A DNA stretch of 64,000 nt from Polytrichum commune (lineage: Eukaryota > Streptophyta > Polytrichopsida > Polytrichales > Polytrichaceae): NCBI GenBank assembly GCA_950295325.1, contig OX485805.1, positions 33,651,501 through 33,715,500 of the forward strand, in the 5' to 3' direction. The notes under the pieces are model-generated. The model had not been told where the DNA came from, did not search any database, and worked only from the letters and a program-made list of their open reading frames with translations. Shown here piece by piece: positions 1 through 64,000 of this stretch. Position numbers and translations under genes: made by a program. Positions within the stretch are counted from its first letter, which is position 1, and each line of letters begins with the position of its first letter.

Positions 1-111
1 GAACGGCCGAAGTTTCACCCGAAGATTGCCGCCACTGTAGATACGCTCCTTGGGGAAATAGTGTGGGAGGTGGTGCAATCCGTAGAGGAGGGGGCAAGAC
101 ACGGCACTTGA
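1..111 (+). CDS. possible C-terminal coding fragment of an upstream gene
   Basis: Frame 1 is open from the first base to a TGA at 109-111 and encodes 36 residues that read like ordinary soluble protein (KFHPKIAATVDTLLGEIVWE), ending in an acidic/basic tail. The GC content is higher than in the AT-rich DNA that follows. I do not recognise the family. The start lies outside the window, so this could be the last exon of a gene reading in from the left, or chance. Only the length, composition and lack of low complexity support it. Confidence 0.3.
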   Translation, partial: ERPKFHPKIAATVDTLLGEIVWEVVQSVEEGARHGT

Positions 112-976
112 GGCAGGCAGGCAGGCAGGCCGGCCGCAACGCAAGATCCAAGTTGCAGCAGGACGAGACCACAGCTTGAACGACAAAGTTGCCACCTGCA
201 GGGATTTTAAGCTAAGTAACGCCTCCTCGAAGACCTCGTCCCACCGGCCGAGCTAGTGTGGCCGGCACTGTGATCAGAGTGGAAGAGGAGTAAGTTAAGT
301 AGTATTCTAAAATTGTATAACTTCCCGCGTAGAATCTGGCGCATTGTTTCATTGTGGCGGTAACCATGTTTTGTCTGTGGGTGTTGTTTGCAATATTGTA
401 TTCATAGTTCCCAGCCATAGTGAAAGTATTATAACCCCATTTCCATGCGCGGGGGTGGCCTGGGCCCAGTTCTCATGCAGCAACTAGAAAACTCATTTGT
501 GGGCATGTTGTGAGGAGGGGTGGGACCAGCCCTCACCTGCTGTGGGTGGTAGAGTGTAGGCTTTGTGTTGTTTGAGCCTGCTACGTGATCCCTCGGATGC
601 TCTTCTCGTCACCTGCTGCCTGCAATCCAATATTCGGGTTCGCCCAGTGTTGGCAACGCAACAAGTAAATCAAGCCCTAGCTTCATGTCAAACTGGCCCA
701 TTCTTGGCGATGCTGGAGACTGGTAAAGTAAATAGTTATACATGGCAGTAAAACAAAGGCGAGAGGAGTTTTCGTGTACAAATGTACGGCCCTCTCATTC
801 TTCCCACATGAAGGCCCTGAAATAGAATGCAGTCCGTAGATTCATTTTGTGGGTTGATTTGACACTATAATTAGGTTCAAAGACTTATAATTAGTCTAGT
901 CAAAGTTATTTGAGATGACTCGGTTACAAACTTACAGTGCTTGTATGTTGGATGGATGAGAAATACACTTGTATTG
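112..976. other. intergenic, no gene seen
   Basis: There is a short (GGCA)n run near 112-132 and otherwise unremarkable sequence. The open frames are short and lack recognisable domains. Confidence 0.5.
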
Positions 977-1591
977 GGGTGCAAGCATGGTAAAGTGGAC
1001 CAAAATAGTGTTATAGTATACTAAAACCATAATTTTCTTGGTCAAAGGCCTAAAACTAGTAGAAAAGTGTTGCTTGAATTGATTTTTTTTTTCATGATGA
1101 CTTCCATTGTTGTGTAAAACCCTCAAATGTAGAATATGAAGTTGAGATCTCTAAAACTTACCATTAAAAGAGACGCTAAAAAACAAATGATTGAATATGG
1201 TTTTGGACGTAGATTTCATGACCTTAAATATTTTAAAGTTGGATTTTGTTCTCCTTGAACTCATTATCAACTTGAGGGCATTATTGCAAAAAATTATAGA
1301 ATATCATCAATTTAATGTAATTTTATCATATTTAAAACATTGTTTGGACATTGTTTCAAAAAAAATTGCCTACTTGCTCCCCACTTGCACCGTCTTCTAA
1401 AATATGTAGACTTTTTTCTTGGAATCATTTTTGTCATCATAAATTGCTTGGCTTTGTAGATCAATATGTTGTTATTTAAGATGTCTATGATTCTTTTCTT
1501 CACAAAATTCAAAGTTAGTGTATAGTTTTGAATCACTTTTCACTTAACACTAGGCAGATCAAGAGTTGTCCACTTTATTGTGCTTGCACCC
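977..1591 (+). mobile_element. MITE, family GGGTGCAAGC, copy 1
   Basis: The left end reads GGGTGCAAGCATGGTAAAGT. The reverse complement of the right end reads GGGTGCAAGCACAATAAAGT, giving a terminal inverted repeat of about 20 bp. The interior is AT-rich and non-coding. The 615-bp length and the three relatives in this window (15340, 41277 and 47944) show a dispersed non-autonomous DNA element. ATTG flanks both ends, but a target duplication is not certain, so I do not assign a superfamily. Confidence 0.75.
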
Positions 1592-4000
1592 ATTGTTAAA
1601 ATTATCTCTTGGTGTAGAGAGCAAATTTGGGTTTGTATCATTCGAACATGTAACACTCGTGCATATGAATTAATATCCCAAGTTGCCATTGATGAAGGTC
1701 AACCATTCCAAAATGTATAGTAAATAGTTTGAATCCATGCCTACTTGACCAATTATACATGTACAATCAAATTATTTTTTAGACCATCCCCACACCGTCT
1801 GCTCAATATGTCACCATTGATGACCGGTGGGTTTGAAACTTTGGAAGGATGATGCCCACACATCCTCACCGTTCCAAAGCTCCAAAATGCATAGTAGATC
1901 ATATGGTGTTATAATGGTTGGTTGGGATGTTCTGTAGTTGTAGCAAAGTAGGAAGTCGACTCAAGGTAATTGTGATGAACATGGTTTATTCACAATTGCA
2001 TGTGTTACTCTCATGGTTGTTGTGATTGCTGGCACTGGTGCTGCAAATTGGATGAGCACAGCTCGGTAAGAATGCGATAGTGAAGTTTGGCTTGACGAGA
2101 AATCAAGTGGGATTTGTGGGAGTAAGCCCACTTTTGGGTTTTGAGTTTGAACTTAAAAAACAATAATTACTAGGCACATGAGCAAGCGAAGAGTTGGAAT
2201 TAAGATAGAGGACTTGGCCCACAAGCGGAGTGGATATTATAACTTGTCTAAACTTGTCTACAATGTATTTAGAAAGCCCACAAACAGTGGAGGAACATAG
2301 TAATAAAGTAGTGCATTAAAAAACTAGTCTATTATAAACCTCCCAAGGCTGCTGCGGCTGCATTCCTCGAAGATCCCCTCACAACACCAAACAAGTATAA
2401 GTTATATATGTTGCTCTCCCTTTAGTACCTACACATTGCTCTCCCCCTCCTGATCAAGTCCGTCACCCGATTGCGACTCCCCATTTTTTACACTTTCTTT
2501 TTTGTTTGTGAATGCTTATGCCAGCCTGGACACCAAGTACAAGTTTGTTCACTTTTTTTTTTTCTCTTTCTGTCCACAAATGATAACTCATTGGACCACA
2601 GTACCTCCATCAACCTAGAGTAAAATGATGTGTAAGGTATGTGTAGGCCTTACGTGGTTGCTCTTCTTAAATGGACACCTCTATTTGAGTGGTTGGTATA
2701 TGGCAAGTGTTGTAGTTGTGACTGGCATCAAAAAGATACGTGTTACGATGAGGTTGGACTATGACATGTTCAAAATACGTTAATTGTTATGGGTTCTATA
2801 ATTAACATAATTGGAAAGATACATGATCCCTTGAAGAGAAAGAAAGTCTTGAATATTATTTCTTATGAGTTTTGCATTTCAACTTCGGTTTTGAAACTTG
2901 TAATGACAATCTTTATGATTTGCAATTGTCAAATGGATTAGGCGATTCTCGGTCTTATCTAACATCCAAATCATATGTGAAGTTGGAAGTTTCCACAATA
3001 AGGCCATGTATGTTACGTTAACCATTAATAGTAAAAAAAAGATCCCAAAGAATACCGTTCCATGCAATGCTTTGTTATTCAACATGCCCAATATGGACGA
3101 CCTCATAGATTGATCACACTAAATCAAATTTCTAAGCACGTTATTCTTCAAGACCATCAATAACAAAAAACATGGGTCTTTATATATATTCAAACAACAC
3201 AGTTCTAAAATCAACAAAAGCATAGTCCAAAAAAGGTGTCAATTTCACAGATGTGTTATCTCAAACCGTGTTGTTTGGATCCATGTTGTCAACCAACATA
3301 AATATATAAATATATAAATATATAAATATATATATGTTCAACTACAAACAAATAAAGCTCTATGGGTAACAAACACCCGATCCCTTCTCCTAAACCTCCC
3401 CTTCCCTGCATGCAATATAGACAACCTAGAACCTACACTTTTACGCTCTAGTGCTTACGAACACACCACTGGAGGAGGCTGGAGCCCGTCTCATGTTGTT
3501 GCGACGGAATCTCGGTCCGCTGGCACGACACCACACTAGTTGTAGTTGTTGTGGTTGTGGTTGTAGTATTAAGTTTTGGTTTGGGTGGCTCCAGGAGGCG
3601 AGTGCTCCTTAGCTTTGACGTGTACAGACACACCTAACAAGAAGCTAGCTAGTGCGTCTAATAACGGACATGTGATTCCTAAACTCGCACTGTCCAGAGG
3701 GTAGTGTGGCCCTAGCTACGACTAGCTGCTACGTCTCTGCCGTGCCCTGCCGTGCCCTCCCTCCCTCCCTTCCCAATTTTGTCCTACGTATAAGACGCGA
3801 GACTGGGAATATTAGGTGGGTCGCTGGGTGTCGCCACGTTGGTGATGGGTGATGGAAGGAGGGAGTCACGGGAGATGGAGTGCCGGAATCATCACTAACT
3901 GAGGTTCTTGGTGCTGCTACTGCAGCAGAGCAGAGAGCTTGCGTGAGCCTGGGGTTGCGGAAGCTCAATATGGCCAGGGCCTGAAGCATGCAAGAGCAGA
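1592..4000. other. intergenic with dispersed-repeat fragment
   Basis: No coding region is supported. 2640-3090 belongs to a diverged repeat family shared with about 11930-12090, 23010-23330 and 39570-39760. It is recognised by a segment close to CTCTTCTTAAATGGACACCT followed by TTTGAGTGGT. An (ATAAATAT)n stretch lies at 3298-3336. From about 3400 the base composition rises toward the AHL gene. Confidence 0.5.
2640..3090. repeat. dispersed repeat family with GGACACCT core
   Basis: This segment shares the core TCTTCTTAAATGGACACCTC and a downstream TTGAAGAGAAA...TCTT block with 23010-23330. Shorter matches lie near 11930, 24830 and 39575. There is no coding potential and no clear termini. It is probably a fragment of an old transposable element. 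Confidence 0.45.
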
Positions 4001-4017
4001 GTAGTGGCAACAGAGCT

Positions 4018-4064
4018 GGGCTGGGTTGGGTTGGGTTGGGTTGGGAGGGGAGCTGGGTTGGGGA
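4018..4064 (+). promoter_or_regulatory. G-quadruplex-prone (GGGTT)n tract upstream of AHL
   Basis: The tract is a run of GGGTT units followed by GGGAGGGG and GGGTTGGGG, with more than four G3 tracts separated by 1-5 bases. It lies about 1.1 kb upstream of the AHL start codon on the coding strand. Folding and regulatory function are inference. Confidence 0.4.
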
Positions 4065-4199
4065 CGCTGGATGATCACTAGTAGCTAGGGAGAACATCAT
4101 CATCATAATACATAATCCACTTTCGCACGCGCGCAGACACAGGGCCCAACTTCCGGCAGGGCCGCCGGCCGCTCTGCAGCTTCCCGCGCACACGTGCGT

Positions 4200-4415
4200 G
4201 CGTTGGTGGAGCAAGGCCAGGCAAGGGGAGAGGCCAGGCAAGGGGAGGGGAGAGGCCAGGCAAGGGAAGGGAAGGGAAGGGAAGGGAGCTGGTGGGGGGT
4301 AAGACTAAAGACTAAAGACACGCCGCTCCCTCGCATGTTGGGAGGAGGTGGAAGCAGAAGAGGAGAAGGAGAAGAAGAAGAAGCAGAAGAAGAAGAAGAA
4401 GAAGAAGCAGCAGTA
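4200..4415 (+). repeat. purine-rich tandem repeats in the AHL 5' region
   Basis: About three copies of a GAGGCCAGGCAAGGGGA-like unit are followed by (AAGGG)n and then a (GAA)n microsatellite at 4351-4413. The + strand stays strongly purine-biased to about 5300, giving spurious Lys/Glu-rich reading frames. GA-rich tracts are common in plant 5' UTRs and core promoters, so this probably marks promoter/leader sequence of the AHL gene. Confidence 0.6.
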
Positions 4416-5142
4416 AGTGCCTTCACTCATCGGGCCGGGACTTGCAGCGGAGTCGGATGAGTCTAGCGGGTGCTAAACACTCCACTCCACTCCATTCCAC
4501 TCCGGACTCAAGCCACTAGATTAGCTTAGATCAGTTCTTGGAAGTAGGAGTTCTCCTCGCCCTTGTGGGGAGGGGGAGTCAAAGCACTCGGGGAGGGTAA
4601 AGACCCAAGACTGAAGGTAGATTAGATCATTTGTGGGGGAGGAGCAGTGAGTCATCGGAAGAGAGTATAGCCCTGGGGGGAGGAGTGGGGTAAAGAGCCA
4701 GGCTGCCTGACTACTCGAGATAGAGTAGATCACTTGTTGGGAGGAGGAATCAGAGAAGGAGCAAGGAAAGAGAATAAGGCCCCGCGGGGCAAAGACTGAA
4801 GAACGATTAGATCATTAGTTGTGCGAAGAAGGGGGTGATCATCAGAGAAGAGGAGGAGACTGAATAGCTTTGGCTTTCGAGAGCAAAGATATATTAGAGG
4901 ATGAGGCAGGAGCGGTGACCCGGGTATCACTGAACAGGATTTGGAGCAAGAGTTCGTTGGGTGATTTTGGTGTCTGGGAGAAGGAGGTCTGGAAGAATGT
5001 GGATGAAGGAAACGGAGGTGGGTTAGGATTGAGCTGCTGCATCGAGGGAGGATAGGTTAGGATAGGATAGGGTGGGGTGAGGAGGGAAGCCGCGATTGCG
5101 ATTGCGATTGCGAGGGAGGAGGGAAGGGGAGGGTATGTGTGC

Positions 5143-5988
5143 ATGGCTGGGGTGGAAGAAGTGGGAGCTCGGCCCTCGGGCGCCACTTCTGACGAAGAGC
5201 AGAGTGGGATCAGCGAGCGGGCACGGAAGCGAGGGAAGCAACCGGGAAGGCCCGGGAGCGGGGGGGCACCGGGCGAGGGCAGCCGCAAGCCGCGAGGGCG
5301 GCCACCGGGATCAAAGAACAAGCCGAAGCCGCCCATCATCATAACCCGCGAGAATGGCAATGCGATGCGCCCTCATGTGCTCGAGGTCGCGGGCGGGTGC
5401 GACGTGGGCGAGTCGGTCGCCTCGTTCGCGCGACGGCGGCAGAGGGGAGTGTGCGTGATGGGTGCGAGCGGGACGGTGTCCAACGTCACCCTGCGGCAGC
5501 CCACCACACCGGGTGCGACCGTCACGTTCCATGGCCGATTTGAGATCATCTCGCTCTCGGGCGCATTTCTGCCCCCTCCCGCACCCGCTCCCACTACGGG
5601 GTTGACCGTCTCCCTTGCGGGGACGGCTGGGCAAGTGCTGGGCGGGAGCGTGGTGGGGACATTGCTGGCCGCAGGGCCTGTGTTGGTGATTGCGGCCTCG
5701 TTCGTGGGCGCGACGTATGAGAGGTTGCCGCTGGATGATAATGATCAAGGGTTAACCATTGGGGGTGGGAGCTCGCAACCCACCCCGCTGGCTCTCCAGG
5801 CAGCCGAGCTTTACCCGCCTGCGTTGCAATCCCTATACACCCTCCCCATGCAGACCAACCTTGGAAACCAACAGCAGCAGCAGCAATTGGCGCAGGATGT
5901 GCTATTAAGCCAACATTGGGCGAGTGCTGGTGGAGGCAGCCACTCGCATGCTCACCCGCATAGTCATCAACGGCCGGGCCCCTACTAA
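5143..5988 (+). CDS. AHL: AT-hook motif nuclear-localized (AHL) protein, intronless clade A
   Basis: This encodes a 281-residue DNA-binding protein of the plant AHL family. These proteins bind AT-rich matrix-attachment DNA through an AT-hook, form trimers through the PPC (DUF296) domain and act in the nucleus as chromatin regulators. The type-I AT-hook is at residues 51-64 (core [10 protein letters not shown]). The PPC domain spans about 79-196, with LRQP at 117-120 and the diagnostic [11 protein letters not shown] at 130-140. These features, with the lack of introns, mark clade A. The N-terminus is acidic then basic. The C-terminus has a Gln run and a His-rich tail ([10 protein letters not shown]). 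I chose the ATG at 5143 as the first in-frame ATG; the frame upstream to 5077 has none. The PPC loop after GAFLPP is Pro/Ala-rich. No neighbouring gene suggests a pathway. The frame is intact and confidence is high. Confidence 0.94.
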
Positions 5989-6407
5989 TCAAAGGAAGCA
6001 GCAGCAGCAGCTATATCCGCTTCAACAATCAATTGGCCGATGATGACGATGATGTTTATGATGATGAAAGCCTTAATGATGCTTGTTGCCTACTCTCCCA
6101 GCCAGCATTTCCTGATGATGATCCCTTGCCACTCGGCCTTCGCTGGAAGCTCACAGCAGCCTCATCCTGATGCCTGCCTGTGACCTTCCAAGAGCTGATC
6201 AGAGAAACAAAAAAAAAAATCATATTGCGTATGGGAGCTTGCGCCGTGTATATGATGATGATACAAGACCAATCCTTCCCGCAGGTGCTTATTCTGGCTG
6301 TCGAGATTCGATCGTTGCTTATCCTTCACCGACTGCCCTATGCGCATGAATTTCAAGGAGTTTCTTCACCGAACGTCTGGCGGTAGCACATGATACTTCC
6401 TTTTAGC

Positions 6408-6413
6408 AATAAA
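6408..6413 (+). terminator. AATAAA polyadenylation signal for AHL
   Basis: A canonical AATAAA lies about 420 bases after the AHL stop, following a GAT-repeat-rich 3' UTR (6030-6120). The distance is reasonable for a plant 3' UTR, but the true cleavage site is unknown. Confidence 0.45.
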
Positions 6414-6429
6414 GCAGAGTTAGTTAGAA

Positions 6430-9400
6430 GCATTTTGCGCGTGGAGGGAGGCTCATGTGAATTTGCGTCGGTGGACTCCATGTCGATATGTTCAAATGCA
6501 AGACGTGAGCTACTTCCTTAGCTTAGAGTTCTAGGTCACATCTTTACTCCAGCAATTTTTGCTAGTCAATTTAGGCAAGGTTGTCCTCTTGCCTTTTCTG
6601 AGCAGTAAAAGGACATATTCAGACGCAAAGTTACGCTGCTCCTCAAACATTTGGCACTGGAGGTATGAGCACAATGTAACCCATTTTCTTGCTACCCTCC
6701 TGCACCTGTCTCTCTCTCTGGTGTCTCCACTTCCACAATTAATGTCATTTTGTCATCAATTTGGAGGCATGTAGTCTATAGTTATAATCCATTACTGCCC
6801 AGCATTCGGGACGACTTACACCGGTCCACCTCTAGCGAAGGTGGGAGTAGTCCACTTTTTTCCTACCCTCCCGGTGTCATTAATGAGCTCCAGAATTCTC
6901 CTGCATAGGAGTTACTGGAAATTTGTTAGAATTAGTAAGTGCACTTGTTCGCATTGTCGAGCCTTTGATGATGACTTCGTTGTTCTTTTCTCACGTTGTC
7001 TTTCTTTTCTGATGACTCCTGTAATTTTTGTGTCCGCAACTTTCAAAGTTTGGCAGACCAGTTATGTAGGTTTCGGTCCGGAGAGAACGAGCAAGTTTAT
7101 TATTGCATTGCAAAGATGTTAATATGATAAAATTCTCAGGTCTCAAAAGTAGGATGAATTGATGAACACTTTCGTTCTGATCAAGTGTTGATATTAGTTT
7201 CAGTTCTTGTTGAGGAGCCTGCACGGCGAGGTATAGCTATGTAGTCATCAGTGAGCTTGTATACTTCACTCGGGGAAGCAATTTGATGCGCTCCTTGAAA
7301 GAGGAAATAATTCTCAAGTAGGCTTATTTATTCCAGTGCCGCTGAGTTTGGTCGTTGGATGGCATCTGTAAGGATGGTCAATGCACTGCTGACTCGTGAC
7401 TACGGATTTCTTTACACTAATTTGTATCGCTCCCTTATTTGGCTCTGCGATGCAAATCCCATAGAAAAAGACTGTTCGATGTCTCTCACCGCTGGGATTG
7501 CCTTCGGCAGCTGAAGGAACGGCAGGTCCAAGTTAGACAATGAGAGGTTGCATTAACTTGGCTGCTCGTGCCTGTCATCTCATTGACAGAAGAGCATGGT
7601 GATATCACGTATGTGCGAATGACTGGTAATTTGTGAAGTCATGCACTCCGGCTAAGAGTGTAGGTAATGGTTCTTTCAGATTCATGCAGAAATTGAAGTA
7701 CGTGATGAAATAATATCGTTGAACTAGAGTGAAACTGTTAACCGTGCGCTGCTTGCAGCTGTGTGCTTTCCGTAGCTCTGCAGAAACCAAGATTGCAACG
7801 AATTCACATCCTCGGAATATTGGGGGTTGCAGAATCCGTTACGTCCTTTTGTGGCATAGAGAATTACTAAGTAGCCCAGACTTATTAATCAATATAATCA
7901 CCATCATGTAGGTTCACTTCAACTTCTTCGAATGATTAGGAAGCGATTCGAAGCACACACAAGAATCGCTACGGAGGCAGAAGAATCACAGAAGGTTTGG
8001 GTTCCAACATCCAGCTGAAGTGCACGAGGGGTGAAGATGTATGCAATTATGCTAGGACCAATGTCTGGAGTTTGATGTGAAAATCCACATCTTGGGCAAG
8101 GAACTTGGCGGTATGCCCAAGAGTGCATTCTTGCTCACTTGCGTGAGGATGTGTGGGAAGGAGGGAAGTTGGGCTTCAACCCTCGAACAAACGACGTTGA
8201 CGTTGCGGAGACTCCAGTTTCTAGCTAGGTAGTCACTCTCCAGAACGCATCTTACTGTCGTTGGAACTACGGCATCATCCGGGTGAAAACCAAGCCACAC
8301 CAAACCAAAACCAAGCAAATCTCTGCCTGCTAGCTAGGATTGTCCACAAGCGGTCCCGCCAGGCCAGACTGATCGGAGCAGAGAGAGGTGGTGATTGAGT
8401 GTGGCAGAGCGCAGATGTGATTCGTTCCAGTACAGTGGGGCTGCTATGCTACGCCTTGCCTTGCCATGGCATCGCAGTATTGGTGGGCAGAGATCAGTTC
8501 CCGACCAGTCCTTTGACCCCCAAGCTCTTGACCTTCCAAAGAGTTTGTCAGATCCCACCAGTTAGTTATGCCGTTTCGTCTTATCTCTTACCTTAAGTCA
8601 GGAAAATGCCTCCCCTACCCCTCCTTTGAACCTTTCCCTTCTTCAGGCGTTGCCTCCCTCTGCTGTCTGTCTCCTATTTCACCGTGACTTGAGGGAGCTC
8701 CCATGCTTCCCAACAGATGTTGTATTAGTTTTCTAAGGCTTTCGGGGGCGTTATGCTATATCGTGCAAGCTTGTGAGCATGTAATAGCACCCACAACTCT
8801 ACCTCTTTTTTGATAATATTCTACCTTGGCCCCACAGACTGAAGAAATGCCGGCACTTTTTGGGTTTTACCATAAGCTTCATACTTTAGTTCGACGGTTC
8901 AGACAAACCCAGTACGGCTTCGCATCCGTTTACTATTTTCCTCGCTTGGCTGGTGTGTACCGAGAGCGATCCGTCCCACCAAGCTTGCCAGCTTTTACTT
9001 TCATTACATATTCCCTCATATTATCATCAACAGCCACGACAGAGTAGCATCCAAACAGGCAGATGCTCCAAGAACTTAACTTCATGAAGGGCAGGTTGCT
9101 TAACTCCCTTAGTATATATACCAGCAATCAATCAAGCAAAGTGACGATATTGTTCATGTTTTGATCACTTAAACCTCCACTTTCAGATAGGGTTAGATAA
9201 GTAGTTGCCGGTTGACTAGAATGTTTAGTTGCAAAGGCAAGGTCAGTGTTTTGTGGATACTCGTAATGATGACGCGGTGCCAGCATTCCTATTCATATGA
9301 GCTGTTCCATGATAATTATGAGTTCGTAGTATTATTATTGCTGTATTGAGTGCAAGGGAATAAACAATTGTGGGGAAATTGTCAGCTTGTTAGTTCTTAC

Positions 9401-12257
9401 TAAAGAATGCCTCTAGCTTCCACTATTCAACCTGTGATAAGACACCGCAGGCAGGCGCTCCTGATTTGGAGATTTACATTTACTGGCCGACTCCTTTAAT
9501 AGGAGCTGGTTTCGTGTTGTGGCGGAATCTTGTGGTAAATCGAGCGTAGGCTTGCCTAGTGCTCATCGTGTGGGAATGGACTTGAGAACCCTGATTAGTA
9601 ATCCGTTGCTTCTGTCCAGCCTTGCTCATTATAAAAATCATTCTTTGTGGTTTTAGGTCTATCCAGGTTGATATAGACTTGTAAATATAATGGTGGCATG
9701 ACTAGTAAACTTAGCTTAGTCGACATGCAGGAGTGATGGCGGCTGGCTAAGATTAGCCGCGCCCTCCAAGTCTTCCACAATGCAGGAGGCAGTATCCCCT
9801 CCAATTATAACAATACTCGGAGGAGTAACGTTACAGACACTTGGGTATTTCTAAATTGACCAAGTCACGAGTAAATGGTGTATCACCCTCACTGTCAAAA
9901 TGTCCCACCCCTTGCAAATACTGCTTGCTGGGACAGACTATGGGGCGTCGATGCCAAATTACATCCTTATTTATAAAATTCAACAAATTGGCGATTCCAT
10001 GCCAGCACCACACTCAGTTGGTATTTGAGAGGAGATCAGATACTGAAGGATTTTTTGGCTTAGAATTTTCATCAGATTAGCAACCAGCCGAGGCTTCCCT
10101 TCTCACCAGTAAGTCTGCTTTGTGCAGATTTTCCGTGTTGTGAATATTCAGATGTAATTATTTGTATCTCAGCTTCTCTATCAATTACTTTATATCGTTG
10201 TCAGGTAGTGCTGTAGACGAAGGCCCAGATATATTATTATAGAATTCTCTGCCACATAATATGCCTACAACCCACAGCTAGCTTTTCTGAGCCATATGTC
10301 TTTTCTTATGCACCAGCACAGAACTGCAGTTAGCTGTAATTTAATACAAGACAGGGATATTGATGTGGATGCCATCCCCATGATCAGACCTGTGAAGGTA
10401 TCCAACATCTGTTCTGAGCCAGCACTAGCTGATTGCGGTTAGACCTGAGTCGGTAAAAGTAGCTGGTGGATATGCGTTACATATTGACGCTAGGCTGGCG
10501 TTTTAAACGTTTTCTGTTAATTATATATATACTGTATTTATTTATTTATTTATAATGTAGACGTCGAGTGCCAAGTCATACAATCGCGTAGGACAAACTA
10601 ACTCTTTCTGAGTGGAGAAACCGAATATAGGGCTAGAGTTTGTGAGTTTATACCAGGCTTGCGTGGCAATCTACATGGGTGAAATGTCCACTCAAACGAG
10701 GTAGAGGGCCCTGCTATTACCAGCTAATTTCACAAATGAATGAAACTCAACTTCATGAACCAGATTCATCACCCTTCATTACCTATGCATCATCAAAATA
10801 AGTAACAAGTCTAGACTGAGTGACAAATAAACTGGGTTTAGACTTACAATGAGCTTGACTGCAACAAGCTGCCCTTCTCTGCACTGCACTTTAAAATCGT
10901 ATAAACTGAAAATTTCCCTAGGTGGAATCTTTATTTACTGATGCTGGAGCTCAGACTTAGCAATCACCAGCACCCACAGATCAAGGGAGAGAAGAGGAGA
11001 GATCAGGGGATCCAGCAAGGTAACTTTTGGATCCCAAGATTTTGGGTGGTGGAAAATGCAGATTAGCACCAGCAGTGAGGTCAAAAGGGTAAGCACTACA
11101 TCACAATAGTACAGTCAGGAGCAAAGTGAGGCCTCAGATATATTAAACTATGCCCCACCCTCGAAAACTTGTTCCAAAAGGTATGTGCGAAGTCAACAAT
11201 TTTATAGTTTACAGTAACCTAGGAGAGCTGCAGACATATTAAAGTAAGAGGAGCTCTAATCACACAGCATAAACAAGTAGCGTGTTGCCGTACACTACTG
11301 AAGAAACAGGTGTATAGAATATAGAAAGTAAAATTGGGGGCATTATTTAAGTTGGATTTGACGTTTCCTGATTCATGACACCACTGTATTCATGATTCAA
11401 GTAGGCATCTGAATGGTCGACAGTAAATTACCGTAAGTACACTAATCAGTATTGATCTCTAACCTCAGTGCCAGGCCTGATACAACTTCAGGTAATCTGC
11501 AACAAGGGACCTGTAAGTAATAAGACCAGCTTGCAGTACCAAGAATTAGTTATGGAATTTGTAAAGAGCGACACATAATGACTGCAAGGGTAGTCTTCAC
11601 TAAGTCACTAAAGACTCTCTATGAAGTATAACATATAAAAAGAATGGATGGTAGATATTTTTTACTAGCCCGCATACTTGAGCAGAGGAGATATCAAACA
11701 ATGAGACTACTTAGCAGGGGGGGAACCACCACTGACTTTGGGGGCTTAAGATCCATGGCAACCCTGTTAGAGGTTCAGTTGAAACCCGCCCCCTATATAT
11801 AGTTTATGGCTGACTCTTCACATCTTAATCTCATCATACTACTACTTCGGGTTCTTTGAAACTCATGCCAAGCTCAAATTTGCTAAGGAAGGACATTTCC
11901 AAGCCATAAAGGTTCCCAATATTAAGGGCTATGATCCTTGTGTGGTCACACTTCTTACTTGAACACCTATATATGTTTGATATATGGCTAGTCTTGTAGT
12001 TAAGATCGGACACCAAGAAGACACATGTCATGGTGACATTGGATAAAACATAGACATCATTATACACAGACCATACAAAGTATGTAGCTAGGTTCAATAG
12101 TATATACCATTGGGATCATGGTTAATATGATCAATTTAGACTTCCTATATCTTTTGCATCCCAACATACTACTTTGAAATTCTCTAGTGCTTGTTCCACA
12201 CACTAGTAGAACCGTGTCATGTTGGTCGTTTCGTGTTGGTTTGTCGTGTCATGAAAC
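6430..12257. other. intergenic, no supported gene
   Basis: 5.8 kb of moderately AT-rich DNA. The open frames are under 100 codons with no recognisable domain or codon bias. Microsatellites are minor. Around 11930-12090 there is a fragment of the GGACACCT-type dispersed repeat. Confidence 0.5.
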
Positions 12258-12480
12258 TACAATGTTTATGGTATTTAGTGTCACTTACTATTGGATGTTG
12301 CATTGTGCTATAGCGTTTTACTATAGATCTCATTTTTTTTACCAACAAAGATCGAATCGGTTGTTTGGACATTATAGAACTTTAACACCTTTACTTGGTA
12401 GAACTTCACACCAACAATAAAATGTTATAGAAATGCGTAGCTCCAAAGAGTAAGTGGCACTAAACACCATAAATGGTGTA
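12258..12480. mobile_element. short MITE-like inverted-repeat element
   Basis: The ends form a long inverted repeat. The left arm has TTTATGGTATTTAGTGTCAC and the right arm, reverse complemented, has TTTATGGTGTTTAGTGCCAC, both starting near TACA. The interior (TTGTTTGGACATTATAGAAC) recurs in diverged form near 14280, 18360 and 49180, so this is a dispersed family. Length is 223 bp with no coding capacity. The target duplication is not clear. Confidence 0.6.
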
Positions 12481-15339
12481 CCACATTTCAACTAGTGAGG
12501 GTCAAATGTGCTCCAGAAAAGAAAACCCAAGCTATTAGGGTTCCCAACGATTACACCTTCGACTTACGTAGCTGCTCCAATTTCCTCTGGCCATGACTGG
12601 CGTGCGATAAGTATACAAGCCCATAGTATATTATAGTAGCCTTATACCCTCTCCTGTGAGAACATAATGGTCCCTGGGTCCGTATATTAATGTGGATCCT
12701 TGTTACTCCAACTTGTTGGCTCAATACTCGCAGTAGAATATTGAGCTACTCCCCCAGTACTGATGAAGGTAGTATGGGAAGCGTCAGACAGGTATGATGA
12801 GCTACAGTCCACCGGCTGCAGCGCTCTACGCCTCCCAGCCCTCAAACGTCTACAAAACATAATGAGATGAGAAATACTACTTATTGGGGAAACCAGGTTC
12901 ACAAAATGCATAAACAAAGCAGATTCCACAACTGGCAGGGCGGGCACTGCCATAATTCTCCTTTACGGAGGCCTGAACGCAGGCAGGAGGAAAGTATTGT
13001 TTATGGTTCGGCGTACGAGGGAAACTTAAACTTACTAGGTCGAAGTCAAACAAATACAAAGTAAGTAACTAGACTTTTGAAATACTCTTGTTTAAGTCTA
13101 CCCTCCCCAACCCTGCAGGCCCCAGATTTGATCGCCCTGGTGGCTGCAATATAGAGAGAGATCCACAATGGCAATCCAAGTTCCCACCCCAGCAGCAGTC
13201 CAGCACCTTCTCAACACACCATTACTAAGTTATTAGCTGCTTCCTTAATTATGTGCACCCCGGAGATAACACCTTCACTCATTACCCCAATTACTGCCAC
13301 ATTTAGTGTCACCATTTCTAAATGTCTTTCTGTGAACCGCGGTGTACAGTAGTGTCACCACCACTTAATGTTAACCCATCGTCATCTTTCACTCCTTGTA
13401 AAATTTGGGGGGATTATGAATTTACAGTGTTGCGATTACTGTGTCACTTACCATGTGGATTTTCATCCAACTTTCAATCACCCGTGACAATATTTCATCA
13501 CAAGTTGCTGATAAGGGAAGGTAGGGTTTTGGCCCACGGATGAACTCATCCATCATCCATGACAGTATGTGTTCACTTGTTCATAAGAAGTGTCATCCGA
13601 AAAGTTACCATAGTGACATTACATACCATATGACACTAAATGTCATATTTAGTGTACTATTCGGAGTTATGCAGTGCAATAACGTCTTACTCAAGAGTTC
13701 AATTTTTAGTAACAAAAGTTCAATACTGCAGTTTCCTAGTAGCTTGGGTGGAAAATGTGTAATTAAAAGGGTGGCTCAATTTCTATGCAAATTCTTGACA
13801 TCGTTTGCCAAATTTTTTTTAAGATGTCATATTAATGGCCAATCCACATAAGCTTGGCTCACATGTGTTGTAATTCAATGAATTGGCTTTTAGGTATCAA
13901 TAAGTCTAAACATATATTGCGAAGGTTTTTGTGAGTCTTTTGTCTCGTCAACCTAAAGTTTCTAACCCACACTCTTTCACAAATGCAACATATTTCTCAC
14001 ACATAACAAACCATGTCACATAAGAGTTTAGGTATCCAATGGGAGCTTCCGAGATGAAGGTAAGGGTTTAGGATAAATCAACCACCTTAGATGAATTTAG
14101 CAATAACCATTCAAAAACCGAAGAGAAATTTGAATGAATGTTAACTTATTTAATTTAATTTTGAAATTGCTCCATTTTGATATATTATTTTCCGGTTTGC
14201 TTAATTGTTTTGGTCACTTTTATGAATCATTAGGCAAAGACCCGCCCAATCTGCTATGAAACTACGGTAGGTTGTCCGGACATTATAAAACATAAATGAC
14301 TTTGCTTGGTAAAATGTTATATTCTCAATAAATAGTTATAGCATTGTGTAACTCTGGATAGCAACATGCACTAATTCAAATAATCAATGTAATAACCTCT
14401 AAATCATTTTACTACATTACCCAAGAATTACTAATGCCCCCCTTTAACTAATTTAAAGGTTGAGAGGTTGAAGATTGAGAGCTCCAACAATAGAGGCTTC
14501 TTATTAGCTGGGAACCTCTTCCTCACACTTGTTCACTCAAGTTCAATTTACACTTGAGCTTTCAACTTGAGAGCTTCAACTTTTAATGGGGCTTATATTG
14601 CTTTTGGTTGATGGTACCTTGATGGACGTAATGTGGAATGACAAGCTCCCAATCAAGTATTACATGCTCTCGAGGTAAAGATCTTAAGCTACTCATGAAG
14701 GTCACTTAAAAATATCAAGAGTTTGAGCTATTGTAATATGAGACCCAACCCAAATTTGGGCTTTCAATCATGCTTTGGCTTGTCATGATTTCCCTTTTGT
14801 TTAGAATCATTCCACCTTGATATCTCACATTGAGCATGTCCACTATATACTTGCAAAAACAACTATTAAGAGCTTGAAGATCGGTAAAGCTCTCAATACT
14901 TTGAGCTTTGAATGAAAGCTTGTCAACTTCAATTATCAATCTCATGACAAATTACAAATTTTCAAACTCTCAACTTGAGCTCTAGTGTGTTGGGGGTCCT
15001 AGTTGCATCCACCCATCCACACACATAAATTATGAATTTATTTTTTACCTAGCAGACATCTGTTGCTTGTGAGTACATGAAATACTACACTAAACCCCCA
15101 CACTCTTCATCATCGACCTATGTTGATTGTCTTTCAGTCGCATGGTGGCATGTAGAGAGGACATCATATATAACATAAGTTGGTGCTACATGACAAATCA
15201 TGAAGACCACTCTAATTAACATGGTGCACTAGTTTTAATACCACATTTGATGATATGTTTAGTGTAGGTTTAGCATCATGGAGTTGAAGGGGCAAGTCAT
15301 GCTACGGTTGCATGCAACAACAACCTCCAAAGTTACATT
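12481..15339. other. intergenic with MITE fragments
   Basis: Partial copies of the 12258-12480 family are visible around 13600-13690 (TGTCATATTTAGTGTACTAT) and 14260-14380. No coding region is supported. Confidence 0.45.
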
Positions 15340-15793
15340 GGGTGCAAGCATGGTAAAGTAGACCAAAAAGGTGGTCTAGTATACTAAAATCATAAAATGT
15401 CTTGGTCAAATGCTTCGAAGTAGTAGCAAACTATATATTAATTTAGAATTTTAATTCCCATGCTCAAAAGAAATGAGTAAATCTAGTTCTGGATGTAAAT
15501 TTCACGACCTTAAATATTTTGAACTTGGAATAGTTTTCTTGTTCCTTGAGCTTATTATAAGCTTGAGGGCCTCATAAAAGAAATGTAGGAAATAATTATT
15601 TTGATGCAATTTTACCATATTTGAACAAAATAATTTTGTGAGAAAGAAGTTGTTTGGCTTTGTAAATCAACATGTTTGTAAAATGTTTATGACATTTACA
15701 AAAAAATGAAATCAAAGGACATAGTTTTGAATCACTTTCACTTAAACCTCTAAAGGGATAAAGAGCCCTTCTCCACTTCACTGTGCTTGCACC
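15340..15793 (+). mobile_element. MITE, family GGGTGCAAGC, copy 2 (internally deleted)
   Basis: It begins GGGTGCAAGCATGGTAAAGT and ends CACTGTGCTTGCACC. It is collinear with copy 1 but 454 bp long, so it has lost internal sequence. The interior has no coding capacity. Confidence 0.7.
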
Positions 15794-16824
15794 TTATTAG
15801 CATATTGTACTTGTGTGGCCCACAATGTTCAAGATCAACCCACACCAATTTTCTTGCAATCACATGATGACAACTAGAGAGGTGTCATAATTATCACGCT
15901 TAATACTAAACGACAAGTCACAAAGAGCACTCTCATCAACATGGCACACCGAATTCTAACGCCACACTCACTCAAGCATTGGGAAAGTCTGGTTTTGAGA
16001 TCACGGAGCTGAAGAACAGAGTGATCACAATGTGAACTACGGTTGCATGGAGCAACAAACCTCTCATCACACAAGACTGATGCTTATATTACTGTAAGCG
16101 ATATGAAAGTACTCTGTACTACATGAGGAGCACTCGTTGATGCATACGGCAGCGCATGAATGTAAATACCGCACTAATTCAGATGTTTAGTGGAAGGGTT
16201 TAAAGCATGGAGCTGCCAGAGAAGCGTAAGCTAAGTGAGCAGAGCACTCTACTCTATTTTGATTGGCTGCTGCAACAGCAGCAGCAGCAGCAGCGGCAGA
16301 AACGCCCTCCGGCTGCCTCAGAACTGATCGGTTACAGATGTCAAGCTATGTGCATAGCCAGCCAGTATTGCATGCTCATACTGCTGGGATTCATCGTCTC
16401 TCTCTCGCTCTCCCTATATAACTTTTATATTTATATATATATATATAATGTACACATACTGACCTGCGCTGTGGGCGTTCAGAAGATAATATGGGAGGGG
16501 GAGGCGGGGGTGAACTGTTGCAGGCAGCTGGGGATGAGTCAGGTCAGGAGTCTATAAATTCATCAGGATCCGGAGCTGGTCATGTGTGTTATATGTTGAG
16601 GGTTTGGAGTCGGGCATAGCGGTGCAGCACCTAAGTGACCGAATAGAATAGCGTAGCTAGACTTGTGGGGGTGGGCAGTCAGTCAGTCAGTCTGTCTGTC
16701 TGTCTGTGTAGCGCATGCATCAGCTGCTGGGGATAATCATGGGCTTGCAGGGGATGGGGCCTCCGGGTGGGACCAGGCCGCCCACATGGGCCCACGTGAA
16801 CAAAATACGCCTTCACCCCCACGA
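15794..16824. other. intergenic, (CAG)n and (TA)n tracts
   Basis: A short (CAG)n at about 16272-16295 would encode a Gln run, and a (TA)n lies near 16425-16448. GC content rises toward the tandem array. No domain or gene structure is seen. Confidence 0.45.
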
Positions 16825-17886
16825 GCATGCACATGAATGAGCGCGCGAGCGAGCGAGTGAAGGGGCGGCCTCATTACACCGGCCACCCACTTCAGATGCC
16901 CTCCCTCCGTCCGGCCGGCTGTCTGTAATAGTGTGGCAAGTGGTGGGCTAGCATCTATGTCTCAACATAATCCCCAACAATCTCATGGCTCGAACCAAAC
17001 GGAAAGTGAATGAATGCACATGAATGAGCGAGCGATCCAAGGGACTCATCACACTGGTTGGCCACTTCAGACACCCTCCGTCCAGCCGGTTGTCTGTAAT
17101 AGTGTGGCAAGTGGTGGGCTAGCATCTATGTCTCAACATAATCCCCAACAATCTCATGGCTCGAACCAAACGGAAAGTGAATGAATGCACATGAATGAGC
17201 GAGCGATCCAAGGGACTCATCACACTGGTTGGCCACTTCAGACACCCTTCGTCCAGCCGGTTGTCTGTAATAGTGTGGCAAGTGGTGGCTAGCATCTATG
17301 TCTCAACATAATCCCCAACAATCTCATGGCTCGAACCAAACGGAAATGCACATGAATGAATGCACATGAATGAGCGAGTGAGCGAGCGATCTAAGGGGCT
17401 CATCACATTGGTTGGCCACTTCAGACACCCTCCGTCGGCATCTCCGGCCGGCTGTCTGTAATAGTGTGGAAAGTGGTGGGCTAGCATCTATTGCTCAACA
17501 TAATCCCCAGCAATCTCATGGCTCGAACCAAACAGAAAGTGAATGAATGCACATGAATGAGTGAGCAAGTGAGCGTTTGGGTTAAACATACCGGCCACTT
17601 CAAACACCCTCCGTCAGCATCTCCGTCCGGTTGCCTGTAATAGTGCGGAAAGTGGTGGGCTAGCATCTATGTCTCAACATAATCCCCAACAATCTCATGG
17701 CTCGAACCAAACGGAAAGAGAATGAATGCACATGAATGAGCAAGCAAGCGAGCGATTGGGCTAAACATACCGGCCACTTCAGACACCCTCTGTTAGCATC
17801 TCCATCCGGTTGGTTGTAATAGTGTGGAAAGTGGTGGGCTAGCATCTATTGCTCAACATAACCCCCAACAATCTCATGGCTCGAAC
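16825..17886. repeat. tandem array of ~171-191 bp units
   Basis: Six copies of a segment containing TAGTGTGGCAAGTGGTGGGC begin near 16920, 17091, 17262, 17453, 17632 and 17811, so spacings are 171, 171, 191, 179 and 179 bp. A partial unit precedes the first. Each unit also has GCACATGAATGAG and CATGGCTCGAACCAAAC. The first copies are most alike and the later ones share extra insertions, as expected from stepwise unequal crossing-over. Each unit holds the same short minus-strand open frame, which I regard as a by-product. Confidence 0.88.
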
Positions 17887-17924
17887 TAGATAGACAATTT
17901 GGTGTGATCATGGCGCGCATGAGC

Positions 17925-17947
17925 GAGAGAGAGAGAGAGAGAGAGAG
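17925..17947 (+). repeat. (GA)n microsatellite
   Basis: A dinucleotide GA run directly downstream of the tandem array. Confidence 0.9.
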
Positions 17948-20186
17948 CACAACGTACAAGAAGGAAGCAAGAGGAGGCAGGATACCTTACCAAGTGTTGG
18001 TGTGGTATAATATTAGGTGAATGCATGGTATCAAAAATCAACGTCAACATCTTAGTAAAACAAGACATAACATTACTTAGTTGTCCTGGACTTTGCATTT
18101 AGCATGAAACATTGGGATTCTGACAATCCAAAGGCTTTATTCTCGAATCTATTGTTGGGCCCATCATCATAATTCATCCATTGAGTAATGTATATAAAGC
18201 ACGAAGAGGTCTATTTTATGGTATCAAAGAATCCAATACTTGTAACTCATGGGTATTAAAATTGTAATGCTATAGTAATTATCTCAATTAGTGTATGTTA
18301 CTATCAGAGTTATGCAAGTGCTATAAATATTTAATAATCATGTATATTTTAACCAAGGAAATTCATTTTATGTTCTATAATGTTCGAACAACCTATTGAA
18401 CTGTCACTAATTAATATTGAACTCTTGTGTGAGACATTATTGCATTGCATAACTTTAAATAGTAGCATGCACGACTTGGGATAATCAATGTAGTCAATAT
18501 CAATAATCAGTGGGTCTCTCAAGCTTATATAATCTTTGTGTACCTAAGTTGTTATTTGGATTATTACTATTCCAAACCTAGATTGATACTACACTAAACA
18601 TGATATTTAATGTCACTCATTAGTTGAAGTTTTGCAATGCTACATCTATTTAATGTATTTCTCATATTTTTCATTATAGAACATTAACGACTTTACTCGG
18701 TAAGAAATCACGTCAAGAGTAAATAGATACAACATTGCGTAAATGAAACAGTAAGTGATGCTAAATATCATATTTAGCGTAGCAAGGTATATAGAATGCT
18801 CTAAAAAATAGACGATACCAATCCAACACCGGTCATGACTCTTCAAGGAAAGAGGGAGCAAGCAACTACACCATTCATCTCTACTAGCATGGATTAAGGT
18901 AATTGGTGGGCCTAATTCGGTTGCTTATCTTAATCATGCACTTATATTCAAGTGTTGCGTGTTTAGGTGTGGATCTAAGAACAAAAGCCAAATTGACATT
19001 TGTATGAAATATAGTAGTCAACATGACTGGGGAGACCTATATGAACATTCAATAAGAAAAAGAATCTTCACTTTGACAATGAATGAGATATTTATATGAC
19101 CTTCAAAAACTATAAGAAAATGGGCTACGGGCATAATTAAGATAGATTATCATCTTGTACTAATCGCGTGTGTTTCACATCTAATGAGAAGTGGGTTCAG
19201 ACTTGCTAAACTTGTCTATTAAAGGCCTGGCACTTACCTCATAAGTTCGGATTCCAAAGTGTTGTAACTTCTTACAAAAACTGTAACTTTTTAGCATCAA
19301 AGTAGTGTTTTGTCCTACATCTAAGCATATACTAACTATTCATGTTAATTATATGTTAAGTATGATATCCTTAGTGTAAATTTGTAACACTCATAAATTC
19401 AAGTGGTAATTTATACCAATCAAAATAAAAGGGAGGGACGGAGGGTGCTATCAACTCTCTATTAGTGTATTGGTGTATTAGTATCAACTCCCTTTATTGT
19501 ATTAGTGGGATTGCCACTTGGAATTACAAAGTGTTATAGTTTGTCACAGATAAAATAGATTTTTTAGCATGAACATTTGTTATTATGTAGGCCAAGAATT
19601 TGCGCCATTTATGTTAGGTAGAGATGACAAATTTGGGAACCCCTTATAGGTCAAATTCTAATTTGAATAGATTCGACCCCGTAATTAGCACCAAAGATCC
19701 CCAATTAGTCTAACAACATTAATATGGGACCTCGGGTATGGGACAAATCAATCATAAATCAAGTCAAAAACCCACAGAGAATAGGTTCTTATCAAATGAC
19801 CTTGAACAAATGGCACAAATCCTAAACTTATTCTACATAGTGCATACTATCTAAATTTGGTGTTGCACTTGCAAAATTGTGCATTCTTAGTAAAGAAAAC
19901 CTTTAGGCACTGCACTAAACCATTCTTGGTAGGGTAAAATTTCACACATATAATACGGTTTCATTTTAAGCTAGAATATTGATCCCCAATTCAGGGTCAA
20001 ACCCGAGTTTAGTCTTGCAAGACCCAATTGAAATGAATTAACACAAACATGGGAGGGGTAATTTTTTACTACACCCTCCCCGATATGTATTGTGAACCAA
20101 AATCCATTTTAGAAAGGGGGGCTTGGGGGGGGGGTATATTAAGTAAAACTACAAGGAGTATTTCCATGAATAATTGAGTGATATTA
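17948..20186. other. intergenic with one short MITE
   Basis: AT-rich sequence with a diverged copy of the 12258-type interior near 18350-18480. No gene is supported. Confidence 0.45.
18589..18782. mobile_element. short MITE-like inverted-repeat element
   Basis: Terminal inverted repeats of about 31 bp: the left end is CTACACTAAACATGATATTT and the right end reverse complemented is CTACGCTAAATATGATATTT, continuing into ...TCACTYA. The interior (TTATAGAACATTAACGACTT) matches the 12258-12480 element in diverged form, so both belong to one family. 194 bp, non-coding. Confidence 0.65.
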
Positions 20187-20528
20187 GAGTATCCTCACTC
20201 ATGGAGCCCTGAATGGGTCTCTCCCATTGGCGATTTAAACTTTCTCAAGTAAAGTCGTGTGCTCCATCTTTTCCCAAAACCCACATATATCCTAAATTCT
20301 TATTGCCCACTCATTCAGTCACAACGGACTCTCTCTCTCTCTCTCTCCCTTTGACTCTCCAAATGTACAAAGCCAAAACAATTATAAGAGAGGGCCCTCT
20401 ATAATATAACACGTGGGTAATAAAAATTTAGAACTTTATGTGGGCTTTGGGGAAGAATGGAGCATGCCACCTTATTGACTATAAAGATCCAAAAAGCCAA
20501 CGGCAGAGGCCCATGAGTGAGGATGGTC
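20187..20528 (+). mobile_element. Tourist-like (PIF/Harbinger-type) MITE
   Basis: The left end is GAGTATCCTCACTCATGG and the right end reverse complemented is GACCATCCTCACTCATGG, an 18-bp terminal inverted repeat with two mismatches. TTA flanks both sides (20184-20186 and 20529-20531), the 3-bp target duplication expected for PIF/Harbinger. At 342 bp with no coding region it is non-autonomous. A (CT)n tract lies inside. Confidence 0.8.
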
Positions 20529-20531
20529 TTA

Positions 20532-23500
20532 ACAAAGTAAGGGTATTAAGGTTGACGCATCGATAACCGCTAATTAAATAAGAGAGTTTGCATATGTTTA
20601 GGAGAAGTGATAGTTGGGAACCATTTTTCTTGCAAAGGGAAACAACTTCTAAGCACAATTGGAGATCTAAAATAAAATCATAAACATGGAAGTTGCTACC
20701 AATTTCGAAGTAGTGAAATTAGGGTAGCACACAGTCAATCTACAAATTAACCCATAACCACTCATCGAAATCCTCATGCTTGGCTACGACAATCATCAAA
20801 ACTCTGATGAAGATAATCAAATCACGAGCCGCCAAAACACCAACCTTAGACTCTGCGTACCCCTAGATAAACATAGATCTCATCCCACATGAGCACTACA
20901 CACATGAGCCTAGTGAGTGGTTAAATGGACTTGGTCGACCGTGGACGGACGGACAGCTGACCGACCCAGTTGGCTCAAATTACTCCCGCATTCACTGAGA
21001 GACCGTCAAGCAGCAGCAGCAGCAGGCGGAGTTAGGTAGACGGGAGGTGCCATGTCTGTGTGGGCCTGTTTCATGTGGGCGCATGTTTGCAGGTGCCTGG
21101 CCGCAACATGTTGGAAGGGAAAAGGAACACAAAAAGAAAAGAAAAGAAAAGAAAGCGTTCATTGAATCATGCTCGCAGCAAGTCGTGTACGAAACTCAAC
21201 ACACAACCAACCGAGTCAGTCGGTCGATCGATCGTCTTTGTTGTTGTTGCTGTTGTTGCTGTTGTTGCTGTTGCTGTTGTCGTTGCTGTTGTTGTTGTTG
21301 CTGTTGCTGTTGCTGGTGTTGTTGGGGCAGGGGAGAGCTGGATTTGGCGTCTAGTGCTGTAGCTCGCTCTCACTCCAGCTACACATGTGGTGTGGTGGAA
21401 TCTACAACACAGTCGTTGTTGTTGTTGGTTGCGTGTCCGTGACCCCTGAAGCAGCAGACTGTGAGTGAGTGACCCACCTCCCTCAACACTTGGGACTGCG
21501 AAATAGTTGGAGGAATCTAAGACCCGGCAAGGCCGCTGTTTATTGGGGAAGACGGATCCAAGGGACGACACCGATGTGCTTTGCGCGTCGTAGCTAACCC
21601 CAACGAAGGTTTCACTATGCTTGCTACCAAGTAAAGGCACGGCCTTCGAACGGCCTTCGACTTATTCGATAGCTTCACTAAATTTATTTTTTTAAACTTT
21701 TGAATTTGTTGTAGCTGTTGTTCACCATGTGAGATGTGGTGGTGTGGACCTAGGTTGCACTCCGAATTTTGAGTGCAAATTGGTTATGGCCGATGCTTCG
21801 TCACATCCTAGGCGGCTTTTGACGTGCGTAGAGTCCAATATGACCGCTTTTTGGAATTGCCCGTTTTGACACACATATCATGCGAACGAATTTACCATGG
21901 CCATGTCCCATGTGTGTATTTATCCTGAACGCCAGGGTTAGGTAGTTGTCACATCACGATATGTTGCAAATGGCATGACGTGACTAACATCACCGTTGCC
22001 ATGACACAAGTTGTTGTCATATTCTCCTTCTAGATAAATATACAATCAAAATGCATTACAACCCTCCCTCCCCCCCCCCCCCCCATTTCGAGAGTTTATA
22101 GGGATTGTTGTCCACCACAATGCCTCTTATAGTAGATCCTTGGTCCAATCTCGTTTTGTTTGCCCCAAGATCCAAGTTAAAATGACATTTCATGCCGGAT
22201 TGGATTGGACAAATTATGAGAATATTCTTTTGGGGGTTATTTGGACAAGATAAACTTCCATTATCCAATTTACAATCCATTTGGATTGGGGTCAACCATA
22301 CGTCCAATGTAGTGCAATCCAATCTAGTCCAACTTCTTAACATCCGGTTTGAAAGTTGATCTTCTAGACCAAATCCAATCAAAGAGGTCCCAGGTGGACT
22401 GGACGTCCCTCTAGTGCCGTCTAACATATGGTCTCTTCTAGTGTGCCCAACGAGAAGAAACTAATGAAATATTGCTTAGTCACCCGTCACGTAACTCATT
22501 AGAGTATTGCTATGTCACCCGTCACGTTGGCCAAATGTGTGCCATGTCATCAATGATGCACTAACACGCAATTTAAAATATGACGCATCCCATCTATTGT
22601 AACAAGTGTGCTTCATAGTATCTAAGTCTTATTAGAATTGTATTCTTCTCCAACCTACAACAAATTTTATATTACATCATTATGGATTACCACGTACTGC
22701 TATAACTTCTTACAATTTTGAATATAACTTCTTATGAGCAAAGGGTTGTTGACAATTGTGTTATCCAAAATACATACTCAATGTATTCCACCTATTTATG
22801 TTGTAATTTTAGAAAAGTAATCCTTTGAAACTTAGAATTTTATTATTATTATGTATCTTCAATTTGCAAATGGTAATTTATGTTTGATAAAGTAAAAAGT
22901 TTATTTAGGGTTTATTGCTAGTCTATTTTCTTTTAGTATCCTCATTATTATATTATTTCATGATGTTTATCTACGATGTAGGCACTACCCCAAGTGGCTA
23001 TGTTTAAAGTACTTGGGCCTTATGTGGCCACTCTTCTTATTTGGACACCTACACTTTGAGTGGTATGTGCCCAATATGCGCACAAGAGGATACACCACAA
23101 AGCCATGTATTGCAATGATACTGCACTATATGCCCAAATTATCAACCTTCTTGCACACACAATTGAGCTCTAGGTAAATATTTGAAGAGAAATAAAATCT
23201 TCACTTTGACTTTTATGATTTTACATCAATTATAAATCTAAAAATTTGAAATATCAATCTTTGCAAATATTCAAAGTTGCTAACTAGATGAGACAATTCC
23301 CGATCCAATCCAATGGCCATAATTGTCTATGGAGTCAAAAGTGCCCACAGTAGGCCCACATACCCAACTGGTAGGTCCGTAGGTATAACTTATTAAGGAT
23401 GCATGATGACTCCTTAAAGTTGTTGCATTCTTCTCTCCACTTTGCAACTCCTCAAAGCACTACTTACATGATCCACAGTTCCTTACATGGTTATCTCCCA

Positions 23501-24127
23501 TCACATGGGTTCAGAATAAATGAAATTGGTTTGGGAATAAACTATTGTAGTAGATCGCACCCTATAGTGGAGGAGAACCATTGGCAAGACACCATGATTC
23601 CCATAGTGAAGGTTAACCAACCAATCCTTGATGAAATGTTGTAAAGGTTTTTTAAATCAATAAAATATATGCATTAGATAGGCATTTTGTGATACTAACA
23701 CATTTGGATCTAATTTTCACTTTAAACTATAGTGAAGAAGTGCATTAGTCAAGAATTTTAGGGGAATGAAGTAATTTGATTGGCTATGATTCATGGGCCA
23801 GTGTTTACACTACAATCAAGACTTATCCAGTGGAGAACTTCAAGCATGGATGAAAATATGACATGGTTGCCAATGCGGCAACACTTTTTGCTAGGGGAAT
23901 TCTCCAGAGGTCAAGTTTATTGGGCAACCTTGAACCCTTGGACAAGAAATTTGACCTCCAAGAACTCCAACTTCAGGTTCTTCTTCTTCTTCTTCTTCTA
24001 TGTTTTATTCTTATTTTTGTTTAAATATTAATTTCCCTATCTTGTTCGCCATACCAACCACTGCCTCAAATAACCTTTTCTAGTGATAAAATTCTTGACC
24101 AACCAATGCACTTCTTCATTATAGTCT
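20532..24127. other. intergenic, no supported gene
   Basis: It holds a compound (TGT/TGC)n microsatellite at 21238-21324, a run of 14 C at 22071-22084, and a GGACACCT-family repeat at 23010-23330. The long Cys-, Leu- or Val-rich frames near 21.2 kb are microsatellite translations. Confidence 0.5.
21238..21324 (+). repeat. (TTG/CTG)n compound microsatellite
   Basis: Interrupted TTG and CTG triplets over about 87 bp. Being triplet-based, it stays open in several frames and mimics coding sequence. Confidence 0.9.
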
Positions 24128-24517
24128 AAGGTAGATATATGGAAAATGGTGAAAATAAGTTTATTTGGCCAGAATGAGTGGCTTGAAATTTGTGCAACAT
24201 TTTTAAGAGATAGAGTAGAGAATGATGAGAGATGCAAGTTACTCCATGATTTTATTCCATGTAAATAATTAGTTACAAATTCCCCAAAGAGGCAAGTAAG
24301 TCAAACCCCCTACTTGTATAGTAGAGTCTCCTTAATTTGAGCATCAAATTATCCTACTCTACATACCAATACACACAAGATGATTAACATAATGGCATCC
24401 AAAAGTGATCACAATTGGTGTGAACAAACACCTATCAAGCCAATCATTACATCCCACCTATCATTGCATTCTTTTCAAGCCACCACTTTTATAATTAGTC
24501 ATTTTGGATTCACACAC
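24128..24517 (+). repeat. dispersed repeat, copy 1 (pair with 44736-45108)
   Basis: From AAGGTAGATATA to ATTTTGGATTCACACA this aligns along its whole length with 44736-45108, sharing for example CCAAAGAGGCAAGTAAGTC. Both start at the same point, so these are copies of one element of about 390 bp. No terminal inverted repeat or target duplication is evident. Confidence 0.75.
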
Positions 24518-25279
24518 CTTGTCTAATGCACCAATAGTGATCATTCCCCCATTTTCAATCTTTCTACCTCAAACCGGCCCTAAGCTTCCCTAAATACGAT
24601 AAATAGTGCTCATGTTACATTGCTTGGACTCATTAGCAAGGACTGCACTATTGTTACGTGTCGTAAATGTGCTACAAATATATGTAGGATACAACATATA
24701 CACAATCTCACACACATAGTCAATGATCTAGAAATGACCACGTGTAGGTGGATGGTAGGGGGCGGTAGATGCGACAAGCATGAAAAGTACAACAAGGAAA
24801 CCAAGTTAGAGACTTACAAGTTAAGGCATGCAGGCCTTACAGTGTGGTTACTCTTCTTAACTACTAAAGGATCCAAGAGCCCTAAAGTGGTTTACACTTT
24901 CTTTATATTGGGTTTAACTACCAAGATTATTGTCTTGTGTGTGTGCACTTGCACACGTTCTTCTTCTTCTTCTTCTTCTTTGTTTTTGTTTTTGTTTTGG
25001 TTGTTGTTGCTGGTTGGTTGGTTGGTTTCTTTGTTGTTTTTGGAATGCATCGAATTAATTTAATTCATAAGACCAAAAGAGGGGGGTGGGGGGTCGGGGG
25101 TTATATCTTCCACCGAAGGTATTCGAGAAGTCACCCTTACAAAGCACCTCACAAGCACACCAAATGCTAACAAATTCAATTTCGAGGGCTCCCTAACTTT
25201 TTGCATTTTTAACCTCAACATATTTCATGATTTGGCTGCTATGCGTCATTCCAACATGAATGGTGTCACTTCAAGCATT

Positions 25280-25405
25280 GGGGCCAATAACTTTGGTTGC
25301 TGTAAAGTTATTAAGTTACTCTCAAGCCGAACACATCTAGTAACTAAAGAAGTTTAAATGTGTTTGGCTTGAGAGTAACTTGTTAACTTCGTGGCAACAT
25401 GCCCC
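25280..25405. repeat. imperfect hairpin (small MITE or miRNA-precursor-like)
   Basis: The core arms AAGTTACTCTCAAGCCGAAC and its near-perfect complement GTTTGGCTTGAGAGTAACTT flank a loop of about 20 bases. The pairing extends outward, with mismatches, to GGGGC and GCCCC ends. It is compatible with a tiny MITE or a foldback RNA. There is no evidence of expression. Confidence 0.55.
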
Positions 25406-25595
25406 GCTATAATTTAACAAGAATTTTGGGAGAAATACATTATAATAATAAATAATACATATTCCCAACTAAATGTGGTATTGCATGTATGGCGATGGAA
25501 CTCAACAATTAGGATATTTTATCTTGGCCAACACATGAGAAAAATAGGTATATTTTGTACAGATTCTGCATGTTGCCAATCACACAGTAGTTGGT

Positions 25596-25598
<3 letters not shown>

Positions 25599-25628
<30 letters not shown>
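25599..25628 (+). repeat. (CT)n microsatellite
   Basis: Uninterrupted CT dinucleotides. Confidence 0.9.
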
Positions 25629-25631
<3 letters not shown>

Positions 25632-27016
25632 GTTTAAGGATTTGATCTTGTTTACAGTTTTTGGTCGTTTTCCCCTCCGAGCATGAAGATCAAGTGGCAA
25701 GCCAGGGCGACTCCCTTGCCACCGCTAGCATTAGTGACTTCGTCCCTCCCAACATTGTAGATCAAATATGACATGCAGGGACAAACACTCTTTGGCTAGG
25801 TGAGCACATTGTCCCTCCTTTTTCCCGTTTGAATTTTTTGCCATACCTTTGCCCATTTTCATTTCTACTTTGCACGTGTATAGAAAACTATAGGGCCAAG
25901 AGTGTCCAAATTTTGCACATTATTGTGGCATGTTGTACCAACAAAGTTTATGCTAAGTGCATGCATCCCTTATGCCAATCCAAGAGCCACTTTGCTTGGG
26001 TGGAGGTATGAGTTCACTTGTGCAGCCTTAATTGAAAAAACCAAACAAACCTCGAAAGAATCAATGGTGATTGGATAGGAATATACAACCAAAGGGTCCT
26101 CCTTGCAACACACATGCGACACTTGTGAGGGAGGTGTTGCAACCTTTGTAGGTATATTGCCTAAGTTGAATGCCAAATACATCAATTTGAGAACACACGC
26201 ATGGAGGGCAAATGGGCATTTGGTCTAAAGATAAAGCCCTTGAACAACTAAATCAAAGACTAAGAGATTGGTCCGTAAAGTGGGAGGGTGACAAGTCTTG
26301 GTACCCAATTGATTTTTGTTTAGACAGTCGCTTCATTCCCAAAATATCCCAACATGGACAATGGTAATTATTGTGGGAGAGTACCTCTTGGGTCCAAGTG
26401 GAATGGCGATGTTTGTGCTAAACCTCAGAGGACCTGACATTAAGGTGCGTTTGGAAGCAAATTTTGTGTGCTTTGCAAATGGATCACGCCAATTGGTTGT
26501 CAAATGTGGGGAGCAACAAAAGAGGAGTTCTAGTGCACCAAGGTGGTAGAAATGTAATCGGAAACATGGATGATTATGTAGTTGGTGACATTGAATTGTG
26601 GGGCCAAGTCACACCACCCATGGGACAAGGAAGCACCCACATACCACTTGCCACAAACTGTTGCAATCAATTATAATTACAAGAAGCCATTGACACAAAT
26701 TTTGCAAGGATGGTTCATTAAATCCCCGGTTGCATCTCACATTTCCCAATGTAACATGCACCCTTCTAGATTATTTACTATGATAGGATCTAGATGTTCA
26801 ATCGAACACAAAGTTCCGACCTTTTGAAGGTGCAAGGTTCCTTTTGGGTAATTCTCTGGGTGACAATTGGTTGCCCAACTTTGTGGATTTGGGAATAGTA
26901 GAAATTTGCCCCATCCACTATCTAAAATACATCCCAACCTAAGCTCAAAAAGCACACCATACCCTAGCTCCAAACCCAACCTCCACTTGAAAAACAAATT
27001 ATGTCAAAACTACGAA

Positions 27017-28888
27017 ATGACCGTGACCTACCATCTTCACCACAAACCAAACCCTATCACAACCAAATGGAAACCAAGCACAACTACAAAACACGTACTC
27101 CAAGACAACTCCCATACACACCTAACAACTAAATACAACACCCACCAAAACCACAAACCATTCCCCAAAAACCACCCCTACCCAAAACTAAACATACATA
27201 TTAAACAAAAAGCCAACCCGAAAAACAAAGCAACCTCAACATACCAACCTCACCTCTCAACAAATGCCAAAGCACACCTACAAAACAAATGCTCCAAAAA
27301 TAAACCCTACCCTAGCTTCGAACACCATAACAAAATCAAACACCTATTAAGCCCTCATATAAAATACCAACCCCACCCAAAAAACACAATGGCCTCGGCC
27401 TACCGGCCTCGCCACACAAAGAATAACAAATACCACTTCATAAATAATTGGAAACCTAACTCAATAACAAGCCAAAAATCTACAAATAATACGAAACCAC
27501 ACTTCTCACCCATACAAATAGAAAAAACCATACCCGCTATACCTAACCTATTTTCCACAACCAAATGTACAATCACAATATATCTAAAAACAAACATGAA
27601 AAACCCCAACATAAGTCACTTCCACGGATACTACTTTACTAACAAACTAGAATTACTAAAATGCGGAGACATAGAATCCAACCCCGGACCAATGCCTAAC
27701 ATCCTACATACGCATCCTGCTACACACAAAAAGAGAGCCAAGATATACTTCATTCCAAACACTATCAAACTACAACCTAAATACCAACACATAGCAAATA
27801 CATTTGCTCCCATACTAAGGAATACGCACCCTCTACACCATCAAGCAATAATTACCCATCCACATCTATACCAATACATCCAAACACAAAGGCAATCACC
27901 ACCAACCCATTTGCTATATGCTATAGTCATCACCATCCACCCCTCAATAGACACATGCAATAGCATACTAACCCAACCCCAAAACTACCACTTTAACGAC
28001 ATATGGACCAACACACTAATTATTAGACTAGCTAACCTCACCAACCCCCCCAAAAGACACATACTGACACCGCACCCCTACACAATATTCATAGAAAACA
28101 ATCAACATATAATACTCCCCCAAAACTCAATACACACCAAAATATACGATTTCATCCACAACCAAGCCACCACACCCACACCAATCACCCTCAAGAAAGA
28201 ATTCCCCTTCCTTCCAAACCAGTTAATAACCGAAACACTTAGATGTTTAGAAAATATAAGCGAATATTCACACCCACCCCCACTCCTAGCCGCTCCCACA
28301 CCAATCACAAGAATAAACTCTAACACCGAGCACGAAACAAACATAATAACTTGGAATGCGTCATCGCTCAACACATCACTACCAAACTTACAAGACTTAA
28401 TCAACAACTCTCTAAATAACACAGCAATCATTCATATCCAAGAAACCAAACTCACTACAAACAAATCTACTAAATATATACAAAACTTATTCCCGGAATT
28501 CAAACTCACTTTCAACAACACACACGCACTCACGAGGTGCATCCAACAAAGAATGCCCTATACCCCCGGAAGAGGCGGCCTACTCACACTTATCCATCAC
28601 AAATATGCATTCCCGGGAAATGTCACCAAAATTCCCACACCAGCAAACATCTCCCCGTACCTACAAGTAATAAAAATAAACAACCATCCACTAACACCTT
28701 GGCTAATTATACACATGTATATGCCTACGCACCTAGAAGACATATGTCTTATCCCACACCTTAAGAACGAAATCACTAAACAAATCACTACACACCCCAA
28801 TCACATATACACACTGTGCGGTGACTTTAACAGAGATATTGCACTTAGAGGTAGACAAAATAACAACACTACTACCCCCCCACAATAA
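27017..28888 (+). pseudogene. LINE polyprotein part 1: basic N-terminus, 2A motif, APE endonuclease
   Basis: The frame is open from upstream; 27017 is its first ATG. Residues 1-210 are rich in Lys, His, Asn, Pro and Thr, like a nucleic-acid-binding N-terminus. A 2A-like motif ends at residue 225. From residue 442 (TWNASS) an APE-type endonuclease follows: Asn in TWN, Glu in IQETK, GRGG and GDFNRD. The domain continues after the TAA at 28886-28888 with SLIDGFY and SDHYPV, so the stop interrupts the nuclease and is a disabling mutation, not a natural end. APE domains nick target DNA to prime reverse transcription. The TAA could arise from CAA by one C-to-T change. Confidence 0.85.
27644..27691 (+). 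other. 2A-like ribosome-skipping motif
   Basis: The translated segment LELLKCGDIESNPGP matches the 2A consensus D-(V/I)-E-x-N-P-G-P exactly and is preceded by the usual Leu-rich stretch and G at -1. In known 2A peptides the ribosome fails to join the final Gly and Pro, releasing the upstream product. Here the separation would fall between the codons at 27686-27688 and 27689-27691, splitting the basic N-terminal protein from the enzyme part. 2A-like motifs are known in non-LTR elements of trypanosomes and several animals. Activity here is inferred from the motif only. Confidence 0.88.
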
Positions 28889-31800
28889 GAGGACTTCCAA
28901 TGGAAAATTTTTACCACATCTCTCGACTTAGAATATATCACTACCAACACCAGTATCTCCAGACAAGGTGGCTACAACTACACATCCACAAGCCTAATAG
29001 ATGGTTTCTACATTCACTCCCTTGACAACAACAAATTTACCTCCACTACAAACACAAACATGAATTTAAATTCAGATCACTACCCAGTCACATTACACAT
29101 CCCACACAACACACTTATAGCTAGACCTCCGCCCTCTACACACACCACACCAACTAGGATACTGAACCCGATACCACCGGAAAACCTAGAAAAATTTAAC
29201 ATAACATTTTTCGAAGAAAACTCCACCCAACTTAAAGAACTTACCACACTATTAGAAGACCACCAATACTTAACACCTGATCAATGGCAAAATGCCTGCA
29301 CATCATTGAAATATATTATAAACAAAATCTCAGAAACAATTGAAAAAACCTGCAAAGCAGACCCTCTACCCAACCTCACAAACAGAACATCACAACAAGG
29401 TGGTTTTTTACCACGCAAACTAGCTAGAGAATGGAAAAGACACCTCAACACATATCACCTCATCAGGAAAACCATTTACATTGTACAAAATGACCCAAGC
29501 TGGCAAGTACACCCCATCCTAAACGATATCCGAAACCACCAACACGTCAACATCCCGCACCCACCTACTACAACAACATCTCATGTCGAATGGATTGACA
29601 CCATAGCAACTATCGCAAAAACGGCAAATAAAGAAGCCAGAAAAATTACCACAAAATACACCAGAGACTGCATCCTAAAAGCCATATCAAAATACCGTCA
29701 AATGTATGAAAAAAATCCCAAGAAAATAAATCGGAAAGTCTTCAAGAACACTGAAACCTCACCTCTTGACTCCATCATTGATAGACAAAACAACATATTA
29801 ACCAACCCTGAAGACATTGCTTCAGAGATTTACGCACAACAATCCATCAGTAACCGCCCAACAGTCCCCACATGTCACTATCAAAATACACATCTAATTC
29901 ACTGTACATGTGGAGTAAGGCAATACCCTTGGCACGACTTAGATGGATACACAATCGACAGACGAGGAAAACCCCAAATCCCCTTGCACACATACTTTGA
30001 TCAAGAAACATACGACTTCTGTCTTAAAAACCTAAGTAATAATAAAGTCCCAGGCCCAGACAAAATCCCCAACTCAATTCTAAAAAATATGCCTCCACGC
30101 TTTCACAAAATATTGTTTCTATTCTTTAAACACTGCTATAAACAAAAACAAATCCCAGCATCATGGAAAACTAGTCTAACAGTTTCACTATATAAAAAAG
30201 GTAACCCATCACAACTAACAAATCACAGACCTATTGCACTAGCTAACACTATATATAAATTATACACAAGCACATTAACCTCTATCCTATCAGCATACGG
30301 AGAAAGATACCAAATACTACACGATAACCAAGAAGGGTTCAGAGCAGAAAGAAGCACCTCCAGACAAATCCAAATACTAATTGCAACGCTTGAAGACGCC
30401 AGACTCACAAACCAAGATATATACATTCTTTACATTGACTTCAAAAACGCCTTTGGCTCCATTGACCACGCCAGACTATTAGCCATAATGAAAGACCTGG
30501 GTTATCCCAATGACTCCATAAACCTCATAGGAAATATATACTCACAATCATCAACCATATTTACCGGCGAACACTTCGGAAAAACTCTACCAATCCACAT
30601 CCAAAGAGGTACAATACAAGGCGATACCCTTAGCCCCTATCTATTTATCATATTTTTGGAACCCCTACTTAGATGGCTGCAACAAGGAAATAATGGATAT
30701 ACCTTCGGTACGTCCAGAGTGAAAATCTCATCAGCAACATATGCAGACGATCTTGCAGCAATCGCCAACAAACTAGAAGCATTACAAACACAATTAAACA
30801 AACTAGACAAATTTTGTGAATGGGCAGGAATGGACCTAGGTATACCAAAATATGCAGTGACTGGATGTCTAAACAAATCTAAACTTAACCCCACAATCTT
30901 CAAGGCCCTAATCCAATCCACTAACATAAATTATAGAAACCAACCTATACCAGTCCTAAACCAACATGAACCCTATACATACCTAGGAATAAATCTTGCA
31001 CCATCACTCAAATGGAAAACACAAATAAATACCACCACAGCTAAAGTAATCAAACAATGTCAAGCCCTCGTAGCTTGCCCAGCTACTATGAAACAAAAAA
31101 TCAACATGGCAGACACAGTCATACGTGCTGGAATAGCTTATAGTTTTTATGCAGTACCATACTCCATACCAGCCATAAAAAAACTAGACAAAAAAATCAT
31201 CGCACTCCATAAAACAATATGTGGAATACCTAAATGCACATCTAATATTGCCACGCAACTCCCCCACAACCTATTTGGAATTGAAGCATTTTCATTACAA
31301 AATGCCTATCTAAGGTGCATTGGAGAACAATTACAAAATGCCCTCAATGACAAAGGCAGAATTGGGAGAATATATACCGGTCTAGTACAATTCATACTCG
31401 CCACACATGGAGGCTCTCAAGAAATCACTCGCATTAAATACCACCACTGTGTTAGATCACCCATCACTAGAACACTGTTCCTGCTAAAACATAAAGCCGG
31501 AGTCCATCTAACAAACACAATAAATAACTTTCTACTAACCCCATCATCACTTGAAACAGCATGGATGCAAGAAGCACAAATGCTACATGGCCTAAACCCC
31601 AACACCTCACTTAAACTACTACACAAATTACTTATACATAACATAACCACACTACACCAAATTACCTTGCCTAATGGTACCACTCTGATGAACAAGGACG
31701 AATTCAAAATCTACCACTCCACTCCTTCTAAACTTATCCAAAGCGCACTTAACATAGCTAATGAACTATTCTGCCACCTCCCCTGCAATCAATGCCCCCT

Positions 31801-32032
31801 ACCCTGCCAACAACACCACCCACCAAGATCCTTCAAAAACAAATATATAATAAGAAATCACAACATCCTACCTCACACACCGACCGCCCCCGTACACCCC
31901 CCTAACCCCCTAACCGCCTCATCCCCCATCTACCTCCTCCCCCCAACAACATGCTTAAAGACCCCCGACAATTCCCCATACACAAAATACTCGATCACAA
32001 ATAAAAACAATCTAACGACCACAATGGAATAA
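28889..32032 (+). pseudogene. LINE polyprotein part 2: end of APE domain and reverse transcriptase
   Basis: Same frame as part 1, after the TAA; the first ATG (29060) is inside the nuclease domain. SLIDGFY and SDHYPV (SDH at 29072-29080) complete the APE motifs. The RT domain runs from about 30030 (NNKVPGPDKIP) through ASWKTSLTVSLYKKG, HRPIAL, QEGFRAERST, DFKNAFGSID (catalytic Asp at 30437), GTIQGDTLSPYLF, YADD (30740-30751) and YLGINL. All RT catalytic motifs are intact. Downstream is a long thumb/connection region. The frame ends at 32030-32032, but coding continues in another frame, open from 32005, so a frameshift lies in 32005-32032. Loss or gain of one or two bases in the A-rich stretch there is the simplest cause. 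Confidence 0.88.
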
Positions 32033-32310
32033 AAAGAACAGTTACGTCATATATGTGTCAATGGACCACAACAAAGAACAACACATATAATAAATGGCGA
32101 ACCCAAAGGGACCTATACCCCTACTGTGAAGCCAACATATGCAACCACAACACAAACCTGCTTAACCAATATTACACAGAAAGACAACACAATCATTTTT
32201 CAAACATCATTAACGCTTACTTCACCACGGAACAACACCGAGACACAAGATACGTCACACCATCCACAATAATTCCGCTAGCACATATCTCTATTAGTGA
32301 ATGCAACCCA
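32005..32310 (+). pseudogene. LINE polyprotein part 3, left of the CACTA insertion
   Basis: A shifted frame continues the polyprotein (KRTVTSYMCQW, YTERQHNHFSNIINAY) up to the codon CCA at 32308-32310, where the CACTA element begins. The same frame and base phase resume after the duplicated CCA at 33574. No known domain is recognised in this linker of about 100 residues. Confidence 0.7.
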
Positions 32311-32548
32311 CACTACAAGAGTTTATATGACCTATTTAACAAAAATGTGACGAAATTCTGTTAATTTGGGTGTCATATAGGGCACCTTGATTCGGTCATA
32401 CAATTAACAAAGTTCTGTCAATTTTTTTGTCATCTGGGACAATTATACACGTAGGATTCCATTTACTCCGGCCCCCTTGCCATGTTGGATTCTCTTTACC
32501 TCGTCATTTACCCATGGTGATGTGGTTTAATGTCCAAGTTATACTAGT

Positions 32549-32757
32549 AAAAAAATCCTAAATTAGTAATCCACCCTCGCATTCGTGGCCTACTCACATA
32601 GGTCTAAGGGCGAAGGGCCACCTCACCTAACCTAGGCGAATGGACAAAGCCACCTACCTACCCTAGGCGAAGCCAAGGTTGAGGGGTCAAGGGGATCGAA
32701 CCTTGAACCTCTTGGCTATACTGTGAAGGCCTTAGCAACTAAGCCACCGCTCATTAC
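32549..32757 (-). mobile_element. tRNA-derived SINE candidate inside the CACTA element
   Basis: On the minus strand a Pol III-like A box (GGTGGCTTAGTTGCTAAGG) near 32747-32730 and a B box (GGTTCGATCCC, 32703-32693) have tRNA-like spacing. They are followed by an unrelated body and a T-run at about 32556-32550. The head resembles a tRNA with an AAGGCC anticodon-arm region but does not fold as a full tRNA. No target duplication was confirmed. Confidence 0.55.
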
Positions 32758-32989
32758 ATGATATAGGCCAAGTATGTAAGAGTTTTGTATGAAGAAGCCA
32801 TAAGACTTATAAACTTATGCATATATATATTTTAATTAGTGAAAGTAAAAACAAGCATAGAATTAATGTATTTACTATTTTTAATTAGTACGTATTGTAT
32901 TTGTATTAAAAACAATTTACAAAAATACTCCTAAACATTATTACTGTAATTATTGTAATTATTTTAACTACATTAATTACAATAATTTC

Positions 32990-33245
32990 AGTATTTTACT
33001 GAAAATAGCAAATTTCAGTATTTACCTAAATTAGAAAATTTCAATATTTACTTAAATTAGCAAATTTCAGTATTTACCTAAATTAGAAAATTTCAGTATT
33101 TACTTAAATTAGCAAATTTCAATATTTACTTAAATTAGCAAATTTCAGTATTTACTTAAATTGGTAATTTCAGTATTTACTTAAATTGGTAATTTCCCCA
33201 TTTACTTAAAGTGGTAATTTCAGTATTTACTTAAATTTGTAATTT
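32990..33245 (+). repeat. AT-rich minisatellite in the CACTA interior
   Basis: About nine imperfect copies of a unit near 28 bp with the core AATTTCAGTATTTACTTAAA. Copies differ by single bases and small deletions. Confidence 0.85.
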
Positions 33246-33573
33246 CAATATTTACATTAATTAATTAAATTAGTTATTACATTAATTATAGTAAATACAT
33301 TATTTATATTAATTACTTATACTAGTAATTACAATACTTAAAAACCTTTTGTAACACCTTTTGTAACACCTTTTGTTGTTAATAAATATGAGACACATGC
33401 TCAGGTGAAGGGAATAAGTTAAACGTGAAATATATAAATCTGATGACAGAAAATTGACACAAATTTTGAATAATGTCCGAATTGACAAAAACTCATAGCT
33501 TTGAGCTGATTTTGTCACTTCGGACATTTTAGTGTCACATTTTTGTCAATTATACACCCATTTCCTTGTAGTG

Positions 33574-33702
33574 CCAGAAAACGACATTGAAACAAATTCT
33601 GATATTATCCAAACACAATTCGATGTCGCCCACATATACGAAGACAATGGAAGGCATCTCATCACCATCCCGAAAGCTAGACTAACATGGCTATGGAAAT
33701 AA
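33574..33702 (+). pseudogene. LINE polyprotein part 3, right of the CACTA insertion
   Basis: Coding resumes in the interrupted frame (TQFDVAHIYEDNGRHLITIP) and reaches TAA at 33700-33702, after which the same frame stays open for 2 kb. The stop is therefore a point mutation, compatible with CAA to TAA. No domain assigned. Confidence 0.7.
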
Positions 33703-35703
33703 TACCAATTGGCAAAAAATACCACACATGGTCTAGAACCACCTACCCAATCATTCGAAACTGAAATTGTCTGGCTATACCAAAGATACAAATACCGTAT
33801 CCCAAAGAACGACCCACTCAAAAGAGCCCAATATACAATACCAACTCAAATACTGGATCTACTGATTACAACATTCAATATTACCCACTCATACTTTTCA
33901 TCCCCAGTTACATGTCCTACACAATTCACCCAATTCTACTCACCATTTTCACGAGACATAATATTTGGATCCTTAGGAAAAGTGTTTGACTATAAATGGC
34001 AAGGAATTGGATACGCACATCCGCACAACTCAATAGACCTACAACAAGCCATACACTGGGCACGCATGGCGGCCCAAAATGACCCTTACACAATCACTAT
34101 AATTATATCCCCAAACACTGACTGGTACCAAAACTCGAACCCACACACAGGCCCATTCCCAGACACACATGTCATTGCCCATTTTGTTGCTGACACAATC
34201 ATATACGAAGAACCAACAATACCCCCCGAACTCAATACTACAAGGAAAGAACCATCTACCATGCAAATATTCTGTATCCATCACCAAAATAATAACATAG
34301 GTACCTACGAACAAATGAAGCTAATACACGACACAGCAAATAACCTCCAAATATTACAAAGCCACACTAAAATTGCACCACCCACCCCTCCGAACACCAC
34401 CGTTAACCCTAGTAAAAAATGGGCTAAATCAAACTACCCAAACACACCCCTATACAATAATAACCCCACCCCACAACTCCCAAACTACCAAACCAACTTA
34501 CCACTAAAATTCCACCCCCAATTTAGCTACTACACAGATGGATCCTTTATAAAACCCAAAGAAATTGCCCCTGGAGTATGGAGAAGAGAAAGAGCTGGAT
34601 ACGGTATCTATAGCCCCAAAGGCTTCAATATCGCCAAAAGACTCCATGGGCATCAAAACATACTACGTGCAGAAATGATGGCTATACACAAAACACTAAG
34701 AATCATCAATACACAATTCCCTAATGAACCCGCATTTATATTCACAGACAGTCTAAACGTACTATATCTACTCAACACACAAATTAAACACCCCACTCTC
34801 CATAATAGTCACCCAGACCAAACCACACTCAACTCCATGGTAAAAATCCTCCAAGACCGTACACAGCCTATCACACTATACAAAGTCCGAGCACACGTCA
34901 ACATTGACGGTAATGAAAAAGCGGATAAACTAGCAAAAGACGGGTTAGAATTAGAACACAGAATCGCCATACACCCATACGAACATGCCCACGCCACCCC
35001 ATACTATTATCAAAAGGACGTCTGGGCCTCAATGGAAGAAGTCCCAGACAAAGGTCCAGTAAGATTCTTAGGAAAACAAATTAAAAAATATGACAGGGAA
35101 ACCAATATAGCAGTCATGGCCACACAAACCCCCAACACGTGTAAATGGACAGAAAATATAGACATTGACAAAGAACTGTCCAACGAATTCTGGACAAATC
35201 CCTTAATCACAGACAAACAAAAATCATGCCTTATTAAATTCCGTACAGGAACATACATGGGTAATGCTAGAAAACAAATGTTTTTCGGTCACCAGAGGTA
35301 CCCCTCTATCACGTGTCCCATATGCAATTCAAACGATCCAGACACTTGGCTACATGTACTACTGAAATGTAACCAACAACATATACACTCACTACGAATT
35401 AAAAGACATAACAAAGCAGTTGGAGAAATTAGGAAGCTCTTAATCTCGTCCGAAAAATCCCGATGTTTTACCCTCATGAATGCCGGTACCTTCAATAATA
35501 ATCCCCAAGAAAATACTGTCCCCAATTGGCTACTCCCCTGCACATGTAACACACAAAGATGTCATTGCAATGCAAGGTTTCGCCCTGACATACTATGCGT
35601 CAAAGGATTACCATATCAAAAGGACCCTCCCATCGACGTTGACCCTAACCTCACCATACAATTTATTGAATTCACATATTGTAACGACAGATTTTCCCCA
35701 TAA
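33703..35703 (+). pseudogene. LINE polyprotein part 4: methyltransferase-like region, RNase H, zinc knuckle, RLE
   Basis: Three modules in one open frame. (1) 33840-34400: SYFSSPVTC, QFYSPFSRDIIFGSLG, YKWQGIGYAHPH, AIHWARMAA and TITIIISPNTDWYQ follow the layout of phage-type adenine methyltransferases, but the catalytic NPPY-type position reads AHPH, so it is probably not an active enzyme of that type; this assignment is tentative. (2) 34519-34960: RNase H with YTDGS (Asp at 34537), RAEM, FTDS and GNEKADKLAK, i.e. all acidic residues. (3) 35314-35703: CPIC...H...C...RHN knuckle, then RPDIL (35581) and FIEFTYCND (35662), the pattern of restriction-like endonucleases of early-branching LINEs. 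The TAA at 35701 interrupts this last domain. Confidence 0.8.
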
Positions 35704-35988
35704 ACTATTGAAGCAAAAAACAACAAATACAAACCACTGATTGACAGTATCGCTTCCAGAGGATGGAAAATCGAACCACTTATTGTCCTCACAGTTGGGG
35801 CCCGAGCTACGGCCCACATCCCATCTATGAAAATACTAGAAGAAAATCTCAAAATACCCATGGTTACCATCAAAAACACCTTTAAAAACATTAATACTAT
35901 TGCAATACAATATGCCATGTCCATCCTCCTACATAAGAGGAGACTTGAAAACCACCAACCGCTCCCCCAAAACTTAGACCCTCCATAA
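35704..35988 (+). pseudogene. LINE polyprotein part 5: C-terminal end of RLE domain
   Basis: Same frame after the TAA at 35701-35703: NNKYKPLIDSI, GWKIEPLIVLTVGARA and IPSMKILEENL, the KY and GA(R/L) segments that normally follow RPD...E in this nuclease fold, then a basic helix and a TAA at 35986-35988. This is the likely natural end of the polyprotein. The internal stop removes the segment following the second acidic residue. Confidence 0.78.
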
Positions 35989-36059
35989 AACCCAAAAACT
36001 TGTATAATATCTTATATAATACCTAGTATCTACTTACAGCTCAGAATGAGGGACTGGTG

Positions 36060-36230
36060 CCGGTTGGTTGGTACAAATTTCCTACCTTTTATTCACTTGC
36101 GCACCAAGTCATGTGTTACATTTTAGACGATCATACGGACTCAACTGGAATCGAACCCGGAACGTCTTAACTCAAACATCCTCCCACAACCAACCGAGGA
36201 ATCATGACTTGGCGTTCACTCTCATTACAA
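36060..36230 (-). mobile_element. tRNA-derived SINE candidate
   Basis: On the minus strand, a B box (GGGTTCGATTCC, 36158-36147) is preceded 25 bases upstream by an A-box-like GGTTGGTTGTGGGAGG (36200-36185). The spacing is SINE/tRNA-like but the region lacks a full tRNA cloverleaf. Ends are approximate and no tail or target duplication was identified. It lies just past the LINE 3' end. Confidence 0.4.
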
Positions 36231-39200
36231 AAACACTAATTATCCTTAAAAGGCATGCACCTTCGTGGGCCATAATCGGCCCATGTTATTTGTTTCTCGG
36301 TTACTGTTTCTCGGTTACTATAGTGTCCATCCTCGAAAGAGGAGAGTAGTTTTGTCCCAGCTTCCCCATGTCCTGTGGGCATCGGGTTGTTGGCATTACG
36401 AACGAACACTCTATTCACGCCGGCCCCTAAAAGGGACCGGAGTTTCTATCTATCTATCTAGTTTGCAACTACAAAAACTACAGCCCCAACCACTACAGCC
36501 TAAAGTGCTACTCACAAGTATTCACAATGACAGTCCATGCTGTTGTGATGCCCCGGCAGGCAGGCATGCAACCGACCTTTCTCATACTAGAGGGAATGCG
36601 ATGCGAACGTGTGACCTAAATTCTGGCAATTAGGCGAAAAAGAGAGCCCTGAATCCAAGCTCGATTCACAATCTAATGAGCAAATTCGTTAACAGCGGAG
36701 CAACTAGACCTCGAACCCGAACCCTCTTCAGAAAAGCAAATAGCAAGTATGAATAACGAAGAAAGGAAGAGTCATCGCCGGTCCCACGGAAAACACCAAG
36801 AAACCACGAAATATACATCATCCCCAAGCACTCCTCACTCCTAACAGACAATGCGTAATCGGATGACCTCTGGCGAAGAGAATCGGCAAAGAAATCGGTT
36901 TCGGGAAGGTGAAGAGCGTGAGCGTCTGTCTGTCTGCACAGGCAGTGGACGGAGGAGATTAGGGGCGAGGGTTATATCGATCAGATCCGACAGTCGAGAA
37001 AGCACAGGTGACGTGGCCTCACCATAAGCCAGAAGCTGCTTTCATCGCCCATAGACTTCTTTTCGACAATAGATGGTCCAGTAGAATGACCGGATCTACC
37101 AAGGGGTAGAATAAGATATCCTTTAACACATGGATCAAATCCATGGCAATTAATCCTCTTAATTACAAAGTCACATATGGTGGCACAACCCACTAATGTC
37201 CCACTAATGTTCGACCAAAGACTTGTCAATTTGTTTGTGATATACTGACATAAGTCATAGGTGCTAAGTCTGAAGTCCTCGACACATATGAAATACAATA
37301 TAGTGTGGGGCAGAAAGTTGGTGCAACCCTAGTTTGAACAACAAAAGCTACAAAAGCAAGGTCCAAGAACAAGTCCTCAATGGGAGAGGGTTTACCACAA
37401 GGCTCTCTAGTGGAGGTCATTACAGAGGAAGTGCACGGTCTTCGCACATGATGTTGCATTGATTTTGTGAAGCTTGTGGAAACAAGTTCATGTACAAGGT
37501 TGCATATGACATGCATGTCCACAAGAGGGTTGCACGCTTTAGATTGTAATGCCTCACTCCTTGTATGTGGCTTGTGGTAGCTCCATGCAAGAAGGGAACT
37601 ACTTGAGATAGCGGATATGAGTCACTTCACTCCACAATGTGAGAACTGCACGGGAATGACTGCCTTTCCAACACATTGGGCGACATGCTAAAGGTAGCAA
37701 CAAAGTAGACAATTGAGATCCGATATGATAGGGTAGATTTGCATTCAATGTTGTAGTTCACTTATGTTGCATGTGTACATAGGAAGTTGATGTGCGGTGC
37801 AGTCTTGGTAGGGTGAGAAACAATAGCACTAGTCCTATGAGAAGTGTAGATGCTTTACTTCCCATAACATGGTTTTGTCCATGCATCCCCATTTTGCGTA
37901 GCATGAGATGTGTTGATAGTTTTCGATGAAGAACCTTGGAGGATCATTGCAAATAGTGGTAAACACATGGATGTAATTTTGTGGACTTGTTTGAGGGCCA
38001 AATTGAATATGGGCAAAGCTTATGACAACATTGACTTTATTTCAAATGGTTGTGGTTATTAATAGTGGATTTAAAGTCTCATTCCTTGTGAGATGATTGC
38101 GCACGGAAGGTGAAATAGATCTATATGCATGCATTTTGTGAGGTTTTCATAGATCAATGAAGGGAGAAACCGAGTCCTCCATTGACTCCAACTATAGCCA
38201 TTTCAGTTGAAGTCCCCTTGTAATTACTAGTGGACAAGGCCTAAACCTTGACATCAACCAACAAACATTGCTTGTATTGTTTGTGACATCAACTAACCAT
38301 CCAAACATGTTGGCATTTTGACTTGTAACCCATAACAATATGTCTATTCATGTATCCCAAGCCAAAATCCACGTGACCGATGTGTATGTGACAACCATGT
38401 GGATTGTCCTTTGTGCCTTAGAAAACCATGTTCAATAGTAGAACTCATAAAGGGTTACTGTAGAAAAATACCATGGGCCACTCCCATAATAACTATGGAT
38501 TTACAACATTTGATTTTTGTGCATCCAAGTTTTGTTTCACATGGTGCGGTGCACCACGGAAGAGTGCCAAAAAATAACCGTGAAGGAAATACTTTTATGG
38601 TCCATGTTTGCCACCATCGTATCTAGCATGGCTTCCATGTACATAACCGTATCAAAAACTTAGAAGCTCCTTTAGGGGTTGATTGGTATCTACATTTGAA
38701 TGGTGTATGGCAAGGGTCATAGTTAGCCTTTAAATATGTTACCAAGAGAGGTCATTTGCAACCATTTATTTATTTATATTGAGGTCATGAATGGGAGGGT
38801 TAGCTCAAAATTTGAGACACAATGTGAATCCCCTATAAGAGAGGTCTTCTTTGAAATACTAAAACTTTGACTTCTTTGAGAAAATTCAATATATTATGAT
38901 TGTCATCTATGAATTTACAAGTCTCAAGTGTTCCTTCTTTATTAATTTTCTCAAAAAATAACAAGAAGGGCTTTCTTATGGCTCCCAACTATGATCTGAA
39001 TTGTGTTCCAAGAACTTCCATAGCTTACAAATTTGTGATAAATTTGACAAAACATGAGCTCTCAATTACATTATGGCATCACCTTATGAGATTTGAATCC
39101 AAAATCTTATAAATTCAATTCACAAAGCTCGTGAAGATTTCTATAGCATTATAACTACCTGGATATATTTAAATAGTAGTCATCTACAACTTTGTTAAAA

Positions 39201-40479
39201 GGTTAAATGCTTTTTGGAAGTGAAAAGTAAAAGTTTTCAATCAATCTGTGAAAGCCAAAAAAATAGCTTGGGTATTACATTAAAGAGGAACTTGGGGTAC
39301 TTGGGTGCATGTATGGTGTCTTTGATTTTCTCAATGGGATTATGCCCATTTGAATTGAGTTCTAAGTATAGAAAGTAGACATGTATTATGGTGAGATTAA
39401 ACCTATGTGCTTAGAAGTTTATTAGTGAACACTATCATGAGGATCATGTGGAGAGTCATCAATCCAATATGGACTACACTATTTTGAACATGAATGCGTA
39501 CACAATCTACATGGGATATTACTATACAAAGTTTGTCATGCATAATCTTTTAAGGATCAAAGGTATGTGGACTGTAAGTGGTCACTCTTCTCAATTGGAC
39601 ACCTATATTTGAATGATATATATGGCATGGCATGCATCTTCATGACAAAAGGACTTTGGTTAGTTGGTATCATAGTCAATATTGGTCATTGCCATTATGG
39701 TTGTGACTCTTGGTTCATAATTATTCATAGGCAATGTGTGTTACTCAACTACAAGTTTGTACCTTCTAGCTTGTGTACTTAAAACATATAAAACATCCCC
39801 ATTACGAATGAACGGGGAGATTCAGTTGTTCCAACTGAACATGATCTCCATCTTGATGTCAACGGCATCGACCTGCTAGAGGTCCAAGACCACACTAGTT
39901 GAGAGAGCCTGAAGACATTGGCCATGTTACAATGCTTTCAATTGATTTTAAATAGAAGTTGTGTCCTTCTCCGGCTCTATGATTTTTAATGGGGCAAATA
40001 AGCTATGTCAAAATGTCACTTGTTTCTCTAGTATGGGTTGAGCTAGTGTAATTGATTACCTAATGGGTGAACCCAACTCCCTTTGTAATTCTATCTCTAA
40101 TTTTCCATAGGTAGCAAACAACCCAATTCAAACCATTGTCCTCTCTTCTTCAAAATATGTCATAATGTAGAACCGAGGTTCCAACCTCATCTAGTCAATG
40201 TCCAATCCTTTGTCCCAATCCTAAGAAGGCGAACCAATATGTTCTCAATGTCAAACATGAACTCACTTATTTTCACAATAGGACCTACACTTCATTAGAC
40301 AAACATGCCCAAGCTTGGTTACACTTGACATTATGCGCAACCCGACGAATCATGTCTATAAAAAAAGAAAGGCGGCAAACAAAGAGGCAAACCGTCCAAC
40401 ACATGATTCGATAGCGACAATTGAGAGGCTCGGGGAAACTACCATAGTGTGTGTTAAACACTAGTCACTTGGTCAAAAC
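36231..40479. other. intergenic, no supported gene
   Basis: A short (TCTA)n lies near 36447. Several minus-strand frames around 36.9-37.5 kb are open for 60-105 codons but show no domain. A GGACACCT-family repeat fragment lies at 39570-39760. Confidence 0.45.
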
Positions 40480-43270
40480 TTCATGAATAACTTTCAAAAA
40501 GCACCAAGTGATGATCCGGCATAAGAAATGCTATCACTTGGAGCGCAAACAAAAGGGACTACATCTTTTGCTAAAAAGGGACCCAAAAATTTTTAGAAGA
40601 GCTTTGAAGAAAAAGATGATGCAACCCTCCCATTTCGCCACAAAAAGTAGTACACCATTGCGCAAAATTATGCACCTCGGGACAAAGTACCAATGATCAT
40701 TTTGTCCTAAATACTCAACTTCCAAACGTTTTTACAAAAGGGTAAGTATGGGACCACTCTGAAAGATTTAGCAAATCATATGGCAAGAGATATTCATGGG
40801 CTAAAGTAGAGTTTCTAAAATGGGTTGCAAATGATCTATGTGAGCCAATCACAAAGCTATTTAACTTAATAGCTAGAGGAGGATTCCCAGTTTCATGGAC
40901 TACCAATATTATTTTATTAATTTTCAAATCCTACAAAAGAAACACCTTGGGAAACTCCATGATCATAATGATAGGCACTATCTTTGGCAAGCTCTATGGC
41001 TTCATTTTAGAAAAGATATTTAGTTGGTGGGCGGAATTGAAAGGGGTCAAAGCAAGAGGGCAAGCATGTTTTTGGGAAGGTAGATCTACTTTGGACCACA
41101 TTCTTATATTACGTGTTTTAGTTGAACAAGAAGTATTTGCAGGTCAATGTATCTATTCATGTTTTGTTGATTTCAAAAAGCTTACGACATGGTTCCACGT
41201 GACAAGCTTTGGGAATGCCTCCAGCATTCAAGTGTACCACTACATTTACAACGAGCTGTAAAAGTGATGTATACTAGGGTGCCAACACGGTAAAATGGGC
41301 AACTCTTGATCCTTGCACATGTTTAAATGGAAGTGTTTCTAAACAATATACTACTTCTGAATTTTGTGCAAAATAATTCATTAACATTTAATAAACATAT
41401 TAATTTACAAAGCCAAGCAGTTTATGTTCACAAAAATGACCTAAAAAAAGTCTACATATTTTAGAAGATGGTGCAAGTGGGTGTGCAAGTGGTGATATTG
41501 AACAAATAATAGTCAACTTTTTTTAAATAGGAAAAAGTACACATCATCAATTATTATCCACAAAAGATGTGAAGATGACTGCAAGTGGTTATTTAAGGTC
41601 ATGAAATCTATGTCCAAAACCAAATTCAACCATTTGCTTTTGAGCATCACTTTTAATGATAAAATTTGAAGATATCAACTTGATATTCTACATTTGAGTA
41701 TTTAACACAACAATAGAGATCATCATGAAAAAAAATTCCAATTTAAACAACACTTTACTACTACTTTTACGCATTTGACCAAAAAAACTATAGTTGTAAG
41801 ATAGCAAAGCACTTTTTTGGTCCACTTTACCATGCTTACACCCACCACAGTCCATGCAAAAGTACAAAACAATGGAATTCACGTGGTGAAGTCATGTCCA
41901 AAATCGATGTTAAACAAAGGTGTCCCCTTTCCCCCACATTATTTTGCTTATACATTGATGAACTTGAAACATATTTGAATGACATGGACAGGGATTCTTC
42001 GTGTTTATTTAATGCAGTGATTACCATTCTTCTTTAGGTTGACGATGTTGTTCTACTCTCTAAATCAATATCATGCTTACTAGACTTATGAACATGCTAT
42101 CTAAGTTTTACATTTTTTCTAGCCTTGGTGTCAATTTATCTAAGACCAAAATCTTGATCTTTGGCCACAACGATAGGAAATTAAACCAAGAGGCATTTTA
42201 ACTAGGCAAAGACCAGATTGAGATAACATATGAATTTAAATACCTTGGGATTGATTTCTATTCACGTGCCCACTTTGAACCCTCAAGTCTACAAGTGTGA
42301 AAGACCTAATGGGCACCTTAAGGAAAGAAGTAGTAGTTGGAGTTACGTGTTGGGAACTCAAATCACATCTATTCAAGGCTTTGGTGCTTCCAACTTTCAT
42401 GTATGGCACTTACCTTTGGGGAGGTGACTCGAAAAACTGTCATTGGGAGGTTTTCGAGAAGGGCTTAAAGATAGATATGTTGTGTCATGTCAAGTTGCGT
42501 TCTTCAACAACCTATCATATTGTGTTGGTCGAATTTGGAGAACTTCCCATGAAATTATACGCTCTAAAGCTCACTATGAACTTAAACAATAGCTTGCCCA
42601 CCTACCCTCCTCTTGGTTAGTTAGTCAAGCATTTTCTCGTCACTTTGTTGAACAAAAGGCTAACACTTGGCACAAATCTACAACCCTGTGGAAAGCATCA
42701 TGGGGTCTATCTTGTCACGGGGACAACCCAACAACATCAAAAATCACATTTGAAGATATCACAAAGGTTTTTTTAAAATTTAATTTTTTTTAATTTTAGC
42801 TAAAGAGTGGAACTCTTTCCATCTCTTGGGGAAGAAACTAGATTACCTCCATCTGAAGGATTTTCTCAAATATGAATGTGAATTGTACTTGAAGCAACCA
42901 TTGACGCCACCACAACACAAAATCATTGTTGCTTACTGCACCTTGAATCATAGAAGTCCTTGCCATCGAAACTAGATGGTGGTCAACTATCCCTACCTCT
43001 AGAGATAAAAGATTATGCCATTTTTGCTTTTACGATGTAATTGAAAACGAGGCACACTTTGTGCTAGAGTGTGCCCTTTACACTCCAATCGAGATAAGTT
43101 TTAATCACTCTTTGAGAAGGCAATATTAGGATGTCTTAAGTATTTCTTTCAATTAGACCAACAAGTTGATATTAGCCTCTACATCAAGGAGGTCGCTGCA
43201 CTCCACCACTATAGGGAATCAACCGGTTTGACACCACCCTTATGTATCTTTAGTCATGTAAGCCTTTGGG
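40480..43270 (+). pseudogene. decayed LINE (L1-like) ORF2 remnant, split by a MITE
   Basis: Fragments of one reverse transcriptase lie in order across several frames: AKECYHLERKQKGLHLLLKR-type sequence (40510), NDLCEPITKLFNLIARGGFP (40830), GTIFGKLYGFILEK (40980), ARGQACFWEGRSTLDHILIL, YSCFVDFKK (41160), CPLSPTLFCLYIDELETYL (41920) and VDDVVLLSKS (the YADD region, Asp pair kept, preceded by a stop, 42040). Next come VLPTFMYGT (42390) and a C-terminal RLCHFCFYDV...NEAHFVLECALY zinc-knuckle (43010-43080). Many stops and frameshifts are present. The CHFC...H...C end is typical of plant LINEs with a zf-RVT-like terminus. The element is much older than the 26.9-36 kb LINE and has ordinary base composition. 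Confidence 0.82.
41277..41843 (-). mobile_element. MITE, family GGGTGCAAGC, copy 3, nested in LINE pseudogene
   Basis: The left end is GGGTGCCAACACGGTAAAAT and the right end ends CATGCTTACACCC, inverted relative to copies 1 and 2. It separates the RT segment ending KVMYTR from the segment containing KIDVKQRCPLSPTLF, so it inserted into the LINE reading frame. 567 bp, non-coding. Confidence 0.75.
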
Positions 43271-44735
43271 CTTCCCGGACTCTAAAATCGATTTCATTTC
43301 ATTTGAATATAGTGTTTCATTTGAATATAGTGTGGTTTTTTAATTAGAACTCCTCCTAAGAACAAAGTCACTATGGGTCATGCAAAATTATCCAAATTGT
43401 ATGAGAGAGGAGTAATTCAAAGAATGATTGTTGTTATTGAAATAAGTGGTGTCTGGACTCTGAACTTAGACCCTAATTTCAAGTTCTATAGATTTATGGT
43501 ATTAAAATAATGATAGTAGTCACACTAACTCCTAGATGTTAATCTTAGGAAATGTTTACACCATGGATCATGAAGTCATCCCCAAGCCCTGTAAAATATG
43601 TGATTAGTTGTTGACCTGTCCTAGGACCACTTTGGTTTACACCAAGGAAAAAATGTGAGAGTGACCATAGAGTTTGAGGTCCCTAAAAGACATATTTTAA
43701 GACATACATAATCCACTGACATGGTCCAATGGGGTTTTGCGGTGAGAGAGGCAATTTAGGTGTTCTAGTACAAAAAAAGCAAGGGCCCATGACAAAGAAA
43801 TGTTGGTATAAGAATTTTTTTATGAATTTTTTTGTTGGGGAAAAGAAGACAAGAGAATGGTCAAACTTTATTTATTTTTTCTTTTCTTTTCAAAACTACC
43901 TTTTTGGGGAATATATATAAAATACCAACACTTTTATTTTTTGGGTGCATGGTTATTCCTCTTGGTCCACATTTGGTTTACACCTAGTGAGGGACCCAAA
44001 GGCTTTGTAAATTGAATTTTTACATCAGATCATGGAGGTTGGACCATGAAGTCGGACCATGAAAAAATGCCATCTTCCATGGTCTAACTTCATGGTCCAT
44101 GGTGTAAACCAACCCTTATCATAATGCCACTAAATTACAACCTAATTCTATGTGTTTTTTTTTTTTTTTGATTTTTTGTAAATGTAGGATAGACGAGATG
44201 CACTCATATGCATGATGCAAGAACTCCCTCTCTCTCTCTCAGTAAAGAGGCAAGCTATTCCCAAAAGCAACCCAATTGCACATATCGGTGTATTTTCCTC
44301 ATTTAATTATTGTGAGTCACAGAAATGTGCACGTATAAACTTTAGCTTGATGCTTTGAAATTAGTGCACATCACACATTATCCGCCAGGCAAAGGCCAGA
44401 TGCATTCTAGGGATCAGCCACGTGCAAATGAACGGCCCCCAACATGTCGATTCCAATACCAAAAGGCCTAATTGCATGATCCACATGTCAAATGTCTTCT
44501 TTGGTTTGGATAATTTTTGACCAAATTGTATAACATCCAACACACTAAACAATAATAAACTGAAGTTCACTAAACCTTTGAAAAAAACTTGCGTTTTTAA
44601 CCCATTTGGGCTTCTTAGACATTTAGGGGTTGAAGAAGGTGGAGTTTCAAACCACTTCGTAATGCATAACTATATGATTTTGGCATGACGTGGTATTGTG
44701 TATTCATGGTGCACTAGCTTGTGGGCATTCAAATT
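43271..44735. other. intergenic, no supported gene
   Basis: AT-rich sequence. A poly-T run (about 44154-44169) and a short (CT)n lie near 44228. No domain is seen in the short frames. Confidence 0.45.
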
Positions 44736-45108
44736 AAGGTAGATATACATAAAATGGTGAAAATAAGTTGATTCGGCGAGAAAGAGTGGCTTGAGATTTG
44801 TGCGATGTTTTTTTAGAGATGTAGTAGAGTAATGAGGAGGAATGCAAGTTGTTTTGTGATTTTATTCCCTGTAAATAATTAGTTTCATCTCTCCAAAGAG
44901 GCAAGTAAGTCGAACCCCCTAGTTGTACACCAAAGTCTCCCTAATTTAAGCATCAAAACATCCTTTCTTGCACACGAATGCACACAAAACGGTTAAGGCA
45001 ATGGCACCCAAAAGTGATCCCAAGTGGTGTGAAATAACACCTATTCGGCCAATCACTGCATTTTTAGCGGATGGCCATTTTTATTATTAGTCATTTTGGG
45101 TCCACACA
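44736..45108 (+). repeat. dispersed repeat, copy 2 (pair with 24128-24517)
   Basis: Full-length alignment with 24128-24517 in the same orientation, for example GAGTGGCTTGAGATTTGTGC and GTAAATAATTAGTT. Boundaries agree at both ends. Confidence 0.75.
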
Positions 45109-46559
45109 AGATCATTCTACCCCTAGTTTAGTGCACCAGTACACCATCAATGGTATTTGGTGCCACATGTGTGATAGTGTCACTTACCCTATTTTGAGGT
45201 GTATGCTAGGTTACATTGATGATTAACAACTTCACTTTAAGTGTCAACTCATGACACTTGTTGTTCAAGTGTGCTTACTAATATCTTGGCATGAGTATGT
45301 TCAATAGTGTTATGAGGTGCATGCCTATGTTACACAATGGTCTACAAGTTGACTAAAGTGTAAACACATGATACTTACCATTAGTGCGCTCAAAAATATC
45401 TTCCCCTTGCATATTAAAACGCAAGCCTATGATCTAACATATCCCCATGTGCTAACCTCAACGTCATAATGTAGATTTATTTTCACTTTAAAATTTTACT
45501 TATGATGACGAATGGAATTACATGGGCAATTAGCAAGCGTGACATGTTAAAACCTCTAATCATCTAGTTTAGGCCCTTCACAAATAGTGTACATGACATT
45601 GAATACCATAAACGAGGTAGTGGTCATTCATCATTTTCATATTTTCTATCTTAGGATCTAGGAAGCTTGCAAGTACTTTGCCATCACTGAATTTATCAAT
45701 TCACCGCAACGTGAACAAAATTGAAGTATTGATTGAACCCTTCTATTTGAACCCGAAGCACCAACTTCACAGGTCATGTCGTGCATATACTTACCTCTAC
45801 CCGGGAACGTTGCATTACTGAACACCTACTGTTTGTTCAGTGGGCCCTCGGAAGAGACCAATCAAATGCTGGGAAAACTGAATCTCTTGCCCAGTGTTCC
45901 GAGCATCCAACTATTATATTCCGAGGGGCCCATTTGAACAAACAACGGGTGTTGTGAGCCTGATGCCACGGAATATTTTATTTGGCAATAGTTTGAAGGT
46001 GAACGTCGTCCTCGGAGCACGTGAATAGAACAGCGAGGTAAGAACAAGAGCACAGAGACAAAGGGTGGCACGTGGGCAGCCTCCGGAGTAAATATGGAAT
46101 CAGACGGCCAGAGAGGCCCTGCCGCCGCCCATTCTCTGGCAGTAACTCTGGAACTCATGATCCGCCTCTGCTCATGATATAACTGTCTTTTCTTTTCCCT
46201 TTCTTTTTCTTTTCTTTTCGTTTGGGCACACATTGAAACACAATTCAATTGCAAGGGAAAAGAAAAAGAAAAGAAAAGAAAAGGAAAAAAAACGACACCC
46301 ACCTTCGGAGAAACCGCGAGCCGAAGGGGCCTCGAGAAATAATGCGCATCCAGGGCGTGATCTTCCAACTCGCTACTAAATTGTTATGAGTAACAAAGGG
46401 ACTTTTGACACACTAAGCCGTATGAAGTTCTCTAAGAACATCTTCGTAAGCAACGTCCGGAGCTTTTTCCCAAGTTCTATAGGGTATGTTGATATTGAAG
46501 TCTGCCATAGTCAATTAATTAGTCCCACCTAACTTGATGTGTTTTTTTCTCACTAGCTG
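45109..46559. other. intergenic with purine/pyrimidine foldback
   Basis: 46190-46290 contains a (TTTTC)n tract followed, after about 40 bases, by a (GAAAA)n tract, so it could fold back. Partial matches to the 12258-type MITE (TGGTATTTGGTGCCAC) lie near 45150. No supported gene. Confidence 0.45.
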
Positions 46560-47160
46560 ATGGGTAGCAGTAAAAGCAAATCATTCCGTTGATGCTAGAT
46601 GATCCATGGGAGGGCACTCCTTAAGAAAGACCAAGTACGACTTAAAGGTTTTTGATGATATGCTAAGAGGCCGATGGTAGAGGCAGTGCGTCGTTGATAA
46701 AGACTTATGGAGACCAAGGTTACCTCTTAATTTTGGGCAAAGAGTTGCCAAATGATGTTGGTTGCATAGCGCCAAATGTGTTGAGCCAGTGGGCAGTTGA
46801 AAAATATGTACTTCATTGATTCCACCGACAATGGGTTGCAAAGGGGACAACTCTTGTCAATCTCCACCGAAATTCGTCCAAGCCATTTGTTTACCGCCAT
46901 TGCCTTGTGAATAACTAACCAAAGGAAAACCGTTTCCTTCTGCATCTTGTGCTTGTGCCAAATGTTGTTCCAACTTGGAGAGGTGGGAGGAGGAATTTCA
47001 ATCTGCCATTTTTCACGGATGAACTTCTTGAGAGTCTCTTCAGATATGGAGCAGTAATCCATATCCGACTAAGCTTGACCGAGTATGCCAAGAATGGAGT
47101 GACCTCATGCCATCATCAAAGAAGAATTGATCGGAATTTCCAAAGAATAGGTTGAATTGA
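46560..47160 (-). pseudogene. LINE C-terminal fragment with zf-RVT domain
   Basis: Reading from 47160 down, a frame with one stop leads into SISEETLKKFIREKWQIEIP, then WNNIWHKHKMQKETVFLWLV, HKAMAVNKWLGR and CPLCNPLSVESMKYIFFNCP: the reverse-transcriptase zinc-binding (zf-RVT) domain with its CxxC...C spacing. After a TAA the same frame continues to TWSFLRSALPWII, stop, HQRNDL, the usual tail of these elements. The two in-frame stops show it is dead. It is a separate insertion from the LINE at 40-43 kb, on the other strand. Confidence 0.8.
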
Positions 47161-47943
47161 GTTTGAGCACTACCTTTTTATAGCTTGTTCACCCTAACAC
47201 GTGACGTCCACATTGAAAAAGTTGTTGGTTGAACCGTATTCCACACATTTGATTGTACATCAATAAGATTGAAGTATTGTGACCCAACTAAGGACCTAGG
47301 AAAGGTACCCATAAATTCTGCACCAAATTGCACCAAGTCTAATATATATTTTATCACCTGCAAATGAGCCAATGCTTTGTGACTCACAATATCCTGATTT
47401 TCTTTCCCATTGTGGCCCATCAATGTGGACATGCTACCACTAACTTACACGCATGTGAGTCTTGGGTAATACAATAAGCTGACATGCGTCACTAGAATAT
47501 TGTCCTATGTCATTAGAAAAAATGCAAATCTATATACAACGGAGCTTCTGGTGGTGGTGATGTGGCAAAAAAATAATTAAACACTTGACAAAAAGAAATC
47601 CAAAGGAAAAAAAACATGTGAAGTAAAAAAAAAAAGGGACACTGGACACAACAAGTATTTTAAAGAAAAAAGGTTAGGTGGGGTGTGCGGCCCCACTTAG
47701 GGTAGGGAACGGGGGGGGGGGGGGTGTGGGCCAGGCAGGCCAAAGCCAACGGGTTGGGGGTGTGGTGGGAACAAGGGGAGAGGGTCTAGGTAGGTAGGAA
47801 GGGCATTAGGTAGGTAGATAGGTAGCAAGTAGCGGGGGTAACATACATTGGCATGTGACTTTTGCATGTTGAATGTCATATATGAAGAAAGTTTCTATTC
47901 CAAATTTTGAATGTTCTTTTTTTGTAAAGTAAGATTATTAGTA
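47161..47943. other. intergenic with poly-G tract
   Basis: A run of 14 G at 47711-47724 and (GGTA)n-like repeats at 47790-47830. A minus-strand frame at 47178-47432 is open for 84 codons without a recognisable domain; it might belong to the adjacent LINE remnant. Confidence 0.4.
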
Positions 47944-48549
47944 GGGCGCAAGCACAGTCAAGTACACAACTCCATTACCATTGATAGGTTTAAGTGAAAG
48001 AGATTCAAAACTATAAACTAACTTTGATTTTGTGATGGAAAAAGTTATAAACCTTTGAAAAAGACATTGATCTACAAGCCAAGCAATTTATAATAACCAA
48101 TTTTTTTTCAGAAAAAAATGTACATATTTTAGAAGACGGTGCAAGTAGATATATTGGACACACAATTGTCTAAAACTTGTTTAAACATGGTAAAATTACA
48201 TTTAGTTGATATTCTTCTACAATTTTTTATAATGGTGCCCTCAATTTTATAGTTAATTCAAGGAATATGAAAAAATAAAAATAAATCCAATTTCAGAATA
48301 TTTAAGGTCATGAATTCTACTCCAAAAACCAGATTTAGCCAATACCTTTTGAGCATTACGTTTGATGATAAGTTTTGAAGATCTCATCTTGATATCCTAT
48401 ATCTAAGTATCTAACACAATAACATAGGGTGCCATGAAAAAAATTCAATTTAACAACACTTTGCTACTACTTTTAGGTGTTTGACCAAAAACTTTATGGT
48501 TTTAATGTACCAATGCTCGTTGTCTGCACACTTGACCGTGTTTGCTCCC
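47944..48549 (-). mobile_element. MITE, family GGGTGCAAGC, copy 4
   Basis: The left end GGGCGCAAGCACAGTCAAGT and right end GACCGTGTTTGCTCCC form diverged terminal inverted repeats. The interior is collinear with copy 3, so it is inverted relative to copies 1 and 2. 606 bp, non-coding. Confidence 0.65.
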
Positions 48550-51084
48550 AATATTGAAATAAAATAAGATCAAAGACGAAAACCCCTATGTAAACTAGAA
48601 TACCATATGAGGTTATTTGGTGCACATTGATTGCGAGGATGGCCCTTTGAATGACTTGCCCTCCCATTTCAGTTGTAGGGTGAGGTCTCTAACTGGTGGC
48701 CGCACTTGAGTTGTTGGGTGGGGACCTTGCTCTCCAATGTTCGTGGTTGGTGTTGGGTTGTTTGTAGTTGATATTGTGTGACTTTTTTTTTCTTACACAA
48801 AAACCAACCAATTTGCAAAAAAAATCTTAGTTATATGATTGCGGTATTTTTGCGTGTGGTATTTTGAGATTCTTACTATGTCACTCCTTTTTTGAAAATA
48901 AATATAAGTATATAAGTATATGTATGTGTGTGTGTGGGGGGGTCATTGCAATAAAATTTATGAACTATTTTGAATATTATGCCATGGCTTTTCAACTATG
49001 AATGTTATTTGATTCTTGAAATCTTACATCTATAGAAGAGATTGGACTACATGCTCAAAATATGATAAACCATTGCTAATCTCGCCCTTATTCACCTGCT
49101 ATTTGCTTAGCCTCCAACTCAACAATTAGATATCAACCATGTGGGCAATGTGTGTGAGTGAGAGAGATCAATAAAGGTCAAATGGGTTGTTTGAACATTA
49201 TAAAACATAAAAGGTTCTATTTGGAAGAGACTTGTATTTTAACTACTAAATAAAAAGTTTTAACATTATATAAACTCAAACGGTAAATGATACTATGTAC
49301 CATAAACGATATATCTAGATATCATGCTCAATGAACTAGACCCCATTACATTTACGTTGGGTGAAAATTCACCCAATCATTATATAACACATACATGGTT
49401 TCCTTTAATTTTTAATTGGACACCCAAATAGACCATTAGTTCATTAAGTCCTACAAAGTCTTTAAAGAGACTAATACGGTATTCTCGATTAATCTACTAA
49501 GACCTACTTGGGATGAATTAATCATACGTAAGAGGAATTAATTGTACTAGGTCACATTTATCCGAGAGAGCAAAAAATTTAAGTTTGACCAAACCCTATG
49601 TGAAAATTCTCACTGCAATGAAATGTGTAAACAGTGGACAACTTTCAGATTAGCTTAAAGGATTGCTTTCATGTAATGGAGAAGCCTACTCATACATGAG
49701 CCGTGTGTTCAGTCGTGAATAAGTTATGATCATTTACACTCATTGCATTTTATTATTTCACTTATTCAAGTAATTATCTCAATTTATACAGTAATTACCA
49801 AGATTATAGGTATATATATATATTTTGAGTATCAGTCATGATAAGAATGAGTCACTTAATCAAGCAGTACTCACTATAGATAGGTTTTTAGATTGGGTTT
49901 CACTCAACAAAACCACACAAGGATGACAAAATAAATGTTAGATTGAACCCTAAGTGTCACTATTAAGTTACTTGATAGGTCACATTGACTTCAGAATGGA
50001 ATTAGAACGTCAACTTTGGGTGAAACGCTCTTTCATGTGAATATTAAATATTTGAAAAATTAAGGAGTAGATTATTAGAGTCACTCAATGCAGTATATGC
50101 AATTGTGCAATCTTTCCCTTGCAACCAACCATAGTCTAGTAGTCACGACTCGCTATATTATGGTTTTCCAATGCAGGGAGTCACGGCTCATCAATAGTCT
50201 TTTGAAAAACTAGTAACCACATATAATTAGGCCCAAGGATGTCTTGACTTTAACAATGATCTTGTATTGATTATTTGATAATTTAGTGGATCCAAAAATT
50301 ATGGTAGAACAACCCCTATGGGTTGTGGCGTTCATTAACATATTTAAAATTTAAAACTTGAAACCAACGTCTTGGTGTCCAAAATGTTGATATTAGTAGT
50401 TTGGGATCAAAGCAACAAAATTGTAAAGTGCTACTCATCAACTAGGGTGATCTTCAATACCATGGATATGGCAACAAGGGTCATTTGAAAAAATAAAAAA
50501 TAAAAAATGCTAGAATTTGGAATCAAGATTTTGGTGCACATAGTGAAGGTGTTTATTTTTAAAAAAATCAACCTACACAAGACCTCCAATTATGAGGACA
50601 TCATTCACGTGAACTAATATTTAAGTGAAACTGGGCTAAGTCCAAGTCCTTCATCATATTTGAATAACATAACACTCATGTAATCACTAAATATATCCTA
50701 TAAAATTTAAGAGTATCATCAGTGTATCAATGAATCTACATATAGAATCAAAACAACAAAGAAGTGCAGATTTTGAAAATATGTCTACCATTACTTAAAT
50801 AGGAGTTGGTGGGTGTCCCAAACCCTAGAAAGGCCTCCCTAGGAAACACTTGAAACAGAATGCTATAAGAAAAGAAAGAAAAAATTGGTGTACAATATGG
50901 TCAAATTCGTTGTCTCAAAACCAACGCAACAAATTTCCAAATTTTTGGGCATCATCCATGTTGATTTTTCAAAACCCTCAAAAGCGCTCAACTTGCCAAG
51001 TTTATTTGGAAAGTGCTTGAGATAAATGTTAAAATTGAAAACCAACTTCAAGGTGCCCAATAAAAAATAAAACAAAAGAAAAAA

Positions 51085-51085
<1 letters not shown>

Positions 51086-51158
<73 letters not shown>
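51086..51158 (+). repeat. compound microsatellite (TATACA)n(CA)n(TA)n
   Basis: Three adjoining simple repeats, all alternating purine-pyrimidine over most of the length, which is Z-DNA-prone in principle. Confidence 0.92.
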
Positions 51159-52593
51159 TTCAAGATGACTTTCAAAAATTGAAAATCACTATGTAAGAGT
51201 TATGTGATAAACATAGCCATCTTCCTTCCTCAGTTGATTGCATTCCTTGCATCTTCCCTTGTGAGCATATACATTGTGTTTATGATGTAGGCTAGGCATG
51301 AGAGAAACAATGAAATAATTCCCCCCCTCCAAAAAAAAAAGGGGAAGGAGAAGAAGAAGTTGATATTTTACATTTTTTCCACCATAATATTACTGAGCTG
51401 ATGAGCTATGTTCATAGGCCAAGTAGTAGATTTGAGAATAAAGACTCCAGGCGCCGGAATCTCATTGCTTCAAATTGAATGTGAAGTTAGGATAGTTGAA
51501 CACAACTTATCCACTGAGTAATGTTATGACATTATGGTGGACAAAAACATTGTAAAAAATAGTTTTGTTTCAAAACATTTAAATTGTACGAAGACATGTG
51601 CCTTAATTTCCAAGCTGATCTTGCATATTCGATGTAATGTTGGGACTTATGACTCTAGGTTCAATTGCCATGAAAAGAAGTGATCACGGAATTCATCTGC
51701 TAGACTTACACAAGAGTACCTTTTTTGAAGTCTTAACATTGTCACAAGCTTTGAAATCTTGATAGTATGCCTCTCTATAGGTATGATCTATATAGACCTC
51801 CTCATACTTGTAAGCTTTTACATATCAATGATATAGCCTCTTCGATTCACAACAAATTCGGGTGTTGGAAGCATTTTTCCTAGGAGCCCACCTGCAATAC
51901 AATTGTCTACATTGAATATTATCAAAATGGTTTAATTGGTTCATAGACCAATATCGAGTGTTAAAATATGTCATTATTCATGTAGGCCACATTTTAAAAT
52001 TGATCTCCTTTTTTAATATTAAATTCCTTATAAAATAAAATTTATGGGTTCCATTGGTATTGAGAACCCTTTGTTAATTAGTATTTGAAATGCCATCCAT
52101 GTTTTGCCCAATTTGATTCTCCCCATAGTCCAAGATCGCCCTCGACAAGTACATTGATGACCTCGATTGTACAATGCATCCTTTAATTCAATGGTGAGAA
52201 TTGTCCACGAATTGTGTTGCTTGTGACCTAAATTAAAATATCTATGGGATTCCCCACCGTAATGACCCCAAATAGAACAAGTCCCCCAAAAATAGCCTAC
52301 CTATTCATGATGGATCCGAAGCCCAGACGTCATCTTACTTTCATGGAATGCGGGAGGAGGTCAAATAGAGGTGAGAGGACTATGCGATTGTGGGAGAATA
52401 ATCAAGTCACCATTGGCGGGATGGCCTCGATTGACATTCGTGGAATGTACGATGCATCCGTGAATACAATGGTCACGATTGTCCAAGGAATGTGCACATG
52501 ACCTCATAAGTTCCGGCCCCAGTTCCCCTGGCATCATCCCTACTAGCTTCCATTCCTCTCACTGCTCCCTGCTCACATTGATTGCTACAATGA

Positions 52594-52613
52594 GGGGGGG
52601 GGGGGGGGGGGGG
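52594..52613 (+). repeat. homopolymer G tract (20 G)
   Basis: An uninterrupted run of G. Its exact length is likely to be error-prone in any assembly. Confidence 0.9.
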
Positions 52614-53025
52614 AGGCTCTCCGCACTAATGACCCGAAGTGGAACAAGGCCCGCACAATGAACGGGGAGAATGGGTTGCTAGTTACAGATGAACCGATTG
52701 AGTTTGAGGAATAACTAGTTCAGATCCAAGACTTTAGAAAAATTACTAATTGTTTCAGAGGAATCTATAAAATAACGCCCCGATCTAATGAAGGAAAACC
52801 AAAAGATGTCAAAATGTAACGGGTCGGACTTGGAAACACTAAGATTTTGACCAATTATGTCCAAAAATCACCTTGGACAATGGGTCCACATGTAATTGAA
52901 CACAATGGGTTAGCATTTCCAACTTCGGTTTACATTTCAGTAGAATGTGGAAGAGGGGTAAAATGTAGATGAGAGGAGCATGAGAGGGTGGAAGGAAGCA
53001 TAACTTAGCAATGAGGTCCGTACAA

Positions 53026-53203
53026 CACGTTTTTGTTTTTGTTTTTGTTTTTGTTTTTGGAATAGAGTAGACGATTTTGACCACCTTGCTAGTTCTTCTA
53101 TCAAGTATAGAGATGATTTCACGGCCAGGAATCGAACCACCAACCACTCTATTCAGTTTGGGTACCTGTCCACTATCATCTGCTAGTTTAGGGTCATCTC
53201 GGA
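53026..53203 (-). mobile_element. tRNA-derived SINE candidate with (AAAAAC)n tail
   Basis: On the minus strand: an A-box-like TAGCAGATGATAGTGGAC (53185-53168), a B box GGTTCGATTCC (53138-53128), a body of about 70 bases, then a tail of five AAAAAC-like units (53060-53028). Head plus A-rich tail is the plant SINE layout. Target duplication not confirmed. Confidence 0.6.
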
Positions 53204-54576
53204 CCGAATAGCACATGGCCTTTGAAGAGCTCCATGCCCCAATTTCTCCCCTATGTTTGTCATTAGTCTCCATACCCCCTTGACATTATGCTAACTTGCA
53301 TTGGTTGTGAAGTTTTGATTCCTATAACATTTACGGGGCTCCCCAACCCTATGACCGTCCCCAAATGGAACAAAGCCCCCTTATCAAAAATAGGTGGGCC
53401 TAGGATAAACATTTACTATTTTAATCCCTCTTTTAAAGATATTAATCACACAATTAATATTAAAAAAAACTCTATTTTGAAATTTTGAATCTGGCATTCT
53501 ACTACATAAAACCTTTATGGCTTTTCTTTTCCCCATCCAACTTGTTTTTGTTGTGCAGTGGAATTGCGTTGTGGGATGGACCAATGCATTCCACACAATG
53601 ACATTACACCGGCATTCTCGAGAAGTAAATATTTGTGGCCCATTTGAAACATGATATCAACATGGGGGGGGAGATCCAACAATGTTTTATGTAAGTGAGT
53701 GGACTGAGGGAACTTTTGAACATGATAGGACCAATCCCAGGTACTTCACTATCTCATAGTTTATGTATATGTATGTCGAAGTTTTATTTTGGGGGTATTA
53801 ATATAATTTATTTTTCTAATATAACAAACTTTTCTACTTTGATTTTGCCCCATTATCTTGCAACATTTGGTAGTTTGAACTTAAATTTTTTCCATCTAAA
53901 TTTTAAAACCCTATGTTAAGTTAGAAAATGCCTCTTTTATGTTGTTCAAAATCACCATATGCATGGTGCATTAAGGCACCGTTTATGATTAGGCTTAGTA
54001 ACATAAGGAAACCCATTAACATAAGACTTGGGGTTGCCTTATGTTACTATGTTTGTCAATAAAGGGTGGATCACATTAATAACAAGGGATTGAGACACCA
54101 AACAATGACAAGGATAGAACATGATGAAACAGACCACGAGTACAATAAACACGATATTAAACACTATGGGACTTTAGGGTAATTTTGGGACTTTTGTGAT
54201 GTAAGTCGGGAACTCATTGAGAACCCATTGGGAGCTTATTGGGAACTCACAGGGAACATGCTGGGCAGAACACATGCGACACAAATACTGTTTGATTCCA
54301 ATGGTTGTTTGCATTAGCCATTTGGGTATCCAATGACATGCAGCCACTGGGGACCTTAGTGATGGGTCCCCACTAAGTGCCATAATGGTGAGACTCATAA
54401 TCATAAATAAATTGTCATACAATATGGGAATTGCACCCACAAATGTCCTTCAATGAAACACTGGATCTATGCTGGGAGATATGTAAATTTTTCATGTTGT
54501 GCTAAGTATAAAATCTTGCAAATTGGCTGATCTGGAAGTACTCTACATTTGTACATTGGCATTCGTAAACTATGGA
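53204..54576. other. intergenic, no supported gene
   Basis: A third diverged copy of the 52.2/52.6-kb motif lies near 53340-53385 (CCCCAAATGGAACAAAGCCC). It forms the 3' flank of the minus-strand gene; no gene is seen. Confidence 0.45.
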
Positions 54577-55439
54577 TTACTGATTGGCCAAGGACTCAAA
54601 GATGTTCTCCAAATGAGGCTTGATTTCTAAAGATTGTTCCCACGTAACTTTCTCCATGAACACCAAGTCTGGGATCCTGCTCTCGATATATGCCAATTGT
54701 TGAGAGTCAAACCCAATATTTTGTGCCGCAAGCACCACCATCTCAAGGTTGTATATGCGATCGTTGAGCAACAGACACTCCGTATATCTCTCTAGAGCAG
54801 TGGTCATGGTCGTTTGTAGTCTCATAAACTTACCCGTAACTTCATCAATCTCCGCAGCTAAGTAGTTAAACTCCTCATGAATTGTACGCTCTCCCATTGG
54901 GGGCTCCATCAGGCCTCTTTCCTCATCATGACGTTGTGCCAAATGACATGATTCCAACATCGCTGTGATTGGGAGGTTCTCCTCCCTATTGTCATAGACA
55001 TGGTTCACCATTGCTTCTGAATGAGGATGGAGTAGGTCATCTAAATGAGGTAGGATTTCTTGAGTGGCTTCCCACATAGTGTTCTCTATCAAGTACAATC
55101 TGGTACACGTTGTTGGAGGAACTCCACTTGTGGGATGGTGAGCCCTATATCAATAGTTGCATGCACCAATCTCCCAAGCATGTGTGCATCCATTCCAACC
55201 AAGCGGCATCCTTGATATCTATCTAGCGCAGTGGTCATATTCGTTTGCAGTTGCATGAACCGTTCCGTGTAGACATCAATTTAATTGGCTAAGTTGATAA
55301 ACTCGTCGTCCATACTTCTCATTTCCATTGTAGGGTCTAACGGGCGATCCGGATCAACTGTTTGCAATCTCCGGATCCACTCCCCAAATCCAGTTGGCCG
55401 GGGAGCTGGGGAGGGGGCGGGACGCCCATCCACGACTTC
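54577..55439 (-). pseudogene. C-terminal duplicated helical repeat of the minus-strand gene
   Basis: An exon starting at 55439 after an AG acceptor (CAAATCAG) encodes a Pro-rich linker and then two tandem copies of a domain of about 95 residues. Copy 1 contains DEFINLAN, FMQLQTNMTTALDRYQGC and MWEATQEILPHLDDLL. Copy 2 contains EEFNYLAAEID, FMRLQTTMTTALERYTEC and TWEQSLEIKPHLENIF and ends at TAA 54577-54579. Copy 1 is broken by an in-frame TAA after DEFINLAN and by a one-base deletion near RVPD; copy 2 is intact. Both look all-helical. I do not recognise the family. If the gene is alive, only copy 2 could be used from an alternative exon. Confidence 0.55.
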
Positions 55440-55517
55440 CTGATTTGTACGAACACATGTGATTAATGCAGCAACATATAAGGGCAGATTAACAGGGTCC
55501 ACACATCTGTAGCTACC

Positions 55518-55763
55518 GTGGACGTGTTTAGGCAAGACATACATGCTTTATACATTGCGACCAGTCATGCCAGTGTTTGGGCAAGACACGTAGGTTCCAT
55601 ACATTGGGAGCTTCCGTGTGAAGTATTGTTGCAAGACAAACAAGAACCATACATTGCGACCGGTCATCGAAGTGGTTGGGCAAGACAAATAGGTTCCATA
55701 CATTGGGAGTTTCCGTGTGAAGTATTGTTGCAAGACAAACAGGAACCATACATTGGGAGCATG
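55518..55763. repeat. tandem repeat, ~99-bp unit, 2+ copies
   Basis: CCATACATTGGGAG occurs at 55597 and 55696, and TACATTGCGACCRGTCAT about 99 bases apart, with a partial third unit near 55746. It lies between two inferred exons of the minus-strand gene. Confidence 0.8.
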
Positions 55764-55929
55764 GTTGACATCTGTACCGACTTGGCGGAAAACAATGCAT
55801 TGGGTAGTGGAAGTGTTTGGCCACCTTGTATATATCAAGTATTCCATTAACAACTGGGTACAATATGTATTCCCGCACACATTTGACACATGATGGTTCA
55901 ACTTCTAGCATATTTAGGGTACAAACGGA

Positions 55930-56382
55930 AGATTTGTCCATCACAGGGAAGGCTCCCCTTTAGGGCATCTAAGGTGAGGCTAACCATTGGCGGACCGGGT
56001 TGAGGGGGTGTGATGTTGGCAAGGTCAGCCAATCCAGCCTGCAATAGATGGACACCTCTTGAATTAGGGCCTCGTGACTCGATAAGAGCAATTTGATGCT
56101 CGCGGGTAGCAAGGGGTCGCGGGGGGGGGGGGTCATATTGACGTCAGCAACCTGCGCGTTCAAAACAATCGTTGGTACTGTGGTAGTGACGGGTTGTGGG
56201 TCATATGTTTTGCCAATGCTCGCCAATCCAGCATGCAACATTTGAACACCCCTTGAATTAGGGCCCCTTGATTCAATAAGAGAAATTTGGTACTCGCGTG
56301 TAGAGGTGGAGCGTACGATGGGCAACGTATCAGTAGGGGGTGCAGACTCTTCCACTGCGGGTTCCATGTTGAGATCAACACC
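55930..56382 (-). pseudogene. minus-strand gene exon J: ~50-residue repeat pair, C12 frameshift
   Basis: The exon follows the acceptor CACCGTGCAG and begins GVDLNMEPAVEE in phase 0. It holds two copies of a peptide: STREYQISLIESRGPNSRGV and, further on, TREHQIALIESRGPNSRGV. The second copy is in another frame, because the C12 tract (G12 on the + strand, 56121-56132) shifts the reading. Whether this is a real mutation or a homopolymer-length error is undecided. The shifted frame ends at a TGA near 55903; alternatively a donor lies near 55990. No known domain. Confidence 0.5.
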
Positions 56383-56628
56383 CTGCACGGTGACAAAGGG
56401 ACAAGCAGGCTCTGATTTACTAATTTACATTTTTGTCGCCATACATACATATGATTTGCAACTGAGCCTGATTTTATGCCCCACACACTGGTGCAGCTGA
56501 AGCACAATTCCATACACATTCACGAAAATTTATACAAATGAGCCTCAATTGGAAATGAAATGTGTGTTTGATATTACAATAACATGTACACAATAACATT
56601 GTCAAAGTGTGAAATAACTTAAAATTAC

Positions 56629-56823
56629 CATAGGGGATCCATGAGTCCATTGCGAGTGGTGCAAGTGGTCTTCAGAGTGACAGGTCTTCACTGGTGGCAT
56701 CTCCAATGTCTTGCTCGATTGTGAAATGTGTTTCGCCGCGATTAGACTACGTGAATGCCCCGATGTCGGGCAGACAAAAGCAGAGGGCGTGGAACTGGAA
56801 GGTGTGTACCCAGCAGGAGGAAA
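56629..56823 (-). CDS. minus-strand gene exon I (putative)
   Basis: A 195-bp open segment without its own ATG, bounded by acceptor TATCTCCAG and donor ATG|GTAATT, both in phase 0. It encodes a Ser/Pro/His-rich peptide (TPSSTPSAFVCPTSGHSRSL). No domain. It is supported only by splice-site quality and by sharing phase with the neighbouring exons. If the stop at 56935 is the true end of the phosphatase exon, this segment belongs to a second transcript or is not coding. Confidence 0.4.
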
Positions 56824-56934
56824 CTGGAGATACCATAAAATACAATGTTACATGCCATACAATACTACTTATTTATTTCCTACTTCTAGTGGAGCGAGTT
56901 CTAGAGGTTGCAACTCAAGGTCCATTGAACCTAC

Positions 56935-57738
56935 TTATTTAGGTACTATTTCCATTGGCTTGAGTTCTACGGGTTGCAACTCGGGTCCATTGAACTTGTT
57001 GGATTGCATAACTGCCATCTTGACTGCATCGTTATGCGGTATAGGTTGTTGCCCAAATCTATGTCTGACCACAAAATCGCGTGTGTCAGACATTGGTGAG
57101 TAGTACAATGATTCAAAGAAAGGGAGGAGAACCTTCATCATGTCTGCGTCATGGACCCGATTATTTGTGAACGAATTCGGAAATATACCACACTCGTCCG
57201 GATTGCAAACAGATTTGTAAGGGCAATCATCTACTAGAATGGTGTTTGACTCTGCAGCTGTAATCCTCCCAGAATCGAAAGATATAGGTGGCCACCAAAA
57301 CTTCCTGACCAAACTCTTCAAAAACAATGGAGCTGTTGGCTTCAAAGGGTTCGTCACGACATTGCCCCACATGTCCTTGAATGTGGTGCAATCCTCTTGG
57401 CCAAGTACTAAAGCTGGTTTTGGCAGCCCAGCAAATAGATACTCCACCACAAGGTCGACAGTTGATTTTTTCATGGATGACCATATGCAAAGATGAAACA
57501 TTGTGGACATCCGGTACCAAAACACCTTGTATCCCAGTCTAGGGAGGACAACCTTGGGCCCTACCAAGGCAGGAAGTTTGTCCGCCGCACGATCGTGCAT
57601 TACCCAAGTGGGGACAGTCCCCATATTGCTGTGACGGGGGGTACAGTGGCAAAATATGCCGTTTAAATCGAACACCACAATGAACCTCTTGGCGGGCAAT
57701 GCAGCAGGCGCCTGCCGACAAGAATCCAATGTGAGCTT
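56935..57738 (-). CDS. minus-strand gene exon H: FCP1/NIF-type HAD phosphatase-like domain
   Basis: After an acceptor at 57739-57741 (AAATTTCAG) the exon encodes a HAD-superfamily domain of the FCP1/SCP (NLI-interacting factor) type, which dephosphorylates Ser/Thr, notably in the RNA polymerase II tail. Motif I is FIVVFDLNGIFC: the nucleophile Asp is present but the second Asp of DxDx(T/V) is Asn. Motif II is LCIWSSMKKST. The C-terminal motif is TILVDDCPYKSVCNPD with both Asp. The Asn change suggests reduced or no activity, but similar DLNG variants may be normal in plant relatives. The exon ends MEIVPK-TAA. The last 20 codons and the stop are duplicated just downstream (LELQPLELAPLEV...TAA). 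Domain call confident, gene borders not. Confidence 0.75.
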   Translation of the reverse strand, partial: KLTLDSCRQAPAALPAKRFIVVFDLNGIFCHCTPRHSNMGTVPTWVMHDRAADKLPALVGPKVVLPRLGYKVFWYRMSTMFHLCIWSSMKKSTVDLVVEYLFAGLPKPALVLGQEDCTTFKDMWGNVVTNPLKPTAPLFLKSLVRKFWWPPISFDSGRITAAESNTILVDDCPYKSVCNPDECGIFPNSFTNNRVHDADMMKVLLPFFESLYYSPMSDTRDFVVRHRFGQQPIPHNDAVKMAVMQSNKFNGPELQPVELKPMEIVPK

Positions 57739-57803
57739 CTGAAATTTGCTAAAATGAACTAAACAAAGAATGACCTTGCAAATCTAGGCATGATAGAACA
57801 GAC

Positions 57804-58127
57804 CATTAATGACTTGATTGTGCTGATTTGTAATCCACGTGTGGTATGCGAGACGTATGGGCGAACTCGAACGTGCATGGATTTATGGGCCCGGACCAAT
57901 ACCTCGTAGTGTATCGGATTGAATTCCCATCGAGCAGAGTACCCTAAGGAAGGATCTTCAGGATACTTAGACATTAGTCTTTTAGCACACGCAATTCCCA
58001 TCTCCCTTGTGAATACGCGGATAGGCCTATTGACCTTTGGGTAGGTGTCATCGTAAACAAAGAGCTTATCATAGACAATGTGTTTTGGTATAGGCGCATC
58101 CACAGGCGTTATCGAGTGTTGTGGACC
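57804..58127 (-). CDS. minus-strand gene exon G
   Basis: Starts in phase 0 at acceptor GGGTTCAG and encodes HIVYDKLFVYDDTYPKVNRP, REMGIACAKRLMSKYPEDPS and RWEFNPIHYEVLVRAHKSMH, a globular segment just before the phosphatase domain. It may be an N-terminal extension of that fold. The 3' border is uncertain: the donor ATG|GTCTGT at 57803 keeps phase 0 but leaves a 65-bp intron, short for a plant. Family not recognised. Confidence 0.6.
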
Positions 58128-58234
58128 CTGAACCCAAAACTACGCGACGATAAATTAAAGAGAAGTGAAAACGTTGAAATAGGAATATGTAAATCAAAAC
58201 TAATAACCTTGAGTCCGGGATGGAGGAAACTTAC

Positions 58235-58912
58235 ATTAACATGACTAGGCACCACTTTGGCAAGAGCGGCACGCCGTTTGTCCTCATCTTGATTGTTGTG
58301 CATCGTCCGGAAATCGTGGACATCGGTGTTGTCAAATACGGGGTGGGGAGCCTTGTCGCCGCGTGGCCAACGTGTCAAATACCTCTTCACTGCTTGTGGG
58401 GCATTTTTAGTGGCTTCTGGACTGTGGCAGTCCAACGGGATGATATTGACGGCACTCGACGATGCCTGCACCTTCGGAGGAATCTCTGTATTACCAACCA
58501 CTACGGCGAGATTTGATACGTTGTCGACGACAACTAGTGTTGGCTGGACAAACTCCAGCTCGGAGGGCCTAAGTGGAGGCTCAATACAATGTGCCACTGG
58601 GAGGACACAGTCCGTCCCACCAGTTGGTAAGATTTTCCTCCGCGGTGATCGTATTGGCGATAATGGACTATCACTCATAGTGATGATTGATGGCACATCT
58701 TGACTGGGAGAGGGGTCTAAGTCTGTAGGTGGAGCACGCTTCTGCACCGTTGCTGTCGTTGCGTTTAGGGGACCCATAACGGGCGAGAGTGGCATGAGAT
58801 CGTCGTTGATAGTAGGTGACGTTCGAGGAGACAATGTTGCAGAGTGTGGTGGATCCACTTGTTCTGGGTTCTGCAAGGAAGCCTGTGAATTGCAAGACAT
58901 CATTAAAGACAC
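58235..58912 (-). CDS. minus-strand gene exon F: Ser/Pro-rich linker
   Basis: Phase-0 exon between acceptor TTGCATTCAG and donor AAT|GTAAGT, 226 codons. It is rich in Ser, Pro and Thr (LSPRTSPTINDDLMPLSP, SPLSPIRSPRRKI), with many SP sites, and ends with a charged segment (NNQDEDKRRAALAKVV). It looks disordered, with possible proline-directed phosphorylation sites. No known domain. Confidence 0.65.
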
Positions 58913-59180
58913 CTGAATGCAAAATAGATACTACATGTCCAAGCCAAAAGATTATACTTTATTTATAATAAATTGTGGCACATATGGCCTCATCTTCCCA
59001 CAAGGGATGAATTCTACACTATCCTATCTAAATGTATTGAAGAAATAGGCGTCCTAGTCGACAAGAGGCTTCAAGATGCCGCGCCGTCTCCGACCTGGAT
59101 CAAACATCCAGGTGGAGATTCAGTCACTTGAACAGGGTCAAAAGAAAGTAATTAAAATGAGACGGGGTTTGAATACTTAC

Positions 59181-59912
59181 ATTGGCCTCTTCGTCGTCGG
59201 GGGTGTCCTCGGTTGCAAGTTCAGCTTCCATATGCGTGGCTCCATCCACGCGATCCACCTCCATTCCTTGGACGCCAACCTCCACTTGTGTGATATCCCT
59301 CTCGATCTCGGCAGCTCCGACGGCGACTTCCACTGTAGGGGCTGGTTGCGGCACCGGCTGAGGAGTCTGTTGCCGAGCAAAGCTCATTGCTTCTTGGAGC
59401 AAGCCCGATAGCATGGTGGGCAGTGTTCTGTTCATGATGCCCACGATTTTCTCCTCCACCCACATCTCTGTAATCGCGGGCTCTTGAGACCGTGTACTAT
59501 GTCTCTTCGACTGCCGGTCTTTGTGCTTCCCTCGCTTGGAAGCCTTGGGTTTCGGTGGACTAGGGGGTGGGATATCTTCACCGCTCTCATGGCGATGTGG
59601 TGGCGATGGTGGTCCTGAGGTGGTTGGAAGATCGGGTGCGGGTGTGCCCACAACGTATTCGGTTGTGTTTTCTTCGACAGGGGCCTCGCGGTCGGCCTCT
59701 TCCCCTTTAGTAGGGTCTTCTGCTACGGCCTCATCAGGGTCCTCCTCGTGGACCTCCTCAATTTCCTCCTCCACGCCCTCGTGTTCGTCCCCGCCATCAT
59801 CATCGTCATCGTGGGTGTCCGCCTGTTCAACCTCCTGATGTGGTTCCTCTAGCGGGTCATCTGCCAGCGAGGTGACATGATCAGGATCCTCAGCAAAGTC
59901 GAGCACCCTGGC
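59181..59912 (-). CDS. minus-strand gene exon E: acidic low-complexity region
   Basis: The exon begins after a strong pyrimidine-rich acceptor (CACCTTCCCCTTTGCAG) and ends at AAT|GTAAGT, phase 0 at both ends, 244 codons. The first half is Asp/Glu-rich (THDDDDDGGDEHEGVEEEIE), then comes a basic patch (PKASKRGKHKDRQSKRH) that could be a nuclear-localisation signal, then a possibly helical segment (EEKIVGIMNRTLPTMLSGLL). The same frame is open upstream to a TAG at 60033-60035. Acidic-plus-basic stretches suggest a nuclear, chromatin-associated protein; this is inference. Confidence 0.6.
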
Positions 59913-60035
59913 CTGCAAAGGGGAAGGTGAATGACGAAAATCGTGCGGTCGCCTTTGTGACTGAATGGAATCGCTATCCGATTGCGATTCCAACTGCTGC
60001 TCCTCCCCTCTGCTAGCAGCCTCGTCTGTATCCTA

Positions 60036-60347
60036 CTCACTAGGCGCCTCTTTGTCGTCGTCGTCCTGTTCAGGCTCTTCGTAGTCGTCGCCCTCTAAGT
60101 CGTGTCTATCAATGTCCATGGCATCGATATCCACACCGGGTGAAGGATCTCGGGGAGCATCCTCCAACAACAGTGCTGGGGTTGCATGTTGTTGACGATG
60201 AGGTTGCGAAGCTCTGCCGTGCGCAGCGTCATCCTCCTCTTCATCTTGGAAGTCTACTGCCCGAAGGGGACGAATGTGTTCAATCTTACCGGGCAGCGTG
60301 TGCACAAAGCAAGAGTCCATATACGAAAACACATGTTGGTCGTTCAT
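60036..60347 (-). CDS. minus-strand exon D: possible start of a second gene
   Basis: An acceptor CATGTAG lies at 60354-60352, and an ATG at 60347 opens a frame beginning MNDQHVFSYMDSCFVHTLPG that turns acidic (DEEEDDAAHGR, DDYEEPEQDDDDKEAP). The frame does not match the phase of exon C spliced into this acceptor, so either this ATG starts a separate gene or there is a frame error. It shares frame with exon E but a TAG (60033-60035) intervenes; a GTGAGT donor at 60041 might skip it, though phases then disagree. Unresolved. Confidence 0.45.
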
Positions 60348-60439
60348 GTGCCTACATGAACAATATAAATGTTATGTAACTTGACCCATTTAAAACAAAA
60401 ACTTCAACCTTTAAACTTCAACCCTCTCAAACTTAAAGT

Positions 60440-60539
60440 CCTCCCCACTTAAAATCCCCCCTGCAGTGTACAAGGGAGGTTCCTCTCGGCCGAGAGGAAC
60501 CTCCCTTGTATACTGCAGGGAAGATTTTAAGTGGGGAGG
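60440..60539. repeat. G/C-rich palindrome P1 (arms ~50 bp)
   Basis: Centred between 60489 and 60490 (CTCTCGGCCGAGAG). The inner 62 bases (60459-60520) pair with one mismatch, and the pairing continues with two mismatches to about 60440 and 60539 (CCCCACTTAAAATC and GATTTTAAGTGGGG). It lies inside the intron between exons C and D. Shared core with P2-P4: GGGAGGTTCCTC and its complement. Confidence 0.92.
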
Positions 60540-60582
60540 GAGGCAGTGAGGGAGTAGGTGTAGGGTGTTGCAGAGAACATAC

Positions 60583-61971
60583 CAATGCGGCAGCAATTGG
60601 CTTCAAACCGCCGAATAAGTTAATCACGACTCCTCCCGTGCTTCCAAGGAAGCTGAAAAACGATAGATAAACCTCCATTCGCAACTCTCCCCGGGTCACT
60701 TCGTATGAAAGTTCGGACCACTCCTTGGGGTTCACATTGTAACGCCGAGCTTCAGGCGGCATCATTGGACATCGGAAGATTTTGTGGCCCGGGAGGATGC
60801 TCGGGCAAGTAAGGAAGTCCACGTAAATCATCGGTGACTCCCTCTTGCAGTCCACTTCCTTGTAGAATGGATAATTCTCGGCGTGACAAGGTAAATACAC
60901 CGACGGGATATTCAGGAACGTCTGCGGATGCTTACGAATTATGGCTGAGATAAATTCCTCAGCTGCGTTGTGGTTTCGCAAGTCGGAGACAATCATCCAA
61001 GTTGGGATGGTCTTGAGTCCGGGAGACCATATTGGATCCGTAAAATACTTCACCAAGGACTCCACGACCGAAGAGGACACTGGTTGATCGACACAACCTG
61101 GAATGAATCTAAAGTCTATGACCCCCCCTGTTATGGTGAACTTCGACATCCAATCAAGATCACGCTTATCTTGCACAGGGATCAACAACTTCCTTTTGAG
61201 AGCGTTGTACTCGACATATCGTGTAATCACCTGTCCGTCATTCTCTTCAAGGTTCGTATGATGCCACTCATTCAACAAACGCAGACATGTTGGGGGCGGA
61301 TCCAAGAACTTGTTATTAGGCATCCGCTTCTTGTTCAGCCAACTATCAGTAGCAACCTGGTAAAGCTTCACCCACTTGGCCTTCGAGATACAGTGGTCCT
61401 TTTTGAATTTAGACCAAACGGATCGGTTGAGACACTCAGCACCCTCTGCGTCCTTTCCCCAAATGCCAAGATCTTTTGGGTCATGTACTAACAATTCTTG
61501 CAGCAATATGTTTTTCCACTTCCTAAAGATACACCACGACTTCAAGAGTGACACATTAGAGTTCTTTGTTGACCTGAAAGTCACTCTAGGAACCTCTTCG
61601 TCTGGCCTCACTTCGAGTATTCGTTTTGCACACAAAAGATAGTCAGGCTTAGTCAAACCGGCCAAGACCCTAAAAGTTTCTCGAGTCAATGGTTTGCAGA
61701 TATAAGGCTTCTCCTCGAATGTGGTTGCCGATTTCTTCTTCTCATGACACGCTCGTTGTCTCTGTTGCGCTTCGAGGTATTCATCCAAATAGGTTGATCC
61801 TGGCTTGTCGGGATTCATGAGGGTCCCCTTCTCATGCGCAATGAAGATCTTCTTCCACAACCTGGCAGTCTCATCGTTGGCCATGATGATTGCGAGCTCA
61901 GCATTAAGGTCCGCGTGAGTGATACCTCTCGCAATGGCAGTGAACGAAGCCTCCATGCTTGTTGTGAAATT
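60583..61971 (-). CDS. minus-strand gene exon C: large globular domain with methyltransferase-like end
   Basis: 463 codons between acceptor CACATTGCAG and donor TTG|GTATGT, phase 0 at both ends. It begins NFTTSMEASFTAIARGITHA. Visible features are a charged segment (EYLEAQQRQRACHEKKKS), a Trp-rich stretch (SWCIFRKWKNILL), TWMIVSDLRNHNAAEEF, and near the end PMIYVDFLTCP followed by GSTGGVVINLFGGLKPIAAAL. The last two resemble the DPPY-type and motif-I (DxFxGxG) segments of N6/N4 DNA methyltransferases in permuted order, but key residues differ (NLFGG for DxFxG), so activity is doubtful. In prokaryotes ParB-like domains are often fused to such methylases, which suits exon B. Otherwise unrecognised. 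No stops inside. Confidence 0.65.
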
Positions 61972-62096
61972 CTGCAATGTGGAAGTGTTAGAATACAAAC
62001 ATAAGGGAAATAGACAGGAGAGATGGAGTGGGAAAGAAATCAACCATGGCATCATGGTAGCTAGCTATTTAGGTAGTCATGTCTTTTTAGGAATGT

Positions 62097-62172
62097 ATCC
62101 CTCCCATGAAGTGCTCAAGGGAGGTACCTCTCGGCCGAGAGGAACCTCCCTTGAGCACTTCATGGGAGGGAT
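62097..62172. repeat. palindrome P2 (arms 38 bp)
   Basis: Centre between 62134 and 62135. The arms pair over 38 bases, the only visible mismatch being GTACC against GAACC. Inner core CTCTCGGCCGAGAG as in P1; outer arms ATCCCTCCCATGAAGTG. Lies in the intron between exons B and C. Confidence 0.92.
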
Positions 62173-62186
62173 CCTTTGAGAAATAT

Positions 62187-62222
62187 ATGGGAGGTTCCTC
62201 GCGGCCGCGAGGAACCTCCCAT
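62187..62222. repeat. palindrome P3 (arms 18 bp, perfect)
   Basis: Centre CGCGGCCGCG at 62204/62205 (includes GCGGCCGC), arms ATGGGAGGTTCCTCGCGG and complement. Variant core: C-to-G exchange in both arms relative to P1/P2, i.e. a compensatory pair. Confidence 0.92.
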
Positions 62223-62257
62223 GATCACTGCAAGGGAGGCTCCCTTGAGAAATATAT

Positions 62258-62289
62258 GGGAGGTTCCTCTCGGCCGAGAGGAACCTCCC
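62258..62289. repeat. palindrome P4 (arms 16 bp, perfect)
   Basis: Centre 62273/62274, arms GGGAGGTTCCTCTCGG and complement. The left flank AGAAATAT matches that of P3, so P3 and P4 share flanking sequence as well as the core. Confidence 0.92.
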
Positions 62290-62364
62290 TTGAGAACTAC
62301 ATAGGAGTGAGGGAGTTTGAAGGGAGGGAGTGAAGAAGTGCATTGTATGAATATGCATACTTAC

Positions 62365-63189
62365 TTTCCATGCCTCCATCATTTTGGGGTCAAGCGTTGC
62401 CTCAGCTTTGTTAACCCTTTGCTTCTGGGGCCTGCCTAGTTTCACCCACACTCTACGACAATACATAATCTGGGTTGTCCAAGTAGGAGTGAACTTGTTA
62501 ACTGAATTGGAGTTATTTAGGGTATAAGATAGGCGGACTGTCATGTTTGGATCCTCGCTCCAGACAATTGTACAAGGCCACGTCTTCAATTTATCTTTCA
62601 ATGTTTGTTCTGTATCTTTGTGCCCTATAATTTCCCTTGATGCAGCCACGCTGTGTTGACCGTTGATAATGAGAAAATTTCCATTCTTGATGTCGTTCCA
62701 AGTCATCCCTTCTCTCCATCTTTCACCCTTATTGAGCTTCGGCATTAGGCAAATATTGTGATGAGGCCATGCCGGTGGAGTCTGTATAAGGTAGTTCTTC
62801 ATAAGTGTTACCCCGGCTTCATTCAGTGGGCGAGTAACCTGGTAAGATTTAGCTTGCATCATTTTCTTGATGTGGACATGGAAAACTTTCTCCACACCGA
62901 AAGGGTAAAGGTGTCCAAATAATTGGACAAACTTTTTCCGGTCCGCTGCAGCTTCCTCCAAACTTGGTTCCTCTCCATGCGCGATAACTCTCCCCTTCTC
63001 TGCTGCAGTGAGCACTAGGGGAGTTTCATCTGTGTCATCCGTCGCCTTCATCTTCTTAGCCTTGGTCTTCCTGGGTTCATCAGTTGTCCTCTTCGTGGCC
63101 GGGGGTTTCCTTGGGCCCGTTGTCTCCTCGAGATTGTTGTCAAGAATTGGCGTTGGGTTGAGGGTCCTGGCCAACGGACCAATGTCACC
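62365..63189 (-). CDS. minus-strand gene exon B: ParB-like domain
   Basis: Open from just after TAA 63192-63190 to donor AAA|GTAAGT (62365/62364), phase 0. The N-terminal part is basic (KKPPATKRTTDE-like, TKAKKMKATDD). A globular part starts around GRVIAHGEEPSLEEAAADRK. NGNFLIINGQHSVAASREI matches the (D/N)GxHRxxAS signature of ParB/sulfiredoxin-like domains, with Ser for Arg after His. It is followed by WPCTIVWSEDPNMTVRLSYT and LNNSNSVNKFTP, corresponding to the strand and N-rich segments that follow in ParB. ParB-like folds bind DNA or nucleotides. The residue change makes catalysis uncertain. The domain call rests on pattern reading. Confidence 0.6.
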
Positions 63190-63792
63190 TTAAACATTCT
63201 TAAACCTCTTAGAAGTCTCTCGTGTTCCTCCAGCTTCCTCTCCGGGTCTCTGTTTCTTTTGTGTCTTTTTATTTCCTCCATCATCATTCCTAGAAGCGAC
63301 AAGAATCTCCGTTTGTTTCTTCTTTTGCTTCTTTAGCGCCTCCTTTTCGGACGCCTCTCTTGCATTGATATCACCTATTGCTTCAAGTATAAAATTTATG
63401 GCCTTCTTGGAAATGCCAGAACCCATCATTCTCTCCATATCTTCTTTGTCCGCAGTAGGGAGCGTCGAGATTGATTGCGTGAACGGCTCCATATGGAATT
63501 TGTGTCTCTTGCAATCGATGGACAAAATTCGTGTTTCAAACCCTTCGATGACCGACACGTTTAGTTTGTCGCTATCACTAATAGCAGCCGAGGTAATTGC
63601 ATTTCCCGGGTTTGGAATCCAGCTTTTGTCCACCCGGTACGCGAATGTTAATTTTAGAGGCGATTCATTGTCTTTTCTATGTACTTGCAGCGACCAGTGT
63701 CGCAAGTGGGTGTCCCTTAATTCCCAGTGGACACCCTTCGGCCCCACTTGGATATCCCCAACAAGATCGGTCCATAAAACTTCTCTCTCCAT
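63190..63792 (-). CDS. minus-strand gene exon A: unknown domain with basic tail
   Basis: From ATG 63792 (or acceptor TCGTGCAG, exon start 63797) to TAA 63190. It encodes VLWTDLVGDIQVGPKGVHWE, a beta-rich-looking segment, then GSGISKKAINFILEAIGDIN and a Lys-rich tail (KKQKKKQ, NKKTQKKQRP) like a nuclear-localisation signal. The TAA is in frame with exon B, with only six codons between, so either A is a complete small protein of 200 residues followed by another gene, or A-B is one exon with a nonsense mutation. No family recognised. It may have an upstream exon beyond the window. Confidence 0.5.
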   Translation of the reverse strand: MEREVLWTDLVGDIQVGPKGVHWELRDTHLRHWSLQVHRKDNESPLKLTFAYRVDKSWIPNPGNAITSAAISDSDKLNVSVIEGFETRILSIDCKRHKFHMEPFTQSISTLPTADKEDMERMMGSGISKKAINFILEAIGDINAREASEKEALKKQKKKQTEILVASRNDDGGNKKTQKKQRPGEEAGGTRETSKRFKNV

Positions 63793-63914
63793 GTCACCTG
63801 CACGAATCATTGAAATGGTTAGTGTGTGTGGACTGCATGAAAGAGTGTGAAGTCTCAAGAGTGTGGTGTGAAAGAGAACCTCAAGAGTGGTGTGATAGTG
63901 TTTCTACATTGCGA

Positions 63915-63957
63915 AGGGGAGGAGGATCCTCTCGCCCGCGAGGAACCACCTCCCCCG
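63915..63957. repeat. imperfect palindrome P5
   Basis: GGGGAGGAGGATCCTCTCGC and, on the other arm, GCGAGGAACCACCTCCCC pair imperfectly around CCCG. It is a diverged member of the P1-P4 family in the 5' flank or first intron of the minus-strand gene. Confidence 0.6.
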
Positions 63958-64000
63958 CTCACAGTGAGCCCTTGTGAGGTTATCAAGCTCACAGAGCCAG

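Follow-up and report, generated by a model that had tools for sequence, protein, structure and literature searches.

The window analysed here, a stretch of 64,000 nucleotides from the moss Polytrichum commune, contains a dead copy of a non-LTR retrotransposon, in which we identified the following features:

26908-36460, + strand: LINE copy, 5′-truncated and inactive, made up of ~8.3 kb of element and a 1.26-kb insertion
27662-27691, + strand: 2A-like motif CGDIESNPGP, read in frame
28349-29090, + strand: APE endonuclease domain (TWN, QETK, GDFN, SLIDG, SDH), with a stop inside at 28886-28888
30200-30997, + strand: reverse transcriptase (RT) core (RVT_1, 1.6e-28), with YADD at 30740-30751
31880-31950, + strand: frame-shifting length change near 31,900, from pairwise alignment with copy L001
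32311-33573, no strand assigned: CACTA-like DNA transposon insertion with ends CACTACAAG and CTTGTAGTG and the 3-bp repeat CCA
33736-34014, + strand: best-matched part of a PCIF1-like domain (PF12237, 3.5e-11), with a stop at 33700-33702
34525-34947, + strand: RNase H domain (PF00075, 2.7e-13)
35314-35988, + strand: putative R2-type restriction-like endonuclease (RLE) module, from the motif order CCHC, RIKRHN, RPD, E, KxxKY, with a stop inside at 35701-35703
36319-36444, + strand: 3′ UTR RNA structure, a consensus fold with covariation from 11 sequences
36445-36460, + strand: 3′ terminal (TCTA)n tail, from the sequence and comparison with other copies

In alignment this copy is 97.9-99.0% identical to three relatives (L008, L009 and L010), and its 3′ end is common to 12 other copies. 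Its match to the relatives begins only at ~26,908, hence we describe it as 5′-truncated. Besides the three in-frame stops given above, its open frame switches at 32005-32032, and the CACTA-like insertion at 32311-33573 is missing from the relatives. All of the motifs which a preliminary description had read from this locus are present, namely TWN (28349), QETK, GDFNRD, SLIDGF, SDH, YADD (30740) and RNase H, and at the C-terminus CPICNS (35314), KRHN, RPD (35578) and FIEF (35665). That description saw in them one frame-linked polyprotein belonging to a complete copy which ended at 36,050; with three stops, a frame shift near 31,900, the CACTA-like insertion and the 5′ truncation this does not hold for this copy, the unbroken copies are elsewhere and the actual 3′ end lies at ~36,460. 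The 2A-like site, the PCIF1-like domain, ORF1, the 3′ RNA fold and the SINE treated below go beyond that description.

In the same genome, ORF2 is a single unbroken frame of 2,924 aa in copy L001 and of 2,917 aa in copy L019. The domain order in these intact copies is 2A-like site, APE, RT, PCIF1-like domain, RNase H and C-terminal RLE-like module, and it recurs in the further copies which we compared. The claim of a dual endonuclease in a land-plant LINE is supported in L001 and L019, where the APE, the R2-like module and RNase H share one frame, and not at the locus in the window, where they do not. It could be argued that an APE LINE nested beside an RLE element has been read as one, and the window copy does contain a foreign insertion. 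However, because L001 and L019, which are only 57% identical in protein, both hold all of the domains in one unbroken frame, and the same order is seen in the other copies, such a chance composite is refuted for the family, barring assembly error in both copies, and we give it next to no credence. The genome contains 856 3′ ends matching this LINE family, copies are 99.0-99.7% identical within each of two subfamilies and elements reach 14.6 kb: the family is young and large, and was probably active recently. Plastid evidence also indicates that the host is a moss.

Pfam APE families passed the cut-off in L019, L020, L022 and L023 and fell below it in the window copy and L001; most of the APE domain of the window copy falls in its first open frame (26864-28885), for which Pfam gave no match. 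PF00075 was found in both intact relatives (3.6e-12 in L001, 1.5e-14 in L019). Pfam searches of four ORF1-region frames produced no match, and no relative turned up when viral contigs were scanned once with the profile of the RT.

The C-terminal module appears to resemble the R2 restriction-like endonuclease, with profile support mainly in its knuckle half. RIKRHN, PD, E, KxxKY and GAR stand in the same order as in R2 chains, and the RIKRHN of the module is identical to that of R2Tg. Aligned to R2 with hhalign, the module scored 25.9, which none of 200 shuffles reached, with a core of only 30 columns at H..C..RIKRHN and a probability of only 8.5%. The PD/E/K half alone scored 17.5, a value reached by one shuffle in 100, over an alignment of only 14 columns, and hhalign left the D/E of R2 unpaired with the E of the module. 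The spacing from PD to E is also longer in the module than in R2. A HMMER search of the RLE profile against PDB retrieved no R2 chain, with nothing up to E 5, and structure prediction of the RLE segment of the window from single sequence was of low confidence (mean pLDDT 34.7, pTM 0.24), and so it speaks neither for nor against a PD-(D/E)xK fold, on which the preliminary description had made its reading depend.

The element could also be read as an ordinary plant L1-type LINE, in which the C-terminal cysteine/histidine knuckle is merely RLE-like. RNase H can occur in plant L1 according to the available excerpts of PMC4640811, and so its presence is compatible with this reading. The best PDB matches of the RT were R2 chains (1.2e-31, versus 1.4e-18 for L1), and the C-terminal motifs in R2 order also argue against an L1. 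In an RT tree of 14 rows, which included R2 and four L1 rows and left out Dualen, RTE, CR1 and I, the moss LINE RTs formed their own clade (100/100), and their join with R2 was supported at 74/70 with long-branch warnings. The preliminary description had named an RT placed well inside L1/RTE as counter-evidence; in AU tests a clade with the moss L1 was rejected (p-AU 0.017), and grouping the element with the four L1 rows together was not (p-AU 0.161), so that this tree only sets the element apart from the moss L1. We consider an ordinary L1 to be very improbable. This is probably a Dualen/RandI-like dual-endonuclease LINE which has been recently active in a moss.

The PCIF1-like domain shares PF12237 above the cut-off, SP(L/V)..C and FGS.G with the PCIF1/CAPAM cap methyltransferase (PDB 6irv and 6irx). 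It differs from this enzyme in being embedded in a polyprotein and in lacking the catalytic motif NPPF, which was replaced by HP(H/P/Y)(N/T/S) in every copy examined: the HP motif stood at this position in 20/20 sampled small loci and 8/8 alignment rows, and the pattern was found in 17 of 18 scanned loci. In the window copy the position reads HPHN (~34018-34029), just past the best-matched part of the domain, with GYAHP at 34009. Among the matches listed from open-licence PMC text there was no PCIF1-like domain in any LINE. If algal Dualen elements have no such domain, it would be a new kind of LINE module, and it is a candidate for a new module handling the 5′ end of the RNA.

We compared the recurrence of motifs by three-frame pattern scans of 18 loci, with the window copy counted. 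Each of five APE patterns was found in 17/18 loci, YADD/YVDD in 18/18 and the motif A pattern of the RT in 15/18, while RHN, (R/K)PD and EFTY, as well as E...KxxKY, were found in all 18. Between L001 and L003, dN/dS was 0.069 for APE, 0.068 for RT, 0.105 for the PCIF1-like domain, 0.073 for the RNase H region and 0.095 for RLE. Between subfamilies, purifying selection on both nucleases is strong (dN/dS 0.07-0.13). These values bear on the suggestion that one nuclease no longer cuts and is retained as a platform for binding DNA or RNA, with the other cutting everything. The weak match of the PD/E/K half to R2 and its longer PD-to-E spacing would fit this, and the adjoining PCIF1-like domain is an example in this element of a domain under constraint whose catalytic motif has been lost. 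However, the RLE motifs PD, E and KxxKY persist in every scanned locus and the APE motifs in all but one, with dN/dS of the nucleases as low as that of the RT, and we regard a silent nuclease as unlikely.

Upstream of APE, NPGP was found in 16 of the 18 loci, 11 of the 16 having DIExNPGP and 5 deviating from it. APE LINEs carrying 2A were reportedly described by Odon in 2013; these have D-I-E-x-N-P-G-P upstream of APE in common with the moss element, which differs in belonging to a plant, in having two nucleases and in its 2A lying behind a long N-terminal region. The 2A/StopGo consensus is given as (D/G/C/N)(V/I)ExNPGP in the available part of PMC12846837, and the moss site may act by ribosome skipping.

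LINE tails across copies are (CTAT)n or (CTT)n. The 3′ fold was derived from the same 11 rows as the covariation test, several of them closely related, and counter to a structure, further pair types numbered 20 against 21.2 after shuffling (477/500 shuffles as high). A tRNA-like SINE has the same 3′ RNA fold and terminates in the LINE tail, which makes it an independent marker of the 3′ ends accepted by the machinery; ARAGORN predicted no tRNA in seven SINE loci. Target-site duplications (TSDs) of 11-14 bp were found in 7/9 SINEs and of 10-14 bp in 8/13 LINE copies, the other five LINE copies having none (W, F011) or no clear call (F004, F005, F012). As a null, 24 of 5,000 random pairs had a common 9-mer; since the TSD search spanned longer stretches than this null, F010, with 10 bp, is the least secure of the LINE TSDs. 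Among the TSD sites outside the LINE set, L062 and L068 (GA-rich repeat) are weak. All 20 TSDs were different and lay at many unrelated sites, which gives no support to a fixed insertion target. G immediately preceded the TSD in 13/20 cases (binomial 2.6e-5 at p=0.21, 1.3e-3 at p=0.30), a preference which is only suggestive because leftward extension of a TSD through the G-free tail favours G.

For the Dualen/RandI-like element we propose the following cycle. The element RNA would make a putative ORF1p and, from an overlapping frame, the ORF2 polyprotein, from whose low-complexity N-terminus the 2A-like site would free an enzyme comprising APE, RT, PCIF1-like domain, RNase H and RLE. This enzyme would recognise the conserved 3′ RNA fold and short-repeat tail; one nuclease would nick the first strand of the target, showing at most a weak preference, and the RT would extend the freed 3′ end, for which base pairing of 1-3 nt with the tail may help. 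The second strand would be cut 10-14 bp away by the other nuclease, giving the TSD, RNase H would remove the RNA, and the tRNA-like SINE, which has the same 3′ end, would be moved in trans. What we observe of this scheme is the order of the domains, the conservation of catalytic motifs, purifying selection, the TSDs, the 3′ fold and the 3′ end common to LINE and SINE; we infer the nuclease-to-strand assignment, the activity of the 2A, the function of ORF1p and the role of the PCIF1-like domain. A tentative and rather doubtful extension combines two ideas: that the nucleases split the strands between them, one making the priming nick and the other cutting the second strand as a complete two-step cutter in one polyprotein, and that the PCIF1-derived domain has lost methylation and keeps the element RNA at the RT by its capped 5′ end. 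If true, such capped-end holding would favour the observed insertions of 12-15 kb.

Dualen/RandI non-LTR retrotransposons of green algae were reportedly described by Kojima and Fujiwara in 2005. Algal Dualen elements have a cysteine protease domain, which we treat as accessory; in the moss LINE, Pfam detected no peptidase either in the two intact ORF2 frames (L001, L019) or in the four ORF1-region frames, though a diverged one could escape. Compared through descriptions of the algal elements (excerpts of PMC3636483, PMC4640811 and PMC8226300), both have APE, RT and RNase H, together with a PD-(D/E)xK-type nuclease which is putative in the moss element. Both also have short-repeat 3′ tails and SINEs with the same tail, as reported for RandI in the part of PMC3747384 available. 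The moss element differs in its host and in copies of up to 14.6 kb, and may differ in its PCIF1-like domain and 2A-like site, the algal side being known by description only. LINE/Dualen has been annotated in cryptophytes too (PMC12747079, in excerpt), and so the group is wider than the green-algal exception it had been taken for. Among the matches listed from open-licence PMC text there was no Dualen in moss or any other land plant, and relative to this search a land-plant dual-nuclease LINE, the PCIF1-like domain, the 2A, the size and the SINE partner are apparent novelties. The position of dual-nuclease LINEs has been taken as evidence of APE replacing RLE in LINE evolution (PMC4640811, in excerpt). 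The described examples are mainly algal, and an abundant, young land-plant family with unbroken copies and clear TSDs would make the role of each nuclease testable in a plant.

The R2 group (R2Bm, R2Tg and related PDB chains) contains the RT nearest to that of the moss LINE in PDB, and both have the CCHC/RIKRHN/PD/KxxKY C-terminus. The moss LINE has APE, RNase H and two ORFs, whereas R2 has RLE as its sole nuclease, and while the target of R2 is one fixed rDNA site, the TSDs of the moss LINE are scattered. With the plant L1s of the same genome (L046-L048) it shares APE, RT, possible RNase H and TSDs, but it has the RLE-like C-terminus in place of the zf-RVT end by which those L1s were detected.

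Between 26.9 and 36.5 kb on the + strand the window (G000:C3:33651501-33715500) is A/C-rich, with a GC skew reaching −0.48 (2-kb steps across the window), and the frames in this region encode an APE nuclease, a reverse transcriptase (RT), an RNase H and, at the C-terminal end, a cysteine/histidine module. All the motifs named in the preliminary description were found in the window sequence. Comparison with three relatives from the same genome (L008-L010, 97.9–99.0% identity) placed the LINE at approximately 26,908 to 36,460 and revealed that it is 5'-truncated. The following damage was found within the copy:

28886-28888, + strand, in-frame stop
33700-33702, + strand, in-frame stop
35701-35703, + strand, in-frame stop
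near 31,900, + strand, frame-shifting length change
32311-33573, CACTA-like insertion of 1.26 kb, with ends CACTACAAG and a CCA repeat

The ends and CCA repeat of the insertion are typical of CACTA transposons; a 26-bp tandem repeat array also lies within it (approximately 32986-33265). A search for a target-site duplication (TSD) around the window copy found none. The description of this copy as frame-linked and complete therefore fails. A repeat unrelated to the LINE, apparently the same one in both cases, lies 3' of the window copy (approximately 36830-36910) and of another LINE copy, L020, in opposite orientations. The window also contains a plant L1 fragment at 46772-46987 on the − strand (G000:C3:33698272-33698487), which was the best match to zf-RVT genome-wide, and two likely host genes, encoding a PCC/AT-hook-type protein (5071-5985, +) and a NIF-type phosphatase (56938-57783, −).

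Intact members of the family were found elsewhere in the 408 Mb assembly, approximately 406 Mb of which is held in seven contigs, suggesting a chromosome number of n = 7; this number is found in Polytrichaceae. The plastid makes a moss the most likely host: its contig carries rbcL, trnR-CCG and an accD-like frame, in this order, and trnR-CCG is not known from this position in flowering plants. PsaB scored 1,701–1,705 bits against 8htu, 6l35 and 7ksq, compared to 1,616 against 5l8r and 1,539 against the algal 6ijj group; PMC7884438 assigns 6L35 to Physcomitrella, 5L8R to pea and 6IJO to Chlamydomonas. A protein search of the genome gave 3,211 first-look candidates, 44 of which were scored and all 44 of which were strong, a number that is a lower bound. 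The copies retrieved comprise 12 of 10 kb each, to which six upstream extensions were added, and a further five that are more diverged. ORF2 was unbroken in L001 (open frame of 2,924 aa), L019 (2,917 aa), L002 (2,663 aa) and L003-L005 (2,625 aa), and contains, in order, a low-complexity N-terminus, a 2A-like site, APE, RT, a cysteine/histidine knuckle, a PCIF1-like domain, RNase H and an RLE-like (restriction-like endonuclease) module. A SAYRPRHK-like motif is repeated in the low-complexity N-terminus, for example at approximately 27390-27430 of the window and in F008/L020. ORF1 lies upstream, its open frame overlapping that of ORF2 by approximately 20 nt (copy F003) or 77 nt (F001). ORF1 proteins of three lineages (L013/L001, L014/L003 and L018) have 30–40% mutual identity and matched no family in a Pfam search; an LTQIP core is conserved among them. 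Identity was 99.5–99.7% among L001, L002, L006 and L007 and 99.0–99.5% among L003-L005, and such near-identical copies indicate that the LINE family is recently active.

The 3' end was common to all 13 copies examined. Eight of these had TSDs: 14 bp in F001, 13 bp in F006, F008 and F009, 12 bp in F003 and F007, 11 bp in F002 and 10 bp in F010. None was found for the window copy or F011, and none was assigned for F004, F005 and F012. The span between TSDs was 14.6 kb in F001, 12.5 kb in F003, 13.4 kb in F008 and 14.1 kb in F009. A 22-base 3'-end pattern with one free position occurred 856 times in the genome (control: 0). We sampled 20 of these places, approximately every fifth of those listed and all on contig C1, and found 5 long LINE copies, 5 short copies, 1 unmatched place and 9 places where a shared non-LINE body joins the last 147–153 bp of the LINE. 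This body is a SINE, approximately 380 bp long, in which tRNA-like boxes resembling the A and B boxes are present; ARAGORN found no tRNA in seven SINE loci. TSDs of 11–14 bp were present at the SINE start in 7/9 cases (L062 is truncated and none was found for L065), and the SINE-LINE junction occurred 979 times in the genome at ≤ 2 mismatches (control: 0). This SINE, which is young, was seen in L053, L055, L057, L059, L060, L065, L067 and L071, at approximately nt 1045-1436 in element orientation. In a pooled set of 20 target sites (8 LINE, 12 SINE or short copies), TSDs were 8–14 bp, the preceding base was G in 13 and the first TSD base, which overlaps the tail, was T in 18; this T may reflect pairing with the tail.

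The last 125–132 nt have a consensus fold with 94.1% of cells paired, from an alignment of 11 rows (those with anchors found, with L020 added and L021 left out). Eight pairs were altered on both sides, compared to a shuffled mean of 3.5; this was reached in 0/500 shuffles and was far above slid versions. Further pair types were in no excess over shuffles.

For the RLE-like module we compared R2 RLE segments extracted from the PDB. Both share the motif order C, H, C, RIKRHN, (R/K)PD, E/D, KxxKY, GAR, with RIKRHN identical between R2Tg and the window copy. The PD-to-E distance is greater in the LINE module than in R2. Using hhalign the two aligned with a score of 25.9 (pairwise P = 0.004, probability 8.5–8.7%), a score reached by 0/200 column shuffles (top shuffle 24.6) and derived from 30 columns around H..C..RIKRHN. 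When the comparison was restricted to the segment past RHN, the score was 17.5, from 14 aligned columns close to GAR, and 1/100 shuffles scored equally high. HMMER with the LINE RLE profile did not reach R2, and single-sequence AlphaFold gave no usable fold for the module. The predicted knuckle half is thus well supported, and the putative catalytic half rests on motif order, which was kept in 18/18 loci.

As for the APE, Exo_endo_phos (PF03372) scored 25.5 bits in L019 (cut-off 24.5) and PF14529 was above cut-off inside L019, L020, L022 and L023; Pfam APE families had no match in L001 or the window copy. The APE profile reached ExoIII chains (1.5e−3) over the N-terminal motif. Between the unbroken L001 and L003, dN/dS (Nei-Gojobori) was 0.069 for APE, 0.068 for RT, 0.105 for the PCIF1-like domain, 0.073 for the RNase H region and 0.095 for RLE, compared to 0.49 ahead of the 2A. 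Values were less reliable, with dS near or at saturation, for L003 against L019 (APE 0.129, RT 0.061, RLE 0.090) and L001 against L019 (APE 0.110, RLE 0.104).

R2 chains were the top PDB matches to the RT profile (1.2e−31), followed by 8c8j, human L1 ORF2p (1.4e−18). In a 14-row RT tree with a nuclear maturase root, from which RTE and other clades were absent and for which the program gave a long-branch warning, the LINE copies formed their own clade (100/100) and joined R2 at 74/70, which is not significant. A clade with the moss L1 was rejected (p-AU = 0.017); one that took in the four L1 rows together was not (p-AU = 0.161).

NPGP was in frame in 16/18 loci, as DIExNPGP (n = 11), DIKPNPGP (n = 4) and DIHPNPGP (n = 1). 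The 11 DIExNPGP sites should be functional and the other 5 are uncertain, since PMC12846837 gives the 2A core motif as (D/G/C/N)(V/I)ExNPGP, with rare working variants. Upstream of this site, L020 and L023 carry a second, degenerate 2A-like segment (HLGP, KPGP) whose flanks are copied as well, which resembles a duplication of the 2A module.

The PCIF1-like domain (PF12237) was over cut-off in the window copy, L001 and L019, and at all 150 places scored out of 697 candidates in the genome. The top place among these was a LINE-like piece, L026 (55.6 bits); no host gene was seen to score higher among the scored places, although exon splitting might conceal one. By the PDB route PCIF1 chains were matched weakly (E = 0.12), in an alignment including SP(L/V)..C, FGS.G and the NPPF site. 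The NPPF residues are catalytic in PCIF1. In the LINE copies this position reads HPHN, HPPN, HPHT, HPHS or HPYN, with the HP variant in 20/20 loci picked from the 150 listed, in 8/8 alignment rows and in 17 of 18 loci scanned (all those where the pattern was found). PCIF1-type methylation by this domain is unlikely because the catalytic residues are lost. The domain is constrained despite this loss, and we infer that it may act at the capped 5' end of RNA.

Dualen/RandI elements combine APE with a PD-(D/E)xK nuclease, according to excerpts of PMC3636483 and PMC4640811. Passages of other articles place them in core-Reinhardtinia algae (PMC8226300), annotate Dualen in cryptophytes (PMC12747079), or list RandI under green algae only and describe algal SINEs which share RandI tails (PMC3747384). 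Among the top matches of searches in open-licence PMC text there was no Dualen/RandI from a moss or any other land plant and no LINE carrying a PCIF1-like domain. In our judgement the moss LINE probably behaves as a dual-nuclease TPRT element similar in kind to Dualen/RandI, a judgement of kind and not of clade; what is new is the combination of a probable moss host with the PCIF1-like domain, the 2A, copies of 12–15 kb and a SINE partner.
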